NCBI GenBank assembly: GCA_003573975.1
Contig: AP018533.1
Coordinates: 3,162,319 to 3,226,318 of the forward strand
Direction: 5' to 3'
From: Clostridiales bacterium CCNA10
GTDB lineage: Bacteria > Bacillota > Clostridia > Oscillospirales > Oscillospiraceae
Length of the DNA stretch: 64,000 bases
In this document: positions 1-64,000 of the stretch, piece after piece
Position numbering within the stretch: position 1 is the stretch's first letter
How the letters are laid out: every line of letters starts with the position of its first letter
Notes under the pieces: model-generated
The model's input: only the letters and a program-made list of their open reading frames with translations
What the model was told of the DNA's origin: nothing
The model's database searches: none
Program-made: the position numbers and the translations under genes

Positions 1-356
1 CCGGCCATGTGACGGAGCAGAGTGGCGATCTCCTGGCGCTTCCCGTTGAGGCTCACTTCGCCATCCAGGCCAGCGCCAAGCGGAAGGGATACCTTCGCCT
101 GATGGATTGCGGCGCTCAGCTTTTCCCGCTCGTCCAGGAGGAACAGCAGGAATTCTGCCATCTCGGTGATATTCTCGCTATACTCGGTGGAGGGGGCCTC
201 CATAGTGACCTCATCCTCCACCTCTGCCATGACCTTGTGGCGGAGATAAGTGTTCTGTACCTTGGTAATGTTGCCATTGTTGCCGAGGATGCTCTGCGCA
301 TCGGCCATCATGGACTGCAGCTTATTCTGAAAGCGGAAAGCTTCTTTGAGATTCAT
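1..356 (-). CDS. Hypothetical ICE protein, C-terminus beyond window edge
   Basis: The frame opens at an ATG preceded by AAGGAGTGAG and stays open for about 118 codons to the window edge, so only the N-terminal part is visible. The peptide is hydrophilic and rich in Glu, Lys, Leu and Gln with no signal peptide or membrane segment, and it looks helical, possibly coiled-coil (MNLKEAFRFQNKLQSMM at the start). I recognise no family. It is the last minus-strand ICE gene visible and is separated from the NYN-domain gene by a terminator, so it is probably a separate transcription unit. Function unknown. Confidence 0.6.
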   Translation of the reverse strand, partial: MNLKEAFRFQNKLQSMMADAQSILGNNGNITKVQNTYLRHKVMAEVEDEVTMEAPSTEYSENITEMAEFLLFLLDEREKLSAAIHQAKVSLPLGAGLDGEVSLNGKRQEIATLLRHMA

Positions 357-446
357 ATCGCTCACTCCTTGTTCTTGTCGTTGATATCATGATAACCTTG
401 TTTTTTGAAATTGTCATTGAACTGCTGGTTTAATAGCAACAAAAAT

Positions 447-474
447 AGAACGAGAGGTCAAAGCCTCTCGTTCT
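447..474 (-). terminator. Rho-independent terminator after the NYN-domain gene
   Basis: A perfect 11-bp stem (447-457 with 464-474) has a six-base loop. On the minus strand it is followed by ATTTTTG. It sits 12 bases after the stop codon of the NYN-domain gene. Confidence 0.8.
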
Positions 475-485
475 AATATGCGGGA

Positions 486-1880
486 CTATTTTCCAAGCAC
501 GATCGTTGCTTCCCCGTTGGGAGAGATATCAACATGCATGGTTTTAATGTACTTGTCATAAAATTGGTTCTTCTCTGCGGTCGTCATGTCAGCTCTGGTC
601 GCTCTACAGGCCTCATCCAGAATATCTCGAACATTAAGGTGAAATGCCTGGTCGAGTTTCTGGCGAACCTCGCGAAGTACTGCCGCAACCTTGATATCAT
701 TACTGTTACCAGTACAAAAATCGTCGATATAGCAATAAGAAATGCCAGCATTGATCAACGCATTTTTGATGGTCGGACTGCATTTCTCGCTTTCTACCAT
801 CACGAAGAACCGAACCTCAGGCATTGCCGAAATCAGCCCCCAATAGTCGGAGTCGCTGGATACAAGAATGAACGAGTCCACATTGTTCTGATAATACTCA
901 CGGCAGGTCCCGGTGGTCAAACGGATGTCAACAAGTGACTTGTTTTCTTTGATGCGTTCGATCAGGACATGCTCAATTGGAATTTGGGTGAAGCGCTCCA
1001 AAATCTTCCACGCCGATGTGGTATGAATATCATCATAGAGGATGATTTTACAAATCTTATTGAGTAGTGCTTCCTGATTAAGATTGTTCAAGGTTGCGTA
1101 CAGTTTGTAGGGATCGGAGTTTTCACAATCCACCACAACGACGACGCGCTCACTCTTGTCCAGGAACTTGTATATACCAGCCTTTGTGAGGTTACCGGCA
1201 TCAGACACTTTGCTCAAGTCTGTGAAATAATCCGCATTGGCTTCATATAAAAGCGAAACAAACTTCTTGTCATTGTAGAGGATGTTGCCAGAGTCCATGT
1301 AGGACCAATTGATATAGACTTGGTACGGGTACTTATTTTTGTTGGCGTAATAATCTGCCGCTGCTGCCTTGATGCCCTTCTCGTTGAGGCCATCCGGCAT
1401 GAGGAAGAGCTTCCGGACATATTCCCACTTCAGCCATAATGGAAACAGCGACTTGCAGTTGTTAATGCGGTTGCTGATATGCTTATTGATATCTACAATA
1501 TACTGGGCAGGCAAAGCTCTGGATCTAACAATCGTAATACCATCCTGCAAGAGTTCGTTCAGGCTATCCTGCGGAACATACTCTGGAAGCGAGTGGAGAT
1601 TGCACATATCGAAACGCATACGGTTATTGATGGCTTTAAAATTGAGTTCCAAAGCCGTTCGAATCATGCAGAGGTTGCGCACGATGCGGGCATTCTTGTC
1701 TGCGTGTAATTTCTCATACCATTCCATCTTTGGTGGTTCATATTCGTTTTCAAAAATGCGCTTTTGGACTCCGACTAAATAAGCCACCTTCGAAACAACA
1801 GTATAAGTACTGTTCTCATAGTCGGTATATGCTTTTCTCGGGTTCCGAGTCGCTGTATCATCGTATGCCTGGTTATTCAT
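486..1880 (-). CDS. NYN-domain (PIN-like) putative ribonuclease
   Basis: This 464-residue protein carries a NYN/PIN-like fold in its second half: a hydrophobic strand ending in D251-C-E-N254, an acidic D318 in a V-D-I-R context, and S341-S-D-S-D345 followed by Y-W-G-L. In NYN and PIN nucleases these acidic clusters bind metal for RNA cleavage. Residues 1-230 match nothing I recognise and may recognise a substrate or partner. There is no signal peptide. The start follows GGGGGC. It is monocistronic, with about 110 bases to the upstream gene and a terminator after it. A role in defence or RNA turnover is inference only. Confidence 0.7.
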   Translation of the reverse strand: MNNQAYDDTATRNPRKAYTDYENSTYTVVSKVAYLVGVQKRIFENEYEPPKMEWYEKLHADKNARIVRNLCMIRTALELNFKAINNRMRFDMCNLHSLPEYVPQDSLNELLQDGITIVRSRALPAQYIVDINKHISNRINNCKSLFPLWLKWEYVRKLFLMPDGLNEKGIKAAAADYYANKNKYPYQVYINWSYMDSGNILYNDKKFVSLLYEANADYFTDLSKVSDAGNLTKAGIYKFLDKSERVVVVVDCENSDPYKLYATLNNLNQEALLNKICKIILYDDIHTTSAWKILERFTQIPIEHVLIERIKENKSLVDIRLTTGTCREYYQNNVDSFILVSSDSDYWGLISAMPEVRFFVMVESEKCSPTIKNALINAGISYCYIDDFCTGNSNDIKVAAVLREVRQKLDQAFHLNVRDILDEACRATRADMTTAEKNQFYDKYIKTMHVDISPNGEATIVLGK

Positions 1881-1989
1881 AAAAGCCCCCTATTCCACGG
1901 GTCACGGTACAGCTAAATACTGCAAAAACTGATGTTTTCTTGCGCTTAGAATACCATATTCAAGGGCTTCTGTCCATTGGTGCCGACAA

Positions 1990-2598
1990 TTAACTGACCG
2001 AGATATTGGTCTGTCCTTCGTTCTCCCACTCAAAGAGTTCAGGCAGGGCTCGTGGCGCATAATCGCGAGAGCGAGTGCCCACAATGCGAGCTGATGGATT
2101 GTTCTCCACAAACCGCTCAGGGCGCTGCTCTAAGATGAAATCGATCCAAGCGATTGCATTCTTGCACTTGCGTCGGCGCACACGGGCATCGTGCAGAAGT
2201 TTATAGAGCTGGTATCCATGTGAGGCATCCAGGTTATAGAACTCCGCTGCGTGCTCGATGTCTTCAATCTCCAGCTCCGCCTTCCGCTGGCCGGCCACCA
2301 GTGTTTCTCTCTGGCATTGGATGGTGTGAATGAAATCGCTGAAATTCTTCAGCCGTGTCAGGTAGAATTCAGGCGTCAGTAGCTCCAGTTGCAGATCAGG
2401 ATTTTCGGGATTGGGGTTTGAGATGAAGATGACCTTATACTTCAGGTTTTTCATCGCCTTTGGCAGCAAAGAGCAGTATTTCTCTGCGGTCTTTTTGTTG
2501 GTAAATGCATGTGCCTGGTCAATATAGCAGGTGGTGATCATCTGGTTTTGCGGAGTAATCTCCACATAGCTCTTGCCATTACTGATAATCCATGGCAT
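1990..2598 (-). CDS. Hypothetical ICE protein
   Basis: A 202-residue soluble protein beginning MPWIISNGKSYVEI. I chose this internal ATG because it follows GTGAAGGAGGAACACT, a strong ribosome-binding site, whereas the longer frame starting at 2679 has none. It contains a stretch with E-K-Y-C and a charged helical middle (about residues 80-150), with no clear catalytic motif and no membrane segment. It lies in the run of small minus-strand ICE genes between the adhesin module and the NYN gene. Family and function not recognised. Confidence 0.65.
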   Translation of the reverse strand: MPWIISNGKSYVEITPQNQMITTCYIDQAHAFTNKKTAEKYCSLLPKAMKNLKYKVIFISNPNPENPDLQLELLTPEFYLTRLKNFSDFIHTIQCQRETLVAGQRKAELEIEDIEHAAEFYNLDASHGYQLYKLLHDARVRRRKCKNAIAWIDFILEQRPERFVENNPSARIVGTRSRDYAPRALPELFEWENEGQTNISVS

Positions 2599-2709
2599 AT
2601 AGTGTTCCTCCTTCACTTGGATATGGAAAAAGCGGGCGCACATGATGGAAATGCCAGTTCTGGGTGTTTGGTTGAACATGTCCTCCTATGCAATATTGAT
2701 ATAGAGCCA

Positions 2710-2958
2710 TCAGGTGGTTCTAAGGGCGCGTAGGAGTTGTGCACGAGCCACCTGCGCGGTCTGCTGTTTCACTCCAGCTTTCAAGTATACAATGGCATCA
2801 TTCCACTGGAAAAGTGTGTATTCTGCTGCATCAAAAGTCTCAAGAAATGCGGCTAAACGGGATCGACCGTCAGTGGACAGGAACCGCAGGTCAGAGAGGT
2901 ATTGTACTTTCATGAAGGTTGCTGCTTCATCAAGTAGACATGGAGTGTGATTGGTCAT
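2710..2958 (-). CDS. Small hypothetical ICE protein (82 aa)
   Basis: A short protein beginning MTNHTPCLLDEAATFMK. The start is set by AAGAGGAACTCCGAT just upstream; the longer frame extending to 3180 is the shadow of the neighbouring gene. Its first 29 bases overlap the end of the gene upstream in another frame, which suggests translational coupling. The sequence is amphipathic with no recognised motif. Function unknown. Confidence 0.6.
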   Translation of the reverse strand: MTNHTPCLLDEAATFMKVQYLSDLRFLSTDGRSRLAAFLETFDAAEYTLFQWNDAIVYLKAGVKQQTAQVARAQLLRALRTT

Positions 2959-3163
2959 ATCGGAGTTCCTCTTGCAGATGCAACGAGGTCGCACCCTCTT
3001 TCTTTTCATTTGTGCCATATAGTTGGGAGGCATCGAAGTGATCGCAGCGAAACATCGTACCATCGGACATATAGATTTCCGCTCTGCCATCGGATTCAAT
3101 CTCCACACGGATAATGTAGCTGGTGTTGACAATCGCGATACCGAGGTTGATAAATCTACCCAT
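2930..3163 (-). CDS. Small hypothetical ICE protein (77 aa)
   Basis: It begins MGRFINLGIAIVNTSYIIRVE. The second ATG (3163) is preferred because GGAGG sits nine bases before it, while the ATG at 3172 abuts the ribosome-binding site. The alternating hydrophobic/polar pattern, with strands around I-A-I-V-N and A-E-I-Y-M-S-D-G, suggests a small beta-rich fold. The D-G turn followed by an F/H-x-D-H segment recurs loosely in the next gene (3227-3592), so the two may be distant relatives. Function unknown. Confidence 0.6.
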   Translation of the reverse strand: MGRFINLGIAIVNTSYIIRVEIESDGRAEIYMSDGTMFRCDHFDASQLYGTNEKKEGATSLHLQEELRYDQSHSMST

Positions 3164-3193
3164 GTTTGACATTCCTCCACTTGTTTTGGAATA

Positions 3194-3221
3194 GAAGGCC
3201 GCTGCCGGAGCAGCGGCCTTC
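3194..3221 (-). terminator. Hairpin terminator between small ICE genes
   Basis: A perfect 12-bp GC-rich stem (3194-3205 with 3210-3221) with a four-base loop lies directly after the 3227-3592 gene. The following T-run on the minus strand is weak (CTATTCC), so it may only attenuate. Confidence 0.55.
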
Positions 3222-3226
3222 GTTAT

Positions 3227-3592
3227 TTACTTGGTTGGAACGAATCCGGTAAAACCGGTATGGCCTTTATTGGCGATTCGCTCGATGTCTTTGTCTGTTG
3301 CAAAGACGAAAGGCTCAATTTTGCCGTCAGACATCAGCATTACAAAAGCGCAGGGGCAGATTTCGCTGTCGCCATCATCATCCAGATAGACAGCGCTGAC
3401 GCCCTGGCAAGGGATGATGGAACGAATGGAGTTGTAGTCATTGACTTCGTCGTGAAGGTCGATCTCACTGTGGAAGTGCTGACCATCTTTGGTGAGGATG
3501 ATGCATCCGCCATCTTCCTTGGGAATGATGCGGGCGATCATGTCGCTGTTCAGCAGCTCACCTTTGGTACCAATAGGTAAAAACTTGCTCAT
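3227..3592 (-). CDS. Hypothetical ICE protein (121 aa)
   Basis: It begins MSKFLPIGTKGELLNSD behind GAGGAGAGTATTATC. The protein is acidic, with repeated D-G turns, including G-C-I-I-L-T-K-D-G-Q-H-F-H and V-Y-L-D-D-D-G-D, consistent with a small beta-sheet protein. There is no signal peptide and no catalytic signature. It directly follows the adhesin gene, separated by a GC-rich hairpin. Family not recognised. Confidence 0.65.
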   Translation of the reverse strand: MSKFLPIGTKGELLNSDMIARIIPKEDGGCIILTKDGQHFHSEIDLHDEVNDYNSIRSIIPCQGVSAVYLDDDGDSEICPCAFVMLMSDGKIEPFVFATDKDIERIANKGHTGFTGFVPTK

Positions 3593-3621
3593 GATAATAC
3601 TCTCCTCATGTTCAAAAGATC

Positions 3622-3647
3622 AGCCCCGAAGCGTGAGCTCCGGGGCT
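3622..3647 (-). terminator. Hairpin after the adhesin gene
   Basis: AGCCCCG (3622-3628) pairs with CGGGGCT (3641-3647), with partial inner pairing. On the minus strand it is followed by TGATCTTTTG. It lies between the adhesin stop and the next gene and is a probable weak terminator. Confidence 0.5.
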
Positions 3648-3680
3648 GGCGGGGGTTATAGGAAACGACCTCTCTCGAGA

Positions 3681-6600
3681 TCAATATCCGGTCTTCGGCA
3701 GCGGCGTGGTATTGAAGCGACGGACGGTAGTGACCCAGGTGGTCTTTGCCGTCTGCCACTCATTGAGATACTGGCCACCAACATCGGCACGATTGATGAT
3801 TTGGTAGCCATTGCTCACGATACCAAGCACCTGCACACGCATGGTAGGCTTCACAACAGAAGAGAAGCCGCTGGGCACCGTGCCAAACTCGAAGCGGACA
3901 TCGGTAACATACTCGCCCTGCACGAGCCGCAGCGTAGCGGCATTCAGGCTCAGGGAATAGTTGTTGGAGGTCAGCAGGTTACTGGCCAAAGTCCGGTAGT
4001 CATTGAGATTGGTCTTAAAGGTGACCTTATAGTACAGGCGCGCATTGTAGGTACCCGTGCTGATGCTGAGCGCACGCGTCGCATCCGTAGGAATGCGATC
4101 ATGCCAGAAGAAGTGGTTGAGCGCGACATTGGAGGTATTGGCAATACCGGAGAAGTCATAGCTCATGGCCTGACCGGACTGCACTTCATAGTTGCCGCTC
4201 TTCTTGATGGTCACGCCTAGGGCCGCGGGCTTATTGTAGGCGGAGAGTTTGATGATCTGACTGGGATACTCGATCTCAGCTTCCATCTTCTCGCCACTCA
4301 GCTGATAATACTTCGGTGCGGACACCTCCGTCACGAAGTAGCGGCCAAGAGGCAGGGGGCCAGAAGCGGCAACGCCACGCGCGTCTGTCACGATATAGCC
4401 AACAACCTTGCCAGAGCGGGCCTGCGTGATCTCAAACACAGCGCCTTCCAACGGGGTGCCAGCAAGCTGACCTGTGACGGTGTTGTCTTCCGAGCTATAC
4501 TTCCGGATCTGGATCTGACCCGTCACAGCACTATTCTCCCACTCGATCTGTGCGCATTTACCGCGTTCGACATAGACGGTCTTATACTGCTCATCGCGAA
4601 TATAGCCATCCGCCGCCTCCAGTTCACGCAGGTAGTACTTTCCGGGTACCAGCTCATCATCAATGTAGATGTAGCCGTCCTGATCCGTCGTGTATTCGCC
4701 GATCGGGTTCTTCCCAGAATCATAGAGTACGAACTTGACACCATAAATGCCTGCACCAGTCGCTGCATCGATCTTGTGAATCATGATAGAGGCCATGCGC
4801 TGGTTGGTGATCTCAACCGTCGTAGTCTCGCCATCCTTGACGCATGCATTGACGGGCGTAGTATCGAGTGCGTATCCGTCTTTCGCCTTGCGCTCAACGA
4901 TGGTATACCAGCCACTCTCTGCGTTGGGGATGCTGATGACGCCGTCGCGGTCGGTGGTATAGGTACCGAGGATTTCACCATTGATTTTGCGAATCTCGAA
5001 CTTGACGCCACCGAGCCGCTCTCCGGTGTCCGCATCGGACTTGATAATCTGCAGGCCGCCAGCAGGGACGTTATATACGATCAGAGTCTGAAGATCGTCG
5101 GGGTTAACAACGATGGTCTGGCTTCTTGTGGCTTCATCGATGGTGTAGCCAGGGATCGTTTTCACTTCCGTCACAACAAGTGTGCCGACAATATCTCTGA
5201 TGAGGATCTCGCCATTTGCGTCAGTCATATAAAGGCCGTTGGAAGAGAGCTTACCACCCTCATCTGCCACAAAGCTGCCGTCGCTATAGGTGATGCGGAA
5301 CTGAACCCCTTCCAGAGGCTTCTTCGTGACGCTATCAAGCTTAATGATTCGAAGCCCACCGAGCGGTTGGTTGCGAAATTCCAGCGTAATTATCTCGTTG
5401 GATTTGACCTTGACCGTCTGAGGAGTATCATCCAGCAGATAGCCATCCTTGGCGCGCGTTTCTTTGATGATAAGCGTCGTGCCAGGGGCAATGTCGGTAA
5501 TGGTGAAGGTACCAGCACTATCGGTAATGAACTTGCCATTGGCATTCCCAATGAAATTGCCGTCAGAATCGGTCACGAGGAACTCAACATCAGAGATTGG
5601 TTCATTCGTTGCGGCGTCCACCTTTTTCACCAAAACGCCACCCTTAGGCTGATTACGGAACTCCACCGTGATGACTTCGTTGGACTTAACCTTGACCGTC
5701 TGAGGGGTATCGTCCAGGATATAACCATCCTTGGCATGAGTTTCCTTGATGACGAGTGTGGTGTCGGGAGCAACATCCGTAATGGTAAAAGTACCTGCAC
5801 TGTCCGTCACATATTTGCCGTTGGCATTACCGATGAAGTTTCCATCGGAGTCGGTCACGAGGAACTCGACATCGGAGATCGGTTCATTTGTTACGGAGTC
5901 AACTTTTTTCACCAACACACCGCCCTTGGGTTGATTGCGGAACTCCAGCGTCATGACAGAGTTGCGCTTGATCTTGATGCTCTGCGGGGTATCGTCGAGG
6001 ATATAGCCATCCTTGGCGCGAACCTCTTTGGCAATGACCGTCATGCCAGGAGTCAGGCCATCAATGCGAATGGTACCGGCGCTGTCGGTCACATACTTAC
6101 CATTGGCAGTACCGATGACACTTCCGTCCGAGTCGGTCACAAGGAACTCGACATCGGAGATGGGCGCGCCGGTCACGGCGTCCTTTTTGACAATGAGCAA
6201 AGAACCCATCTTATCGTTGCCGAAAGTAACGGTGATGACATCCTGATCCTTACCGGAAAGATAGACCGTCTCCGTAGCGTCGGTGATGACATACCCATCC
6301 GGAGCCGAGATCTCCTCGCAGACGTAAGTGCCTGCCTTGAGGCCAGTCACGACGATGGTGCCATTACTAGAGGTACGGTACTCACCGATGACTGTCCCGC
6401 CCGTGCCAGAAGTACCGCCGAGATGACGGATACGGAACCATGCACCCTCCAGCGGCTGGCCTGTCTCACTATCCACCTTGCGAATGATGATGGCCGAAAG
6501 GGGCGTATTCTCAAAAGTCAGGACTTTGCTCTCACCGCCGGAAATAAAACATTCCTGTGTGGCAGGCTCCTTGATAGAGTAGCCTGGCGCCGGCTCCAGC

Positions 6601-8366
6601 TCCGTCACCTTGTACCAGCCGTCCTGGACTTCAGGGAGAATGATCTTGCCGCTCTCATCGGTGTAATGAACGCCGAGATCGTTCAGCTCTCCGGTATCAG
6701 TATGGTTGCTGGCATACCAGATCTGGAACTTGGCTCCCTTGACAGGATCGCCGGTGACGCTGTCTACTTTACGGATCTCCAGCGTCGGTTTGAGTGCGTT
6801 GAAGAATGTAACGGTGGAGGTTTCACCGGCTTTCAGCGACACTTCTTGTGGAATGGGGCAGAGAATGACATGGCTGGGGACATTGATCTCCGTCACCCTA
6901 TAGGTGCCAACGGGAATAGAATCAAGGAAAATGCGTCCGTGACTGTCGGTCGTGGCTGTGGTGGAGAAGCTACCGTCAATCTGCTCGATGCGGTAGGTCA
7001 CACCCTCGAGAGGCTCCCCATTGGCAATGTTCTTCTTGATGACCTCAAGGCCCGGCTTTTCGTAGTCCACAAAAGTGACTTCGCTCGTCTGGCCGGGGCG
7101 CAGTGCCACGGTCTGCTCCGTATTGCTTACGATGTACGGCTCCGGGACAGATTCTTCCCGCACCACATAGACATCAGCGGGGATGGACGAGAGGGTGGCG
7201 GAACCGTCCGTGCCGGTAGTAACGGACGTGGAGAAGTTGCCCGTAACAGACTTAATGGAAAATACTGTGCCGGCAATGGGCTTGCCACTCATCGCATCGC
7301 GCTTGATGATCTTCATGTCGGGCAGCTTGTGGTTTTCGGCGGTCACGGTGTACTGCTTGTCACCATCGGTCGTGTCAACATAGACGCTGTGGGAAGTGGG
7401 GGCCAGGGCGTAGCCCTCCGGGGCCTCCACCTCCACGAACGTCCATAAGCCCTTGGTGACATCCTTGACCTCAATGATGCCACCATTACGAGTTACATCG
7501 CTGCCGACGATCTGACCGTCGCGGTAAATATTGAATTTCGCGCCATCCAGACCACGGGTCGTTCCTGCGGCTACCTTTTTCAAAGTAATGTCGGCATCAC
7601 CGGCAGGCGGTTGATCCGGTTCATCGCCAGGAGTGTTGGTGACGAGTTTCCTCGGCGCGTAGTAATTAAAGAAAGACTGACGGCCCTTGACACTGGACTT
7701 CGCATAGACCGCCCATTTGGCAGCATCATCTTCGACAACGGTAGCGACGATGCCCTGAGCAGCGTATTCTTCGATCTGCTTCTGGAATTCTGCGTCTTCC
7801 TTGGCCTTCTGTGCCAGCATCCAATCGATGTAGCCCAAGTAGGTCTCATAGGTATCCGCATTGGCAAAGCCTCCGGCATCGATATCGCCGTCACCCTCAC
7901 CCTTGAAGGTCTGGTAATCCCACACATACGTCTGCGCGGCCATAAAGAGGCTGCCGGGGATATCACCCTTATAGTCCACGATGAATGTCATCATCCACTT
8001 GAAGTTTTCAAGCTGCTGGGCGTCGAGTTCACCCATGCCGCTCTGCGCCAGCGCCGTCTTCAAGACAGTATCCGCATCCGCGCCTGTCGCAGAGGTATAG
8101 GTGTAGCTGTTCAAGAAACTTGCGGTACCCCAGCGATAGCCGTAGCCACGATCAAGGCAGTACAGCAGCTTGCCTGCGGCCATGGGAGGCTTATAGCTGT
8201 AGGGAGTGCCGTCATGGAGAAGCCGCGTTGTCCAATAATTCGTGTTGCTGGTGGGTTTAATGCCTGTTCCCGTACTGGTCGCAGCGAATGCTGTGGTTGG
8301 AAACAGGCTGAGAATTGTCATAATCAGCAAGAATGCTGAGACAAGTCTGGTTTTGATTGATTTCAT
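3681..8366 (-). CDS. Thioester-domain and SpaA-repeat surface adhesin with terminal LPKTG
   Basis: A 1,561-residue exported protein. Residues 1-28 form a signal peptide ending A-F-A-A. Residues 40-240 look like a thioester adhesion domain: C70 in L-L-Y-C-L-D and Q145 in A-A-Q-T-Y-V-W are the pair expected to form the Cys-Gln bond. From about 258 to 1385 there are twelve prealbumin/SpaA-type modules of about 90-100 residues, most starting with K-x-D and ending near an E-x-x-A-x-x-G-Y segment, as in isopeptide-stabilised stalks. A distinct beta domain of about 170 residues follows, and the protein ends T-T-P-L-P-K-T-G-Y-stop. LPKTG is a sortase signal, but no hydrophobic anchor or positive tail follows. 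The sortase gene lies 1.2 kb upstream in the same direction. Likely role: host or mating-cell attachment. Confidence 0.85.
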   Translation of the reverse strand: MKSIKTRLVSAFLLIMTILSLFPTTAFAATSTGTGIKPTSNTNYWTTRLLHDGTPYSYKPPMAAGKLLYCLDRGYGYRWGTASFLNSYTYTSATGADADTVLKTALAQSGMGELDAQQLENFKWMMTFIVDYKGDIPGSLFMAAQTYVWDYQTFKGEGDGDIDAGGFANADTYETYLGYIDWMLAQKAKEDAEFQKQIEEYAAQGIVATVVEDDAAKWAVYAKSSVKGRQSFFNYYAPRKLVTNTPGDEPDQPPAGDADITLKKVAAGTTRGLDGAKFNIYRDGQIVGSDVTRNGGIIEVKDVTKGLWTFVEVEAPEGYALAPTSHSVYVDTTDGDKQYTVTAENHKLPDMKIIKRDAMSGKPIAGTVFSIKSVTGNFSTSVTTGTDGSATLSSIPADVYVVREESVPEPYIVSNTEQTVALRPGQTSEVTFVDYEKPGLEVIKKNIANGEPLEGVTYRIEQIDGSFSTTATTDSHGRIFLDSIPVGTYRVTEINVPSHVILCPIPQEVSLKAGETSTVTFFNALKPTLEIRKVDSVTGDPVKGAKFQIWYASNHTDTGELNDLGVHYTDESGKIILPEVQDGWYKVTELEPAPGYSIKEPATQECFISGGESKVLTFENTPLSAIIIRKVDSETGQPLEGAWFRIRHLGGTSGTGGTVIGEYRTSSNGTIVVTGLKAGTYVCEEISAPDGYVITDATETVYLSGKDQDVITVTFGNDKMGSLLIVKKDAVTGAPISDVEFLVTDSDGSVIGTANGKYVTDSAGTIRIDGLTPGMTVIAKEVRAKDGYILDDTPQSIKIKRNSVMTLEFRNQPKGGVLVKKVDSVTNEPISDVEFLVTDSDGNFIGNANGKYVTDSAGTFTITDVAPDTTLVIKETHAKDGYILDDTPQTVKVKSNEVITVEFRNQPKGGVLVKKVDAATNEPISDVEFLVTDSDGNFIGNANGKFITDSAGTFTITDIAPGTTLIIKETRAKDGYLLDDTPQTVKVKSNEIITLEFRNQPLGGLRIIKLDSVTKKPLEGVQFRITYSDGSFVADEGGKLSSNGLYMTDANGEILIRDIVGTLVVTEVKTIPGYTIDEATRSQTIVVNPDDLQTLIVYNVPAGGLQIIKSDADTGERLGGVKFEIRKINGEILGTYTTDRDGVISIPNAESGWYTIVERKAKDGYALDTTPVNACVKDGETTTVEITNQRMASIMIHKIDAATGAGIYGVKFVLYDSGKNPIGEYTTDQDGYIYIDDELVPGKYYLRELEAADGYIRDEQYKTVYVERGKCAQIEWENSAVTGQIQIRKYSSEDNTVTGQLAGTPLEGAVFEITQARSGKVVGYIVTDARGVAASGPLPLGRYFVTEVSAPKYYQLSGEKMEAEIEYPSQIIKLSAYNKPAALGVTIKKSGNYEVQSGQAMSYDFSGIANTSNVALNHFFWHDRIPTDATRALSISTGTYNARLYYKVTFKTNLNDYRTLASNLLTSNNYSLSLNAATLRLVQGEYVTDVRFEFGTVPSGFSSVVKPTMRVQVLGIVSNGYQIINRADVGGQYLNEWQTAKTTWVTTVRRFNTTPLPKTGY

Positions 8367-8397
8367 AAGAGATCTCCTTCATTTGTAACACAAGAAA

Positions 8398-8423
8398 AGC
8401 AGGTCGAGTTTCCTCAACCTGCT
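8398..8423 (-). terminator. Terminator after the CAP-domain gene
   Basis: AGCAGGTCGAG (8398-8408) pairs with CTCAACCTGCT (8413-8423), with one wobble. On the minus strand it is followed by TTTTCTTG. It separates the CAP gene from the adhesin. Confidence 0.6.
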
Positions 8424-8493
8424 TCGTTGAATGATTCACTTTTCGAACTGACCATTTTCGAATGGATTGATCCACCGCAGAGGCAATCATTGA

Positions 8494-9270
8494 TCAGCCT
8501 ATTGCGGGAACGTCCACCCACGTGACCTCGCATCCGTCTACGAGGAAGACCTGCACACAGTACCAACACGCCAAGCCATTACTGTCCGTACCACGCGCTA
8601 AACCAACGCCAATCTCGCCGTAGCGAGCATTCAGCATGTTATCCGCATGGCCCTTGGAATTCGACCAAAGATTGACGACGGCATCAGATAAAGTCTTGTG
8701 CTGTTGTTCGAGGTACAGTTCTGTGATGCAGTGGATGTTTTCGCCGGTGCGTCGGCTATCTGTAACGGTATTGCTTCTGCGTCCATCGGGGCGAGTGTGA
8801 GAATAAGCACCACTAGCCGCCATCTCATCCGCGCGGACTTGAGCCGCATCCATCAGAAGGTTATTAACCTCCAATACAGCAACTCCCTTATTAAGCCGCA
8901 GGGTGTTGGTACGGGTAACGACATCCTTCTTTATGGCATCAACATCAGTCTGGTGAAGCTGGCCACTTGTCTTCTCGCCCTCTTGCTTTGTAGGCGCAAT
9001 CCCAGTATAGGGCTTGTCCGATTCGACCCGGACGCATTTGGCAGTATCATCCCAAAAGACGTTAAAACCGACAGCCTGGCCAATATCACGCAATTTCACA
9101 TAATTGTGGCCGTTGATCACATACGCCTCCATGGGGGTAAGCGTGCCATCCACAAAAATCTGATTGTTGCTGAGATCGGCAAGAATGCCGGAAGCGTATG
9201 CAACGCTGCCGCCAAACATGACTGCGCCGACAACCATGCCGGAAAGGAATGAAATGAAACGCTTTTTCAT
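8494..9270 (-). CDS. Secreted CAP/SCP-domain protein with copper-amine-oxidase-like N-terminal domain
   Basis: A 258-residue exported protein. The signal peptide is residues 1-27 (MKKRFISFLSG...V-A-Y-A). Residues 30-80 resemble the small stalk domain found beside many Firmicutes surface enzymes (G-x-x-V-K-L-R-D-I-G-Q-A-V-G-F-N-V-x-W-D). Residues 110-250 are a CAP domain, with S-H-T-R-P-D-G, G-E-N-I and G-H-x-x-N-M-L segments. CAP domains are secreted and of varied function. ATG 9270 is chosen over the in-frame GTG at 9279 because GAGGTG is correctly spaced for it. It lies between the sortase and the adhesin, so a surface role during conjugation is likely. Confidence 0.8.
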   Translation of the reverse strand: MKKRFISFLSGMVVGAVMFGGSVAYASGILADLSNNQIFVDGTLTPMEAYVINGHNYVKLRDIGQAVGFNVFWDDTAKCVRVESDKPYTGIAPTKQEGEKTSGQLHQTDVDAIKKDVVTRTNTLRLNKGVAVLEVNNLLMDAAQVRADEMAASGAYSHTRPDGRRSNTVTDSRRTGENIHCITELYLEQQHKTLSDAVVNLWSNSKGHADNMLNARYGEIGVGLARGTDSNGLACWYCVQVFLVDGCEVTWVDVPAIG

Positions 9271-9321
9271 GTGAGTCACCTCGTAGAAGATAGTTTTCCA
9301 GCCACTCTCTACGCGTGTTCT

Positions 9322-9516
9322 TCAGCCGACTTTCTGATTCGAGCAGGCTGCGATGCCTGCCATGAGGATATCCGCTTTGGAGAGTTTGTGTTCACTCAAA
9401 AGCTGACGCATCTCCTCATAAGCGGAGCGCGGCAGAAGCATATGGACGGTTACGGTAGCTTCTGCGGGAATGGATCGGGTGCGATTCTCACGATTGCGAG
9501 GCTTTTTACTATTCAT
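9322..9516 (-). CDS. Small possible DNA-binding protein (64 aa)
   Basis: It begins MNSKKPRNRENRTRS behind GGAGGAAAACC. A very basic N-terminal tail precedes a strand (T-V-T-V-H-M-L-L-P) and helical segments, resembling ribbon-helix-helix proteins, although I cannot confirm the family. It lies between the sortase and CAP genes. Possible local regulator of the surface module; function unproven. Confidence 0.55.
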   Translation of the reverse strand: MNSKKPRNRENRTRSIPAEATVTVHMLLPRSAYEEMRQLLSEHKLSKADILMAGIAACSNQKVG

Positions 9517-9533
9517 GGTTTTCCTCCAATGGT

Positions 9534-10319
9534 TTATCGAATCTCTACAGCCTGCACACACAGACGCAGAGAGGGCTGGTTAGCAATACAGGTGATCAGG
9601 GTGATGCGATTATCTCCCATCTCATTGAGGTAAGAGAAATCGGTGTAGGAGATCGCACCAACGAAGGTCACTTTGTAGGTCTTCGTGCCGATTGCGGTCT
9701 TGTACTTAACAATGTCCCCAACCTTCACATTCTTCAGCTTTCCGAAGTATGGATGATTCCCTCTGTTGTGGCCGAACAAGCCAACATTCCCGGTGTAGAG
9801 GCCGGAAGAAGTGTAATGACCGGCGCCTTTGGACATGGAACTGTCGGTGGCGCCTTCATACACTTTGCAATTCAGCCCGACACGTTCAATGGAGACTTGG
9901 CCGATACTGCCATCGCTCTGCTTGAGATCGTTCAAGGTGACAGAGGGTTCATACGGCATCTCGATCGTACCACCGCCGGAGATGATGCTGGAACTACCGA
10001 AGTCGGACTCCGGGTACTGCGTATTCGAGCTGCTCCCGCCAAAGCCGTACTGTGTGTTGCCATTCAGGTAGGGATTATTGAGGGAGCTTTCCAGGAATTC
10101 CTGACTGAGTCCGTATTGGATCTCAGGGATGTCGTAATCGATCTGATTGCGTGAGCCGTAACGATACTCAGCGTCGTAGAGATCCTCGTAGTTCGTGCTG
10201 CCGTAATAGACAGGGTCAGGAGAGGTTTTGAAGGAATAGTCTGCGGCACTAGCGAAAGTCACCATGCCGAGTGCCATACTCAGCGCACAGCACAGGGTCA
10301 AAAGTCGATTGAGCTTCAT
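9534..10319 (-). CDS. Sortase, class B/D-like
   Basis: A 261-residue exported transpeptidase. The signal sequence occupies residues 1-27. The sortase beta-barrel spans about 120-261, with H184 in G-L-F-G-H-N-R-G, C244 in T-L-I-T-C and R252 in S-L-R-L forming the catalytic triad. Sortases cleave LPxTG-type signals and join the protein to the wall or to pilin subunits, and the adhesin encoded nearby carries LPKTG. ATG 10319 follows GAGGAGGAACC and begins one base after the stop of the upstream gene, so the two are translationally coupled. The subclass is inferred from length and the TLxTC motif. Confidence 0.85.
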   Translation of the reverse strand: MKLNRLLTLCCALSMALGMVTFASAADYSFKTSPDPVYYGSTNYEDLYDAEYRYGSRNQIDYDIPEIQYGLSQEFLESSLNNPYLNGNTQYGFGGSSSNTQYPESDFGSSSIISGGGTIEMPYEPSVTLNDLKQSDGSIGQVSIERVGLNCKVYEGATDSSMSKGAGHYTSSGLYTGNVGLFGHNRGNHPYFGKLKNVKVGDIVKYKTAIGTKTYKVTFVGAISYTDFSYLNEMGDNRITLITCIANQPSLRLCVQAVEIR

Positions 10320-10320
10320 A

Positions 10321-11457
10321 TTAAGGTTCCTCCTCATAATTGGATTCACCTTCCTGAGAGCCAATATCGACTTTGAACCAGTACGAACCGTTGACCTCAC
10401 CAACGGTGTGCTCGACAGTATTGTCATAGCAACGGATGGCGATGGTCTGGCCGAAGAGCTTCTTTGCGACTGCCTGATCCACTTCGATTGCGATCACACC
10501 TTCAGGAATATCCTTCAAGCGGTCAATACGCAGCTCGGGATTCTTGGCCTTCAGATGAAGCCGGCCGCATTTTTCATATTCGTTGCCTTTGCCTGTTGCT
10601 TTGTAGACTGTAGTATTCTTACGAAGCGCGAGGCCGAGGAACAACAGTGCGGCCAAAAGGGCGGTTCCGCCGATAATGGAGATCACCAAGACCGCACCTT
10701 TGAAGGTGGGTTCCGCTTTCGTCGGTTCAATCTTGGTGCCCAGGTAGGTTACGGTATAGAGAATGCTGGAAATACCAGAGGATACGACAGTGCCTTTGTA
10801 TTCGGCGGTCGTAATATAGCCAGTTGCGACGGTAGAACTGGCAGAGCCCGAATAGGTGGCTACCGCAGAGTAAGTTGCCGGGACGAGCTCATCGCCGACC
10901 AGAGCAGTACTCTCAACGCTCCAAGTTACATTGGAGAGGCTCAAAGTTCTGCCATTCTTCTCTACGGTCTTATCGATGTAGGAAGAATCATTTCGGTCGA
11001 GGCCGGTGTAGTTCTTTGTCGCTGTCACAGTATAGGAACTGCGCTTATAGCCGGCTGCCTCCGTTTTGAGAGTGCTATGATCGAGCGAAAGTGTGCCGGA
11101 GGAGACTCCGTCATCGTACTCGATCGTAGGTTTCAGCTCAGCAAGGATATCTTCGAGGTTCTTACTTGCGGTTGTGACAGTGACAACCTCGGTATGTGCG
11201 TTCTCTTCCTGGTAGCGCTGCTCTTCTTTGACAATATCGCTCATAGAATACAGGAATCCGTCATACTCGAAGTCGTCTTCATACAGGTCGGAGGGATCCT
11301 GATCCGGAAGAAGCGTATAGGTCTTGATGGCAAGCTGCTGGCCGTTCAAATTCTGGTAGGTGACATCGTCCGGAATGTACGATGTCGCGCTCGCTCCCAT
11401 CGTCATGGATACTGCGACGACAAGAATGAGCATCAATGATGTGATTCGCTTTTTCAT
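10321..11457 (-). CDS. Exported membrane-anchored protein of the ICE surface module
   Basis: A 378-residue protein with a signal peptide (MKKRITSLMLILVVAVSMTM, cleavage near A-S-A), a long extracellular portion rich in Thr, Ser, Tyr and Glu, and one C-terminal membrane segment (about residues 268-292, L-V-I-S-I-I-G-G-T-A-L-L). A cytoplasmic domain of about 85 residues follows. No catalytic motif is visible. It is immediately followed by the sortase gene with a one-base gap and may present or organise the adhesin at the membrane. ATG 11457 follows AAAGGG. Family not recognised. Confidence 0.7.
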   Translation of the reverse strand: MKKRITSLMLILVVAVSMTMGASATSYIPDDVTYQNLNGQQLAIKTYTLLPDQDPSDLYEDDFEYDGFLYSMSDIVKEEQRYQEENAHTEVVTVTTASKNLEDILAELKPTIEYDDGVSSGTLSLDHSTLKTEAAGYKRSSYTVTATKNYTGLDRNDSSYIDKTVEKNGRTLSLSNVTWSVESTALVGDELVPATYSAVATYSGSASSTVATGYITTAEYKGTVVSSGISSILYTVTYLGTKIEPTKAEPTFKGAVLVISIIGGTALLAALLFLGLALRKNTTVYKATGKGNEYEKCGRLHLKAKNPELRIDRLKDIPEGVIAIEVDQAVAKKLFGQTIAIRCYDNTVEHTVGEVNGSYWFKVDIGSQEGESNYEEEP

Positions 11458-11485
11458 GGTTTTAACCCTTTCATAATTTGAGGCG

Positions 11486-11932
11486 TTACGCGACCGGGTC
11501 GGTCGGATACTCACCTGTAGTAAGGCGGCCTTTGCCGCGCTTGTACTCGCTGATGCATTCTTTCAGCATGGTAAGGAGGTCTTCATAGGTCAAGCTCATC
11601 GATAGCCAAAGACATTGCCGGTACATATAGATCATGCTGTCATCCGCCAGGAAGACGGAATGCCAACCTGTGACCGACACCAGATTCAGCTCATTCGCAA
11701 TGCTGTGCATCTGTTCCGCGTTGATATCTGCGAGCAGAAGTTTGTCTGCAACTATGATGGATAGGATGGGATAGCTTCGGATCATGGAGACAAGGACGAT
11801 GCATTCGATATCATCGTCCTTGTGGATGGCAACGTATGTGTCACCATGCTGCTCCACGATATTGAGGCATGACCGAATGACCTCCCTGCAGTGTTCATCG
11901 ATCGCATCGCGGCTGCTGGGAGAATAGTTCAT
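11486..11932 (-). CDS. Hypothetical ICE protein (148 aa)
   Basis: A soluble protein beginning MNYSPSSRDAIDEHC. The ribosome-binding site GAGGTAA overlaps the end of the S1-like gene upstream (six-base gap), so it belongs to the conjugation operon. It has alternating strands and helices (D-T-Y-V-A-I-H, I-E-C-I-V-L-V-S-M-I) but no known motif or membrane segment. Function unknown. Confidence 0.65.
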   Translation of the reverse strand: MNYSPSSRDAIDEHCREVIRSCLNIVEQHGDTYVAIHKDDDIECIVLVSMIRSYPILSIIVADKLLLADINAEQMHSIANELNLVSVTGWHSVFLADDSMIYMYRQCLWLSMSLTYEDLLTMLKECISEYKRGKGRLTTGEYPTDPVA

Positions 11933-11938
11933 GTTGGG

Positions 11939-12925
11939 TTACCTCAATCTGGTATGGCGCTTAATGATTCTGGTGATAAATCCAAGCGCAATACCGTTTT
12001 CTTCATCGACCCTTGTGACGCGGAAGCTGACCGTATCCAATCTGCTGGGCATGTCGATGGAGCGATACAGCTTCGTTTTGGCATTGACACCCGCTTGAAG
12101 ACGGACGAAGAAAACGCGGTCTTTCACACCGGTAACAACGCCGAAGTAGTTGGAGTTGGGGACGATCTTCTCCAAGGCTGCCCGATCCGGGTTTTCAGAG
12201 GCGTCCTTGATTGAGAGGTTGACTGCGTAAGTGTCACGCTGCTCGTTGTATGTCACATCGAGAACTCTTGCGACAACCAGATCGCCTGTGGAGTGGAGAT
12301 CCGCAATATCGGAAAACCATTCCCAGGACACGTTGCGTGCGTAAATTTCCGTATCAACGCCGCACGCTTCTACCATCATCGTATTATTTCCAACGGTAAG
12401 GACTCGGCATGCCATAAGGATGCCGGGCTTCACACGCCCTGAAGCGTAGTAGCGCTTTTGCCGTTGCAACATGGCAGCTTTACGGGACCCGATTGCAACG
12501 CGCTCTTTGAAATCGACACCAGCTGGGATAAAGTCGATCGTAGCGCCAAGCATCCGCCCAATTTGGACTCGGACACTTCGAGGGATCGGTTCATCTTCTG
12601 GCCATTCGATCAGAGTCATCTCGCGAACGGGGATTTTGACACAGAGACCCTCGAAATCAATGGGAACGATTGGCATGCCATTTTCGGTATAGGTCATCCC
12701 TGCGCTTACGATTCCAGTCAGGATCTGCTGTCTTCGCACCGCGCCAGCAAGATAGCCCCATTTCGCTTCTTCACTATCCTCGCGTGTGACGCCACGTTCC
12801 AGATCATTCAGTTCAAGAAGATCCTCACTACCCTGACGGCGTGGCATCTGTGCAGGGGCCTTTTCAACAGGGATGGTTTCCTGAGCGGTCTCTTCAACGG
12901 CTTCAGTAACTTTCTTCTTAGGCAT
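11939..12925 (-). CDS. S1-like nucleic-acid-binding protein
   Basis: A 328-residue protein starting MPKKKVTEAVEET behind AAAGGAGAAG. After an acidic, Pro-rich N-terminal tail, residues about 170-320 contain two OB/S1-type segments (G-D-L-V-V-A-R-V-L-D-V-T and N-Y-F-G-V-V-T-G-V-K-D-R-V-F-V), as in ribosomal protein S1 relatives often carried by Firmicutes ICEs. Such domains bind single-stranded nucleic acid. It starts 15 bases after the VirD4 gene ends. The exact role in conjugation is unknown; RNA binding or protection of single-stranded DNA are possibilities. Confidence 0.7.
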   Translation of the reverse strand: MPKKKVTEAVEETAQETIPVEKAPAQMPRRQGSEDLLELNDLERGVTREDSEEAKWGYLAGAVRRQQILTGIVSAGMTYTENGMPIVPIDFEGLCVKIPVREMTLIEWPEDEPIPRSVRVQIGRMLGATIDFIPAGVDFKERVAIGSRKAAMLQRQKRYYASGRVKPGILMACRVLTVGNNTMMVEACGVDTEIYARNVSWEWFSDIADLHSTGDLVVARVLDVTYNEQRDTYAVNLSIKDASENPDRAALEKIVPNSNYFGVVTGVKDRVFFVRLQAGVNAKTKLYRSIDMPSRLDTVSFRVTRVDEENGIALGFITRIIKRHTRLR

Positions 12926-12940
12926 TTTTCTTCTCCTTTC

Positions 12941-14872
12941 CTAGAAGAGTTCATCCGCATTCACGACCTTGCGAGTTGTGCTGCGTGGTGGCTTCCCAGG
13001 TGGTTTCTTCTGGGAACCAACATTAGCTTTTTCTGCTGGTATGGCCGCGGTTACGGATGGTGAAGATACACCGCTGGCAGATACAGAGGAAGCCTGACTG
13101 TTTTTCCAGTCAGGCTCGTGTAAGATTGCCTTGCGGCTCTTCAGTTTTTTATAGTCCGGATGCAGGGAGTAGTCAAAGCGCTTAGCTCGCATGACTTTCT
13201 GACCTCTTATGAAAATCAGGACCTGATCCGGGGGTAAACGCAAGACCTCATCAGGGGTAAGCAATGGGCGCCGGCCAAGTGAGTTGGTCTTACGGAATCT
13301 TGGGGTATAATCGGTAATGTGCATGGTGTTGAGTTCCCGCATCGTACCTTCCACTTCGACTGATGCTGTTCCAATGCGGTCGCTGAAGTACTCAGCGGTC
13401 AGCATATCTGTGCATCCGAGAAAAACCGTGCTGTCACAGGCACCGAGGATCTCTTGCCATTGATCATCTGGGTATCGGTTGCGCATCTGGCCGACATTTT
13501 GGAAAAAGACGGCAACGGAGCAACCTCTTGAACGGATGGTAGAGCATTTTTTAGTGAAATCGGGGATAAGGCAGCAGTTGGGAAACTCATCAAGGATGAA
13601 TTTTACCTTTGGGTGCAGCATCCCGCCCTCACAGTAAGCATCGGCATAGCGGATCAGACGAATGAACAGGAAGCTAAAAAACAAGGAGCTGAGGAAATCA
13701 TAAGTGCTATCCTGATCGGAGACGATGCAGAAATATGCGCACTTTTGTTTACCGGGCAGCTCCAGGTCGATCTCATTGTAGGAGGTGATATTCCGCACCT
13801 GCTGGGCTTGCAGAACTGCCAGCTTGCTTCCGAGGCCGATGATAACACTCGTGCGAACGGTTTCGCTCGATTGCCTGAAGATTGCGTAGGGCGCAGATGC
13901 AGGTGATGGAGGAAGCAGCTCTCCCGTATATTGGTTCGCGTGCTCGTGGCTAATGCTGGCCATCATATCAGATAAGCCCTTTTCGGTTTGAGTATAGAGA
14001 AGGTCATACACCGTCGCGATGTTCCGCTTTTCCGGAGGCATCTCCAACGCAACATAGAGAACAAGCGCTTTTAGAAGGTTGAGTTCTGCGTTGTACCAGA
14101 ACGCGTCTTTCGAATCACCGCTAGTGTTCTGGAGTACAATGTCGGCAAAGGTCTGGGCCATGAGCTCACTTGATCCGACTTCACCAAGACAGTTCCAGGA
14201 GTCGCTATGATCCATTTCAACAAGGTTGAAGACTTTGACAATATATCCGTTCTCACGGAGATACTCGCCCATGGATTCATATAGTTCGGATTTTGGATCA
14301 GTCAGGATCACGCTCTCACCACGCTTGACCGCTTGCAAAACGAGGTTTCGTGAGATGGCTCTGGATTTTCCCGTACCGGAAGATCCGCATACGGCAAGAT
14401 TTGCGTTGAGACGGGTATCCTTTGGAAGCGTCAGGACTTGACCATCCGGGAGCATCCCAAGGATGTCTTGGCTGGTCCTTTTTGCACTCGTCACCTCAAA
14501 GCATGCAGATGCCTCTTTGGGTGACATGAAGCTTGCCGTTCCGTAGCTTCCAGAATTCGATACGGTCAGATTGCGATCAGAGTCTGTCACACCATTTTGG
14601 CCCCATCCAATTCGGAGTCCAAATACACAGAGTACGGCAATGCCAAGGACTACAACCCCAATGGCAATGAGTCCTTCTGGAAAGTGAAACAGCGCTCGAA
14701 CCACTTCGCTGATCTGCGAGGATGGAAGCCCTGGCGAAGTACGATAGTCACTACCCGCCGCTTTCCAAGCATTGATGTTAATAATGAATTGCGCAATGAT
14801 ACCAGCAGCGTAAAGCACGCAAGGAATCAGGACGGCAAGGCTAAGTGCTATTTTCAGTTTTCTTTTATCCAT
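12941..14872 (-). CDS. virD4: VirD4/TraG-type conjugative coupling ATPase
   Basis: A 643-residue type IV secretion coupling protein, which brings the relaxase-DNA complex to the mating channel. Two N-terminal membrane segments (about 8-33 and 67-90) precede an ATPase domain with Walker A G-S-S-G-T-G-K-S (163-170) and Walker B F-I-L-D-E-F (425-430). A T-D-P-K-S-E-L-Y segment follows Walker A, as is usual in the family. The C-terminal 60 residues are basic, Pro/Ser-rich and probably disordered. The start overlaps the upstream gene by eight bases with only a weak ribosome-binding site, which indicates translational coupling. Confidence 0.92.
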   Translation of the reverse strand: MDKRKLKIALSLAVLIPCVLYAAGIIAQFIININAWKAAGSDYRTSPGLPSSQISEVVRALFHFPEGLIAIGVVVLGIAVLCVFGLRIGWGQNGVTDSDRNLTVSNSGSYGTASFMSPKEASACFEVTSAKRTSQDILGMLPDGQVLTLPKDTRLNANLAVCGSSGTGKSRAISRNLVLQAVKRGESVILTDPKSELYESMGEYLRENGYIVKVFNLVEMDHSDSWNCLGEVGSSELMAQTFADIVLQNTSGDSKDAFWYNAELNLLKALVLYVALEMPPEKRNIATVYDLLYTQTEKGLSDMMASISHEHANQYTGELLPPSPASAPYAIFRQSSETVRTSVIIGLGSKLAVLQAQQVRNITSYNEIDLELPGKQKCAYFCIVSDQDSTYDFLSSLFFSFLFIRLIRYADAYCEGGMLHPKVKFILDEFPNCCLIPDFTKKCSTIRSRGCSVAVFFQNVGQMRNRYPDDQWQEILGACDSTVFLGCTDMLTAEYFSDRIGTASVEVEGTMRELNTMHITDYTPRFRKTNSLGRRPLLTPDEVLRLPPDQVLIFIRGQKVMRAKRFDYSLHPDYKKLKSRKAILHEPDWKNSQASSVSASGVSSPSVTAAIPAEKANVGSQKKPPGKPPRSTTRKVVNADELF

Positions 14873-15983
14873 AATCTAATCTGCTTTCTAACGGACGTAC
14901 CTCAATGGCCGGCCCCACAATTCTCTGGATAACCTGCGTCTGATAGTCTAAACAGAGCATGATCGGGCTACCTCGAAAACCTTCCGGCATCGGGTGGATA
15001 TCCGATAGCATGAGTAGGTCACATTGGTAGTTCAAAAGAACAGGCCTGTCGAGCGAGGTCTCGATTGCGTCATATTCGCGGGTAGGGATTCGTGGTGGGT
15101 GGAAAGGTGATAATGCGGCACGATTGATTTCCATCGCCAGTTCATCGTGGAGAATGAGCTTCAGGAGAGTGTCACCTTCCTTGTTATTGGTAAGGAACAG
15201 ACATTGAGCAAAGAAAGTCGAAACGACGAAGTACTTGTTCCCAAATGGCTTTGCTCCATGACAGAGGCGCTGTGCCACACTCATGGTGGATCCGATGACG
15301 ATCTGGTGGATTGACGTGATACCGAAACCTCTTGCGAGCAGAAGGCTTTTCACAGCGGCAGCATAGTTCTCCTCGCTATTCTTCATCCAGTACATTCTTG
15401 TGCTACCTGTGAAGTAAAGAAAGAAGCAACACCGCCCTTTGACGATAATACCGATCGTGCGTGAGCTCTTGGATACTGACTCCGGGGAGTACTCCTCGAT
15501 GGCGACACGCAACTCGTGTGCGGCGTAGTAATAGATTTTGTTGGGATCCGGCACGACCGCATTCGTTGCTCTTTTGGCAGGCGACATGAGAGATGGCTTT
15601 TGAGAGATGAGGAGCATCGCTCCGGCCGCGTTAGACATAACCGTACCAATAGCAATTGCGTGAAGCCGCAGGATTTTGTCGATCCAACCAGGGTAAATGC
15701 GCTCAGAGCTATTGACTCTTGAATAGATCATGGACACCGCTTCCGGATCCCTCTGTGCAACATACTCGAAACCCTTCTGCGTCAAGCTCATTGAACGAAT
15801 CACATGGCGCTTATGCTTCTTCCGATATAGCCGCACATAGCCTTCCCGAATCGCACGATACATGACCCTGCGATTCCATTCAGCGCCGCCACCGATCCGC
15901 ACCGCCAGCTGCGTCGGAAACTCGATACAATATCCAACAAACCAGAGCAATTCGAGTAAGCGATCATTCTTACATGTAATCAT
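14865..15983 (-). CDS. Winged-helix replication-relaxation-like ICE protein
   Basis: A 372-residue protein starting MITCKNDRLLELLWFVGYC behind GGAGTG; the in-frame TTG at 15998 lacks a ribosome-binding site. The N-terminal 90 residues look like a winged helix-turn-helix (R-R-V-M-Y-R-A-I-R-E-G-Y then L-T-Q-K-G-F-E-Y-V), resembling replication-relaxation proteins found next to VirD4 in Gram-positive ICEs. The rest is unassigned. It overlaps virD4 by eight bases. Likely DNA-processing accessory; moderate certainty. Confidence 0.65.
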   Translation of the reverse strand: MITCKNDRLLELLWFVGYCIEFPTQLAVRIGGGAEWNRRVMYRAIREGYVRLYRKKHKRHVIRSMSLTQKGFEYVAQRDPEAVSMIYSRVNSSERIYPGWIDKILRLHAIAIGTVMSNAAGAMLLISQKPSLMSPAKRATNAVVPDPNKIYYYAAHELRVAIEEYSPESVSKSSRTIGIIVKGRCCFFLYFTGSTRMYWMKNSEENYAAAVKSLLLARGFGITSIHQIVIGSTMSVAQRLCHGAKPFGNKYFVVSTFFAQCLFLTNNKEGDTLLKLILHDELAMEINRAALSPFHPPRIPTREYDAIETSLDRPVLLNYQCDLLMLSDIHPMPEGFRGSPIMLCLDYQTQVIQRIVGPAIEVRPLESRLDYG

Positions 15984-16008
15984 AGACACTCCAATCAAAT
16001 CAGCAGCA

Positions 16009-16175
16009 AGGCTGCCAACAGGCTGCCAGAGGCTGCATCATAAAGCTACTCACAAAAGAGCAAAACTGACCAAGCAAAAAACACCCAGACAGAATTTGTA
16101 TTGCCTAACACTACCTATTTCTGCGCTCCCTGAGTGGGGACAGCTCGTATGCACGAAATCACTACCAATTTCTGC
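16009..16175 (-). repeat. Short repeats in the ICE intergenic region
   Basis: Three copies of AGGCTGC start at 16009, 16020 and 16030, about one helical turn apart. Further on, CACTACCTATTTCTGC (16109-16124) recurs as CACTACCAATTTCTGC (16160-16175), 51 bases later. The region is upstream of the wHTH gene at 15983 and may hold its promoter and binding sites. No gene is visible here. Confidence 0.5.
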
Positions 16176-16178
16176 CCA

Positions 16179-16841
16179 TCACTCAGAGCAGGTTTTGGTA
16201 GTTGTTTTAATGTGATTTTTAGCCCAGGATGAAAGCGTTTCAGGTCTCATCAGGTAGAACTCTGCGCTGTCCCGATCAGACATCCTCGTAGCCTGGAGGA
16301 CCGTGCATAGGAGACCGCTATCATTGGTCAGTAGCATCGATTCAATGACATCTAAATACCGCTTGGTTTCAATGTTGTCATAGTCACGAATGCGCCTTTT
16401 TCCAAGAGCAGCATCATAGTTATGAACAATGCAGATGGCGCAGCTACCAAAGCGCTCCATTGGGTTCTCTTTGAGATAGTCCATAATCGCGTACCGAAGT
16501 GGCCGAGTCAAAAATGCTTGATTATCTCTCTGGTTCCTTTTCGGAAGAATCGCTGGAACAGAGATCTTGAGCCAATCATGAGTCTCCTCGACCTTAATCC
16601 CCAGCAGATCCGCCACCTCACAATAGAATGGCGCCGTATCATCACGAACTGTTCTGGCGGTCAGATTTCTCAGAGTAACCGAGGATACTTCTGCCGATCT
16701 AACCAGACTAAAGAGTTTTTGCTGGGGGTTATACTGATCCATACGCTCTAAGTCGCTAGCAACCTGAAAGAGTTCGTGGCTGATACCATCAAAATCAGAA
16801 GCCACTTGGCGCATGACTTGAATGTACTTGGGGTTATCCAT
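16179..16841 (-). CDS. Hypothetical ICE protein (220 aa)
   Basis: A soluble protein starting MDNPKYIQVMRQVASDFDG. ATG 16841 is chosen because GAGGTG lies seven bases before it. The N-terminal third is helical. The middle has a K-V-E-E-T-H-D-W-L-K-I-S-V-P segment, and the C-terminus is basic. It lies nine bases after the DUF5697-like gene, in the same operon. Family not recognised. Confidence 0.6.
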   Translation of the reverse strand: MDNPKYIQVMRQVASDFDGISHELFQVASDLERMDQYNPQQKLFSLVRSAEVSSVTLRNLTARTVRDDTAPFYCEVADLLGIKVEETHDWLKISVPAILPKRNQRDNQAFLTRPLRYAIMDYLKENPMERFGSCAICIVHNYDAALGKRRIRDYDNIETKRYLDVIESMLLTNDSGLLCTVLQATRMSDRDSAEFYLMRPETLSSWAKNHIKTTTKTCSE

Positions 16842-16849
16842 ATCACACC

Positions 16850-17380
16850 TCATAGTTTGTAGATTTGCTCTACGCCGTCAGAACCAGTCAGGACTCCATA
16901 ATCGTTATCATCTCTGGGAATCAGCTCATCCAGGGACTTCATATCATCTACGACAATCAAACGAACGGACGCCTCTGGCACGAGTGTGCGAGAGGCGTTG
17001 ATCGATGGGATATTGCGTTGGCTACCGGAAATCAGATCATAATCCTTATCGGCTGAAGAGAATGAGATAATTGCCGGAGGCTCACTCGCACAAAAATCCA
17101 GCACATGATCTCTCATCTGGATGAATGCCCAGAAAGCCATGATGGCTTCCTGCGTCTTCCCGTGATCTAATGAGTATCGACTTGTTGCGAGGAATTGGCC
17201 ATCCGGCGAGAAATAGGCCAGACCCTCTTGCCGGAGACGTGCGAGGATCTGGCCATAGGAACGATTGCTCATATGATCGAAGAGCAACCGCATTTGTCGC
17301 TGTTCAACGACACCGAAGATGGTCAGCAGCCGAATCATAAAGGCAACTTCCCTCCTTCGAACGGTATTGGAAAACTTCAT
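16850..17380 (-). CDS. DUF5697-like ICE protein
   Basis: A 176-residue protein beginning MKFSNTVRRREVAFMIRLL behind AAAGGAGAGCATA. The N-terminal 70 residues resemble a winged helix (F-G-V-V-E-Q-R-Q-M-R-L-L-F, then Q-I-L-A-R-L-R-Q-E-G-L), followed by a mixed alpha/beta domain ending in D-G-V-E-Q-I-Y-K-L. I associate this layout with DUF5697 proteins of Firmicutes mobile elements, from memory. It may act on DNA with the partner genes downstream. Repeated motifs lie just upstream of it. Confidence 0.6.
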   Translation of the reverse strand: MKFSNTVRRREVAFMIRLLTIFGVVEQRQMRLLFDHMSNRSYGQILARLRQEGLAYFSPDGQFLATSRYSLDHGKTQEAIMAFWAFIQMRDHVLDFCASEPPAIISFSSADKDYDLISGSQRNIPSINASRTLVPEASVRLIVVDDMKSLDELIPRDDNDYGVLTGSDGVEQIYKL

Positions 17381-17393
17381 TATGCTCTCCTTT

Positions 17394-17454
17394 GTGTAGA
17401 GATAGGAAACCGCATAGTGTAAAGGAAAACCGCAATTACGCTTAGTGTAGAGCT
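17394..17454 (-). promoter_or_regulatory. Iterated motifs upstream of the DUF5697-like gene
   Basis: The motif GTGTARAG occurs at 17395, 17418 and 17446. The first two copies are followed by GGAAA(A)CCGCA, giving a near-repeat of about 23 bases. They lie in the 100-base gap between the VirB4 stop (17482) and the next start (17380), where an operator would be expected. This is inference from position. Confidence 0.45.
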
Positions 17455-17481
17455 AATGTAAACATGACCTTTGCTGTGTTT

Positions 17482-20424
17482 TCATTCGACAACATTATGT
17501 GTATTTTGGGCGATCTTTTCCTTGAGAATCTGGTTGAGTTCCATGCGGTCGGTTGTAATCAGCTGTTTCTCCAAGGGGGATGCCTTGAACGAAACTGTGA
17601 TGTGGTTGGAGTTTGTGGAGATCAGTCCTTGGCCGCGTTCAAAACGAGTGATCGACATGATCTCTGCATCAGATAAGTGGAGAATGTGCTGGACGCGCTG
17701 CGCCTCATCATTTTCCAAGTTCAAAATGATTTTGGTCTTTGCAACATTTAAGATACCTTTGCCGAACCGGCTTCGATCAAGGTCGCCAATATCCTGGGTG
17801 GCAGCAATGGCCGCACCGCCGTAGCCACGAATGATCTTGAAAATCTCTTGAACCCACTCGCCTGCAAGGGCCTTGGTGTTGTTTGGGTTATTGGTATCAT
17901 CGTCTCCAATAAGTTCCCATGCTTCATCAATGAAGATCGCCTTTTCTTTTGTGCGGTCTTCTTTGGCTTTATCCCAGACGTAGTCGAGTGCGACAAACAT
18001 ACCTACAGGCAGAAGCTCGCCCGTTAACTCGGAAATATCAAGGACTGTGTAGAGATTGTCGAGCTGCACATTCGTGTGCTGATTGAAGGTTTTGGCGGAT
18101 CCATTCACGAGACGGTTCAGAATATTGCCCATCCGCCTCGTCTCAGGAGATTCCATTAGAATCTCATAGATGTCACCAAGGAGCGGCATCTCTCGGTAGC
18201 GATCCGGATGCTCTGGATCAATCAGCGACTCGTTGTTGTGCGTGATCCCTTTCTTCGCATAGGTTCGAATCAGTGCTTCGTCAAGGAGCTGTCGTTCTTC
18301 ATGACTGATATCTGGAATTAGCAGCGAGAAGAAAATGTGCAGCTGCTGAATCTTTTTTGCCAAGATCGAGTTCTCACTAACTACGCCGTCGATCAACTGA
18401 TTGGCGCTGAGATCCTGCTTGCGGATCTCGCAGACATTGATACATTGTTTCGATGCCGGACTGATGGAAATGAACTCACCGCCAATGTTATTACAGGCTC
18501 TCAGAAACTCATGGCCTTTGAGAGGTGCTATGATGAAGACCTGGGTACCTTTCCGACGCATGCGGAGAGCTATCAACTGGAGCGTAAAGGTTTTGCCGGC
18601 ACCGCTGGTTCCCAGAAGAACCATATTGGCGTTTTTATATACGCGGCTATTGAAGATATCAACTATGACCAAGCTGTTGTTATGCTGGTTGACTCCGAGC
18701 AGGATGCCGTTCTCATCACTCATCTCAAACGAGGTGAAAGGATAACAACTGGCAGCCGCAGAGGTAAGCATATTTCGCTTGCTCGCCTCAAAGAGCTTTT
18801 TATTCAAGCTACAAAGCGGGAGGATCGACAGTAGCGCTTGCTCCTGACGAAATCGGCAAATCCGGATATCCATATCCTGTGAAACCATCAGCCGACGCAC
18901 CTCAGATATACGCCACTCCAGATTTTCGAGTGTATCTGCAGTGATTGTGACTAGTGTGTTGCAATAGTAGAAATCCTCGTAATTTGCAAGGCCTTCTTTC
19001 AGGAAGTAGCCAGAACGGATTGCGCTTTCGAAATCATCAAAGTCCGAATTGGTATCCGAGGTGTCTTTCAAACGACTGCGGTTGATTCGGATCTGTTGAC
19101 CCAGCTTAGCCTGAATGCGTTCTTTTGGCTCGCGGGAAAAATAGAAATCGACATCGATCCCTTCGCCAGCATTGACGAGAATACTTGTCCAACCGGCAAC
19201 AACGCGAGGATTATACCCATCAGAGGGAACTATGAGATATGCATGGTATACTCCGTCCATTACTACATATGACCCATGAGTCAAGTCAATGGAATCGGGG
19301 GCAAATACACTTTTAAGAGAGACTGGCATAGTGATGTCGGCATCCCTTCGTGCTGACTGGAGCTCCCGAATGCGCTGCTCAACTGTTTTTACCTCACAAG
19401 TTGATCGGTTGAAAATGGTGTAGAGGATCTCCAACAGGAAGGCGTTTTCGTCATCATGGGTAACAACCGCATTGTCGCAGTGTAGGAAATACTGCCGCGC
19501 TGTCTGAACAGCCGTTTCCAGAGCCGAGACAATCTCCGAGTACTCCGGTTTGCGATTCGTGACAGCTTCATACTCAAAAATCACAAGGAATCTGCGGGTA
19601 ATTGCTTCTCGCGAGCCAATTGTCTGGATAAGGCGATAGTAGTCCAGCTGCAATTCTCGGCACTTTGGATTACTCTCGGACTCCATATCCCGCTCGATGG
19701 TATTGAGGTGCTTTCCGATGTCGGCCTTCTTTGTCAACACTTTGATTTGGATTTTTATTGGGGAAATCTTCATCCAGCTCGCGAAGCTGGCAACGATATT
19801 CTTCTGCTCAGATGTACTGCGTAAAAGAAAGTTGATCGGTTCAACTTCGAGGACTCTGATGTAACGGCCGTCCTCCGTTTCAATAATGCCGTTGCGGATA
19901 TCCTTTACTGGAACAAAGTCTTCCGAGTAAGTCACCTGCTTTTTGTGACTTGGCACCATCTTGCGATTATTTTTGTTGAGCTGCTTTTCGGTTTTTGTAG
20001 GGCGTTTTCGTTTCTTGCGAGGCTGCTTGATCCGAATGCCTAACTCTTCGGGCGGCTTGGTAGCTTCTTGCTCCCATATCCTCTTTTTCTGCTTCCTAGC
20101 GGTTTCAGGTATAGTGACATCAGAGCGATAAAGGCTCCGCCGATGAATGAACCAGCGAACCCAATTGATCGCAAATTCCGAAAGTGAATCGCCCTCAAAA
20201 CCGATGATGCCAAAAATACCAAGCGGGAGTGGGAGCAGGCAAAGAATGATAATCCGCACAGTAAGCGACATAGGCAACTTGATGATGGGAATACCCGTCA
20301 ACAAAACGAGCACGCAAGCTTCAATCGCATTGCGTGCTCGAATCATTCCGCCAAATAAGCGCCCACTTGCAAGAAAGTTTGGCGGGATATAGTAAATATC
20401 CCGTTCTTCGTTCGGTTTGCTCAT
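17482..20424 (-). CDS. virB4: PrgI-VirB4 fusion: type IV secretion ATPase
   Basis: A 980-residue protein. Residues 1-110 resemble PrgI/VirB3 membrane subunits, with Y-Y-I-P-P-N near the start and two membrane segments (about 35-50 and 54-76). A basic linker (110-165) leads to a VirB4 ATPase with Walker A G-T-S-G-A-G-K-T (605-612) and Walker B F-I-D-E-A-W (831-836). VirB4 powers assembly of the mating channel, and PrgI is normally a separate small gene. The start follows AGAGGCA, 20 bases after the C39-peptidase gene. The fusion is read directly from one uninterrupted frame. Confidence 0.9.
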   Translation of the reverse strand: MSKPNEERDIYYIPPNFLASGRLFGGMIRARNAIEACVLVLLTGIPIIKLPMSLTVRIIILCLLPLPLGIFGIIGFEGDSLSEFAINWVRWFIHRRSLYRSDVTIPETARKQKKRIWEQEATKPPEELGIRIKQPRKKRKRPTKTEKQLNKNNRKMVPSHKKQVTYSEDFVPVKDIRNGIIETEDGRYIRVLEVEPINFLLRSTSEQKNIVASFASWMKISPIKIQIKVLTKKADIGKHLNTIERDMESESNPKCRELQLDYYRLIQTIGSREAITRRFLVIFEYEAVTNRKPEYSEIVSALETAVQTARQYFLHCDNAVVTHDDENAFLLEILYTIFNRSTCEVKTVEQRIRELQSARRDADITMPVSLKSVFAPDSIDLTHGSYVVMDGVYHAYLIVPSDGYNPRVVAGWTSILVNAGEGIDVDFYFSREPKERIQAKLGQQIRINRSRLKDTSDTNSDFDDFESAIRSGYFLKEGLANYEDFYYCNTLVTITADTLENLEWRISEVRRLMVSQDMDIRICRFRQEQALLSILPLCSLNKKLFEASKRNMLTSAAASCYPFTSFEMSDENGILLGVNQHNNSLVIVDIFNSRVYKNANMVLLGTSGAGKTFTLQLIALRMRRKGTQVFIIAPLKGHEFLRACNNIGGEFISISPASKQCINVCEIRKQDLSANQLIDGVVSENSILAKKIQQLHIFFSLLIPDISHEERQLLDEALIRTYAKKGITHNNESLIDPEHPDRYREMPLLGDIYEILMESPETRRMGNILNRLVNGSAKTFNQHTNVQLDNLYTVLDISELTGELLPVGMFVALDYVWDKAKEDRTKEKAIFIDEAWELIGDDDTNNPNNTKALAGEWVQEIFKIIRGYGGAAIAATQDIGDLDRSRFGKGILNVAKTKIILNLENDEAQRVQHILHLSDAEIMSITRFERGQGLISTNSNHITVSFKASPLEKQLITTDRMELNQILKEKIAQNTHNVVE

Positions 20425-20444
20425 GTTCTGCCTCTATTCTATTG

Positions 20445-21788
20445 TCAGTTTCCGATGATCCAAAACGGCCCACCGGATCCAGCGCGCTTACTAGCTTCGT
20501 TGAGGATAATGGACATATCCCAACTCTTCTCAGAGCGCTTATAACTGGAAGGATCTGCGACGAGTATCTTCCCATCGGATGTGCAGCCTCTCAGGACAAT
20601 GAAATGGCCACTCGATGTAAAATGGCCTTTCGTCATGAGTGCAACGACTAACTTGCCCTCCGCAAGCGCGTCAATGATACGCTGTGGTTCAGAAGCTGTG
20701 CAGCCATCGACACTCAGGCTCCACGCTTGCGCTGCTCCTGGTATCAAAGAACGATAAGAACCATTGCCGCTGCACCAGTACCCGTGCTCGTATGCCCATT
20801 GTGCCATATGAGGTGGATCAATGGTTTCTGAGGTAAGACTGGATATCACTATGGCCATTGCAGTCGGGCCGCAGGCATAACCACCAATCGTATCTGTACC
20901 ATAGGGCGAGTACTTCCACCGTTCATCTAACTGATTGTAATAGACAACCTGTGTTTCGCCGTCAGCAAAAACGACCCCGTCGTAGGATAGGTCCATTGCT
21001 GAGAACTCTGTTTCACTTAGACCTTGGTAAATTCCATCGCCCAAGAGGACAGTCAAGTTTTGCGCATATTGGCTTGCAAGGAGTTTCTGATCGTCTGACA
21101 GGTGGAAGACCTGATCGGCAAAATACGCTTCTCCATTATAGGAGATGGTATAGATCCGAATGGTCTCATGAATGGTTTCGCCCGAGTCTTCGTCACCTTG
21201 CTCAGGGGGAATTTCTCGCTCTTCATCCGTGAAAGCAAAAGAGTAGAGCTTATCCTTGTTAGCGGTGAGCAAAGCCTCCATATCTTCCTTGGAAATAGAT
21301 GCAATTTCTGTGTCCTTGTGTGCGCAATACTGGGAAACAAACGCATTTGCATTAAACACCACATCAGCGCCAAAGGGATTGTTGATCTCTTTTCCATCAC
21401 AGCCGGACGATGCAAAATCAGAATCAATGCGTTCAAGAACATCCGTTAATCCTTCAGAGAGGATGGAACTGATGCCCTCGTTGATGGCTGTCATATTCTG
21501 GACTAACACTTCATCGTTCGAGATTCCATTCGGGGAGTCCGTTCCATCGCCCAATAATGATCCGAAGATGATAGAAGGAAGCATAGCTACAAGAATTAGA
21601 GGCAACAAAACTGCCGCGATCAACGGAATCAGCCATTTCGCAGAAGACTTCCCTGCTTCAATTGCCGCACCATGAGCACCACCTGCAGCTGCGCCCTTGG
21701 CAATATTGGAAATTGCTTTGCCAGTCTTTGCGGCACCCGCAACTGTGGATTCGGTCGATGTTTGCTGCTGGCTTTTTTCATCACTCAT
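20445..21788 (-). CDS. Membrane-anchored C39-like peptidase (VirB1-like role)
   Basis: A 447-residue protein with a Thr/Ser/Gly/Ala-rich N-terminus, one membrane segment (52-78) and a long external part. The C-terminal domain (about 282-447) resembles C39 peptidases: C306 in G-G-Y-A-C-G-P-T-A, H395 in G-H-F-I-V-L-R-G and D412 in V-A-D-P-S-S form a plausible catalytic triad. Gram-positive conjugation systems usually use NlpC/P60 or lysozyme domains here to open the wall, so a C39-type fold in this position is uncommon. The start forms a TAATG overlap with the upstream gene. Confidence 0.8.
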   Translation of the reverse strand: MSDEKSQQQTSTESTVAGAAKTGKAISNIAKGAAAGGAHGAAIEAGKSSAKWLIPLIAAVLLPLILVAMLPSIIFGSLLGDGTDSPNGISNDEVLVQNMTAINEGISSILSEGLTDVLERIDSDFASSGCDGKEINNPFGADVVFNANAFVSQYCAHKDTEIASISKEDMEALLTANKDKLYSFAFTDEEREIPPEQGDEDSGETIHETIRIYTISYNGEAYFADQVFHLSDDQKLLASQYAQNLTVLLGDGIYQGLSETEFSAMDLSYDGVVFADGETQVVYYNQLDERWKYSPYGTDTIGGYACGPTAMAIVISSLTSETIDPPHMAQWAYEHGYWCSGNGSYRSLIPGAAQAWSLSVDGCTASEPQRIIDALAEGKLVVALMTKGHFTSSGHFIVLRGCTSDGKILVADPSSYKRSEKSWDMSIILNEASKRAGSGGPFWIIGN

Positions 21789-22906
21789 TAGATTTTGTCC
21801 TTTCTTTTGGGAACAGGCGGCATCTGAGAAACGATGCGTTCCTCATACCTAATCTTGTCACCTTCATCGGTATAGGGCGTTTTCTCAACTTTGGGCTGAG
21901 CATACTGCCGATACCACGAGGCACCGTCTACTGTTTGGACGGTATCATACGGGCCAGTTGGGGCCATGTATTGTTCTGTGCTGTACATAGCAAACTCCCT
22001 ATCTGACTGCCTATCAGGTGAGACCTCAAGGCCCGTGATGCGTCCACCGCCGATTTCAACATTCTGAAATATGGGTGGCGCTCCAGAAATGCGTGCACTC
22101 TCAACCACAGAACCGTCGTGCTCTCTAGCGCCAGATGGGATAGGTGTCCCATTTGCAGACGCAGTAGGAGAAGCTGTTCCTGCGGCTGTGCCGCCATCAA
22201 GCGTAACTACGTCTTCTGACGTAATGGGAGATGGAGGGATGAGGCCACCATCATCTGCAAGTGCGCTACCTGAGTCAACAGGCGAATAGCCCAAATAGCT
22301 CGTCAACGCCTCAGCCGCCTGATCACCGGTGATGGACCCGACTGAGGATATGCTGCCTTTTGCCACAGCTCCAACAACGCTCATTGCAAATTTGCCTCCA
22401 TTTTGTAGGCTTGATTCGAACATAGCGCCACCCACAAGATTGCTGAGTCCTTTTGCATTGCCTGTAGCGCTTGCGGCTGCCGCGTTTCCAGCAGCACGTT
22501 TCGTAACGCCGACAAGGCCGTTTCCTCCACCTGTAAAAGCAGCGCCGACGGCCTGTGCATTTGTGTGAGTGCTGTTACTTGAGGAATGATGGTTAAATAC
22601 AGTTCCACCTACAGCCCCCGCAACAGCAGCAATGCCGCGTCCGGCAACCATGAGCTCAGTCAACATACTTCCACCGGTTCTGCCGACATTGATTCCCAAA
22701 GAAGCCATAAAACTATCAATTTTCTGGCTGACTTTAAGGAATCCAATGGCGCATAGAAACCAGATAAAAACATTGCCAGCAACTTCTTCCTTGCTCGATG
22801 CCGCAATGGCACTTTCTACTTCGCTCTCATCGATGGCAAAGGCGGTTGTCGAAAGTACGCATAAGAGCAGCAATACAAGCAGTATGATATGGGCTTTTCT
22901 CTTCAT
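21788..22906 (-). CDS. Gly/Ala-rich membrane protein of the conjugation system
   Basis: A 372-residue protein starting MKRKAHIILLVLLLLC behind GAGGAGGTAAAG. It has a signal peptide (cleavage near A-F-A), a membrane segment around residues 45-65 (G-N-V-F-I-W-F-L-C-A-I-G), then about 190 residues rich in Gly, Ala, Ser and Thr and a hydrophilic Pro-rich tail with several P-P motifs. It sits between the VirB6-like and C39 genes, the place of membrane scaffold genes in Firmicutes type IV systems. Homology to a named Vir protein cannot be assigned by eye. Confidence 0.7.
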   Translation of the reverse strand: MKRKAHIILLVLLLLCVLSTTAFAIDESEVESAIAASSKEEVAGNVFIWFLCAIGFLKVSQKIDSFMASLGINVGRTGGSMLTELMVAGRGIAAVAGAVGGTVFNHHSSSNSTHTNAQAVGAAFTGGGNGLVGVTKRAAGNAAAASATGNAKGLSNLVGGAMFESSLQNGGKFAMSVVGAVAKGSISSVGSITGDQAAEALTSYLGYSPVDSGSALADDGGLIPPSPITSEDVVTLDGGTAAGTASPTASANGTPIPSGAREHDGSVVESARISGAPPIFQNVEIGGGRITGLEVSPDRQSDREFAMYSTEQYMAPTGPYDTVQTVDGASWYRQYAQPKVEKTPYTDEGDKIRYEERIVSQMPPVPKRKDKI

Positions 22907-22916
22907 CTTTACCTCC

Positions 22917-23627
22917 TCAAACGGATAACGGGTTGGCAAGAAAACTGCCAACCATACTCGTAAATAAGCGCAGGCACCATGCATTCATGATCAGCAAAAA
23001 AAGCTGGCCTCCAAGCATTCTGCACCATGCACTAAAGACATTTGATGTGTTTTCTGATGCCCCTGTAGCGAATGCGACTGGAGCTGTGTAGATCAGAACG
23101 CCGACGAGAATGTATCTCTCCGCTGCCTCGAATAGAAGCTTGATATAGTTCCATGCTACGATGAGCACCAAAATGAGTACAATCAAACTTACCGAGCCGG
23201 ACACAAGGCTGCCCACCAAAACTGTTACTACGCTGGCAAAACTTGCAAACTCGATTGGGGGAAGTGCTGTGTCTACCACCCAGTCGTATGGCGTTCCTAC
23301 GATTCCCAAAACGAGCACCATAATCTGATCCGCAAAAAGTGCTAAAAAGATAAAGAGAATGGATTTGATGGCGAGCTTGACTGGATCCTCCGCACTAAGG
23401 CCCAGTCCAAGCCCAAAGTTTCTGAATAGCTGCCACACAAGGTTCAGTAAGATGAAGCCTACACCAATCGCTATGAATATTTCATAGAGCGTTTCAGCGG
23501 CTGGGAAATAGCGTAGAAACGTGCTCATATCACAGCCTAGCGCACCGAGTACGGACCCTGTGATCAGATCCAGCAGATTCATGACCTGTGTGGCAATCCA
23601 CTCAACAATACTGTCTAAGATTCCCAT
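22917..23627 (-). CDS. VirB6/TrbL-like polytopic channel protein
   Basis: A 236-residue protein with about five to six membrane segments: around 40-66, 83-108, 120-140, 145-165, 175-195 and 205-225. It starts MGILDSIVEWIATQVMNLL, an amphipathic helix typical of TrbL-type proteins in Gram-positive ICEs, behind AGGAGGAGC. VirB6/TrbL proteins form part of the inner membrane translocation pore. It is ten bases from the next gene of the operon. Confidence 0.8.
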   Translation of the reverse strand: MGILDSIVEWIATQVMNLLDLITGSVLGALGCDMSTFLRYFPAAETLYEIFIAIGVGFILLNLVWQLFRNFGLGLGLSAEDPVKLAIKSILFIFLALFADQIMVLVLGIVGTPYDWVVDTALPPIEFASFASVVTVLVGSLVSGSVSLIVLILVLIVAWNYIKLLFEAAERYILVGVLIYTAPVAFATGASENTSNVFSAWCRMLGGQLFLLIMNAWCLRLFTSMVGSFLANPLSV

Positions 23628-23647
23628 GCGGCTCCTCCTGCATCTGC

Positions 23648-23761
23648 TTAGAAGTGGCCTAACTCATCATCGAAGCTACTTTCAGGCAGGTAGTATGCTG
23701 CGGTGAGGCACATGGCAATGCCAGCGACAATACCGGATAAGAAACAGATAATATTCTTCAT
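23648..23761 (-). CDS. 37-residue single-span membrane peptide
   Basis: A short frame starts MKNIICFLSGIVAGIAMCLT and ends D-E-L-G-H-F. AAGGAGAATCAAGAC precedes the ATG with ideal spacing. The first 24 residues form one hydrophobic helix, with a short acidic tail. It fits exactly between the VirB2-like and VirB6-like genes, 20 bases from each, which supports it as a real component of the conjugation operon. Function unknown; lysis-type or pore-accessory peptides are possible analogues. Confidence 0.6.
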   Translation of the reverse strand: MKNIICFLSGIVAGIAMCLTAAYYLPESSFDDELGHF

Positions 23762-23781
23762 GTCTTGATTCTCCTTCGTAA

Positions 23782-24171
23782 TTAGGGAGTCCAAGTGCCA
23801 CCGGAAAAGAATGGTGTCACATAGGCCATGATAAAGCCAAGGCTATTGAGAATAGCCCAAGTAATAATGATCCGCTTTAACCATGCACGGGACTCATCAA
23901 CCGTTCGTCCAGATCTGGAGAAGTTCATCAGAAGAAGCGCAATAGCCGCAGTAACAACAGCTGCGATGGTGCTGATGCCGAGGATTTGAGTGTACACATC
24001 CTGCATGATTGCACTCGCCTTCGTCCAAATGGTGTCAGCAGCAAAGGCGCGTGTGGAAAACATGGTCAGCATCGTAGGCACGAGAAAGGCAGTATATAGG
24101 CCTCGGCCTGCATTTACATTTCTGAATCGCTCCTGCAGCTTCTTGATGACGGCAGGTTTGTTTAGATTCAT
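23782..24171 (-). CDS. VirB2/TrbC-like pilin subunit
   Basis: A 129-residue protein starting MNLNKPAVIKKLQERF behind GAAAGGAGGACTTCCCAAT. An N-terminal leader ends in T-R-A-F-A-A-D, a probable signal peptidase site near residue 46. The mature part has two membrane helices (about 60-82 and 98-118) separated by a basic loop, the layout of VirB2 and TrbC conjugative pilins. It opens the block of membrane components. Size and topology support the call; primary-sequence similarity is weak. Confidence 0.7.
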   Translation of the reverse strand: MNLNKPAVIKKLQERFRNVNAGRGLYTAFLVPTMLTMFSTRAFAADTIWTKASAIMQDVYTQILGISTIAAVVTAAIALLLMNFSRSGRTVDESRAWLKRIIITWAILNSLGFIMAYVTPFFSGGTWTP

Positions 24172-24384
24172 ATTGGGAAGTCCTCCTTTCAAATAGAGCC
24201 GAAAAGAAAAGCCGGGAACTCGGGCAGTACGACCTGAGTTCCTGGCTTCACATGAAAAATGCCTCCCGATGAAAGGAGGCAGTCCATCAATGAATCTTTT
24301 CGACGCTATCATCTTACCATTTAGGGGATACAGATGCAATTAAGCAGAACTTCAAGTTTCGTTCGGAAATAGTTCAATAGTGCT

Positions 24385-24990
24385 TCAAGGTAAAAACTGC
24401 TTGATAATCTCCATGCAATCACGCGCCGTGTAACCCCACAGAATGCGGTCAATCGCTCGAATTGCCATGTTGAGATAGCTATGATAGGTTACCATCGACA
24501 TGGGGAATCCTTGCCGATCAAGTTCCGCTAGGATCACCTCACGATTCGCGGGCTTCTTTTTTGAGAAGTATGTGAGGTAGAGGACTTGATACATCAGCTC
24601 ACCGTGGTCTGGATCCATTCGCACCGTATTAAGCGCGTTATCAATGATCTGGAGCATGTTCTTGCTCCGAATAACTGTTCTGGCGTACCCCTCCAGTTTA
24701 GAACCGGACAAATCCACGCCAGCCAATTCGGCATTGACTTCAAGTGTGGAAAGGCGGGTGCCATGCTCCATTTCCATTCGAACATTCATATCTGCTTCCG
24801 AGATTTGGATCGCATATGCTACTTTCCGGTACTGCTTGAGCAGATGCCTTGTGTTATGATACTTATCCGCATCCTTGCGTTTTGCGGTCTTCGCCTCTAA
24901 ATGATCAACACCGGCTTGGATGCCGGTTTCGATCTCTGTTTTCAAAGCTTCTTTTTCTATCTCAAACGCGGGAGTGCTATCTGATGTCAT
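24385..24990 (-). CDS. Hypothetical ICE protein (201 aa)
   Basis: A helical, charged protein starting MTSDSTPAFEIEKEALKTE behind AAAGGAGATG. The C-terminal 70 residues (K-K-K-P-A-N-R-E-V-I-L-A-E-L to W-G-Y-T-A-R-D) look like a helix-turn-helix with regularly spaced hydrophobics, similar in feel to phage ArpU-type regulators, but I cannot confirm this. It overlaps the preceding gene by four bases (ATGA), so the pair is co-translated. Confidence 0.6.
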   Translation of the reverse strand: MTSDSTPAFEIEKEALKTEIETGIQAGVDHLEAKTAKRKDADKYHNTRHLLKQYRKVAYAIQISEADMNVRMEMEHGTRLSTLEVNAELAGVDLSGSKLEGYARTVIRSKNMLQIIDNALNTVRMDPDHGELMYQVLYLTYFSKKKPANREVILAELDRQGFPMSMVTYHSYLNMAIRAIDRILWGYTARDCMEIIKQFLP

Positions 24991-26066
24991 TTTTTCATCT
25001 CCTTTCCGGATTGGGACTCAGTCGGTGGATCGCGGCTATTCTTCTCCTGATTCGTTACCTCCCAGTCTAAAGCACTGTAGAAGACTAATGGAATTTGGCG
25101 AGAAAAAAAAGAACTTCGGATCACCAGAAACACTTGAATTCTCAAGGCTTTTCGTGGCTTCCCTATAGTGTGAGCGGGCGGGACGCGAGTTTCAATGCTG
25201 ATATCCATCTTGCCTTCATCGGGATCGACCAAATCAGCAGCCTTTGTAATGCCAATGATTTCGCCAATACTGCTTAGTTCGAGCTCTTCGCAGGTATCAC
25301 CGAAAATCATTTCTCGATACCGACACATTGAAATGACAGAGCCGCGTGAGCTTGAAAAACTCACACGGCTGATAATTCCATATTCGCCAGCTTTCAACAT
25401 GAAGCGGCCAACGCGTGATTTTGACCAACCCCAACGTTTTGCTAGGTAAGTATATGAGAGCAACGGCACACCTCGCATATTGGAGTAATACACGACCGGC
25501 ATATACTCCGAACCTCGCACCTTGGGATCGTTTAAGATGGTGTGCAGCCACATGTCCATAATGGCATCCAACTCACTAAATACGATTCCTTCTGTTTTGT
25601 GAGCGATACGCAGGAGCATTCGGCCAACAGGTAATGGGAAGAAAAAGAATCCGGAGCCCTTATAGCTATAATAGTTGTACTGAAGGCTTGTGCAATGCTC
25701 TTTCCAATTGGTGATGGAAAAGCGAATGATCTCATTCTCTTCATCCAGCCATTCATAGGTCAGGAACCCGTATTTCTCGTAATAGTCCAATTGCTCAAGA
25801 GCTTGTCTTTTGGAATGGACACGCAGAATCCTGGGTAATGATCCAAGCTTGCAGATCCATTGGCCAGGCGCCTCCATGTATCTCGCCCCACTAATCATAC
25901 GCTCATTTGAGCGGAAGTTCGCATAGCTAAAGAGTGCCATGAGACTGAAAAGATGGACGGTTCCTTCATTATGGAATTCCTTGTGGTTATTAAAGTGACG
26001 GAACCACGGTTTCCATATCCTGACTTTCGGAAAGCTCACTAATTGTTGCTTTTGTATGCAGTTCAT
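24987..26066 (-). CDS. Probable DNA-binding protein at the head of the ICE backbone
   Basis: A 359-residue protein starting MNCIQKQQLVSFPKVRIWK. ATG 26066 follows AAAGGGGG at seven bases; the upstream in-frame GTG is too close to it. Residues 50-120 and 205-250 contain helix-turn-helix-like segments (Y-L-A-K-R-W-G-W-S-K-S-R-V-G-R-F-M-L-K-A-G-E-Y-G-I). The central helix could recognise DNA, as in replication initiators or regulators of ICEs. It is the first gene of the long minus-strand operon. Precise role unknown. Confidence 0.6.
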   Translation of the reverse strand: MNCIQKQQLVSFPKVRIWKPWFRHFNNHKEFHNEGTVHLFSLMALFSYANFRSNERMISGARYMEAPGQWICKLGSLPRILRVHSKRQALEQLDYYEKYGFLTYEWLDEENEIIRFSITNWKEHCTSLQYNYYSYKGSGFFFFPLPVGRMLLRIAHKTEGIVFSELDAIMDMWLHTILNDPKVRGSEYMPVVYYSNMRGVPLLSYTYLAKRWGWSKSRVGRFMLKAGEYGIISRVSFSSSRGSVISMCRYREMIFGDTCEELELSSIGEIIGITKAADLVDPDEGKMDISIETRVPPAHTIGKPRKALRIQVFLVIRSSFFSRQIPLVFYSALDWEVTNQEKNSRDPPTESQSGKEMKK

Positions 26067-26389
26067 CTCATACACCCCCTTTCCAGCAAAGTAATAGGTT
26101 TAAGATATCGATTCCAAGTCCCCTGGTCAGGGGGACACAGGCATTTCAGCCTCGGCCCATGCTTGTGGGTGCGTCGTCCCTCGGTTTGAGGCCTAGCCGG
26201 ACGAGTGTACCATTGTTTTCCCGTGCAGTCGTCGCAATGAGGCTTGACCACGCCTCTTTCACTTGCTCATAGTGGCTCGGACACGGTGATGTCTTGGAAT
26301 CGTATGCAGTTTTCAAGGTGCAGTACTGGGAAAACTGAGTGAGAAGATACAGTTGCCAAGAGATAAAACACCTCGCTTGCACTTCTCGT

Positions 26390-26425
26390 AATAAATGTAG
26401 AAAATGGCACCCTTTTGACCACCCT
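26390..26425 (-). repeat. Cargo-flanking repeat, left copy
   Basis: Read on the minus strand, AGGGTGGTCAAAAGG is followed by seven variable bases and TTTCTACATTTATT. The same 15+7+14 layout occurs in opposite orientation at 31825-31860, with 29 of 36 bases identical. The two copies bracket the cargo genes. Confidence 0.7.
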
Positions 26426-26441
26426 CGAATTTGAAAAAAAT

Positions 26442-26470
26442 GTCTCTGATACCGGCGTGGTATCAGAGAC
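26442..26470 (-). terminator. Rho-independent terminator
   Basis: A perfect 12-bp stem (26442-26453 with 26459-26470) with loop GGCGT. On the minus strand it is followed by ATTTTTTTC. It would stop transcripts coming from the flavin reductase side before they reach the backbone. Confidence 0.75.
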
Positions 26471-26690
26471 CAACAAAGAAAAGCGAGTGGAGATTGATTT
26501 CAGTTTAGCAGTTTCTCTTATGCCAAATGATACTGTTACAAACCATCAATTCTTTTTTCTGTATGTATGATTTCATTTATTCAGGTAGGCTCCATTAAAT
26601 CCCTCCCACGGACAAGCCAATCCTTGCGCCCGATATACCGATGTGATAAGATGTCAACAAATCGACATTTGTGAAATCCACATATTTTAA

Positions 26691-26722
26691 GAAGGAGCCT
26701 TCGCTTATGCGAAAGCTCCTTC
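26691..26722 (-). terminator. Terminator after the flavin reductase gene
   Basis: GAAGGAGC (26691-26698) pairs with GCTCCTTC (26715-26722), and an inner TTCGC/GCGAA stem has a TTAT loop. It lies ten bases after the gene on the minus strand. The T-run is short. Confidence 0.6.
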
Positions 26723-26732
26723 TCTGCACACC

Positions 26733-27299
26733 TTACTTTTTCAGCTTCAAGCCGTCGTGGAACGCCTCTCCCACGCGCTCGGTGACCTTGTAATAACCGT
26801 GGGTGTAGGGGTCAAATGCGATGGCATTGACCTTAGACATATCAATTTTTCCGTCCACCATAACGCTTTCATCGGCAGTGACATTGACTACCTTACCGAT
26901 GACGCCGCATCCGTATTCATTGTTCTGATACTCGATGAACTTGCACTCCAGACAAATCGGGAACTCGTTGATGACCGGCGCATCGACGGCTTCGGCTTTG
27001 CTTGCGGTCAGACCGCTGCGGGCAAATTTGTCGCCTACTTTATTGCCGGACTCCACGCCGAAATAGTCTGCTTCCACCATGTGGGCGGCATCGGCAATGC
27101 TGACGGTAAACGCGCCCCGCGCTTTGATGTTCTGCACGGTTTTATGAGTCTCGGTGAGATTCAAGGCGACGGTGTCCCGCTCCTGCATGGTGCCCCATGC
27201 GGCGTTCATGACATTCACACTGCCGTCCTCGTTGTAAGTTGCAACCATCAGAACCGGCATTGGGAAAATACCCTCGGTGATTTTCAGTTTTGTTCTCAT
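26733..27299 (-). CDS. Flavin reductase family protein (FMN-binding split barrel)
   Basis: A 188-residue soluble protein with flavin-reductase features: P-M-P-V-L-M-V-A-T-Y near the start, N-V-M-N-A-A-W-G-T-M, then A-F-T-V-S-I-A and S-G-x-K-V-D-K-F segments. Such proteins bind FMN and reduce flavins or small organics with NAD(P)H; the substrate here is unknown. The start follows GAGGAGAAGTTATC. It is divergent from an HxlR-type regulator, a common pairing for redox-responsive control. A TATAAT-like box lies at about 27347 on the minus strand. Confidence 0.85.
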   Translation of the reverse strand: MRTKLKITEGIFPMPVLMVATYNEDGSVNVMNAAWGTMQERDTVALNLTETHKTVQNIKARGAFTVSIADAAHMVEADYFGVESGNKVGDKFARSGLTASKAEAVDAPVINEFPICLECKFIEYQNNEYGCGVIGKVVNVTADESVMVDGKIDMSKVNAIAFDPYTHGYYKVTERVGEAFHDGLKLKK

Positions 27300-27419
27300 G
27301 ATAACTTCTCCTCGTGATCAGATTGACAGGACTGTTCATCCTGCTTATAATTATAACCGAGTAAAACAGAGATTCAAGTACTGTCTATTATGATAGGTAC
27401 TATCTTAGGAGAAAGTGAA
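27300..27419. promoter_or_regulatory. Divergent promoter region between flavin reductase and hxlR
   Basis: It contains a minus-strand TATAAT around 27347-27352. Near 27378-27402 is an imperfect palindrome (AGTACTGTCTAT and ATAGGTACT), a plausible HxlR operator because such regulators bind GTAC-type inverted repeats. Inference from position and symmetry. Confidence 0.5.
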
Positions 27420-27758
27420 ATGATAAAGAATTATATCGAGAACGCCAATTTTGAGGACACTGGCTTTGCCTACACGCTGTCGCTGATCTCCGGCAAGCAC
27501 AAGATGGTCATTCTCTATTGTCTGATGGAGTTTGAAACCGTGCGGTTCAATGAGCTGAAACGGTATCTGAAAACCATTTCCGACAAGACTCTCAGCACGA
27601 ATCTCAAGGAGCTGGAAGCAGACAAACTGATCGTCCGCACCGAGTATCCGCAGATCCCGCCGAAGGTGGAATATGCGCTTTCAGAGCGTGGGAAATCGCT
27701 GATGAAGGTGCTGGATCAGCTCTGTGTCTGGGGCGAGGAGAATCGACTGACAGAGTGA
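27420..27758 (+). CDS. HxlR-family transcriptional regulator
   Basis: A 112-residue winged-helix regulator. ATG 27420 follows TTAGGAGAAAGTGAA. Family hallmarks are visible: F-A-Y-T-L-S-L-I-S-G-K-H-K near the start, R-F-N-E-L-K-R-Y-L-K, I-S-D-K-T-L-S-T-N-L-K-E-L as recognition helix region, and P-P-K-V-E-Y-A-L-S-E-R-G at the wing. HxlR proteins usually sense electrophiles or redox state and control a divergent oxidoreductase, here probably the flavin reductase. Confidence 0.88.
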   Translation: MIKNYIENANFEDTGFAYTLSLISGKHKMVILYCLMEFETVRFNELKRYLKTISDKTLSTNLKELEADKLIVRTEYPQIPPKVEYALSERGKSLMKVLDQLCVWGEENRLTE

Positions 27759-27817
27759 CAAATTTCTATTTGGAGAATTGAAAAAAATGGAATTTACCTA
27801 TTAAGACATATAAACTG

Positions 27818-27846
27818 TTGACAATAAAGCTCCTATATAGTATGTT
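27818..27846 (+). promoter_or_regulatory. Promoter of the radical SAM cassette
   Basis: Perfect -35 TTGACA (27818-27823), a 17-base spacer and -10 TATGTT (27841-27846). The left arm of a perfect palindrome spans the spacer and -10, so the promoter can be blocked by a dimeric regulator. Confidence 0.75.
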
Positions 27847-27871
27847 TTCAATAAACTACTATATAGGAGCT
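27828..27871 (+). promoter_or_regulatory. Palindromic MarR operator
   Basis: AGCTCCTATATAGTA (27828-27842) and its exact reverse complement (27857-27871) are separated by 14 bases. The site overlaps the promoter -10 and the likely transcription start and ends six bases before the MarR start codon. It is probably bound by the MarR protein for autoregulation. Confidence 0.7.
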
Positions 27872-27876
27872 TTTGT

Positions 27877-28314
27877 ATGGAAATGAATGGAGGATTTCTT
27901 GTCACCAAAATAAAACAGCTTGGAGACCGAATTTTCGAGAAAATTCTCAGTGAAAAAAATATTGATGCGTTCAATGGAGCCCAGGGGCGCATTCTTTATG
28001 TGCTGTGGCAGGAGGATGGAATCTCGATCAGGTCACTCTCGACTAAATGCGGATTAGCGATAACATCTCTTACGACGATGCTGGAAAGAATGGAAAATCA
28101 AGGGCTGATAAGCCGTGTTCAGTCTGAAACGGACAAAAGGAAAACACTCCTGTTTCTGACTGAGAAAGCACACGCCTTAAAGGGCGAGTACGATTCTGTA
28201 TCTGATGAGATGGGCAGTATTTACTACAAAGGTTTTTCAGAGGAAGAAATTACCCGGTTTGAGGAATGCCTCGACCGCATCAGAAAGAATCTTGAGGAGT
28301 GGCAGAAGTCATGA
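27877..28314 (+). CDS. MarR-family regulator of the radical SAM pair
   Basis: A 145-residue winged-helix regulator starting MEMNGGFLVTKIKQLG. Features: Q-G-R-I-L-Y-V-L-W, then S-I-R-S-L-S-T-K-C-G-L and T-S-L-T-T-M-L-E-R-M-E as the DNA-recognition helices, and S-E-T-D-K-R-K-T-L-L-F-L-T as wing. An alternative start at the internal ATG (27883) is possible. Its stop overlaps the start of the first radical SAM gene (ATGA). A MarR gene heading this pair is a known arrangement of mobile radical SAM pairs. Cys50 might make it redox-sensitive (inference). Confidence 0.85.
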   Translation: MEMNGGFLVTKIKQLGDRIFEKILSEKNIDAFNGAQGRILYVLWQEDGISIRSLSTKCGLAITSLTTMLERMENQGLISRVQSETDKRKTLLFLTEKAHALKGEYDSVSDEMGSIYYKGFSEEEITRFEECLDRIRKNLEEWQKS

Positions 28315-29000
28315 GTATTTGTATCAAAGATCAGATTCAGAACATGAATCTCGTCATCGGCTGCACAGTGGGGTGTACATATTGCTATGCCCGCAACAAC
28401 GTGAAACGCTGGCATATGATTGATGACTTCGCTGACCCTGAATTCTTTCCGGGTAAGCTCAAGATGATGGAAAAGAAACGTCCGCAGAACTTTCTTCTTA
28501 CCGGCATGAGCGATCTGTCCGGATGGAAGCCGGAATGGAGAGACGAGGTATTTGCAAAGATCCGTGAAAATCCACAGCATCAGTTCCTGTTCCTTACCAA
28601 GCGCCCCGATCTGCTGGATTTTAATACCGATCTGGAAAACGCATGGTTTGGCGTTACGGTGACGAGAAAAGCAGAACTGTGGCGTATCGACGCCCTTCGG
28701 AAAAACATCAGAGCAAAACATTACCATGTTACCTTTGAGCCGTTATTCGACGATCCCGGCACAGTTGACCTTTCCGGAATCAACTGGATCGTTGTCGGCA
28801 CCATGACCGGAGCTCAGAGCAGGAAGATTCATACGGAGCCGGAATGGGCATGGTCTCTGACGGACCAGGCACATAAGCTCGGTGTTCCGGTGTTTATGAA
28901 GGAAGACCTTGTCCCTATCATAGGGGATGAAAATATGATTCAGGAAATGCCGGAAGAATTTAATAAAGTGTTAGAGGTACAGAAATCATGGAAGAAGTAA
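28311..29000 (+). CDS. Radical SAM mobile pair protein A (DUF5131-like)
   Basis: A 229-residue protein with C18-x3-C22-x2-C25 (C-T-V-G-C-T-Y-C-Y-A), which should hold the 4Fe-4S cluster used to cleave S-adenosylmethionine. It resembles the phage Gp37/Gp68 (DUF5131) group: F-L-L-T-G-M-S-D-L, F-L-F-L-T-K-R-P, W-F-G-V-T-V-T and F-E-P-L-F-D-D segments follow in order. The substrate is unknown. The start overlaps the MarR stop by four bases and the end overlaps protein B by 13 bases, so all three are translationally coupled. Confidence 0.85.
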   Translation: MSICIKDQIQNMNLVIGCTVGCTYCYARNNVKRWHMIDDFADPEFFPGKLKMMEKKRPQNFLLTGMSDLSGWKPEWRDEVFAKIRENPQHQFLFLTKRPDLLDFNTDLENAWFGVTVTRKAELWRIDALRKNIRAKHYHVTFEPLFDDPGTVDLSGINWIVVGTMTGAQSRKIHTEPEWAWSLTDQAHKLGVPVFMKEDLVPIIGDENMIQEMPEEFNKVLEVQKSWKK

Positions 29001-29896
29001 TAAATGGAATCCTCATTCGTGAGGTGGAAACAAAGAACATCATGACCAAGTCCAGTCTGCCGGTAGGCGGTTACTCGGTCAATCCCTATGTGGGCTGTAC
29101 ACATGCCTGCAAGTATTGCTATGCTTCTTTTATGAAGCGCTTTACCGGACACACGGAGGAATGGGGCACTTTCCTTGATGTGAAGCATTGGCCAGAAATT
29201 AAAAATCCGAAGAAATATGCCGGACAGCGGGTGGTCGTCGGTTCTGTGACGGATGGCTACAATCCACAGGAGGAGCAATTCGGGAATACCAGAAAACTTC
29301 TGGAGCAGTTGATTGGCAGTGACGCAGATATTCTGATCTGCACAAAGTCTGATCTTGTGGTAAGGGATATTGATCTGCTGAAGAAGCTTGGACGGGTGAC
29401 CGTTTCATGGTCGATCAACACACTGGATGAAAATTTCAAGAACGATATGGACTCTGCTTCGAGCATTGAACGGCGTATCGCTGCTATGAAGCAGGTATAT
29501 GACGCAGGAATCCGTACAGTCTGTTTCGTATCTCCGGTATTCCCCGGCATCACGGATTTTGAAGCCATCTTTGAGCGGGTAAAGGATCAGTGTGACCTGT
29601 TCTGGCTCGAAAACCTCAATCTTCGGGGCGGCTTCAAAAAGACGATCATGGATTATATCGCCGGAAAATATCCTGATCTTGTACCGCTTTACGATGAGAT
29701 CTATAACAAGCATAACCGCAGCTACTTTGAAGCGCTTGAAGTAAAAGCTGAGGAAATGGCTAAGAAGTATGATTGTCCCTTTGTGGATAATGAAATGCCT
29801 TATGGCAGAGTCCCGCAGGGGCATCCGGTGATCGTAGATTATTTCTATCATGAGGAAATCCGTGGGACAGAGAATACCGGAAAAAGAAATCGCTAA
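28988..29896 (+). CDS. Radical SAM mobile pair protein B (SPL-like)
   Basis: A 302-residue radical SAM enzyme with C37-x3-C41-x2-C44 (C-T-H-A-C-K-Y-C-Y-A) and a partial TIM barrel resembling the spore photoproduct lyase-like group: G-S-V-T-D-G-Y-N-P-Q-E, I-L-I-C-T-K-S-D-L-V and S-W-S-I-N-T-L-D. It overlaps protein A. These pairs occur on mobile elements across Firmicutes, and their reaction is, to my knowledge, unestablished. A substrate related to nucleic acid is possible by analogy with SPL but unproven. Confidence 0.85.
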   Translation: MEEVINGILIREVETKNIMTKSSLPVGGYSVNPYVGCTHACKYCYASFMKRFTGHTEEWGTFLDVKHWPEIKNPKKYAGQRVVVGSVTDGYNPQEEQFGNTRKLLEQLIGSDADILICTKSDLVVRDIDLLKKLGRVTVSWSINTLDENFKNDMDSASSIERRIAAMKQVYDAGIRTVCFVSPVFPGITDFEAIFERVKDQCDLFWLENLNLRGGFKKTIMDYIAGKYPDLVPLYDEIYNKHNRSYFEALEVKAEEMAKKYDCPFVDNEMPYGRVPQGHPVIVDYFYHEEIRGTENTGKRNR

Positions 29897-29929
29897 CTTC
29901 CAATTTAACGAACAGGAGATGTTGATCGC

Positions 29930-30139
29930 ATGAAAATCCTATATGAACTATCTCGGTTATGGGAAATGTTGGGCATTGCACTTGTTGCTGCGGCTGTCTG
30001 CATGGCTTGCGCCGCGCTGATCTGCAAGGCAGTGAAGAAGAAACTCGGCAAAAAGGTGTTGGCGGTTATAGGGGCTGCGGCATTTGTGGGCGCAATTCTT
30101 GCGGTCATACTGATTGCCCGGACACCGATGCCGCTTTGA
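29930..30139 (+). CDS. Small two-span membrane protein (69 aa)
   Basis: It starts MKILYELSRLWEMLGIALV behind CAGGAGATGTTGATCGC. Two hydrophobic helices (about 12-33 and 41-62) flank a basic loop (K-A-V-K-K-K-L-G-K-K), giving a hairpin topology. It lies 33 bases after the radical SAM pair and 20 bases before the flavodoxin, so it is probably co-transcribed. Function unknown; a membrane anchor for the redox partner is one possibility. Confidence 0.65.
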   Translation: MKILYELSRLWEMLGIALVAAAVCMACAALICKAVKKKLGKKVLAVIGAAAFVGAILAVILIARTPMPL

Positions 30140-30159
30140 TAAGGCAGGAGGCTTTTGCT

Positions 30160-30663
30160 ATGGATAAGGGAAGATATTCGATTATATTCAGCAGCTTGAC
30201 CGGCAACACGAAAAAACTCGCCGACACAATCCGCGCAGTGCTTCCGTCAGAAGACTGTGATTATTTCGGTGCGCCGGAAACGGCGGAATTGCACTCTGAA
30301 ATGCTCTATGTCGGCTTTTGGACGGATAAGGGCAATGCGGACAGTGCCGCCTTGGGGCTGCTGTCAAAGCTGAGAAACAAAAAGATTTTTCTGTTCGGGA
30401 CGGCGGGCTACGGCGGCAGTGCGGCATATTTCCAGAAGATTCTTGATCACATCAAGCAGTCTGTTGACCCAAGCAATACTGTGGTCGGAGAATATATGTG
30501 TCAGGGGAAAATGCCGCAGTCTGTACGGGATCGCTATATGAAAATGAAGGCACAGCCGGAGCATCCGGCAAATATTGATGCGATGATCGATAACTTTGAC
30601 CGTGCGCTTTCCCATCCGGATGAGGACGATTTAGAAAGACTTAGAAAAATCATTTTGGGGTGA
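30160..30663 (+). CDS. Short-chain flavodoxin-family protein
   Basis: A 167-residue protein. ATG 30160 follows GGCAGGAGG. The flavodoxin phosphate loop is S-S-L-T-G-N-T-K-K-L (residues 10-19), and F-G-T-A-G-Y-G-G-S and E-Y-M-C-Q-G-K-M-P segments match flavodoxins of the BilS kind as I remember them. It should bind FMN and carry electrons, possibly to the upstream radical SAM enzymes, which need a reductant. No bilirubin reductase (BilR) is present here, so a BilS role is not supported by context. Confidence 0.8.
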   Translation: MDKGRYSIIFSSLTGNTKKLADTIRAVLPSEDCDYFGAPETAELHSEMLYVGFWTDKGNADSAALGLLSKLRNKKIFLFGTAGYGGSAAYFQKILDHIKQSVDPSNTVVGEYMCQGKMPQSVRDRYMKMKAQPEHPANIDAMIDNFDRALSHPDEDDLERLRKIILG

Positions 30664-30688
30664 CAGCTTTGACAGGAGAAATAGAAAA

Positions 30689-31210
30689 ATGGTTGTACTT
30701 ACCGAGCAGATAGAGATTCCGGCTTCCTATGAAAAATTAAAGGCATGGACTGCTAACTTTGAGGAAGAGTTTGTGAAATGGAGTCCCTACCACATCGAAT
30801 GCAATCTCTATAACGGGAACTATCATGCTGGAAGTAAGGTCCGCTTCCGCGAGATTGTTATGGGGCTGGACTACGATGTGACAGGCACGATTACGGAATG
30901 CGAACAGGATGAGAACCACTTCCGCATTGTATTCCGGAGCGACAAGAAGACGGCGTTCATCACCTTTGAAGGAAAAAGAACGGAAACAGGATGCCATTTC
31001 TCTCACACCGAGGCTTTCGGCATGACCACGCCGGTAATTGGGGCGATCATGAACTTTCTGATCTTCAAGGTGTTTTTCAGGAAAAAGGCAAACTGGCAGC
31101 TTATCCGGGACGATATGATTCTGGATAACAGGTATTTATACGACATTTTGACCGAAAGAAAATACCCGGAACGAATCCCGATGGACAAGCTGCTGACCGG
31201 CGCGAAGTAA
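30689..31210 (+). CDS. SRPBCC-domain protein
   Basis: A 173-residue protein starting [21 protein letters not shown], a typical START-like opening. [12 protein letters not shown] and F-S-H-T-E-A-F-G match the strand and helix order of polyketide cyclase/SRPBCC ligand-binding proteins. The C-terminal helix is hydrophobic ([10 protein letters not shown]). It binds an unknown hydrophobic ligand. It is the last intact gene of the plus-strand cargo set, behind ACAGGAG. Confidence 0.75.
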
Positions 31211-31230
31211 CCGAATGGGATGGCTTGATT

Positions 31231-31422
31231 ATGCCGCTTCAAATCGTCAGAAATGACATCACAAAAATGAAGGTGGATGCTATCGTCAACGCTGCCAACG
31301 AGTCGCTGCTGGGTGGCGGCGGTGTGGACGGCTGCATTCATCGTGCCGCTGGATCGGAGCTGCTGGCAGAATATGAAACGCTCCATGGCTGCTTTGCAGA
31401 ACAGGAATTATCTTGTACTTGA
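31231..31422 (+). pseudogene. Truncated macro-domain protein
   Basis: The first about 55 residues match ADP-ribose-binding macro domains (O-acetyl-ADP-ribose deacetylase type): [20 protein letters not shown] then I-H-R-A-A-G. Full-length members have about 170 residues; here homology stops near 31390 and the frame ends after 64 codons. The second ligand loop and the rest of the fold are gone, so it is probably non-functional. The break marks a deletion or recombination junction. Confidence 0.75.
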
Positions 31423-31473
31423 GAGCGCTGTGTGGTACTATATGCTGGTATTGTTCACGATGGGAGAAATTAT

Positions 31474-31752
31474 ATGTTCTTTACGATGGATGAGGTAGCA
31501 CTTATTGACGGCCTTATCGCCACCTACTTTGTTGCAGATTCCGTATCTGAAAGTGTGCGGGTTCGATATTATGAAACGCATCAACACCTCCAAGACAACC
31601 GAACCGATTATGTGGATTTGAGGAACATAAAGGAGGCCCTTTTCTTTTTGGCTCCGTTATTTCATGGGAGTATCCAATTTGAAAAGGATATTTGGTCAGT
31701 CATTGCAAAGACGCAGAGATTATTAAAAGAGAGCAGCCCTGTTGCAGAGTAA
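31474..31752 (+). CDS. Hypothetical protein (92 aa)
   Basis: It starts MFFTMDEVALIDGLIATYF behind GGGAGAAATTAT. A helical, acidic protein with no signal peptide and no motif I recognise (I-K-E-A-L-F-F-L-A-P-L-F in the middle, Q-R-L-L-K-E-S near the end). It lies just after the truncated macro domain and before the right copy of the cargo-flanking repeat. Reading-frame integrity and the ribosome-binding site support expression. Function unknown. Confidence 0.5.
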   Translation: MFFTMDEVALIDGLIATYFVADSVSESVRVRYYETHQHLQDNRTDYVDLRNIKEALFFLAPLFHGSIQFEKDIWSVIAKTQRLLKESSPVAE

Positions 31753-31824
31753 ACTGCAGCCGGGCTGTTTCTTTTTCTTCCTATCTTCCTGCATAGTCAA
31801 TCGTTGGAAGATTTATATCCCGTT

Positions 31825-31860
31825 AGGGTGGTCAAAAGGCCCTCTTTTTCTACATTTATT
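31825..31860 (+). repeat. Cargo-flanking repeat, right copy
   Basis: AGGGTGGTCAAAAGG, seven variable bases, then TTTCTACATTTATT: the inverted partner of 26390-26425. Immediately after it, TCTACAT (31849-31855) pairs loosely with ATGTAGA (about 31880-31886) around AAGAGCTCTT, a palindromic block that could be an operator. Confidence 0.7.
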
Positions 31861-31897
31861 CTGAAGAGCTCTTTAGTTTATGTAGAAGGAGGTCTAC

Positions 31898-32053
31898 ATG
31901 CTGAATTCGAAGTCTGGGAATATTCAGACACGGCATATGCAATGGAAAACGCACATAGAGTTAAGCATCAAACGCTCTGGAAAGGAGGGCAACAATGGAA
32001 GTATTTCTAATCTATCCCAAGTCAGAGCAAGCACAAAAGGAACTTGCCCATGA
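31898..32053 (+). CDS. Possible small basic ORF (51 aa)
   Basis: An ATG follows an excellent ribosome-binding site (AGAAGGAGGTCTAC) and opens a 51-codon frame (MLNSKSGNIQTRHMQWK...). It is basic with no recognised motif and overlaps the next small gene in another frame, so only one may be meaningful. The strong translation signal is the sole argument for it. Confidence 0.3.
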   Translation: MLNSKSGNIQTRHMQWKTHIELSIKRSGKEGNNGSISNLSQVRASTKGTCP

Positions 32054-32171
32054 ACTTGCAAAATTTCATGCAGAGCAGGCACTGAAGAACATCTTGAAGT
32101 TGCCCTGTTCCACGGAGCAAAAGTTAGAGCTGGTAGATGCAGTAGTGAAGCATTTGAAAGAACAAGCATAA
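31995..32171 (+). CDS. Small helical protein (58 aa)
   Basis: It starts MEVFLIYPKSEQAQKELAH behind GGAAAGGAGGGCAACA. After a short strand the rest is a charged helix (E-L-A-K-F-H-A-E-Q-A-L-K-N-I-L and Q-K-L-E-L-V-D-A-V-V-K-H-L), with no membrane segment. It is followed 40 bases later by a strong terminator. Function unknown. Confidence 0.6.
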   Translation: MEVFLIYPKSEQAQKELAHELAKFHAEQALKNILKLPCSTEQKLELVDAVVKHLKEQA

Positions 32172-32210
32172 TAAATCCACAGGGTTCTCATGAACGCTGA
32201 CCTGATAGAA

Positions 32211-32249
32211 AACCGAGCAGACTGATTATCAAGACCAGTCTGCTCGGTT
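32211..32249. terminator. Bidirectional terminator
   Basis: A perfect 14-bp stem (32211-32224 with 32236-32249). T-rich sequence follows on both strands (TTATTCTG on plus, TTTTCTATC on minus). It separates the convergent small gene and the HTH regulator. Confidence 0.8.
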
Positions 32250-32306
32250 ATTCTGTATACGACAGTCACGCAGTACATTCTCATCGCAGTTAAGAGCATT
32301 TACCCT

Positions 32307-32828
32307 CTATTTGAAGTACTTCTCCCAAGTGGATTTGAAAAGTTGTTTTCTGTTCTGCTCCCATTGTTTGAGGTTGCAAAGGCTGATGCCTAGCCTATCA
32401 GCATACTCTCTTTGCGTTAGGCCAAGCTTCATTCGAATTGCCTTGATCTGCTTACCCTGGCCGTTTCTCAGAAAGAGATTGTAGTCATCCAGAAGTCTTT
32501 CGACTGGAACCTCGAAAAGCTGCGCGATTTTCTCCATGTGCTTCGGAGAGTAAAAGTCCTTTCCATATTCTTCATAATGAATATAAGTACTTCGGTATAT
32601 ACCGGCGTAGTCAGCTACGTCTCTCTGCCGCAAGCCTTTCTGGTATCGAAGCCAGCGGAGCTTGTCCGCTGTTTCAGTGATTTCGGAGAAGTCCGAGAAC
32701 TGCAGATTGAACTTTTCAGCATCCTGAAACTTGTGCGGCAGTATCACCGGAAATTGAAGAATTTGTAGCGGGGCTACTTTTACTGAACCTGATATATTGG
32801 AAATCAGAATGTAGCAGCGGACTTCCAC
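32307..32828 (-). CDS. Double helix-turn-helix (XRE-type) regulator at the ICE end
   Basis: A 173-residue protein with two HTH units. The first (about 60-110) reads L-R-Q-R-D-V-A-D-Y-A-G-I-Y-R-S-T-Y-I-H-Y-E; the second (about 128-165) reads L-T-Q-R-E-Y-A-D-R-L-G-I-S-L-C-N-L-K-Q-W-E. The first 45 residues are hydrophobic/mixed and unassigned. The start is a GTG with only a weak ribosome-binding site, so a later start is possible. It is the last ICE gene before the sigK junction, where immunity or excision regulators often lie. Confidence 0.75.
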   Translation of the reverse strand: MEVRCYILISNISGSVKVAPLQILQFPVILPHKFQDAEKFNLQFSDFSEITETADKLRWLRYQKGLRQRDVADYAGIYRSTYIHYEEYGKDFYSPKHMEKIAQLFEVPVERLLDDYNLFLRNGQGKQIKAIRMKLGLTQREYADRLGISLCNLKQWEQNRKQLFKSTWEKYFK

Positions 32829-32896
32829 TTGCGCCAGCAGGCGCCATTTTGCACCAAAAGGTGCCTGTTTTGCTACTTCATCCTTCGATAGTTCCG

Positions 32897-33244
32897 CTAT
32901 GTTAGGATAGTATTTTCAATGCACCGGCTGGCGTAGGTCGCCAGGCGCACATTTTTATCCGCCTTGAACGTAGAGATCCCTTTGATCAGGCCGATGGTCC
33001 CAATGGAGATCAGGTCATCCTGATCCCCGGTCTGGGCGTAGTACTTTTTCACAATGTGGGCCACCAGCCGCAGGTTGTGCTCCACCAGAACATTCCGGGC
33101 CTCCAGGTCGCCCGCCGCGCACCGCTCCAGATACCGCTTCTCCTCCTCCGGCTTCAGCGGACGCGGGAAGGAGCCCCCGCCTCCTGACAGCCGCAGTGTA
33201 AAAAATAAACTGTGCAGCATCAGATAGATCACTGGAGAAAACAT
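32897..33244 (-). pseudogene. sigK: N-terminal half of sigK, interrupted by the ICE
   Basis: The 115-codon frame starts MFSPVIYLMLHSLFFTLRL, a hydrophobic pro-sequence typical of pro-sigma-K, then follows sigma-K through R-L-V-A-H-I-V-K-K, D-L-I-S-I-G-T-I-G-L-I-K-G-I and L-A-T-Y-A-S-R-C-I-E-N (residue 111). The family continues E-I-L-M-H at this point; here four foreign codons and a stop follow. Region 2.4 onward, including promoter recognition, is missing. ATG 33244 follows AGGAGGTGTCATATC. The C-terminal half must lie left of the window. Excision of the element could rebuild the gene, as known for the Bacillus skin element. Confidence 0.9.
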
Positions 33245-33264
33245 GATATGACACCTCCTGTCCC

Positions 33265-33294
33265 ACTGTATTCCGCCCATGCAAGTCCATATAC
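33265..33294 (-). promoter_or_regulatory. Possible sigma-E-type promoter of sigK
   Basis: On the minus strand, GTATATG (33288-33294), a 15-base gap and AATACAGT (33265-33272) resemble the mother-cell sigma-E consensus. The position 20 bases upstream of the sigK start fits expected mother-cell expression. Matched by eye to a remembered consensus; tentative. Confidence 0.35.
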
Positions 33295-33328
33295 CCCAGA
33301 TGTGCCTCTCCCTTCTTGTCCAGACAAG

Positions 33329-33373
33329 AACACAGCCCCTGGCTCCGCACGGTATGGGGCCAGGGGCTGTGTT
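33329..33373 (-). terminator. Terminator after the 2-hydroxyacid dehydrogenase gene
   Basis: A perfect 15-bp stem (33329-33343 with 33359-33373) lies 20 bases after the dehydrogenase stop. On the minus strand it is followed by CTTGTC, a weak T-run. It also isolates sigK from upstream transcription. Confidence 0.7.
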
Positions 33374-33393
33374 CAGCTGTTTTGATCCTTCTC

Positions 33394-34359
33394 TCAGGGA
33401 TTCACGACATGGATGGGCGCGCCATCCAGATAGGCGCGGATGTTGTCCGCCGTGCAGTCCATGATGCGCTGGCGGGCCTCCTTGGCACCCCAGGACATAT
33501 GGGGGGTGATGATGCAGTTGGGGGCGGTGAGCAGGGGGTTGTCCGCACGGATGGGCTCGGTGTACACCACATCCAGGCCGGCGGCCGCCAGCTTGCCCGC
33601 TTTCAGGGCGTCGGTGACGTCCTGCTCGTCAATCAGCTGTCCGCGGGAGTTGTTGATCAGGATGGCCCCGTCCTTCATCTTGGCGATGTTGGCCTTGTTG
33701 ATCATCTTCTCATTGTCCGCAGTGAGATTGCAGTGGAGGAACACCACGTCGGACTGAGCCAGCAGGGTATCCAGGTCCACATACTCAGCGATGGCCTTGC
33801 CGGAGTCGTTGGGGTACAGGTCATAGGCCAGCACCTTCATGCCCAGGGCCTTGGCAATGCGGCCAGTGGTCTGGCCGATGCGGCCGAAGCCGATGATGCC
33901 GGCGGTCTTGCCGTCCAGCTCGATGAGGGGGTGGTCCCAGTAGCACCAGTCGATGTGATTGGCCCACTTGCCTTCGTGGACAGTCTTGTCGTGGTGGCCG
34001 ATGTGGTGGCACACCTCCAGCAGCAGGGCGATGGCGTACTGGCCCACACAGGCGGTGCCATAGGTGGGCACGTTGCACACCGGGATCCCCTTCTCCTTGG
34101 CATAGTCATAGTTGATCACATTGTAGCCGGTGGCCAGCACAGCGATCATCTTCAGATTGGGACACTTGTCCATGGTCTCCTTGGAGATGGGGGTCTTGTT
34201 GGTGACGATCACCTCCGCGTCGCCGATCCGCTCCGCGATGATGGGGGCCTCCACATAGGAGGTCCGGTCATAGACCTTCAGTTCCCCCATGCAGCTCAGC
34301 TGATCCCAGCTCAGATCGCCGGGATTTTCCGTATAACCATCCAGCACTACGATTTTCAT
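33394..34359 (-). CDS. D-2-hydroxyacid dehydrogenase, probably glycerate/hydroxypyruvate type
   Basis: A 321-residue NAD-dependent dehydrogenase. The Rossmann motif is G-F-G-R-I-G (157-162), and the catalytic residues of the family are in place: R239 in N-N-S-R-G, E268 in Y-T-E-P and H287 in T-P-H-M-S-W. It reduces a 2-oxoacid to the D-2-hydroxyacid. The divergent neighbour is a CdaR-like regulator followed by a glycerate kinase, which suggests glycerate/hydroxypyruvate as substrate (inference). The start follows AAGGAGG. Confidence 0.85.
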   Translation of the reverse strand: MKIVVLDGYTENPGDLSWDQLSCMGELKVYDRTSYVEAPIIAERIGDAEVIVTNKTPISKETMDKCPNLKMIAVLATGYNVINYDYAKEKGIPVCNVPTYGTACVGQYAIALLLEVCHHIGHHDKTVHEGKWANHIDWCYWDHPLIELDGKTAGIIGFGRIGQTTGRIAKALGMKVLAYDLYPNDSGKAIAEYVDLDTLLAQSDVVFLHCNLTADNEKMINKANIAKMKDGAILINNSRGQLIDEQDVTDALKAGKLAAAGLDVVYTEPIRADNPLLTAPNCIITPHMSWGAKEARQRIMDCTADNIRAYLDGAPIHVVNP

Positions 34360-34552
34360 TGCAGCAGCCTCCTTATTTGATATGGTGTTTCTCGATCCAG
34401 TCTCGCTTTTTTGTCCCTGGACCGCCGGTTCTCTGCAAATCCTCTTTACAGCCCAGGACTTTCTGCTTATACTACATGATAACGGAATCTCTATTGTACA
34501 AAATCCAAATTTATATCAATATTTTTATCTATTATCCAAAGGACGGTGCGGT

Positions 34553-35704
34553 ATGTTTATTTCAGAAGCAGCGGCCCTCTCCATTGTCCGCGAGATGAAG
34601 GAGATCACAGGCCACGACATCAACATCATGGACGGCACGGGCACCATCTTTGCCAGCACGGACCCGGGCCGTGTGGGGCAACGCCACGAGGGGGCCTGCC
34701 AGATCCTGTCCCAAAAGCTGCCCCGGCTGACGGTCCAGGAGGACCGCCGCCCCGGCGGCATCCGCCCGGGCGTCAACCTCCCCATCCAGCTGGACGGCGA
34801 GACGGTAGGGGTCATCGGCATCACCGGGAACCCGGAGGAGGTGGACTCCCTGGGCGCTATCCTCAAGCGCATGACAGAGATCATGGTGCGGGACGCCCGT
34901 CGGCAGGCTCAGGAGGATCTGCTGGACAGCGCCCGCCAGTGCTTCATTGAGCGGTGGCTCTTCTCCGAGGAGCCCGACCAGGCGGAACTGGAGCTGCGGG
35001 GCAATATGCTGGGGATCGACGTCACTGCCCGCTGGACTGTGGTGATCCTGGAGGTGCTGGAACCCCTCAGCCCCGGGCAGGCCGATGCGTCCCCCCAGGA
35101 GATGCGCAACGCTCTCTTTCTCAAGCACATCCGCCCCTATCTGAGCTCCCACCCCAACAGCCTGTGCGCAGTGATCAACCAGCGGATCCTGCTGCTGTTC
35201 CCCGACCGGAACCGGTACGAGGTCCTGGCCTGTGTCAACCAGATCCGCGGAGAGCTGGAGGGGGCCTATCAGGCGGCGGTGTGCGGCGGTATGAGCGCGG
35301 AGGGCCGGCGGGGGCTGGAGATCCGCCGCTGCTATCAGGAGGCCAGGACCGCCAGCCAGACGGCCCGGACGGACGGCGGCAGGCGTATTCTGCGCTATGA
35401 CGAGGTCTCTTTGGAGTTTCTTGCCGACAGCATCGCCCCGGACATCCGGCGGGATCTGGTCTCCCTGGTTTTCTCCGGCTGCACCCCGGAGGAGCGGGAG
35501 AGCATCCGCAGCACCGTCCTGCTCTATTTTCAGTATCACGGGGACGTCAAGCAGATGGCTGACGCCCTGTATGTCCACAAAAATACCGTACATTATCACT
35601 TACAGCGGATCCAGGCGCTCACCGGATACAGTGTCCGGGACCCCAGGGGATCCGTCCTGCTGTATCTGGCCTGCCTGTCCTCCCCCCAGGAGGAGGGCGG
35701 CTGA
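34553..35704 (+). CDS. CdaR-family regulator of glycerate metabolism
   Basis: A 383-residue regulator. ATG 34553 follows AAAGGACGG. Residues 1-125 form the sugar-diacid recognition domain (A-L-S-I-V-R-E-M near the start, I-N-I-M-D-G-T-G-T-I-F-A-S-T, G-E-T-V-G-V-I-G-I-T-G). The C-terminal PucR-type HTH reads Q-M-A-D-A-L-Y-V-H-K-N-T-V-H-Y-H-L. CdaR activates glycerate/glucarate genes in other bacteria; here it lies 34 bases before glycerate kinase and divergent from the dehydrogenase. Confidence 0.85.
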   Translation: MFISEAAALSIVREMKEITGHDINIMDGTGTIFASTDPGRVGQRHEGACQILSQKLPRLTVQEDRRPGGIRPGVNLPIQLDGETVGVIGITGNPEEVDSLGAILKRMTEIMVRDARRQAQEDLLDSARQCFIERWLFSEEPDQAELELRGNMLGIDVTARWTVVILEVLEPLSPGQADASPQEMRNALFLKHIRPYLSSHPNSLCAVINQRILLLFPDRNRYEVLACVNQIRGELEGAYQAAVCGGMSAEGRRGLEIRRCYQEARTASQTARTDGGRRILRYDEVSLEFLADSIAPDIRRDLVSLVFSGCTPEERESIRSTVLLYFQYHGDVKQMADALYVHKNTVHYHLQRIQALTGYSVRDPRGSVLLYLACLSSPQEEGG

Positions 35705-35738
35705 CCCGCAGAAAACGTATTGTTAAGGAGGAGCCGCT

Positions 35739-36977
35739 ATGTCCATTTACACCGACGCCCAGGAGATCATTCACAGCGCGCTGGAGGCCTGCCTGCCCGA
35801 CCAGGCGGTGCGCCGGGCCCTGGAGGGGAAAGAGCTGGGCTCCGGGCGCGTCTTTTTAGTCGCCCTGGGCAAGGCCGCCTGGCAGATGGCCCGCTGTGCC
35901 GCGGAGCTGCTGGGCCCCAGGCTGGAACAGGGCGTGGTGGTCACCAAGCATGGACACAGCCAGGGTGACATCCCCCGCTGTCAGGTCTTTGAAGGGGGGC
36001 ACCCGGTACCTGACGAGGGCTCCTTCCGGGGGACCCGGGCGGCCATGGAGCTGGTCCAGGACCTCGCGCCCCAGGATACCGTGGTCCTGCTGGTCTCCGG
36101 CGGCGGCTCCGCCCTGTTTGAGCGCCCCCTGATCCCGGCGGAGGAGCTGGCCCAGCTCACCAGCGCCCTGCTGGCCTGTGGGGCGGACATTGTGGAGATG
36201 AATACCGTCCGAAAGCGCCTGTCCGCGGTGAAGGGGGGCCGCTTCGCCCAGCTGTGCGCCCCGGCCCAGGTCTATTCCATCGTTCTGTCCGACATTCTGG
36301 GGGATCCCCTGGACATGATCGCCTCCGGCCCCGCCTATCCGGACCGCTCCACCTGCGCCCAGGCCCGGGCCATCGCGGAGAAGTACCAGCTCCCCCTGTC
36401 CGGCCAGGCCCGCGCCCTTCTGGACCAGGAGACCCCCAAGGAGCTGGACAATGTAGAGACCGTCATCACTGGAAGCGTGCGGGAGCTCTGCTCCGCCGCC
36501 GCCGCCGTCTGCCAGCGGCTGGGCTATGAGACCCATATCCTCACCGACCAGCTCTGCTGTCAGGCCCGGGAGGCCGGCTCCTTCCTGGCCTCCATCGCCC
36601 GCACCCACGGGCAGGAAGGACGCTCCCTGGCCTTCCTGGCGGGGGGCGAGACGGTGGTCCTCCTCACCGGCAAGGGGCTGGGCGGCCGCAACCAGGAGCT
36701 GGCCCTGTCCGCCGCTGAGGGGATCTCCGGCATGGAGAACGCCCTGATCTTCTCCCTGGGCTCCGATGGAACAGACGGTCCCACCGACGCCGCCGGCGGC
36801 ATCGTGGACGGCCAGACCCGGGGCAAGCTGGCCCAGGCAGGCCTGACCATCCACCAGGTCCTGGCGGACAACGACGCCTACCACGCCCTGGAGAAGGTGG
36901 GCGGGCTGATCCATACCGGCCCTACCGGCACAAATGTCAACGACGTGGCTGTCGTCCTGCTGAAGGCGGATAACTGA
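35739..36977 (+). CDS. Glycerate 2-kinase (MOFRL family)
   Basis: A 412-residue kinase that phosphorylates D-glycerate with ATP, feeding lower glycolysis at 2-phosphoglycerate. Features: A-L-G-K-A-A near residue 45, V-S-G-G-G-S-A-L-F (substrate loop), K-G-G-R-F, S-D-I-L-G-D-P-L-D-M-I-A-S-G-P and the C-terminal MOFRL domain ending G-P-T-G-T-N-V-N-D. The length fits the family. It follows the CdaR gene behind TTAAGGAGGAG and is probably co-transcribed with it. Confidence 0.9.
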   Translation: MSIYTDAQEIIHSALEACLPDQAVRRALEGKELGSGRVFLVALGKAAWQMARCAAELLGPRLEQGVVVTKHGHSQGDIPRCQVFEGGHPVPDEGSFRGTRAAMELVQDLAPQDTVVLLVSGGGSALFERPLIPAEELAQLTSALLACGADIVEMNTVRKRLSAVKGGRFAQLCAPAQVYSIVLSDILGDPLDMIASGPAYPDRSTCAQARAIAEKYQLPLSGQARALLDQETPKELDNVETVITGSVRELCSAAAAVCQRLGYETHILTDQLCCQAREAGSFLASIARTHGQEGRSLAFLAGGETVVLLTGKGLGGRNQELALSAAEGISGMENALIFSLGSDGTDGPTDAAGGIVDGQTRGKLAQAGLTIHQVLADNDAYHALEKVGGLIHTGPTGTNVNDVAVVLLKADN

Positions 36978-36991
36978 ATATCAAACAGAAA

Positions 36992-37027
36992 ACAGGCCGG
37001 GGAGCGCGGATGCGCACCCCGGCCTGT
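36992..37027. terminator. Hairpin terminator between convergent genes
   Basis: ACAGGCCGGGG (36992-37002) pairs with CCCCGGCCTGT (37017-37027) between the glycerate kinase and pepD stop codons. It is GC-rich with weak flanking T-runs and is placed to serve both genes. Confidence 0.65.
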
Positions 37028-37063
37028 CATCTTGTTCTGCGTGGTTTCCGGCGCTGCGGTGCA

Positions 37064-38503
37064 TCACTTGGAGCGCTTGAGCACCTCGACCACAAAATCC
37101 CAGATCCGCTGCACCGAGGAGATGCTCAGCCGCTCCCGGGGGGTGTGGATCTCAAACAGGTCCGGGCCGATGGAGACGCAGTCCAGACCGGGCAGCTTGC
37201 CGGCAAAGACGCCGCACTCCAGCCCGGCGTGGATGGCCTCGATCTTGGGCTCTTTTCCATACTGCTCCCGGAATACCTCTACCATCCGGTCCCGCAGGGG
37301 GGAGTCCTCCCGGTACTGCCAGCCGGTGTAGTCCCCGGCAAACTCCACCGTTCCCCCCAACTCCTCCATCAGGCAGGTCAGGCGGTCCTTGAGCATCTCC
37401 CTCTGGGAGTCCACCGAGCTGCGCACACAGAAGGAGGCCCGCAGGGAGGTCTCCTCCGTGGCCAGGATCCCCAGGTTCAGGGAGGTCTGCACCAGCCCGT
37501 GGATCTCCGCGCTCATGGCCTGCACCCCATTGGGCAGGCAGGCCAGCATACACAGGACCCGCCGGGTGGAGCTCTCGTCCATGGGCTCCTCTGCGGCAGC
37601 GGACGCCTCCGCCCGGATCCAGAGCGCCGGGTCGGTGACGCGGTACTCGTTGTGCAGCGCGGCCTCCATCTCCCGAACGGCGTCCAACACCGCCTGGGGA
37701 TCCGCCGCCACGACCCGGGCGGTGCAGGCCACGGGGATGGCGTTGTCCTTCAGGCCGCCGTCCACCCGCAGCAGCCGCAGCTCCGTCCGCCGGGCCGCCG
37801 CCCGGAGGATCCGGCCCATGAGCACATTGGCGTTGGCGCGCCCCTTGTGGATCTCCGCCCCGGAGTGTCCGCCGGTGAGTCCGCCCACCGCCACAGTCAC
37901 GCCCGCCCCGTCAAAGGGGGCGCGGGTCAGGGGGAGCAGGCAAGCGCTGGTATTGCCTCCGGCGCAGCTGACGGTGAAGATGCCCTCCGCCTCCGAATCC
38001 AGGTTCAGCATCTGCCGGCCCTTCAGCGGGGTGACGTCGATGGAGGCCGCCCCCAGCAGGCCGATCTCCTCGTCCACGGTGAACACCGCCTCCAGACGGG
38101 GGTGAGGCAGGCCCTCCGCGTCCAAAAGGGCCAGGGCCATCGCTACGGCGATGCCGTCATCTCCCCCCAGGGTGGTGCCCTTGGCATAGACAAAGTCCCC
38201 GTCCACCGCCAGGTCCAGCCCCTCCCGGCTCATGTCCTTCTGACAGTCGGCGGTCTGCTCACAGACCATATCCAGATGTCCCTGAAGGATCACCGGGGGC
38301 GCGGCCTCATAGCCGGGCGCGGCCTCCTTGATGATGATGATATTGTTGTCCCCGTCCTGGTGGTACTCCAGGCCCCGGGCCCGGGCGAAGTCCGCGCACC
38401 AGTCGCTGACGGCCTTGGTGTTCCGGGAGCCGTGGGGGATAGCGCACATCTCCTCAAAAAAACGGAACACGCTTTTGGGTTCCAAATGCTCCAATACGTT
38501 CAT
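37064..38503 (-). CDS. pepD: Aminoacyl-histidine dipeptidase (PepD, M20 family)
   Basis: A 479-residue metallo-dipeptidase. ATG 38503 follows AGAAAGGAG. Metal and catalytic residues of M20 are visible: H76 and D78 in G-H-L-D-M-V, D115 in G-G-D-D-G-I, E145-E146 in D-E-E-I-G and D169 in N-L-D-S-E. It hydrolyses X-His and other dipeptides in the cytoplasm. An oligopeptide transporter lies two genes upstream in the same orientation, consistent with peptide uptake and use. Confidence 0.92.
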   Translation of the reverse strand: MNVLEHLEPKSVFRFFEEMCAIPHGSRNTKAVSDWCADFARARGLEYHQDGDNNIIIIKEAAPGYEAAPPVILQGHLDMVCEQTADCQKDMSREGLDLAVDGDFVYAKGTTLGGDDGIAVAMALALLDAEGLPHPRLEAVFTVDEEIGLLGAASIDVTPLKGRQMLNLDSEAEGIFTVSCAGGNTSACLLPLTRAPFDGAGVTVAVGGLTGGHSGAEIHKGRANANVLMGRILRAAARRTELRLLRVDGGLKDNAIPVACTARVVAADPQAVLDAVREMEAALHNEYRVTDPALWIRAEASAAAEEPMDESSTRRVLCMLACLPNGVQAMSAEIHGLVQTSLNLGILATEETSLRASFCVRSSVDSQREMLKDRLTCLMEELGGTVEFAGDYTGWQYREDSPLRDRMVEVFREQYGKEPKIEAIHAGLECGVFAGKLPGLDCVSIGPDLFEIHTPRERLSISSVQRIWDFVVEVLKRSK

Positions 38504-38529
38504 AGTCTGAAACTCCTTTCTGAAAATCG

Positions 38530-38874
38530 TTACTTCCTCAGCCGGTAGCGCAGGCCGCCGGCGTCCTCCAGCAGCTGCTGTTCCAGCATATAGCGGATCA
38601 GCTTGGGGGCAAAGGCGGCCGGATCCTGTACACGGATACGGTTTTTGGACCAGAACATCCCGGCCTTGACGCCCTGGATCAGGGCCGGCAGCTCCTTTTG
38701 TGTGATGCTCCCGTGCTTTCGGAGATATTTTACCACAGTTCCCGCACACTTGTTCAGCAGGATCCGCTCCAGATCCGCCTCCTGCGTCATACTCTTCCTC
38801 AGGCCCCAGACATACAGAACGGCGGTGGCCAGAGCAAACAGAAGGATCCCCAGCACGATCTGTCCAAAGCTCAT
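38530..38874 (-). CDS. Hypothetical protein with one membrane helix and wHTH-like tail
   Basis: A 114-residue protein starting MSFGQIVLGILLFALATAV. Residues 4-24 span the membrane. The cytoplasmic remainder has K-Y-L-R-K-H-G-S-I-T-Q-K-E-L, winged-helix-like, followed by basic residues. It overlaps the PqqD-like gene by four bases (ATGA) and ends 26 bases before pepD, so the three are probably one operon. Function unknown. Confidence 0.65.
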   Translation of the reverse strand: MSFGQIVLGILLFALATAVLYVWGLRKSMTQEADLERILLNKCAGTVVKYLRKHGSITQKELPALIQGVKAGMFWSKNRIRVQDPAAFAPKLIRYMLEQQLLEDAGGLRYRLRK

Positions 38875-39230
38875 GCCTTCACCCGGTCCCTTCCCACAAA
38901 CAGGATAAAGCGGTTGTTGCGTAAAATCTGCATATATTTCACCAGCCGGTCGTACAGCGGCTCCGCCTTCTCCCCATAAGCCTCCTTCAGCTCCAGGGCC
39001 AGCTGGCCCACCGTCTTGACGCCGTCGATCCGCGTCCAGAGGAAGCTGCCATACTCATCCAGCTTGATGTGGCTCACCCGGGGGGTGTGGAACAGCTTCT
39101 GGGCCAGGGTGTTGTAAAAGCCCCGGTTTACCATGTGGATGGTGACCACCCCGTCCTCCCCCCGGTCCCAGGTGTTCTGCCCGTTGACCGCAGGAACGAA
39201 GTCCAGATAATTTTCCTTCTTCTTTGCCAT
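38871..39230 (-). CDS. PqqD-family protein
   Basis: A 119-residue protein starting MAKKKENYLDFVPAVNG behind AGGAGAATTTTT. It has the PqqD layout: W-D-R-G-E-D-G-V-V-T-I, then F-L-W-T-R-I-D-G-V-K-T-V-G-Q-L-A-L-E-L. PqqD proteins are usually peptide chaperones for radical SAM maturases, but no maturase or precursor peptide is adjacent here, so the partner is unknown. It is coupled to the membrane protein downstream. Confidence 0.8.
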   Translation of the reverse strand: MAKKKENYLDFVPAVNGQNTWDRGEDGVVTIHMVNRGFYNTLAQKLFHTPRVSHIKLDEYGSFLWTRIDGVKTVGQLALELKEAYGEKAEPLYDRLVKYMQILRNNRFILFVGRDRVKA

Positions 39231-39255
39231 AAAAATTCTCCTATATTGGCCCAAA

Positions 39256-39285
39256 CCGGGCTGCATACTCAAGTATACAGCCCGG
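39256..39285 (-). terminator. Hairpin after the OPT transporter gene
   Basis: CCGGGCTG (39256-39263) pairs with CAGCCCGG (39278-39285), with additional imperfect inner pairs. It lies between the OPT stop and the PqqD-like start; the T-run is weak. Confidence 0.5.
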
Positions 39286-39303
39286 CAGAGGGAAACGCAA
39301 CGC

Positions 39304-41292
39304 TTAGTTGGACTTCTTCTTGCTGTCCTTGGTCGCGAAGAAGTAGATGGTCAGCAGGACGCCGGCGAAGCACACCAGGCCGCCGATGCTGCCGATGCTG
39401 AACACACCACTGAGGTTGATCTTATCGCTGAGGTACAGCTCCTTGCCCGCGGCGTCCAGGCCGATGGGGATGATGGCCAGAACGGCCAGCAGGATGCCCA
39501 CGATACCCTCGCCGGCGATGAGGCCGGAGGAATAGAGCACACCGGACTGCACAGAGTCGTTCTTCGCCTTCTCAGATCCGTATGCGCGCTTCTCCAGATA
39601 CCAGCGCAGCGCGCCACCCAGCATCATGGGCACGGACAGGTAGATGGGCAGATACAGGCCGATGGCGAAGGGGAGCACGGGGATGCCCAGGATCTCCACC
39701 ACGATGGCGATGAACACGCCGGTGAACACCAGGTTCCAGGGCAGGTTGCCGCCCATGACGCCCTCCACGATCATCTTCATCAGCATCGCCTGGGGTGCGG
39801 GCAGATCGTCGGAGCCATAGCCGCCCCAGGCCATGCTCAGCAGGTACAGGATCGCGCCGATGACCACCGCGGACACCACGACGCCGATCATCTCGCCGAT
39901 CTGCTGCTTTTTGGGGGTGGCACCCACCAGGAAGCCGGTCTTCAGGTCCTGGGAGGTGTCGCCAGCGATGGCGGCAATGACGCAGATGATGCCGCCGATG
40001 ACGATGGCGGCGATCATGCCCTGGATCCCGTCGTTGCCGGTGGCCTTCAGCAGCATGGTGGAGATCAGCAGGGTGGCGATGGCCATGCCGGACACCGGGT
40101 TATTGGAGGAACCGATCAGGCCCACCATCCGTGAGGAGACGGTGGCAAAGAAGAAGCCGAACACGATCACGATCAGGGCCGTGAAGAAGTTCAGGGGGAT
40201 GGCGGGCAGCAGCCACATGACCACCGCGATGAGCAGCACGCCCAGCAGAACAAGCTTCAAGGGCAGATCCTGCTCCGTGCGCAGGGTGCCGGCGGCACGG
40301 CCCTTGCCATAGTCGCCCATGGCCTCCTTGAAGGTCCGGACGATGAGGGGCAGGGACTTCACCAGGCTGAGCACGCCGCCGCAGGCCACCGCGCCGGCGC
40401 CGATGTAGCGCAGGTAATTGCCCCACAGGGCGGAGACGCCCTGTGCATCAACCAGCTGGTTGATGGTCATGTCGGTGACGGGGAACATAATGGTCTCGCC
40501 GCCGAACAGCACCATCAGAGGCATGATGACCAGCCAGCCCAGGATGCCGCCGGCAAACAGGTAGGAGGACACCTTGGGTCCACAGATGTAGCCCACGCCG
40601 GCCAGGGCGGGCAGCACGTCGATGCCCACGCCGGAGCCGCGGTAGGCGGGGATGTCATAGGTGATCTCGCTGGGGAAAATTTTCAGGCCGTCCGCCACAA
40701 ATTTGTAGATGGCGGCGATACCCAGGCCGGAGAACACGGTGGACGCCTTGGCGCCGCCCTCCTCGCCGGCAATGAGGACCTCGGCGCAGGCCTGGCCCTC
40801 AGGATAGCCCAGCACGCCGTGCTCCTTGACGATCAGCGCGCTGCGCAGGGGGATCATCATCAGAACGCCCAGCAGGCCGCCGCACAGGGCGATCAGGCCG
40901 ATGGTGATCATGGAGGGAGTGTCGCACAGGCCCTCCTTGGCCCACATGAACAGGGCGGGCAGGGTGAAGATGGCGCCCGCGGCCACCGACTCACCGGCGG
41001 AGCCGATGGTCTGAACCATGTTGTTTTCCAGGATGGAGTCTCGCCGCAGAACCTTGCGGATGACACCCATGGAAATCACTGCCGCGGGAATGGACGCCGA
41101 CACCGTCATGCCAACACGCAGTCCCAGATACGCGTTTGCTCCGCCGAAGATGATGGCCAGCAAAGCGCCCAGCAGGATGGATACTGCTGTGAACTCCGGC
41201 ATGACCTTGTCGGCAGGAACATAAGGTTGGAATTTCTTGTCTTCCACGATTTTCGTTCCCTTCTCTGTTTGATTTTTCTTTCTCCGCGCCAT
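39304..41292 (-). CDS. OPT-family oligopeptide transporter
   Basis: A polytopic transporter of up to 662 residues with about 14-16 hydrophobic segments. OPT hallmarks: L-L-G-A-L-L-A-I-I-F-G-G-A-N-A-Y-L-G-L near residue 45 and Y-P-E-G-Q-A-C-A-E-V-L. It imports peptides or related metal-chelates by cation symport. The ATG at 41292 has a weak ribosome-binding site. An in-frame GTG 16 codons later, behind GAAGGGAACG and leading into E-D-K-K-F-Q-P-Y-V-P, is a plausible true start. Confidence 0.9.
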   Translation of the reverse strand: MARRKKNQTEKGTKIVEDKKFQPYVPADKVMPEFTAVSILLGALLAIIFGGANAYLGLRVGMTVSASIPAAVISMGVIRKVLRRDSILENNMVQTIGSAGESVAAGAIFTLPALFMWAKEGLCDTPSMITIGLIALCGGLLGVLMMIPLRSALIVKEHGVLGYPEGQACAEVLIAGEEGGAKASTVFSGLGIAAIYKFVADGLKIFPSEITYDIPAYRGSGVGIDVLPALAGVGYICGPKVSSYLFAGGILGWLVIMPLMVLFGGETIMFPVTDMTINQLVDAQGVSALWGNYLRYIGAGAVACGGVLSLVKSLPLIVRTFKEAMGDYGKGRAAGTLRTEQDLPLKLVLLGVLLIAVVMWLLPAIPLNFFTALIVIVFGFFFATVSSRMVGLIGSSNNPVSGMAIATLLISTMLLKATGNDGIQGMIAAIVIGGIICVIAAIAGDTSQDLKTGFLVGATPKKQQIGEMIGVVVSAVVIGAILYLLSMAWGGYGSDDLPAPQAMLMKMIVEGVMGGNLPWNLVFTGVFIAIVVEILGIPVLPFAIGLYLPIYLSVPMMLGGALRWYLEKRAYGSEKAKNDSVQSGVLYSSGLIAGEGIVGILLAVLAIIPIGLDAAGKELYLSDKINLSGVFSIGSIGGLVCFAGVLLTIYFFATKDSKKKSN

Positions 41293-41604
41293 ATTCCGGC
41301 GCAGCCGCTCTCCTGGACGGCCGCCGCCGTCCTGTCCTCAGAGGCGGGCCGTCTGGCCTCCCCTCAAGGACATAGCCTTTTTATTGTATAAAATTTCACT
41401 GTATTCGTCAAGCCCTACTTCTCCCCTTTCGCGGATATTTGCGCCCCCCCACCTCAGCGCCTGAACCTCCACATGTACGCCCCTTCGACGAGATCCACAG
41501 GCACGGAGCAAAAAGTTCACAATTCAAATATTAACCACAAGGTCTATTTGTGCTATGCTGTCTGAAAATAGACCTTGTGGTCAATTATTTTTGGAGGCAG
41601 ACCT
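41293..41604. other. OPT/tetR divergent intergenic region
   Basis: About 310 bases without a gene. The right half holds the palindromic TetR operator and presumably the tetR promoter. The left half is the OPT upstream region, GC-rich with no clear promoter that I can identify. Confidence 0.5.
41534..41581 (+). promoter_or_regulatory. Palindromic TetR operator
   Basis: ACCACAAGGTCTATTT (41534-41549) and its perfect reverse complement (41566-41581) are separated by 16 bases and lie 23 bases before the TetR-family start codon. Typical in position and symmetry for autoregulation. Confidence 0.75.
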
Positions 41605-42225
41605 ATGAAGCGGGATGAAAAAAACCAGCAGACCCGGCGCAGGACCCTGGACCGCGCCCTGTCTGAATTTTCGGAAAAGGGCTATGGCGGCAGCTCAGTG
41701 AACACCATCTGCGCTGTCCAGGGGATCTCCAAGGGGATCGTCTATCACTATTTTGAGAACAAGGATCAGCTGTATCTGAGCTGTGTGGAGGAGTGCTTTC
41801 AGCGCCTGACCGCTCACCTCAGCGCCGCCCTTCAGGCAGAGGAGCCCGGCCCGGTGGAGGAACAGCTGGGCCGGTATTTTACCGCCCGTATGGACTTCTT
41901 CCAGGAGAACCCGGTCTATCAGCCCATCTTCTGTGAAGCTGTCATCTCGCCTCCCGGGCGGCTGCTTGAGCAGATCCAGGCATGCCGGAAGGACTTTGAC
42001 GCCCTGATCATATCCACGCTGGAGCGTCTGCTGCGCCAGCTGCCGCTGCGCGCCGACATCACCATGGATGAAATTGTGGACCTGTTCCGCCAGTTCCAGG
42101 ACTTCATCAACGCCCAAACCCAATCGACTGATGTTCCCGCCGGAGAGCGCTTTGCCCGCCGGGACGCCCAGTGCCGCAGGCTGTTGAAGGTACTGCTCTA
42201 CGGCGTAACAGAAAGGAGATCTTAA
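41605..42225 (+). CDS. TetR-family repressor
   Basis: A 206-residue regulator. ATG 41605 follows TTGGAGG. The N-terminal HTH reads L-D-R-A-L-S-E-F-S-E-K-G-Y, V-N-T-I-C-A-V-Q-G-I-S-K-G-I-V-Y-H-Y-F, a textbook TetR motif. The ligand domain is variable. It is transcribed ahead of a MATE exporter gene (three-base gap), which it probably controls through the palindrome upstream of its own start. Confidence 0.9.
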   Translation: MKRDEKNQQTRRRTLDRALSEFSEKGYGGSSVNTICAVQGISKGIVYHYFENKDQLYLSCVEECFQRLTAHLSAALQAEEPGPVEEQLGRYFTARMDFFQENPVYQPIFCEAVISPPGRLLEQIQACRKDFDALIISTLERLLRQLPLRADITMDEIVDLFRQFQDFINAQTQSTDVPAGERFARRDAQCRRLLKVLLYGVTERRS

Positions 42226-42228
42226 TAT

Positions 42229-43292
42229 ATGGACGCGAACAAGGATCAAACTTCTATTCTGGGGAACGCCAAGCCCTCACAGGCCATCGTCAAGCTGGCC
42301 CTGCCCACCACGCTGGCCCTGCTGGCCAAGGCAGTCTACAACATCGTGGACGCCGCCTATATTGGGATGCTGGGCTCTGATATTGCTTTGACGGCGGTGG
42401 GCGTCACTGTCCCTCTGCTGCTTATCATGGTGTCCATTGAGAACATCTTCGCTGCCGGAGCCGCCGTGCTGGCGGGACGGCAGCTGGGGGCCAAGGACGA
42501 GGAGGGGCCAGCCGCACCGTCACCACTATTATCGGCCTGTCCATTGTCATCGGCGCGGTGTTGTGTGTGGGCGGCATCGTGTTCATCGAACCGCTGATGC
42601 GGGCCTTTGGCGCATCCGACGCCTCACTGTCTCTGGCTGAGGACTACGCCTTCTGGATGTTCGTGGCCGCCCTGGCCAACCTGCCCGCCCAGAGCATGAA
42701 CTGCGCCGCCCGGGCAGAGTCCTCGGTCAAGATCTCCTCGATCGCCGTGATCACCGGCGCGCTGCTGAACGTGGTCCTGGACCCCATCTTCATGTTCGAC
42801 TGGGGGTTGGGCATGGGGGTGGAGGGGGCCTCCTATGCCTTCGGAGCCAAGCAGGAGGAGCGGGTCCACCAGTCGGTGCGCTTTGCGCTCAAGGGCTCTC
42901 TGATTTTGACGGTACTGGTAGCTGCCGCCTATATCCTGCTGTCCCGGCCGCTGATCCTGCTGTTCAACCAAAATCCCGTCATTGTAGACTATGGGCGGTG
43001 GCTGCTGATCTCTCAGGTGGCCCTCTACCCGGCCTTCGGCCTGTGCTACATGATGACCATCACCTATCAGACCATCGGAACCTCCGGATATGGCCTGTTC
43101 CTGTCCATGATCCGTCAGGGACTGTTCTATGTCCCCTTCATTTTAGTTCTGCCCCGGCTTCTGGGCGTGACTGGCATCTATCTGACCCAGCCTGCCGCTG
43201 ACCTGCTGACCATTCTGGTGTGCCTGTGTTCCATCCGGTCTATGAAGCAGATCGCCTCCGCCAATATGAACCGCCTGCCGGAGGGAGACTGA
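42229..43292 (+). pseudogene. Broken MATE-family efflux transporter
   Basis: The N-terminal part (42229-about 42505) reads as a MATE protein up to G-A-K-D-E-E-G. A frameshift in the G-rich run near 42500 moves the frame, and translation resumes as S-R-T-V-T-T-I-I-G-L in the next frame to 43292. A second lesion is visible: G-M-G-V-E-G-A is joined directly to S-Y-A-F-G-A-K-Q at about 42830, skipping roughly 115 residues of the central helices that MATE proteins have. The total is about 350 codons against about 450. It should be inactive unless the shift is a sequencing error. Confidence 0.85.
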
Positions 43293-43646
43293 TTGACCGT
43301 GGGGTACTCTGTCATCACCATCAGCCGGCAATACGGCAGCGGCGGACGGGAGATCGAAGCCCAGCTGGCAGAGCGTTTGGGCATTCCCTTTTATGATAAA
43401 ACGCTCTGCGCAGAAGCCGCAAAGCACAGCAGGCTTGATGCAGACTTTCTGGAGCAGGCGGAAAAGGCACTGTGGGACACCGCCAGGGCCCGGACCACCT
43501 ACCTGAAGGACGACACAGGCCAGGTCTTGGGAGAGGCAGAGAACTGCCACCTCTGTCTGGACAGCGGGCTGCTGGGGCTGGAGCATACAGTCCGGACCCT
43601 GGAAGCCGTCTTCCAGACGGAGCATACCGAAAAAGGAGGCGCTTGA
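43293..43646 (+). pseudogene. Internally deleted cytidylate-kinase-like gene
   Basis: The frame of 117 codons starts at TTG 43293 (or GTG 43299) behind GGAGGGAG. It opens with V-I-T-I-S-R-Q-Y-G-S-G-G-R-E-I and I-P-F-Y-D-K, the P-loop and strand order of the cytidylate-kinase-like family. It then jumps after about residue 70 to N-C-H-L-C-L-D-S-G-L-L-G-L-E-H-T-V, which is the usual C-terminal end of that family. About 80-90 central residues, including the lid region, are missing in frame. It overlaps the lipoprotein start (TGATG). Confidence 0.7.
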
Positions 43647-44782
43647 TGAAACGCCGGACACAAAAAATCACGGGATTCCTGCTGGCCGTGCAGGCGGCAG
43701 CGCTCTTGCTGACCGGGTGCGGAGCTGGGGACAACACCTCTGCTTCTCCCCCGCTGTCTGCCAATTCCGGCACTGTGGGCAGCGCCTCCCCGGAAACGCC
43801 GGCTCCGCCTGACAAGCCGGTTCCGCTGAACATAACAGGCGCTGGGGAGATCCAGGAGGAGCTTTATGCCGCCATTCTTGACCTGCGGCAGCCTGCCAGC
43901 ATGGACCTCTCCGGGGCGGCGGTGGGCGACACCCCGGAGCTGGAGATCAAGAATCTCTACTACGAGATCCTGAACCAGCACCCGGAGCTGAAATACGCCT
44001 ACGACCTGACCGCGGAAGTGGAAAACGGCCTGTTGACCTGTCAGATCTCCTATATGCCGTATCAGACGGGGTATCCTCCGGATTGGGATGGCATCCCGGT
44101 GGCTTCTCTGCCGGAGCTGATCGCAGCCGCGAAGGCCCATCTGGGGCCGGAGCCGGTGAAGATCCGGCTGACAGACACCGCCCTGACGCCGGATGGGATG
44201 AACCGTGCCTTGCAGCAGGTGGGCGGCGGCTATATCCTGTGTTCCCTCAGCCGGGATGGAACACAGCTCACCTATTCCCCCTCCATGGGAATGACCATGA
44301 AGGAGTGTCTTGCTCTGCTGGAGCAGGCGGAGGAACTGGCGGCTGAGGCGGCTGGTGCGCTGACTGACGGCACAATGACCGAGCGGGAGCAGGCGGAGGC
44401 GCTGTACCGCTATCTGACGGAGCACGTTAAATATGACCGGCGGTACTACTCCGACCGGGCCAGTATGCCCTACCACTCACAGACCGCCATTGGTGCGCTC
44501 CGAGATCAGGTGGCGATCTGCGGCGGCTACTCCCACGCCCTCGACCTGCTCTTTGAGCAGGTTGGGATCCCGTGCTATACCGTCATTGGAACATCAGGGG
44601 GCGAAAACCACATGTGGAACATCGCCCGGCTGGACGGCCAGTGGCTCTGGTTTGACGCCACAGCAGACCGCGGGATGTCCCCTCAGTTTGAGTTTCGGCA
44701 TTTTGCCCAGGAGGAATTGGACCCGCGGTATTCCTGGGATGCATCACAACTCGACCAGCTTTTGGCGGAAGAAGCCCCATAA
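43646..44782 (+). CDS. Lipoprotein with transglutaminase-like domain
   Basis: A 378-residue lipoprotein: signal peptide with lipobox L-L-T-G-C (C25 or nearby), a Ser/Pro/Thr-rich linker to about residue 60, then a mixed domain and a C-terminal transglutaminase-like core with V-A-I-C-G-G-Y-S-H-A (Cys), N-H-M-W-N-I-A-R-L (His) and W-F-D-A-T-A-D (Asp), the usual Cys-His-Asp triad order. Such domains act as proteases or crosslinkers at the cell surface. The start follows AAAGGAGGCGCTTG. Confidence 0.85.
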   Translation: MKRRTQKITGFLLAVQAAALLLTGCGAGDNTSASPPLSANSGTVGSASPETPAPPDKPVPLNITGAGEIQEELYAAILDLRQPASMDLSGAAVGDTPELEIKNLYYEILNQHPELKYAYDLTAEVENGLLTCQISYMPYQTGYPPDWDGIPVASLPELIAAAKAHLGPEPVKIRLTDTALTPDGMNRALQQVGGGYILCSLSRDGTQLTYSPSMGMTMKECLALLEQAEELAAEAAGALTDGTMTEREQAEALYRYLTEHVKYDRRYYSDRASMPYHSQTAIGALRDQVAICGGYSHALDLLFEQVGIPCYTVIGTSGGENHMWNIARLDGQWLWFDATADRGMSPQFEFRHFAQEELDPRYSWDASQLDQLLAEEAP

Positions 44783-44796
44783 CAGAAAAGGTGAAA

Positions 44797-44833
44797 GACG
44801 GCGGCTGTCCCCTTGAAGGAGACAGCCGCCGTC
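44797..44833 (+). terminator. Hairpin after the lipoprotein gene, abutting the IS
   Basis: GACGGCGGCTGTC (44797-44809) pairs perfectly with GACAGCCGCCGTC (44821-44833). The T-run expected next is absent because the IS terminal repeat begins at 44832, so the insertion seems to have cut the terminator at its end. Confidence 0.65.
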
Positions 44834-44847
44834 AGCTTGTCAAAGAA

Positions 44848-44869
44848 CCTCGCCGGTGGCGAGGTTTTT
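44848..44869 (+). terminator. Terminator inside the left end of the IS
   Basis: CCTCGCC (44848-44854), loop GGT, GGCGAGG (44858-44864), then TTTTT. It would block incoming transcription from the host gene, a common feature of IS ends. Confidence 0.7.
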
Positions 44870-44899
44870 CTGTTATAATAGAGAAAAGGGGGATTGAAT

Positions 44900-46324
44900 A
44901 TGGAGAACTGGAAAAAGGATTCCCGAAAAGATATAGTGATGGTGGATGTGGATGCATTAGTCCCCCCAGACCATCTGCTCTGAAAAGTAGAAAGAGTCAT
45001 GGATTATGACTGGCTATATGAGCGGTTAAGTCCATATTATTGCGCAGACAACGGGCGTCCAGGAACGGATCCTGTAGTGTTGATCAAGATGGTTCTAATT
45101 CAGCATTTGTTTGGGATCGCGTCTTTACGTCAGACTCACCGGGAGATACAAGTAAATATAGCATACCGTTGGTTCTTGGGATACAGTCTACTGGACGAGA
45201 TCCCTCATTTCGCAACGGTAAGTTATGCCTTTTGCAAACGCTTTCCCCCGGAGCTGAGTGAAGAAATTTTTGCACATATTTTGAACAAAGCACTGAACAA
45301 CCGGATGGTAGACCCAAGCATGATTTTTATCGACGGAACACATATTAAAGCATCCGCGAATAAAAAGAAGTTGCAGAAGGAACAGGTCGCCAAGGCCGCG
45401 AAGGTGTACGAGGAACAACTTCGCAAAGAGGTATCCGAGGAACGAAAAAAACTGGGTAAGAAAGTCAACGATGACGATGATGACGAAAATAAGGGAAGTT
45501 CCGGAGGAGGAACGGTTGAGAAAACGGTGTCCAAAACCGACCCGGACTGCGGAATGTTTGTAAAAGGGGCACATGAGCGGCAGTTTGCGTACGAAGCACA
45601 TACTGCCTGTGATAAGCACGGCTTTGTGTTGGGTGTTGAGGTAACCGCTGGAAATGTAAGCGATAGTGTTGCATGGGACGCAGCATACGACCAGGTAACG
45701 AACAGTTTTCCCGAAGTTAAGTTTGTAACGATGGATGCCGGATACAAAACACCTTGGATTGCAAAGAAAATTCTGGAACACAGCAGAATTCCCATCCTTC
45801 CCTATACCCGATACAAGGGAAAGAACGATAAATTTAAGCCTTGGGATTTTACTTATGATGCAGCAACAGACAGTTTTACCTGTCCCAGAGGACATGAACT
45901 GCGGCATACGACCACAAGCAAAGAAGGGAAACGGACTTACCGCAGCTCACCCAAAATCTGCAAAGACTGTCCCTGCAGAACTGTTTGTGGCGCAAATGAA
46001 AGCGGACAGCGGATACTCACAACTCATATCTGGCAGGAATATCTCGATTTGGTCGAACATTTGAGAAAAACCGAACGTGGCAAGGAACTCTATGCCATGA
46101 GAAAAGAGACCATAGAGCGTGTTTTTGCTGATGCAAAAGAAAAGCACGCCATGCGGTATACGCACCACCGAGGTCTGGCCCGGGTTTCTGCTTGGGTGAG
46201 GCTTAAATATGCTGCCATGAATCTCAAAAAGATTGCTATTGGGAAGTGGAATGCTTCTAATTTTGCTTCCTATATCATGATTTTTGCTCCGTTTAATGAT
46301 AAAACGCCAGTCCTCGTGTTTTGA
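44900..46324 (+). pseudogene. IS1182 transposase interrupted by a TGA codon
   Basis: An ATG at 44900 opens MENWKKDSRKDIVMVDVD...D-H-L-L and then meets TGA at 44981-44983. The same frame continues K-V-E-R-V-M-D-Y-D-W and runs uninterrupted to 46324. Family members have Arg at the TGA position (D-H-L-L-R-K), so this is a point nonsense mutation. The rest is complete: N-G-R-P-G-T-D-P-V, I-F-I-D-G-T-H-I-K-A-S (catalytic Asp), T-M-D-A-G-Y and M-R-K-E-T-I-E-R-V-F. Reinitiation at ATG 44999 could give a 441-residue product lacking 33 N-terminal residues. Confidence 0.85.
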
Positions 46325-46349
46325 GAACTGGCGTTCTTTGACAAGCTGA

Positions 46350-46377
46350 GCAAAGCCGCCCGAGTGGGCGGCTTTGC
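46350..46377 (-). terminator. Hairpin terminator of eno
   Basis: GCAAAGCCGCCC (46350-46361) pairs perfectly with GGGCGGCTTTGC (46366-46377). It lies 17 bases after the eno stop on the minus strand. The IS inverted repeat begins at the very next base where the T-run would be. Confidence 0.7.
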
Positions 46378-46393
46378 TGCAAAAATCAGAAAC

Positions 46394-47701
<1,308 letters not shown>

Positions 47702-47725
47702 TCAGACTCCTTTCGTTTGTAGCGG

Positions 47726-47926
47726 CGCAGCGGCGGAAACCGCCTCTGCGGCCAAAAGGGAATGCAATTTATTCGTAGGGGCGGCTTGTGGCCGCCCGGA
47801 TACGCAATCAATTTGGGGACCCGTTTTATTTGAAATGCTCGGCGGAAATAAATTCCGCCTGCGCCAAGGTTTTCGCCATTGGCGAAAACACTTGTACGGC
47901 GCAAAGCGCCGCCCGCCTGAGGCGGG
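47726..47926. repeat. Array of six hairpins between gpmI and eno
   Basis: Six inverted repeats follow one another: 47726-47750 (one mismatch), 47779-47797 (GGGCGGC/GCCGCCC), 47841-47859 (GGCGGAA/TTCCGCC), 47869-47889 (GTTTTCGCC/GGCGAAAAC), 47898-47910 and 47912-47926. The block GTAGGGGCGGCTTGTGGCCGCCC looks like a REP-type palindromic element seen in related genomes (from memory). No coding frame is convincing. It may process or stabilise the polycistronic mRNA. Confidence 0.6.
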
Positions 47927-47976
47927 GACATGGGCCGGGAAAAGCCGCTTGGATACCAGTCAGCGCACCTATGGGA

Positions 47977-49491
47977 TCAGTTGGCAATCAGGGTTTTCCC
48001 ATCCATTTCGGAGGGCTTTTCCAGGCCCATGAGGTCCAGCATGGTGGGGGCAATGTCGGCCAGACGGCCATCCCGCAGTTGGACGCTGGCACCCACGATA
48101 TAGAAGGGGACCAGGTTGGTGGTGTGGGCGGTAAAGGGCTCTCCGTTGGCGTCGGACATCCGCTCAGCGTTGCCGTGGTCGGCGGTGATAAGGGAGACGC
48201 CGCCCATTTTGGAGGTGGCCTCCACCACGCGATTGACACACTCGTCCACAGTGGACACAGCCTTGCAGGCGGCATCATAGACCCCGGTGTGCCCCACCAT
48301 GTCGCAGTTGGCGAAGTTCAGGATGACCACATCATAGGCACCGCTTTCGATCCGCTTCACGGCCTCCTCGGTGACCTGATAGGCGGACATCTCCGGCTGC
48401 AGGTCATAGGTCGCCACCTTGGGAGAGGGGATCAGGCAACGGTCCTCGCCGGGGAACACCTCCTCCACGCCGCCGTTGAAGAAGAAGGTGACATGGGCGT
48501 ATTTCTCCGTCTCAGCAATGCGCAGCTGAGTCAGGCCCAGCTTGCTGATATACTCTCCGAAGGTATTGACCAGCTTCTGGTGGGGGTAGGCCACCGTAAC
48601 ATTCGGGAGGGTGGCGTCGTACTCCGTGGTACACACAAAGTCCACAGAGAGGAACCCGGTCCGGCGCTGGATGTCCGTAAAGTCCTCGTCCACGAAGCAG
48701 CGGGAGATCTCCCGGGCGCGGTCGGGGCGGAAGTTGAAAAAGATGATGGAGTCGTTGTCCCGGACCTGGGCGTTCTTGACGCACACCACGGGGACAACAA
48801 ACTCGTCAGTCACCCCGGCGTCATAGGACTTCTGCACGGCCTCGGCCGCGTCGGCCTCGAAGGTCCCCTCGCCGCAGGCGATGGCGTCATAGGCCTTCTG
48901 GACCCGGTCCCAGCGCTTGTCGCGGTCCATGGCGTAGTAGCGGCCCATGACCGTGGCGATCTGGCCCACGCCCAGCTTTTGGATCTCAGCCTGGAGCTGC
49001 TCCACATAGCTCTTTCCGGAGCTGGGAGGCACATCCCGACCGTCCAGGAAGCAGTGGACGTAGACCTTTTCCAGGCCCTGCTCCTTGGCCATCTTCAAAA
49101 GGGCAAACAGGTGGGTGATGTGGCTGTGGACGCCGCCGTCAGACAGCAGGCCCATCAGATGAAGGGCAGAACCCCACTCCCGGCAGTTGGACATTGCTTC
49201 CAAATAGGCGGGATTTTTAAAGAACTCGCCGCTCTCGATGTCGCGGCTGATGTGGGGCAGGTCCTGAAAGACCACCCGGCCGGCCCCCATATTGGTGTGG
49301 CCCACCTCGCTGTTGCCCATCTGGCCCTCCGGCAGTCCCACATCCAGGCCGGAGGCGGACAGCCGGCAGCCGGGGAAGTCCCGGAAGATCCGGTCCAGAT
49401 TGGGGGTGGGGGCGTTGACCACTGCGTTGCCCGCGGAGGGGCCCTCCAGCCCAAATCCGTCCATGATGATCAAAGTAGTCGGTGTTTTCAT
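47977..49491 (-). CDS. gpmI: 2,3-bisphosphoglycerate-independent phosphoglycerate mutase
   Basis: A 504-residue Mn-dependent enzyme interconverting 3- and 2-phosphoglycerate. The phospho-acceptor is S61 in M-G-N-S-E-V-G-H. Metal ligands are in I-M-D-G-F-G near the start and T-A-D-H-G-N-A-E near the end; V-H-S-H-I-T-H and F-N-F-R-P-D-R-A-R-E are also present. Length is typical. The start follows AATAGGAGACAACGAT, about 140 bases from the tpiA stop. Confidence 0.96.
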   Translation of the reverse strand: MKTPTTLIIMDGFGLEGPSAGNAVVNAPTPNLDRIFRDFPGCRLSASGLDVGLPEGQMGNSEVGHTNMGAGRVVFQDLPHISRDIESGEFFKNPAYLEAMSNCREWGSALHLMGLLSDGGVHSHITHLFALLKMAKEQGLEKVYVHCFLDGRDVPPSSGKSYVEQLQAEIQKLGVGQIATVMGRYYAMDRDKRWDRVQKAYDAIACGEGTFEADAAEAVQKSYDAGVTDEFVVPVVCVKNAQVRDNDSIIFFNFRPDRAREISRCFVDEDFTDIQRRTGFLSVDFVCTTEYDATLPNVTVAYPHQKLVNTFGEYISKLGLTQLRIAETEKYAHVTFFFNGGVEEVFPGEDRCLIPSPKVATYDLQPEMSAYQVTEEAVKRIESGAYDVVILNFANCDMVGHTGVYDAACKAVSTVDECVNRVVEATSKMGGVSLITADHGNAERMSDANGEPFTAHTTNLVPFYIVGASVQLRDGRLADIAPTMLDLMGLEKPSEMDGKTLIAN

Positions 49492-49632
49492 ATCGTTGTC
49501 TCCTATTTCATGGTCCGAAGGACACCTGATTCCCCTCTCGGAGAACGGAGGGGGCGCACGGGGGATCGGCTCTCACCCGTGAGAATCGATGTGCCGCGAA
49601 ACGGCCATGTTCCGAAGAAAATATTTGGCTCG

Positions 49633-50406
49633 TTACTCCTGATTGGCGGCGTTGATGATCTGCACGAAGTCAGCGGGCTTCAGGGAGGCTCCGCCGATCA
49701 GGCCGCCGTCCACATCGGGCTGAGCCAGCAGCTCGGCGGCGTTCTTGGCGTTCATGGAGCCGCCGTACTGGATGGTGACGGAGCGGGCCACATGGGCGCC
49801 GTACAGCTTGCGGATGACGGCACGGATGGCCTGGCAGACCTCGCCGGCCTGCTCGGCAGTGGCGGTCTTGCCGGTGCCAATGGCCCACAGGGGCTCATAG
49901 GCGATGACCACATGGCGCATCTTGTCGGCGGGGACGCCGGCCAGGGCGCACTTCACCTGATAGGCGATCAGCTCCATGGTGACCCCCAGCTCCCGCTGCT
50001 CCAGGCTCTCGCCCACACAGATGATGGGGTACAGGCCGGCGTTGATGGCGGCGTGGACCTTTTTGTTGACGGTGAAGTCGGTCTCGTTGTAGTACTGGCG
50101 GCGCTCGGAGTGACCGATAATGACGTACTTGGCCCCCGCCTCCTTGATCATCTCGGCGGTGATCTCGCCGGTGTAGGCGCCATGGTCCTCATAGTGGCAG
50201 GTCTCCGCGCCAATGGCGATGTGGCAGTCCTTGAACAGACGGACGGCATTGGTAATATTCACAGCGGGGACACACAGCACCACGCTGCACCACTTGCCCT
50301 TGGGCATGATGGGCTTGAGTTCCTCAGCAAAGGCCTTGGTCTGGGACAGGGTATTGTTCATCTTCCAGTTTCCGGCGATGATAGTCTTGCGGTAACGGCG
50401 ATTCAT
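49633..50406 (-). CDS. tpiA: Triosephosphate isomerase
   Basis: A 257-residue TIM barrel converting dihydroxyacetone phosphate to glyceraldehyde-3-phosphate. Active-site residues: K in A-G-N-W-K-M-N, H in I-I-G-H-S-E-R-R and E in Y-E-P-L-W-A-I-G-T-G-K. The phosphate loop is Y-G-G-S-M-N. The start follows ATGGAGAGAAGCAGAA. It lies between pgk and gpmI in the same direction, 60 bases from the pgk stop. Confidence 0.96.
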   Translation of the reverse strand: MNRRYRKTIIAGNWKMNNTLSQTKAFAEELKPIMPKGKWCSVVLCVPAVNITNAVRLFKDCHIAIGAETCHYEDHGAYTGEITAEMIKEAGAKYVIIGHSERRQYYNETDFTVNKKVHAAINAGLYPIICVGESLEQRELGVTMELIAYQVKCALAGVPADKMRHVVIAYEPLWAIGTGKTATAEQAGEVCQAIRAVIRKLYGAHVARSVTIQYGGSMNAKNAAELLAQPDVDGGLIGGASLKPADFVQIINAANQE

Positions 50407-50467
50407 TTCTGCTTCTCTCCATTCTTTGATATAAGGTATCTGGGTGGGACCATGGGGTCCCGGGGCA

Positions 50468-51739
50468 TTACTTGTCCAGCAGACAGGCCACGCCAGGCAG
50501 CTCCTTGCCTTCCAGGAACTCCAGGGAGGCGCCGCCGCCGGTGGAGATGTGAGTCATCTTGTCGGCATAACCCAGCTGCTGCACCGCGGCGGCGCTGTCG
50601 CCGCCGCCGATGATGGTGATGGCATCCGTCTTGGACAGGGCCTCGGCCACGGCCTCAGTGCCCTTGGCAAAGGCGGGGAACTCAAACACGCCCATAGGGC
50701 CGTTCCAGATCACAGTGCCGGCGTCGGCCACGGCGGAGCAGTACAGCTTCACAGTCTCGGGACCGATGTCCAGGCCCTTCCAGCCATCGGGGATCTCGCC
50801 AGCCTTTACCACCTGGCTGTTGGCGTCGGGCGCAAACTTGTCGGCGCACACGGTGTCTACGGGGAGCAGGAGCTTGACGCCCTTGTCCTTGGCCTTCTGG
50901 AGCATCTCAAGGGAGTAGTCCATCCAGTCGGCCTCCAGCAGGGAGCCGCCGATCTTGCCGCCCTGGGCCGCGGAGAAGGTATAGGCCATGCCGCCGCCGA
51001 TGATGATGGTGTCGGCGATCTCCAGCAGGTTGTTAATGACCCCGATCTTGGAGGACACCTTGGAGCCGCCCAGAATGGCCACCAGAGGGCGCTTGGGGTT
51101 GGCCAGCGCACCGCCAATGATCTCCAGCTCCTTCTGGATCAGGAATCCGGACACCGCAGGCAGGTAGTCGGCCACACCAGCAGTAGAGGCGTGAGCACGG
51201 TGGACCGCGCCGAAGGCGTCGGACACATAGACCTCAGCCAGAGAGGCCATAGCCTTGGCCAGGGCGGGGTCGTTCTTGGTCTCGCCCTTTTCAAAGCGGG
51301 TGTTCTCCAGCAGGAGGATCTGACCGGGCTGGAGGGCTGCGGCCTTGGACTGGGCGTCAGGGCCTACCACGTCAGCAGCCATGATGACCTCCCGGCCCAG
51401 CAGCTCGCTCAGGCGGGCGGCCACCGGCTTCAGGGAGAGCTCCGCCAGGGACTTCTTCCACTTCTCCTCCGTGAGGGTGGCGGGATCCTTGCCCTTCTCG
51501 GTCTGCTTCTTCACATAGGTCTCAAAGGTGGGGTTGGGCTTGCCCATGTGAGAACAGGCGATAACAGCGGCATTGTGATCCAGCAGATACTGGATGGTGG
51601 GCAGGGCGGCACGGATGCGCTTGTCATCCGTGATAACGCCGCTGCCATCCTTGGCCATGGGGACATTGAAGTCGCAGCGGAGCAGGACCTTCTTGCCGGC
51701 GACGTCGATATCCTGGACTGTTTTCTTGTTGTAGTTCAT
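50468..51739 (-). CDS. pgk: Phosphoglycerate kinase
   Basis: A 423-residue kinase making ATP from 1,3-bisphosphoglycerate. Motifs: L-L-R-C-D-F-N-V-P near residue 20, [18 protein letters not shown], and G-G-G-D-S-A-A-A near the C-terminus. ATG 51739 ([11 protein letters not shown]) follows GAGAGGAG; an upstream in-frame extension to 51781 is unlikely to be used. It is the first gene of the glycolytic cluster. No gapA gene is adjacent, unlike in many Firmicutes. Confidence 0.96.
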
Positions 51740-51888
51740 GGTGGTGAAAACTCCTCTCTTCACAAGACCTTGGACAATCATGATATGACAGCATATGTGT
51801 GGGGAAGATCCTGCGCCGCCAAAGCAGCGAAGGAAGCTTCTGAGGTGGAAATGACAGGTGGGGGCGGCGGCTCGCCTGCGCTCGCATT

Positions 51889-52374
51889 TCAGCGCTCCGC
51901 CATCTCGCCTGTGCCGGAAAGGCCAGGGAAGCCCTGCTGGCGCAGTGCCTCATAGGCCAAGATGGCCACTGAGTTGGACAGGTTCAGGCTGCGGGCGTCC
52001 TCACGCATGGGGATGCGGACACAGCGCTCCCGGTGGGCCTGGCGGAACCATTGGGGCAGGCCGGCAGTCTCCTTGCCGAAGAACAGGAAGCAGTTGTCCC
52101 GAAAAACGGCCTGGGTATAGTCCCGGGGGGCCTTAGTCGTGGCCAGCCATAGATCGGGGGCTGGATACTGGTCAAAGAAGTGGTCCAAATCGGGGTAGAC
52201 ACGCAGATCCACCATGGGCCAGTAATCCAGTCCGGCCCGGCGAACCGCTTTCTCGCTGATGTCGAAGCCCAGAGGCTCAATCAGATGGAGGCGGCTGCGG
52301 GTAGCGGCGCAGGTGCGGGCAATATTGCCGCAGTTTTGAGGGATCTCAGGTTCTACAAGCACAATATTCAGCAC
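51889..52374 (-). CDS. trmL: tRNA (cytidine(34)-2'-O)-methyltransferase
   Basis: A 161-residue SPOUT methyltransferase that methylates the wobble base of tRNA-Leu. Features: [31 protein letters not shown] and [11 protein letters not shown], the knot region that binds SAM. The start is GTG behind GGGAGGGGCAGCC. It has its own promoter and precedes pgk by 150 bases in the same direction. Confidence 0.92.
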
Positions 52375-52403
52375 GGCTGCCCCTCCCTTGTGTATCGGGT
52401 AAC

Positions 52404-52432
52404 ATTGTATTCCAAATCGAGAAGAAATTCAA
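52404..52432 (-). promoter_or_regulatory. Promoter of trmL
   Basis: On the minus strand, TTGAAT (52427-52432), a 17-base spacer and TACAAT (52404-52409), about 25 bases before the start codon. Confidence 0.65.
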
Positions 52433-52911
52433 CTACAAAATGGTCGAAAAATCACAAAAAAATCAAAAAATCCCCCAAAAAAGTTGGGCAGCGGTTTCAA
52501 ATTGTAAAAAAGAAAAAATAAGAGCCGTCTAATCTGGAAAATTTTCGGCATTGTGACAGGCTTGGACCAGAACAGGATCACCTTAGGTCACAGGTTAAGC
52601 ACAGCGGCGGCAGACTGTGGCAGACGCTGGGGACAGATCGAGGCTCCGGAAGCGAACCGCCAGGAGAAAACCGGCTGTTCTTCCCACTGTGCGGATCCGA
52701 TTGTGACAAATCACGAAGAAATGCTCCTGTATGGCAAATCGGCACAAAAAACTTTGATAGACAGCAAACCTTGTGATTCCTAAAATTAAGTGAAAATAAA
52801 TAGATCTCCGAACGCCTGTATGGTAAAATACAGTGGACAACGAATCAGAAGTTTTCTAGTTCAAATCAAAGTAGTTTTTGTTCGTTGAACTACACCCCAA
52901 GAGGAAACATC
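52433..52911. other. AT-rich intergenic region
   Basis: Nearly 480 bases between trmL and the orphan gene. An A-rich stretch (about 52436-52520) contains several AAAAAA runs. A short frame at 52553-52783 has no ribosome-binding site or protein-like composition. TAAAAT (52824-52829) may be a -10 box of the orphan gene, but no good -35 is visible. Nothing else recognised. Confidence 0.5.
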
Positions 52912-53421
52912 ATGAATGCAAAAAATATGAATAACATAAAAAAGAGTGAAAGACGTATTTTCAGATATACTCTTGCGGATGCATGGAGAGATACCATTTC
53001 ACAAGTCGAGGTATTGGAAGGCATTGAAAATAAAAACGTTCGATGCCTATATTTTGACAGACCGCATCGTTTTGGCCGCACAAGCAATACGAATGTTGAT
53101 TTCTTTTTTACCACCATCACCCAGGAAGATATTGGGATAATCAAGCATGCAATGCAAAGTCACATCGATATTTTTCAATATAAGGAAATTGAACTCCCAG
53201 TTGTATTAGACGGAGTAATCAATACATTTGAATTTATGTTGGATGAAAATTTCACAAATACAATTACTGCTTATAATATTGGGGCGTTTAGAAAAGATGT
53301 CAATATTGGAATCATCGGAACTCATCCATATAAGGGAAGCACTGTTTTACAGTTATTCGATAAAATTTCAAAGATCCTGTTGGAGCATGGAGTAGACCCA
53401 AAGTACGTTCGAATCAGTTAG
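52912..53421 (+). CDS. AT-rich orphan hypothetical protein
   Basis: A 169-residue soluble protein starting MNAKNMNNIKKSERRIFRY behind AGAGGAAACATC. Composition (many Asn, Ile, Lys, Phe) and low-GC codons contrast strongly with the GC-rich neighbours, indicating recent acquisition. It has alternating strands and helices (V-R-C-L-Y-F-D-R-P, I-F-Q-Y-K-E-I-E-L-P-V-V-L-D). No catalytic motif or membrane segment is seen. It ends 100 bases before tRNA-Leu. Family not recognised. Confidence 0.65.
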   Translation: MNAKNMNNIKKSERRIFRYTLADAWRDTISQVEVLEGIENKNVRCLYFDRPHRFGRTSNTNVDFFFTTITQEDIGIIKHAMQSHIDIFQYKEIELPVVLDGVINTFEFMLDENFTNTITAYNIGAFRKDVNIGIIGTHPYKGSTVLQLFDKISKILLEHGVDPKYVRIS

Positions 53422-53467
53422 AACTTAAGAGAGGCATTTGCTGAGACAACAATTCCGAAAAAATCCA

Positions 53468-53496
53468 TTGACAAATTCTCCTTCTGAATATATAAT
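53468..53496 (+). promoter_or_regulatory. Promoter of tRNA-Leu
   Basis: Consensus TTGACA (53468-53473), a 17-base spacer and TATAAT (53491-53496), 29 bases before the tRNA. Confidence 0.9.
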
Positions 53497-53525
53497 AACA
53501 AGGCGGTTTTAAGAATCGTTGGTTT

Positions 53526-53612
53526 GCGGCTGTGCTGGAATTGGTAGACTGGCAAGCTTGAGGTGCTTGTGTCCGGACGGGCGTACGGGTTCGACTCCCG
53601 TCAGCCGCACCA
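53526..53612 (+). tRNA. tRNA-Leu (GAG)
   Basis: The acceptor stem GCGGCTG pairs with CAGCCGC. The D-arm contains GGAATTGGTAGAC. The anticodon stem CAAGC/GCTTG encloses loop TTGAGGT (anticodon GAG), a long variable arm as in class II tRNAs follows, and the T-arm has GGGTTCGACTCCC. CCA is encoded. Preceded by a consensus promoter and followed by a terminator. Confidence 0.95.
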
Positions 53613-53616
53613 AAAA

Positions 53617-53650
53617 GAAAGACACGACCTAGGCCGTGTCTTTCTTTTTC
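53617..53650 (+). terminator. Terminator of tRNA-Leu
   Basis: GAAAGACACG (53617-53626) pairs with CGTGTCTTTC (53635-53644), followed by TTTTTC. Confidence 0.85.
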
Positions 53651-53693
53651 TTTTGTCGGTGGCCGGCGTCGGCCTTTCTTTTATTTGGTTTGA

Positions 53694-53721
53694 GGATCCC
53701 GCCCTTGGGCGGGATCCTTTT
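53694..53721 (+). terminator. Second hairpin upstream of the MATE gene
   Basis: GGATCCCGCCC (53694-53704) and GGGCGGGATCC (53707-53717), a perfect 11-bp stem with a two-base loop, then TTTT. It backs up the tRNA terminator or attenuates the downstream gene. Confidence 0.6.
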
Positions 53722-53764
53722 CTGAGTCAGTTTATTTGGAAAATATTTGAAATGGAGTGATCCT

Positions 53765-55162
53765 ATGAACGAACCGCGGCCCGCCGCTGAAAACAAAATG
53801 GGCACCATGCCGGTCCCCAAGCTGCTCTTTACCATGTCGATCCCCATGGTCATCTCCATGCTGGTCCAAGCGCTGTACAACGTGGTGGACAGCGTCTTTG
53901 TCGCCAAGCTCAGCGAGGATGCTCTGAACGCCGTCTCCCTGGCCTTCCCGGTACAGAACCTGATGATCTCTGTGGCGGTGGGCACCGGCGTGGGCATCAA
54001 CGCGCTGCTCTCCAAAAGTTTGGGCGAAAAACGGCAGGAACGTGCCAACGCCGCTGCCATGAACGGCCTGTTCCTTGCAGTGGTCAGCTGCCTGGTCTTT
54101 GTGTTTCTCGGCCTGACCTGCTCCCGGGGCTTTTTCCTGATGCAAACCGATCAGCAGACCATTGTGGACTATGGCGCCACCTATATGTCCATCGTCAGCG
54201 TTCTGTCCGGCGGGATGTTCTTACAGATCACCTTTGACCGGGTGCTTCAGGCCACCGGACGCACCGTGTACACCCTGTTCACTCAGGCAGTCGGGGCGGT
54301 CATCAACATCATCCTGGACCCCATACTGATTTTCGGCCTGTTCGGCCTGCCCCGGCTGGAGGTGGCGGGCGCCGCCCTGGCTACGGTGATCGGCCAGTTC
54401 ATCGCTGCAGGACTCTCTCTCTTCTTTAATCTGACCCGCAACCACGACATCCAGTTCCGCTTCCGCGGATTCCGCCCGGACCGGGGCATCATCGCCCGGA
54501 TCTACAGCGTGGGCGTTCCCTCCATCGTCATGTCCTCCATCGGCTCTGTGATGGTGTTCGGCATGAACAAGATCCTGATCTCCTTCACCACCACCGCCAC
54601 CGCGGTGTTTGGCGTCTATTTCAAGCTCCAGTCCTTCATCTTCATGCCGGTATTCGGCCTGAATAACGGCATGGTGCCCATCGTGGCCTACAACTACGGG
54701 GCAGGCCGTCCGGACCGGATCGTCCAGACCATCAAGCTCAGTGTGGCTGCTGCGGTAACTATCATGTTGGCCGGTCTGCTGGCCTTCCAGCTCGCCCCCC
54801 ATATCCTGCTGGACCTGTTCCGGTCGGAGAATGACTCCGGTGATCTGCTGACCATCGGCATCCCAGCCCTGCGGATCATCTCCCTCAGCTTCCTGTTCGC
54901 GGGGTACTCCATTGTGTGCTCTTCGGTGTTCCAGGCGCTGGGACATGGAGTCCTCAGCCTGCTGGTGTCCGTGGTGCGCCAGCTGATGGTCCTGCTGCCG
55001 GTTGCCTTTCTGCTCTCCCGGGCCAGCGGTCTGGCCGCCGTCTGGTGGGCCTTCCCCACCGCAGAGCTGTTCTCTCTGACCCTGTCGACCGTATTCCTGC
55101 GCCGGGTCTACCTGCGGGAGATCAAATTTCTGGCCTCCCACAGTTCCCGCACCCAGCATTGA
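53765..55162 (+). CDS. MATE-family efflux transporter
   Basis: A 465-residue intact MATE exporter with 12 predicted helices. ATG 53765 follows TGGAGTGATCC. Family segments: P-K-L-L-F-T-M-S-I-P-M-V-I-S-M-L-V-Q-A-L-Y-N-V-V-D-S, V-Q-N-L-M-I-S-V-A-V-G-T-G-V-G and M-P-V-F-G-L-N-N-G-M-V-P-I-V-A-Y-N-Y-G. It exports drugs or metabolites by Na+/H+ antiport; substrate unknown. It is monocistronic, between terminators. Confidence 0.93.
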   Translation: MNEPRPAAENKMGTMPVPKLLFTMSIPMVISMLVQALYNVVDSVFVAKLSEDALNAVSLAFPVQNLMISVAVGTGVGINALLSKSLGEKRQERANAAAMNGLFLAVVSCLVFVFLGLTCSRGFFLMQTDQQTIVDYGATYMSIVSVLSGGMFLQITFDRVLQATGRTVYTLFTQAVGAVINIILDPILIFGLFGLPRLEVAGAALATVIGQFIAAGLSLFFNLTRNHDIQFRFRGFRPDRGIIARIYSVGVPSIVMSSIGSVMVFGMNKILISFTTTATAVFGVYFKLQSFIFMPVFGLNNGMVPIVAYNYGAGRPDRIVQTIKLSVAAAVTIMLAGLLAFQLAPHILLDLFRSENDSGDLLTIGIPALRIISLSFLFAGYSIVCSSVFQALGHGVLSLLVSVVRQLMVLLPVAFLLSRASGLAAVWWAFPTAELFSLTLSTVFLRRVYLREIKFLASHSSRTQH

Positions 55163-55166
55163 AAAC

Positions 55167-55211
55167 ACAGCCCACAGAAGCGCATTTCCGCGCAGCTGTG
55201 GGCTGTTTTTA
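55167..55211 (+). terminator. Terminator of the MATE gene
   Basis: ACAGCCCACAG (55167-55177) pairs with CTGTGGGCTGT (55196-55206), followed by a short T-run. Confidence 0.8.
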
Positions 55212-55274
55212 CATTTCAGCAGGCTGGCAGGCTGGTGAGATGGCGGGACTGGTCCGATTTCCCGCATATTTCTC

Positions 55275-55304
55275 TTGAACTGCCCAGTGCGGCTGTGCTA
55301 TACT
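55275..55304 (+). promoter_or_regulatory. Promoter of the mgtE leader
   Basis: TTGAAC (55275-55280), an 18-base spacer and TATACT (55299-55304). It predicts transcription start near 55311, giving a leader of about 345 bases before mgtE. Confidence 0.7.
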
Positions 55305-55311
55305 GGATACA

Positions 55312-55612
55312 ATGATTTGACGGGCCGCAGGAGCGGCCCGCCCACCTGCCGGACCCTGTCCGGCGCGCCTCCGAAGAGTGGAAAATCCACCGGAAATCAA
55401 AGGAGCAGGAAGGATGTGGAACCTCATGGAAGGCCGAAGTCGCCACCGGGACACGCAGAAGCGCTGTCACGAACGGGAGGCCGTGGAGCCGGAACCGGGA
55501 GGTTCCAGCAGCCCCGGCAGGATTTGAGCGCAGGGAGGGGACGGCGGTCCCGCCCTTCCGTCTGCCGTCCGCTCGTAACAGCCACAGGTGCGGCGCGCCC
55601 TGTGGTTTTTTT
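55312..55612 (+). ncRNA. Structured mgtE leader RNA ending in a terminator (candidate riboswitch)
   Basis: About 300 bases with consecutive stems: 55321-55328/55333-55340, GCCGGAC/GTCCGGC (55348-55364), GTGGA/TCCAC (55378-55390), GGAACC/GGTTCC (55491-55506) and GGACGGC/GCCGTCC (55539-55545/55564-55570). It ends in CCACAGG/CCTGTGG (55582-55605) plus seven T's. This is the layout of a transcription-attenuating riboswitch, and the downstream gene is a magnesium transporter. I cannot match it to the M-box or another class I know by conserved core, so the ligand is unassigned. Confidence 0.6.
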
Positions 55613-55657
55613 GTGTCCCGCTTTCACTGCTGAAACAGATCGAAGGGGGAGAGCATC

Positions 55658-57028
55658 ATGCATGAAAATTACGATCTGGAGCAGCTGATGGAGCTGGTCC
55701 AGACCCGGCAGTTCCGCAGGCTGCGGGAGCTGCTGGTCAATATGAACGAGGTGGACATCGCCGAATTTCTGGATGAGCTGGGGCCGGAGGAGACGGTCCT
55801 GGTGTTCCGTCTGCTGCCCAAGGAGGTAGCGGCGGAGGTGTTTACCGAACTGGAGGACTCCGACGACCAGGAGCGCCTCATCAACGCCCTCAGCGACAAG
55901 GAGCTGCGGGAGGTTCTGGACGAGCTGTATCTGGACGACACGGTGGACCTGATCGAGGATATGCCCGCCAACCTGGTCTCCAGAATCCTGCGGAACACCG
56001 ACTCCACCACCCGCAGCCAGATCAACCAGCTGCTGAACTACCCCAAAGACTCCGCCGGGTCCATTATGACCACGGAGTACGTCTATCTCCACCCCAACGC
56101 CACGGTGGAGGAGTCCTTCGCCCGCATCCGCAAGGTGGGCATGGACAAGGAGACCATCTACACCTGCTATGTCACCCAGAACCGTGTGCTGCTGGGGGTG
56201 GTCACGGTGCGGCGGATGCTCCTGTCCAGCTATGAGACCCGCATCGGTGACATCATGGAGACCAACGTCCTGTCCGTCAACACCCATGAGGACAAGGAGG
56301 ACGTGTCCCAGCTGCTGAACAAGTACGACCTGTCCGCCCTGCCGGTGGTGGACGCGGAGAACCGCCTGGTGGGCATCATCACCTTCGACGACGCCATGGA
56401 CGTCATCGAGGAGGAGACCACCGAGGACTTCGAAAAAATGGCGGCCATCCTGCCCTCGGACAAGCCCTATCTCAAGACCGGCGTGTTTGAGACCTGGCGC
56501 TCCCGCATCCCTTGGCTGATGCTGCTCATGCTGTCGGCCACCTTCACCGGCATCATCATCACCAGCTTTGAGTCCGCGCTGGCCGCCTGTGTGGTGCTCA
56601 CCTCCTTTATCCCCATGCTGTCGGGCACCGGAGGAAACTCCGGCTCCCAGTCATCCGTAGCGGTTATCCGCGCCCTGTCCCTGGGGGAGATCGAGTTCTC
56701 AGACATGGCCGCGGTGGTGTGGAAGGAGATCCGGGTGTCGGTGCTGTGCGGCCTGTGCCTGGCGGTGGCCAACTTTGCGAAAATGATGTTGGTGGACCAC
56801 TGGCTGATGCACAACCCGGAGGTCACCCCTATGGTGGCCCTGGTGGTCTGCCTCACCCTGGTGTTCACTGTGCTGTGTGCCAAGGTGGTGGGCTGCACCC
56901 TGCCCATGGTGGCGGAAAAGATCGGCATCGACCCGGCGGTCATGGCCTCTCCCTTCATCACCACCATCGTGGACGCCCTCTCCCTGCTGATCTACTTCTT
57001 CTTTGCCACCCGGCTGCTTGCCCTGTGA
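55658..57028 (+). CDS. mgtE: Magnesium transporter MgtE
   Basis: A 456-residue Mg2+ channel/transporter. Domain order: an N-terminal helical domain (1-130, with D-I-A-E-F-L-D-E-L and L-P-K-E-V-A-A-E-V-F), two CBS domains (about 135-260, ending L-V-G-I-I-T-F-D-D-A-M-D-V-I), a connecting helix and five membrane helices (about 285-455) including P-M-L-S-G-T-G-G-N-S-G-S-Q-S. The N and CBS domains sense cytosolic Mg2+ and gate the pore. The start follows GGGGGAG. Expression is probably controlled by the leader RNA. Confidence 0.95.
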   Translation: MHENYDLEQLMELVQTRQFRRLRELLVNMNEVDIAEFLDELGPEETVLVFRLLPKEVAAEVFTELEDSDDQERLINALSDKELREVLDELYLDDTVDLIEDMPANLVSRILRNTDSTTRSQINQLLNYPKDSAGSIMTTEYVYLHPNATVEESFARIRKVGMDKETIYTCYVTQNRVLLGVVTVRRMLLSSYETRIGDIMETNVLSVNTHEDKEDVSQLLNKYDLSALPVVDAENRLVGIITFDDAMDVIEEETTEDFEKMAAILPSDKPYLKTGVFETWRSRIPWLMLLMLSATFTGIIITSFESALAACVVLTSFIPMLSGTGGNSGSQSSVAVIRALSLGEIEFSDMAAVVWKEIRVSVLCGLCLAVANFAKMMLVDHWLMHNPEVTPMVALVVCLTLVFTVLCAKVVGCTLPMVAEKIGIDPAVMASPFITTIVDALSLLIYFFFATRLLAL

Positions 57029-57948
57029 GCCGCCGTCTGGAGCTGCCTGTGGGGCCGGAGCTGGCGGGGATCCGGGTGGACACCCTGCTGAAACGGCATC
57101 TGGGCCTGTCCGGAACGGTAGTCCGCCGGATCAAGTGGCTGTCCGATGGTATCCTGGTGGATGGCCGGCGGGTGAATACCCGGTACGCCCCCCGGGCGGG
57201 GGAGGTGTTGTCCGTCTGCCTGTCTGACCCGGAGCGGCGCAGCGGGATCGTGCCCGCCCCCGGGCCTCTGGACATCGTCTATGAGGACCCGGACCTTCTG
57301 GTGCTGAACAAGGCCTCCGGCGTGGCGGTCCACCCCGGTCCCGGGCACTACAACGATACGATCGGTAATTTTGTTCTGCATTATTACGATTCAAGGAGTG
57401 AGGAGGGCGATTTCCACCCGGTCCACCGTCTGGACCGCGGGACTTCCGGCCTGATGGTGGTGGCCCGCCATCCCCACGCCCAGGAGATCCTGAAGAGGCA
57501 GCTGCACACAGCGGACTTCCACCGCACTTATCTGGCGGTGTGTGAGGGCGCGCCGGAGCCGCCCGCCGGGACAGTGGACGCCCCTCTGGGTCCCCGGGAG
57601 GGCTCGCTGGTGGAGCAGTGCGTCCGCCCGGACGGGAAGCCGGCCCGCACCCGGTACGAGACAATACGGCAGGCAGAGGCTGTTTCCCTGCTCCGTCTGA
57701 AGCTGGAGACCGGGCGAACTCACCAGATCCGGGTCCATCTCGCCTGGCTGGGCCATCCCCTGGTGGGGGACTTCCTCTATGGCCGGGAGGATCCGGGGTT
57801 GATCCGGCGGCCTGCCCTGCACTCTGCGGAGCTCTCCTTCCGCCACCCCATCACCGGGAAGCGGCTGTCCTTTTCCCAGCCCCTCCCGGAAGATATGGCG
57901 GCCCTTTTGGAGGGCCTCCCACCATCCGCCGCAGTTTCCTCCCGCTGA
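57025..57948 (+). CDS. RluA-family pseudouridine synthase
   Basis: A 307-residue enzyme that isomerises uridine in RNA. Residues 1-75 resemble an S4-like RNA-binding segment. The catalytic motif is H134-R-L-D137-R-G-T-S-G with D137 as nucleophile, and T-G-R-T-H-Q-I-R-V-H-L and H-S-A-E-L-S-F-R-H-P follow. The start is GTG 57025, overlapping the mgtE stop (GTGA), so translation is coupled to mgtE; there is no clear ribosome-binding site. The target site in rRNA or tRNA cannot be assigned. Confidence 0.88.
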   Translation: MSRRLELPVGPELAGIRVDTLLKRHLGLSGTVVRRIKWLSDGILVDGRRVNTRYAPRAGEVLSVCLSDPERRSGIVPAPGPLDIVYEDPDLLVLNKASGVAVHPGPGHYNDTIGNFVLHYYDSRSEEGDFHPVHRLDRGTSGLMVVARHPHAQEILKRQLHTADFHRTYLAVCEGAPEPPAGTVDAPLGPREGSLVEQCVRPDGKPARTRYETIRQAEAVSLLRLKLETGRTHQIRVHLAWLGHPLVGDFLYGREDPGLIRRPALHSAELSFRHPITGKRLSFSQPLPEDMAALLEGLPPSAAVSSR

Positions 57949-57988
57949 ACATATCAACACAATGGAGACCGGGGGGCCTATCGCCGGT

Positions 57989-58150
57989 TTAGCAGCCCCC
58001 TTCCCAGTTCACACATACCGCCCCATCAGAGTCATCCCACAGGCTTTCGTACACTTCGCTTCCATGATATTCCTCAATGATATGAAACAGCGCCGGAAAA
58101 TTTCCGAACAGGCAATTTTCCAGCGCTGTTTTTAAACGCAGTGGGGCGGC
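57989..58150 (-). pseudogene. Possible gene remnant
   Basis: On the minus strand a frame without an obvious start codon encodes a protein-like tail ending L-F-H-I-I-E-E-Y-H-G-S-E-V and W-D-D-S-D-G-A-V-C-V-N-W-E-G-G-C before TAA at 57989-57991. It overlaps the terminator after the transketolase genes. It may be the 3' end of a lost gene. Weak evidence: composition only. Confidence 0.3.
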
Positions 58151-58170
58151 CCCGGAAGGGACCGCCCCAC
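58141..58170 (-). terminator. Terminator of the split transketolase genes
   Basis: GTGGGGCGG (58141-58149) pairs with CCGCCCCAC (58162-58170), with further inner pairing CCC/GGG. It lies 14 bases after the stop. The following T-run on the minus strand is weak. Confidence 0.65.
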
Positions 58171-58183
58171 TTGCTCCACAGGA

Positions 58184-59125
58184 TCACTTACAAAATTCTT
58201 TCGCCACTTCCACGATATGCTCCGCGGACAGGCCGAACTGCTTCAGCAGCGCGGCGGCGGGGCCGGAGTGCCCGAACTCGTCGTTGACGCCGATGCGGCG
58301 CACGGGGACGGGGCACTGCTCGCTCAGGCAGGCGCACACGGCCTCGCCCAGGCCGCCGATGACGGAGTGCTCCTCACAGGTGATGATTTTTCCGCACTCC
58401 CGGGCGGCCTTGACCACCAGCTCCTCGTCCAGGGGCTTGATGGTGCAGATGTTGATGACCCGGGCGGAGATTCCCGCCTCAGCCAGAGTCTTGGCGGCCT
58501 CCACAGCCTCCGCCACCATCAGTCCGGTGGCAATGATGGCCACGTCACTGCCGTCCCGCAGCACCTCGCCCTTGCCGATCTCAAACCGGAAGCTCTCCTC
58601 CTCGTGAAGTACGGGCACGGCCAGGCGGCCGAAGCGCAGGTAGACGGGGCCCTGGTGGGCATAGGCGGCCTTGACTGCGGCCTTGGCCTCCACATCGTCC
58701 GCGGGGGACATGACCACCATGCCGGGAATGGACCGCATCAGGGCAAAATCCTCGCAGCACTGGTGGGAAGCGCCGTCCTCCCCCACGGAGATGCCGCCGT
58801 GGGTGGCCCCGATCTTCACGTTCAGGTGGGGGTAGCCGATGGAGTTGCGGATCTGCTCAAAGGCCCGCCCGGCGGCGAACATGGCAAAGCTGGAGGCAAA
58901 CACCACCATGCCCATGGAGGCCGCGCCGGCGGCCACCGCCATCATATTGCCCTCGGCAATGCCGCAGTTGAAGTGCCGGTCGGGATAGGCCTTCTTGAAC
59001 ACGCCGGTCTTGGTGGAGCCGGCCAGATCGGCGTCAAAGACGATCAGGTCGTCATGCTCCGCGCCCAGCTCCTTCAGGGCGTTCCCGTAGCTCTCACGGG
59101 TCGCGATCTTTTTCACATCCGCCAT
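58184..59125 (-). CDS. Transketolase, C-terminal subunit
   Basis: A 313-residue subunit with the pyrimidine-binding and C-terminal domains of transketolase: F-D-A-D-L-A-G-S-T, G-I-A-E-G-N-M (catalytic Glu region), H-x-G-I-S-V-G-E-D-G-A-S-H-Q and G-L-G-E-A-V. It moves two-carbon ketol units in the pentose phosphate pathway with thiamine diphosphate, together with the N-terminal subunit encoded one base upstream. The split form is common in Clostridia and archaea. The GGAGGCGATGTAAG start signal overlaps the previous gene. Confidence 0.93.
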   Translation of the reverse strand: MADVKKIATRESYGNALKELGAEHDDLIVFDADLAGSTKTGVFKKAYPDRHFNCGIAEGNMMAVAAGAASMGMVVFASSFAMFAAGRAFEQIRNSIGYPHLNVKIGATHGGISVGEDGASHQCCEDFALMRSIPGMVVMSPADDVEAKAAVKAAYAHQGPVYLRFGRLAVPVLHEEESFRFEIGKGEVLRDGSDVAIIATGLMVAEAVEAAKTLAEAGISARVINICTIKPLDEELVVKAARECGKIITCEEHSVIGGLGEAVCACLSEQCPVPVRRIGVNDEFGHSGPAAALLKQFGLSAEHIVEVAKEFCK

Positions 59126-59126
59126 C

Positions 59127-59972
59127 TTACATCGCCTCCACTTCCGCCAGCTGAGCGCTGAGCTCCTTCATGGCGATCTCATATTCCTCGTCGTTGGGGG
59201 CCTTGCCGTGCCAGCCGGCCTGGTTCTCCATGAAGCTGACGCCCTTGCCCTTGGTAGTCTTCATCACAATGGCAAAGGGGACGCCCTTGGTCTCCCGGGC
59301 CTTGGTGAAGGCGGCCTCGATCTGCTCAAAATCATGGCCGTCGATCTCCGCCACCTCAAAGCCGAAGGCGCGCAGCTTCTCCGGGATGGGATAGGGGCTC
59401 ATCACGTCGGCCACGTTGCCGTCGATCTGAAGGCCGTTGTTGTCGATGATGACACACAGGTTGTCCAGCTTATAGTGGTGGGCGAACATCATGGCCTCCC
59501 ACACCTGGCCCTCCTGGATCTCGCCGTCGCCCAACAGGGTGTACACCCGGCTGGACTTGCCCTGCTGCCGGGCCGCCAGCGCCATGCCGCAGGCGGCGGA
59601 CACCCCCTGCCCCAGCGATCCGGTGGACATATCCACGCCGGGCACTGTGTTCATGTTGGGATGACCCTGGAGATAGCTGCCAATATGCCGCAGCGTCAGC
59701 AGGTCCTCCTCCGGGAAAAAGCCCCGGAGCGCCAGCGCCGCATACAGGCCGGGGGCGGTGTGACCCTTGGACAGCACAAAGCGGTCCCGGTCCGCCCAGT
59801 TTGGATCCTTGGGATCCACGTTCAGTTCCTTGCAGTACAGATAGGTAAACAGATCTGCGGCGGACAGGCTCCCGCCGGGATGGCCGGCCTTCGCGGCGTG
59901 GGTCCCCTTGATCACTCCCATGCGCACCTTACAGGCCGCGGCCATCAGTTGCTTCTTTTCGTTGGCTGTCAT
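59127..59972 (-). CDS. Transketolase, N-terminal subunit
   Basis: A 281-residue subunit with the thiamine diphosphate domain: G-H-P-G-G-S-L-S-A near residue 27, D-R-F-V-L-S-K-G-H, and the ThDP motif G-D-G-E-I-Q-E-G-Q-V-W-E-A with I-I-D-N-N-G-L-Q. ATG 59972 (MTANEKKQLM) follows GAAGGAGTATGCT. It is adjacent to, and needs, the C-terminal subunit. A promoter is visible at 60060-60088. Confidence 0.93.
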   Translation of the reverse strand: MTANEKKQLMAAACKVRMGVIKGTHAAKAGHPGGSLSAADLFTYLYCKELNVDPKDPNWADRDRFVLSKGHTAPGLYAALALRGFFPEEDLLTLRHIGSYLQGHPNMNTVPGVDMSTGSLGQGVSAACGMALAARQQGKSSRVYTLLGDGEIQEGQVWEAMMFAHHYKLDNLCVIIDNNGLQIDGNVADVMSPYPIPEKLRAFGFEVAEIDGHDFEQIEAAFTKARETKGVPFAIVMKTTKGKGVSFMENQAGWHGKAPNDEEYEIAMKELSAQLAEVEAM

Positions 59973-60059
59973 AGCATACTCCTTCTCTGACCTCCCGCGA
60001 AAGCGCGGGGGAAATATCCAGGCCGCCCCCGGAAAAGGCGGTGTTCTGTTCTGCCCTCC

Positions 60060-60088
60060 ATTATAAGACAAGCACAGAAAAACTGCAA
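60060..60088 (-). promoter_or_regulatory. Promoter of the transketolase genes
   Basis: On the minus strand, TTGCAG (60083-60088), a 17-base spacer and TATAAT (60060-60065), about 90 bases before the N-subunit start. Confidence 0.75.
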
Positions 60089-60235
60089 GAGGCGCCCCGG
60101 ATTTCCCAAAAGATTTGACAGGACAGACAGGAAAGCCGACTCTTGGTTTCTAATGCCGGAACAAACGAGGCAGATCCTGCCTTCCATGTACCGCCCACAA
60201 GAAGCCAAAGCAGCTCCGGTCCACCAAAAAAATAA

Positions 60236-60264
60236 CTGGGGACCGCCATACCAGCGGTCCCCAG
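60236..60264 (-). terminator. Terminator of the EF-G paralogue
   Basis: CTGGGGACCGC (60236-60246) pairs with GCGGTCCCCAG (60254-60264). On the minus strand TTATTTTTTT follows. Confidence 0.88.
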
Positions 60265-60314
60265 TGCTACACATTGGTCCAATTTAGGCTTCCCTGTGCT
60301 CTCTGTTCTTCCGC

Positions 60315-62387
60315 TTATTCCTCTGCCATCGCCTTGGCGGCCTCAATGGCCTTGGCCTGGGCAGCGGGGGGGCAGTCCTCATAGCGGACGAAGTGGAACA
60401 CGAAGGAGCCGCGGCTCTGAGTCATGGCCCGCAGGTCGATGGCGTAAGAGGTCATCTCCGCCATGGGTACCTCCGCCTCGATGATCTGCTCACCGTCGGC
60501 AGTAGGCGTCATGCCCATCACGCGGCCGCGGCGTTTGTTCAGGTCGCCGATCACGTCTCCCATGTAGCTGTCGGGCACGGTGACCTTCAGCTCGCCCACA
60601 GGCTCCAGCAGGACGGGATTGGCCTCAGGCATGGCGGCCTTATAGGCCAGCTGGGCCGCCGTCTTAAAGGCAATTTCAGAGGAGTCCACGGGGTGGTAGC
60701 TTCCGTCATACAGCACGGCCTTCAGGTTGACCACCGGATAGCCGGCCAGGGGACCGTGGACGCAGGCCTCGCGCAGGCCCTTCTCCACAGCGGGGAAGAA
60801 GTTCTTGGGCACAGAGCCGCCGAACACCTCCTCGGCAAAGACCATCTCCTCCTCGTCAAAGTTGGGCTCAAAGCGGACCCACACATCGCCGAACTGGCCG
60901 GAGCCTCCGGTCTGCTTCTTGTGGCGGCCCTGCTTGGACACAGTCTTGCGGATCTTCTCACGGTAGGGCACACGGGGCGTCTTGAGCTCTGTATCCACAT
61001 TGAAGCGGCTCTTCAGCTTGGACACCAGGACATCCACCTGGATGTCGCCCGCAGCGTAGAGGACCATCTGATGGGTCTCGGCGTTGTTGACCACATGGAA
61101 GCTGGGATCCTCCTCGTTCATCCGGTTCAGGCCCTGGGCCACCTTGTCCTCCTGGCCGCGGGTCTTGGGGGCGATGGCAACGGAGTAGTTGGGCTCGGCA
61201 TAGGGGATGGGGGCCAGGGAGATGACCTTACGTGCGTCACACAGGGTGTCGCCGGTCTTGACCTTTTCCATCTTGCCGATGGCGCCGATGTCGCCGCAGG
61301 AGAGCTCCTTGACCTCCTCGGCCTTCTTGCCCCGCATCATGTACAGGCGGCCCATCTTCTCCGCGCTGCCGGTGCGGGCGTTCACCAGAGCGGTGTCGGC
61401 TGTGACACTGCCGGAGAGGACCTTGACAAAGGAGTACTTGCCGTACTGGTCGGAGACCGTCTTGAACACGAAGGCGCAGGGCACGCCGCCGGGGGCCACC
61501 GCGAACTCCTCCTTGGTTCCGTCGGGAGCGGTCCCCTTACGCATATTGCCCTCAGAGGGATTGGGCAGCAGGTCCACAATGTGGTCCATCAGCATCAGAG
61601 AGCCCATGGTGTTGACCGCAGAGCCGCAGAACACGGGGAACAGGGACAGATCCCGTACGCCCTGGCGCAGGCCCTGGATCATCTCCACATAGGTGAAGTC
61701 CTCACCGGAGAAGAACTTGTCCATGAACTCCTCGCTGGTCTCGGCCACAGACTCCTTCAGGGCGTCGTTGAACTCGGCAATGACCTCGTCCTTGCCCTCA
61801 GGGATCTCGATCTCCACCCGTTTGCCGTTCTGCATCTCATAGGCGCGCTTGTTCAGCACATCGATGATGCCGGTCACCCGCTTGTTGTCATCCCAAATGG
61901 GGACCACCAGGGGGGCGATCTTGTTGCCGAAGCGCTCACGCAAAGCGTCGAAGGTGGCGTTATAGTCGGAGTTCTCCTCGTCCGTCTTGGAGATATAGAT
62001 AAAACGGGGCATATCCCGCTCTTCGCAGTACTTCCAGGCCTTCTCCAGGCCCACGCTGATCCCGTCCTTGGCGGAGCAGACAATGATAGCCGCATCGGCC
62101 ACGGTCAGCGCCTCCATCACCTCGCCGGCAAAGTCAAAGCCGCCCGGGGCGTCCAGCACGTTGATTTTACAGCCCTTGTACTCCAGGGGGGCCACTGCGG
62201 TGGAGATGGAAATCTGGCGCTTAATCTCCTCCGGGTCATAGTCGCAGACGGTGTTCCCGTCCGTAGCCTTCCCCATCCGGTCGATGGCGCCGGTCATATA
62301 GAGCAGGCTCTCTGTCAACGCGGTCTTGCCGCTTCCTCCGTGGCCCAGCAGGCAGACGTTTCGGATATTTTGTACAGAATAGCTCAT
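60315..62387 (-). CDS. Elongation factor G paralogue (EF-G2-like)
   Basis: A 690-residue translational GTPase with the five EF-G domains. The G1 motif is G-H-G-G-S-G-K-T-A-L (15-24), not the G-H-x-D-A-G-K-T-T of canonical EF-G; G3 reads D-A-P-G-G rather than D-T-P-G-H, and G4 is S-K-T-D. This pattern marks the EF-G2 subgroup, whose role differs from the main translocase. Domain IV has Q-T-G-G-S-G-Q-F-G-D-V. No rpsL/rpsG/tuf operon surrounds it, which supports a paralogue. ATG 62387 follows AAGGAGTGG. Confidence 0.88.
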   Translation of the reverse strand: MSYSVQNIRNVCLLGHGGSGKTALTESLLYMTGAIDRMGKATDGNTVCDYDPEEIKRQISISTAVAPLEYKGCKINVLDAPGGFDFAGEVMEALTVADAAIIVCSAKDGISVGLEKAWKYCEERDMPRFIYISKTDEENSDYNATFDALRERFGNKIAPLVVPIWDDNKRVTGIIDVLNKRAYEMQNGKRVEIEIPEGKDEVIAEFNDALKESVAETSEEFMDKFFSGEDFTYVEMIQGLRQGVRDLSLFPVFCGSAVNTMGSLMLMDHIVDLLPNPSEGNMRKGTAPDGTKEEFAVAPGGVPCAFVFKTVSDQYGKYSFVKVLSGSVTADTALVNARTGSAEKMGRLYMMRGKKAEEVKELSCGDIGAIGKMEKVKTGDTLCDARKVISLAPIPYAEPNYSVAIAPKTRGQEDKVAQGLNRMNEEDPSFHVVNNAETHQMVLYAAGDIQVDVLVSKLKSRFNVDTELKTPRVPYREKIRKTVSKQGRHKKQTGGSGQFGDVWVRFEPNFDEEEMVFAEEVFGGSVPKNFFPAVEKGLREACVHGPLAGYPVVNLKAVLYDGSYHPVDSSEIAFKTAAQLAYKAAMPEANPVLLEPVGELKVTVPDSYMGDVIGDLNKRRGRVMGMTPTADGEQIIEAEVPMAEMTSYAIDLRAMTQSRGSFVFHFVRYEDCPPAAQAKAIEAAKAMAEE

Positions 62388-62472
62388 AGTCGTTTCCACT
62401 CCTTAAGTTTAGAACATTCCGGAACACACGGCGTCGGATCGCTCCGCCCGCCCGTGGTGCGTTCTGTTGGTT

Positions 62473-62501
62473 ATTATAACGTAAAAACGCCGTTCTGGCA
62501 A
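62473..62501 (-). promoter_or_regulatory. Promoter of the EF-G paralogue
   Basis: On the minus strand, TTGCCA (62496-62501), a 17-base spacer and TATAAT (62473-62478), about 85 bases before the start codon. Confidence 0.8.
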
Positions 62502-62722
62502 CTATTTTTTTGGACTCCATGGCGGCATGTTCCATTCAAAGCGAACTGTATCCCCTGTATTTTCGTATAAAGTGCCCAATTTCAGCGGTTCCCGTCATTT
62601 TCACCAACCTTACCATCATTTTCTTTTCAATGACACAAAACAGAAACCGCCGGCAGCCCCGGTCCACACGGAAAACAGAGGCACGGGATCGTCCCTTTGC
62701 ATTTACCGGAGAACGGCAAAAA

Positions 62723-62750
62723 GCCCGCAGGCGGACATCCGCCTGCGGGC
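62723..62750 (-). terminator. Terminator of the lipoprotein operon
   Basis: A perfect 13-bp stem GCCCGCAGGCGGA (62723-62735) with 62738-62750 and a two-base loop; TTTTT follows on the minus strand. Confidence 0.85.
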
Positions 62751-62760
62751 CAAAACTCTC

Positions 62761-63237
62761 TTATCCCAGCAGAGCCTCCACCGCCGGGGTATCGGCAGAA
62801 ACTGCCAGCAGCACCGTGCTCCCCTCCTGCCGCAGGACCGCATCCTCCAGCTTCGGGATCTCCCCGGGACGGTAGTCCCGGTTGTTCTCGATCTGACTCT
62901 GAAGATAGGCCTCCAGAGCGCCCTGGGCGGTCTGGGCGGCGCCGCTGTCCGAGAAAATCAGCAGGGACAGCTCCTCGCAGGTGGCGCCGGCGGAGCGGTA
63001 AATGACCCCGTCCGTCAGGTCCTCCCGGCTGAGTCCGGCCTCCTCCAGCTGATACAGCGCCCAGGCGGTGTCGCAGTCCAACTCATCCAGTTCATCCGTA
63101 AACGCGCCGCTGTCCAGGATCGTCTGGACCTGCTCCTTGGTGTAGCCCGCTTCCCCGCCGCTCTGTCCGCCGCAGCCTGCCAGAGCCAGCAGGCACACCG
63201 CAGCTGCCGCCAAGCCGAACAGTTTCATCATTTTCAC
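62761..63237 (-). CDS. DUF4358-like lipoprotein
   Basis: A 158-residue lipoprotein starting (GTG) MKMMKLFGLAAAAVCLLALAG, with lipobox L-A-L-A-G-C-G-G. The mature domain is acidic with a hydrophobic core (L-S-L-L-I-F-S-D-S-G-A-A, then G-S-T-V-L-L-A-V-S) and Y-L-Q-S-Q-I-E-N-N-R-D-Y, as in DUF4358 proteins of Firmicutes (from memory). It is translationally coupled to the SGNH hydrolase upstream by a four-base overlap; GGAGGGAGCAGT precedes the GTG. Surface function unknown. Confidence 0.75.
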   Translation of the reverse strand: MKMMKLFGLAAAAVCLLALAGCGGQSGGEAGYTKEQVQTILDSGAFTDELDELDCDTAWALYQLEEAGLSREDLTDGVIYRSAGATCEELSLLIFSDSGAAQTAQGALEAYLQSQIENNRDYRPGEIPKLEDAVLRQEGSTVLLAVSADTPAVEALLG

Positions 63238-64000
63238 ACTGCTCCCTCCTGTCCCGGATATAAGGTCTCATAGTCCACGGTATGGGTCTTGAGATAGTCC
63301 AGCCATTTCTCACAGTAGGCCTTGCGCAGATGGACGCCGTCCTTGCTGGCGTCGGCGGGCAGTTTTCCGTCCGCCCCAGTGAATTCCGGGTTCAGATCCA
63401 GGAACACCACCTGTTTTTCCTCCGCCGCCTTCCGCATCAGGTCATTGTACACCAGCAGATGCTCATTGGTCAGATAGCTGGGTCCGCCCGACTGGGCGAT
63501 CACATCCTCGTTCAGAGGAATCAAGCCCTGGATATAAATGACGGCGTTGGGCTGGCAGGCCCGGATGTCGTCAATGGCCTTGCAGTAAGCATCATAGAAG
63601 CCCTGGTCATCATAATAGCCCAGTTCGTTGACCCCCAGCGATAGATAGACCTTGCCATACTGCTTCAAGGCCAGGGCCTCCAGCAGGGTATACTTCTGCC
63701 CGTCGATGGTCAGCGCCTTTTTCTCCTCCAGCTTGAAGATGGACAGGCCGTTGGAGGTCAGGTTCTCCCCACAGCCGATCCCGCTGTAAATCATAAACCC
63801 ATCGGTTCGGGAGTCGCCTACAAAGGCGGCGTCCTCAAAATAACTGTTGTCCACCGCCTCCCGCTCCGGCGCGGGCTGGGAGAAGTCATAGGCCGCAGCC
63901 TCGCCGCTCCCGGACGCTTCCAGGTCCTGGGATCCATCTGCCGTGCCTCTCCCAGAGGCACTGCTCCCCCCGTCCGGCGGGGTGGGAACCGAAGCAGAGC
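63234..64000 (-). CDS. SGNH/GDSL-type hydrolase, N-terminus beyond window edge
   Basis: The frame is open to the right edge, so the true start lies outside; about 255 codons are visible. The first about 50 are Ser/Gly/Pro-rich, a linker usual after a signal peptide or lipid anchor. The catalytic domain has block I A-F-V-G-D-S-R-T-D-G (nucleophile Ser), S-L-G-V-N-E-L-G and block V D-G-V-H-L. SGNH enzymes deacylate sugars, wall polymers or lipids. It is paired with the DUF4358-like lipoprotein, a recurrent surface pair in Clostridia. Confidence 0.82.
   Translation of the reverse strand, partial: SASVPTPPDGGSSASGRGTADGSQDLEASGSGEAAAYDFSQPAPEREAVDNSYFEDAAFVGDSRTDGFMIYSGIGCGENLTSNGLSIFKLEEKKALTIDGQKYTLLEALALKQYGKVYLSLGVNELGYYDDQGFYDAYCKAIDDIRACQPNAVIYIQGLIPLNEDVIAQSGGPSYLTNEHLLVYNDLMRKAAEEKQVVFLDLNPEFTGADGKLPADASKDGVHLRKAYCEKWLDYLKTHTVDYETLYPGQEGAV

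Follow-up and report, generated by a model that had tools for sequence, protein, structure and literature searches.

The first 32,911 nucleotides of the window (the whole 64,000-nucleotide stretch of DNA that was analysed) are the right end of a 139,743-bp element inserted in the sporulation gene sigK. It is a precisely placed skin-type element, unusual in size and content. Our main reading, to which we give a probability of roughly 80%, is that in the sporulating mother cell the element is precisely excised by its own recombinase, rebuilding sigK and releasing a circle, with a directionality factor as the trigger and an HTH tail of the recombinase as the regulatory half in the free circle.

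The minus-strand frame at 32897..33244 reads MFSPVIYLMLHSLFFTLRL...RCIEN-TILT-stop and matches Sigma70_r2 at 54.2 bits. Its codons 1-111 (32912..33244, minus strand), which comprise the pro-sequence and sigma region 2 and end in RCIEN, can be aligned to the intact sigK of relatives, with divergence beginning after AAT; TILT and the stop (32897..32911, minus strand) come from the edge of the element, translated in the sigK frame. The alignment thus agrees with the original prediction of a clean N-terminal sigma-K half running to RCIEN and followed by four foreign codons and a stop. The profile TIGR02846 (spore_sigmaK) is matched over its positions 4-125 by C1:3195191-3195553 (150.6 bits), and a search of the whole genome with the same profile found a C-half match at C1:3055148-3055495, on the same strand as the N half. 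This 3′ half (C1:3055124-3055486, minus strand), which lies beyond the window, is the partner of 32912..33244; the two are 139,743 bp apart on the same strand of the same single 3,558,314-bp contig and, when joined in silico, give an intact 231-aa sigma-K in frame. Because junction reading puts the crossover after AAT, between 32911 and 32912 of the window, the element is C1:3055487-3195229. Within the window, GC content is 0.46-0.55 in the element part, against about 0.6 in the chromosomal flank.

An insertion of this kind might have permanently broken sigK and left the strain unable to complete sporulation, as would fit our failure to find any other full-length sigK in the whole genome by the TIGR02846 search. 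The strongest other sigma match, at C1:2001523, is read as sigE because the preceding ORF resembles SpoIIGA by eye; SpoIVA is encoded in the genome as well (705 bits). We nevertheless consider permanent breakage very improbable, since both halves are open and joinable to 231 aa, the junction matches those of many relatives, and each half has a dN/dS of 0.03-0.19 against eight intact relatives (0.03-0.17 for intact-intact pairs), ratios of which only the low level is informative as synonymous sites are near saturation. By this measure both halves are under purifying selection. The failure to find a second full-length sigK and the presence of an intact C half also bear out the original prediction that a skin-type element interrupts sigK at a fixed codon, which is codon 111 and recurs as the same junction in relatives.

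That prediction further placed a recombinase with the C half at the far end, and a large serine recombinase does directly adjoin it. The gene (C1:3055485-3057200) is read in the sigK direction and encodes 571 aa with the three expected domains by domain scan. Its stop codon straddles the crossover, taking T from the element side and GA from sigK. An alignment of eight recombinases served to scan contigs for relatives; 443 turned up, and 80 loci were kept, under names that include Oscillospiraceae, Lacrimispora, other clostridia and Sporomusa ovata. The C-side sigK junction was located in 69 of the 80. In all but three of these 69, which break the rule, the recombinase frame reaches the crossover uninterrupted and in one common phase; of these 66 frames, 50 end on the sigK TGA and 16 read CGA. 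Members of this recombinase family occupy the same codon of sigK in dozens of other genomes. At one locus (L133, a record for Faecalibacterium prausnitzii APC923/61-1) it adjoins a sigK-like C half of 43% identity.

Joining the element ends would yield an inverted repeat, GGATAG-CGAATA-CTATCC, which is the predicted attP, with arms GGATAG/CTATCC and a shared core AAT(G). In the genus, C-side junctions read ...TAGC(A/G)AA(T/C) followed across the crossover by GA (seven C sides, this genome among them), and N-side junctions read ...GA(A/G)AAT followed by (A/G)C (six N sides, again including this genome). The attP was not seen in viral contigs or in 400 family assemblies, where the pattern had two matches, both in unrelated genes. 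Integrase and attachment sites, as expected of an integrative and conjugative element, are both present.

The predicted attP lies inside one open frame, and integration splits this frame between the two ends of the element. At the right end an XRE-type HTH frame (32307..32911, minus strand) is open for 200 codons from the crossover and shares its phase with the recombinase frame of the opposite end; since the attachment site falls within one continuous frame, joining the ends fuses the recombinase in frame with the HTH, giving a predicted protein of 772 aa. The two frames are in phase in all four elements for which both ends were read (G000, G004, G009 and G059). Among ten N sides examined, the HTH frame is open for at least 55 codons from the crossover in seven; in G059 it stops at 59, and in G040 and G044 the contig ends within it. 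Three N sides (L109, L171 and L190) lack a long HTH frame, so not every element has the HTH.

Fused genes of this kind also occur naturally. With the joined 772-aa sequence as query, 7,924 of 7,999 scored candidates matched, and among the best 120 matches 20 cover both the recombinase and the HTH parts. The best of these (P0232 and P0233, from public assemblies) are 772 aa long and 99% identical over 100% of the length; others (P0234 and P0237-P0240) sit on contigs of up to 63-133 kb. A natural fusion is expected from an excised circle or from the inner junction of two tandem elements. Two fusions (P0251 and P0255) pair a divergent recombinase (64% and 56%, respectively) with a 99% HTH, which favours tandem elements or exchange in at least some cases. 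Three HTH homologues (P0115, P0125 and P0129) are joined at the same point to other N-terminal extensions, which on their sequence suggest HTH junctions with further genes; the start of P0125 resembles the element gene g011 (C1:3060029-3060853), which may point to secondary sites or to nested elements. Some other N-terminally extended HTH homologues are, by eye, sigK read in another frame.

Because the attachment site is inside this continuous frame, integration would leave a shortened recombinase that lacks the HTH and borrows the end of its stop codon from sigK, while the HTH frame would be stranded downstream of the sigK 5′ half with no good start codon. Excision would then restore both genes, sigK and the recombinase-HTH gene, at once. 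Our favoured mechanism is that the HTH tail is the regulatory half of the element, active in the free circle through control of the recombinase or its promoter. In the mother cell a directionality factor would trigger excision, the candidates being the product of an excisionase-like gene and the HTH protein, the latter expressed from the sigK promoter. The excisionase-like gene adjoins the recombinase gene (phrog_4691, 59.9 bits); it and the XRE-type HTH protein may be directionality factors and are treated here as candidates only. The split gene offers a concrete switch between chromosomal and free states that is open to testing.

A stronger form of the second option holds that the HTH protein is itself the directionality factor: transcribed from the sigK promoter in the mother cell and translated downstream of the 5′ half, it would make sigK expression the trigger for the repair of sigK. 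The HTH frame does lie directly downstream of the 5′ half on the same strand, and homologues occupy the same place in five other loci (G004, G009, G059, G040 and L172). Between G000 and G004 the HTH itself has pS 0.44 and pN 0.04, indicating purifying selection, and is therefore probably made in some state. The 27-codon linker from crossover to HTH shows no such selection between the two (pS 0.18, pN 0.24), which counts against our main reading. We think this form unlikely all the same. The first ATG, GTG or TTG in the frame is a GTG at 32828, and no start codon with a ribosome-binding-site match was found in the first 75 HTH-frame codons of any of seven N sides. An excisionase-like gene is at hand beside the recombinase, and three N sides do without the HTH. 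The best PDB matches of the HTH model are, moreover, XRE-type regulators, namely C.BclI (best E 6.8e-4), SinR and P22 c2. A PDB entry, 9dxd, contains a chain named YokA with SP-beta YotN protein, apparently a serine integrase joined to a partner. We take YokA and YotN to be SprA and SprB. SprB is described in the available text of two reports as a directionality factor (PMC5025042, PMC6957869).

Transfer genes ride in the element as predicted, with VirD4- and VirB4-type ATPases inside its limits. The VirD4-type coupling ATPase (12941..14872, minus strand) matches Pfam T4SS-DNA_transf and NCBIfam conju_CD1115 (409.7 bits; cut-off 250). It is adjoined by a conserved protein (14865..15983, minus strand; 110 homologues) for which a model (pLDDT 87.5) and fold searches predict an N-terminal winged helix and a further alpha/beta part. 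The VirB4-type ATPase (17482..20424, minus strand) matches Pfam P-loop_TraG, and NCBIfam conju_CD1110 at 245.1 bits, below the cut-off of 325; next comes a C39-type peptidase protein of the transfer block (20445..21788, minus strand; Pfam). Pfam also identifies a 1561-aa surface protein with 12 SpaA-type domain matches (3681..8366, minus strand) and a sortase (9534..10319, minus strand). Our own script predicted 164 genes in the element, of which 86 were scanned with Pfam. No relaxase was named among these 86, and PF03432 has 11 places in the genome, none inside the element. The original prediction had spoken of an apparently complete conjugation machine; the transfer ATPases are there, but with no recognised relaxase completeness is not supported. 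Transfer of the circle would rely on the VirD4/VirB4 block and on a relaxase that either went unrecognised or is supplied by another element. A second VirB4-type gene (53% identity) lies outside the element at C1:1118735-1121179, and with it and the 11 PF03432 places the genome holds transfer genes elsewhere that could help in trans.

Capsid, tail and packaging genes were not named among the 86 genes scanned with Pfam or 10 scanned with PHROGs. The element also encodes an actin-like protein, a CHC2 zinc-finger protein, a RecD2 helicase, a YqaJ-type recombinase and an SSB, which together with its transfer, surface and restriction genes read to us as a plasmid-like set. The restriction block (C1:3112783-3123679) has HsdS-, HsdM- and HsdR- (type I) and GmrSD-type genes, among which lies a tyrosine integrase. 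A cargo gene left of the window (C1:3092644-3093633) belongs to the choloylglycine (bile-salt) hydrolase family (PF02275, 339.6 bits). Macro-domain-like genes at window 31231-31422, near the right end of the element, and at C1:3156283-3157278 share a protein start; the Macro domain was confirmed for the latter.

Oscillibacter valericigenes An907 (G312), a member of another genus, has a recombinase with 100% identity to the one here, and the element DNA there is 92-97% identical over the matched segments. The sigK C half beside that identical recombinase has 64% identity to one query, vs 77% here, and the combination of identical recombinase and diverged sigK is best read, as far as sequence comparison goes, as recent transfer between genera. 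The VirD4/VirB4 stretch had no match in the Oscillibacter element (a draft of about 120 contigs); as it is absent from the matched segments, the transfer block is not a fixed part of the element family. Two smaller elements (G004, about 15 kb, and G269, about 16 kb) share little but the ends with the 140-kb element. Because the interiors of all three differ from it, the transfer genes seem to be cargo carried by a shared sigK-targeting chassis.

These comparisons bring close to an even chance the possibility that a smaller skin element occupies sigK and that a separate conjugative or plasmid-like block is later cargo, unlinked to sigK, that moves (if at all) alone. The ends match those of the other three elements, whose interiors differ; the matched segments of the Oscillibacter element lack the block. 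A search of 400 family genomes found VirB4 relatives in 33, and the genome with the closest of them (G270, 88%) has an uninterrupted sigK match. Recombinases other than the 571-aa one lie inside the element and may leave room for nesting. No second pair of element ends was identified around the block, however, and a single pair of sigK junctions bounds the full 139.7 kb; excision as in our main reading would therefore carry the transfer block whatever its history.

Elements described in sigK, in the available text of the reports cited below, are prophages, prophage-like elements or small islands. The skin element of Bacillus subtilis (48 kb, prophage-like) splits sigK and is removed by a serine recombinase, with mother-cell excision proven (PMC6957869, PMC10745906). 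The element here is like it in the split sigK, the element-borne serine recombinase and the short core, and its excision in the mother cell would be analogous; it differs in size and content (140 kb with transfer ATPases). The recombinase of skin is beside the 5′ half in the opposite direction, whereas here it is behind the 3′ half in the sigK direction. The directionality factor of skin, Skr (64 aa), is encoded by a gene overlapping that of the recombinase; no such ORF is conserved in the eight loci examined here. The skin-Cd element of Clostridioides difficile (14.6 kb, prophage-like; PMC10745906) likewise has its own large serine recombinase, CD1231, and a directionality factor, CD1234, needed for excision only, and its orientation is described as opposite to that of B. 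subtilis skin (PMC5025042). The available part of that report mentions no split recombinase-HTH gene such as is found here. By comparison, sigK here holds an element about ten times the size of skin-Cd, with transfer ATPases and a recombinase identical in another genus.

A non-phage element can also split a sporulation gene in gin, which is 28.6 kb long and is excised by a serine recombinase and a helper (PMC5595907); gin is in gerE of Bacillus cereus, while the present element is in sigK. Insertions in the sigma-K gene of the Bacillus cereus group and Alicyclobacillus include a 105-kb phage; they are presented, in the portions available, as one insertion per gene with phage or island content, and transfer genes go unmentioned there (PMC10745906, PMC13141910). 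Since those of the B. cereus group are at positions 195 and 423 (PMC10745906), several sigK insertion sites are known across species. The nearest parallel to the split frame is the integration-dependent immunity of mycobacteriophage BPs, in which attP is inside a coding gene and integration shortens the C-terminus of the protein (PMC4557955, as far as its text was available). BPs splits its repressor, whereas the gene split here encodes a recombinase whose tail is a repressor-like HTH, and what the reciprocal recombination yields is a sporulation sigma factor of the host. In the titles and abstract starts searched, where coverage is thin for subscription papers, we found no report of a conjugative element in sigK or of a recombinase-HTH gene split by integration.

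Across the genus sigK is a frequent landing pad. In 64 genomes (this one included) the sigK match was uninterrupted in 25, interrupted in 30 and undetected in nine; these are mostly drafts, and while some of the junctions were read directly, several genomes were assigned from match ends alone. Three sites are used: site A at codon 111 (11 genomes), site B at about codon 66 (14 genomes) and site C at about codon 212 (11 genomes). Among the stretches fetched, a g029-like recombinase is near the site B junction in seven of nine genomes and a g043-like recombinase is near site C in six of six. The tail beyond site C is on the same contig and strand in five of 11 genomes, on another contig in three, and was not found in three (G026, G052 and G060). 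Six genomes use two sites, leaving sigK in three pieces. Two of them, G008 and G050, have sites B and C occupied, in each case on a single contig; the other four (G031, G049, G043 and G063) have A and B, with site A in the last two placed by the match end and their C half not found. We met no report of two insertions in one sigK, or of several sites within one genus, in the literature searched, parts of which were available only as extracts.

From this survey and the split frame a broader picture can be drawn, which we offer tentatively and lean somewhat against: that one recombination toggles both sigK and a recombinase-repressor gene, that a plasmid-like conjugative element docks in sigK, is freed in the mother cell and is found free in nature with the long recombinase, and that sigK is a three-slot pad that can hold two elements. 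The surveyed genomes form a natural series for asking whether sigK insertions are parasites of sporulation or timers for it. In one of them (G032) the sigK parts, at C8:45285-45797 and 111974-112183, are in the order opposite to that of a simple insertion, which may reflect misassembly or rearrangement.
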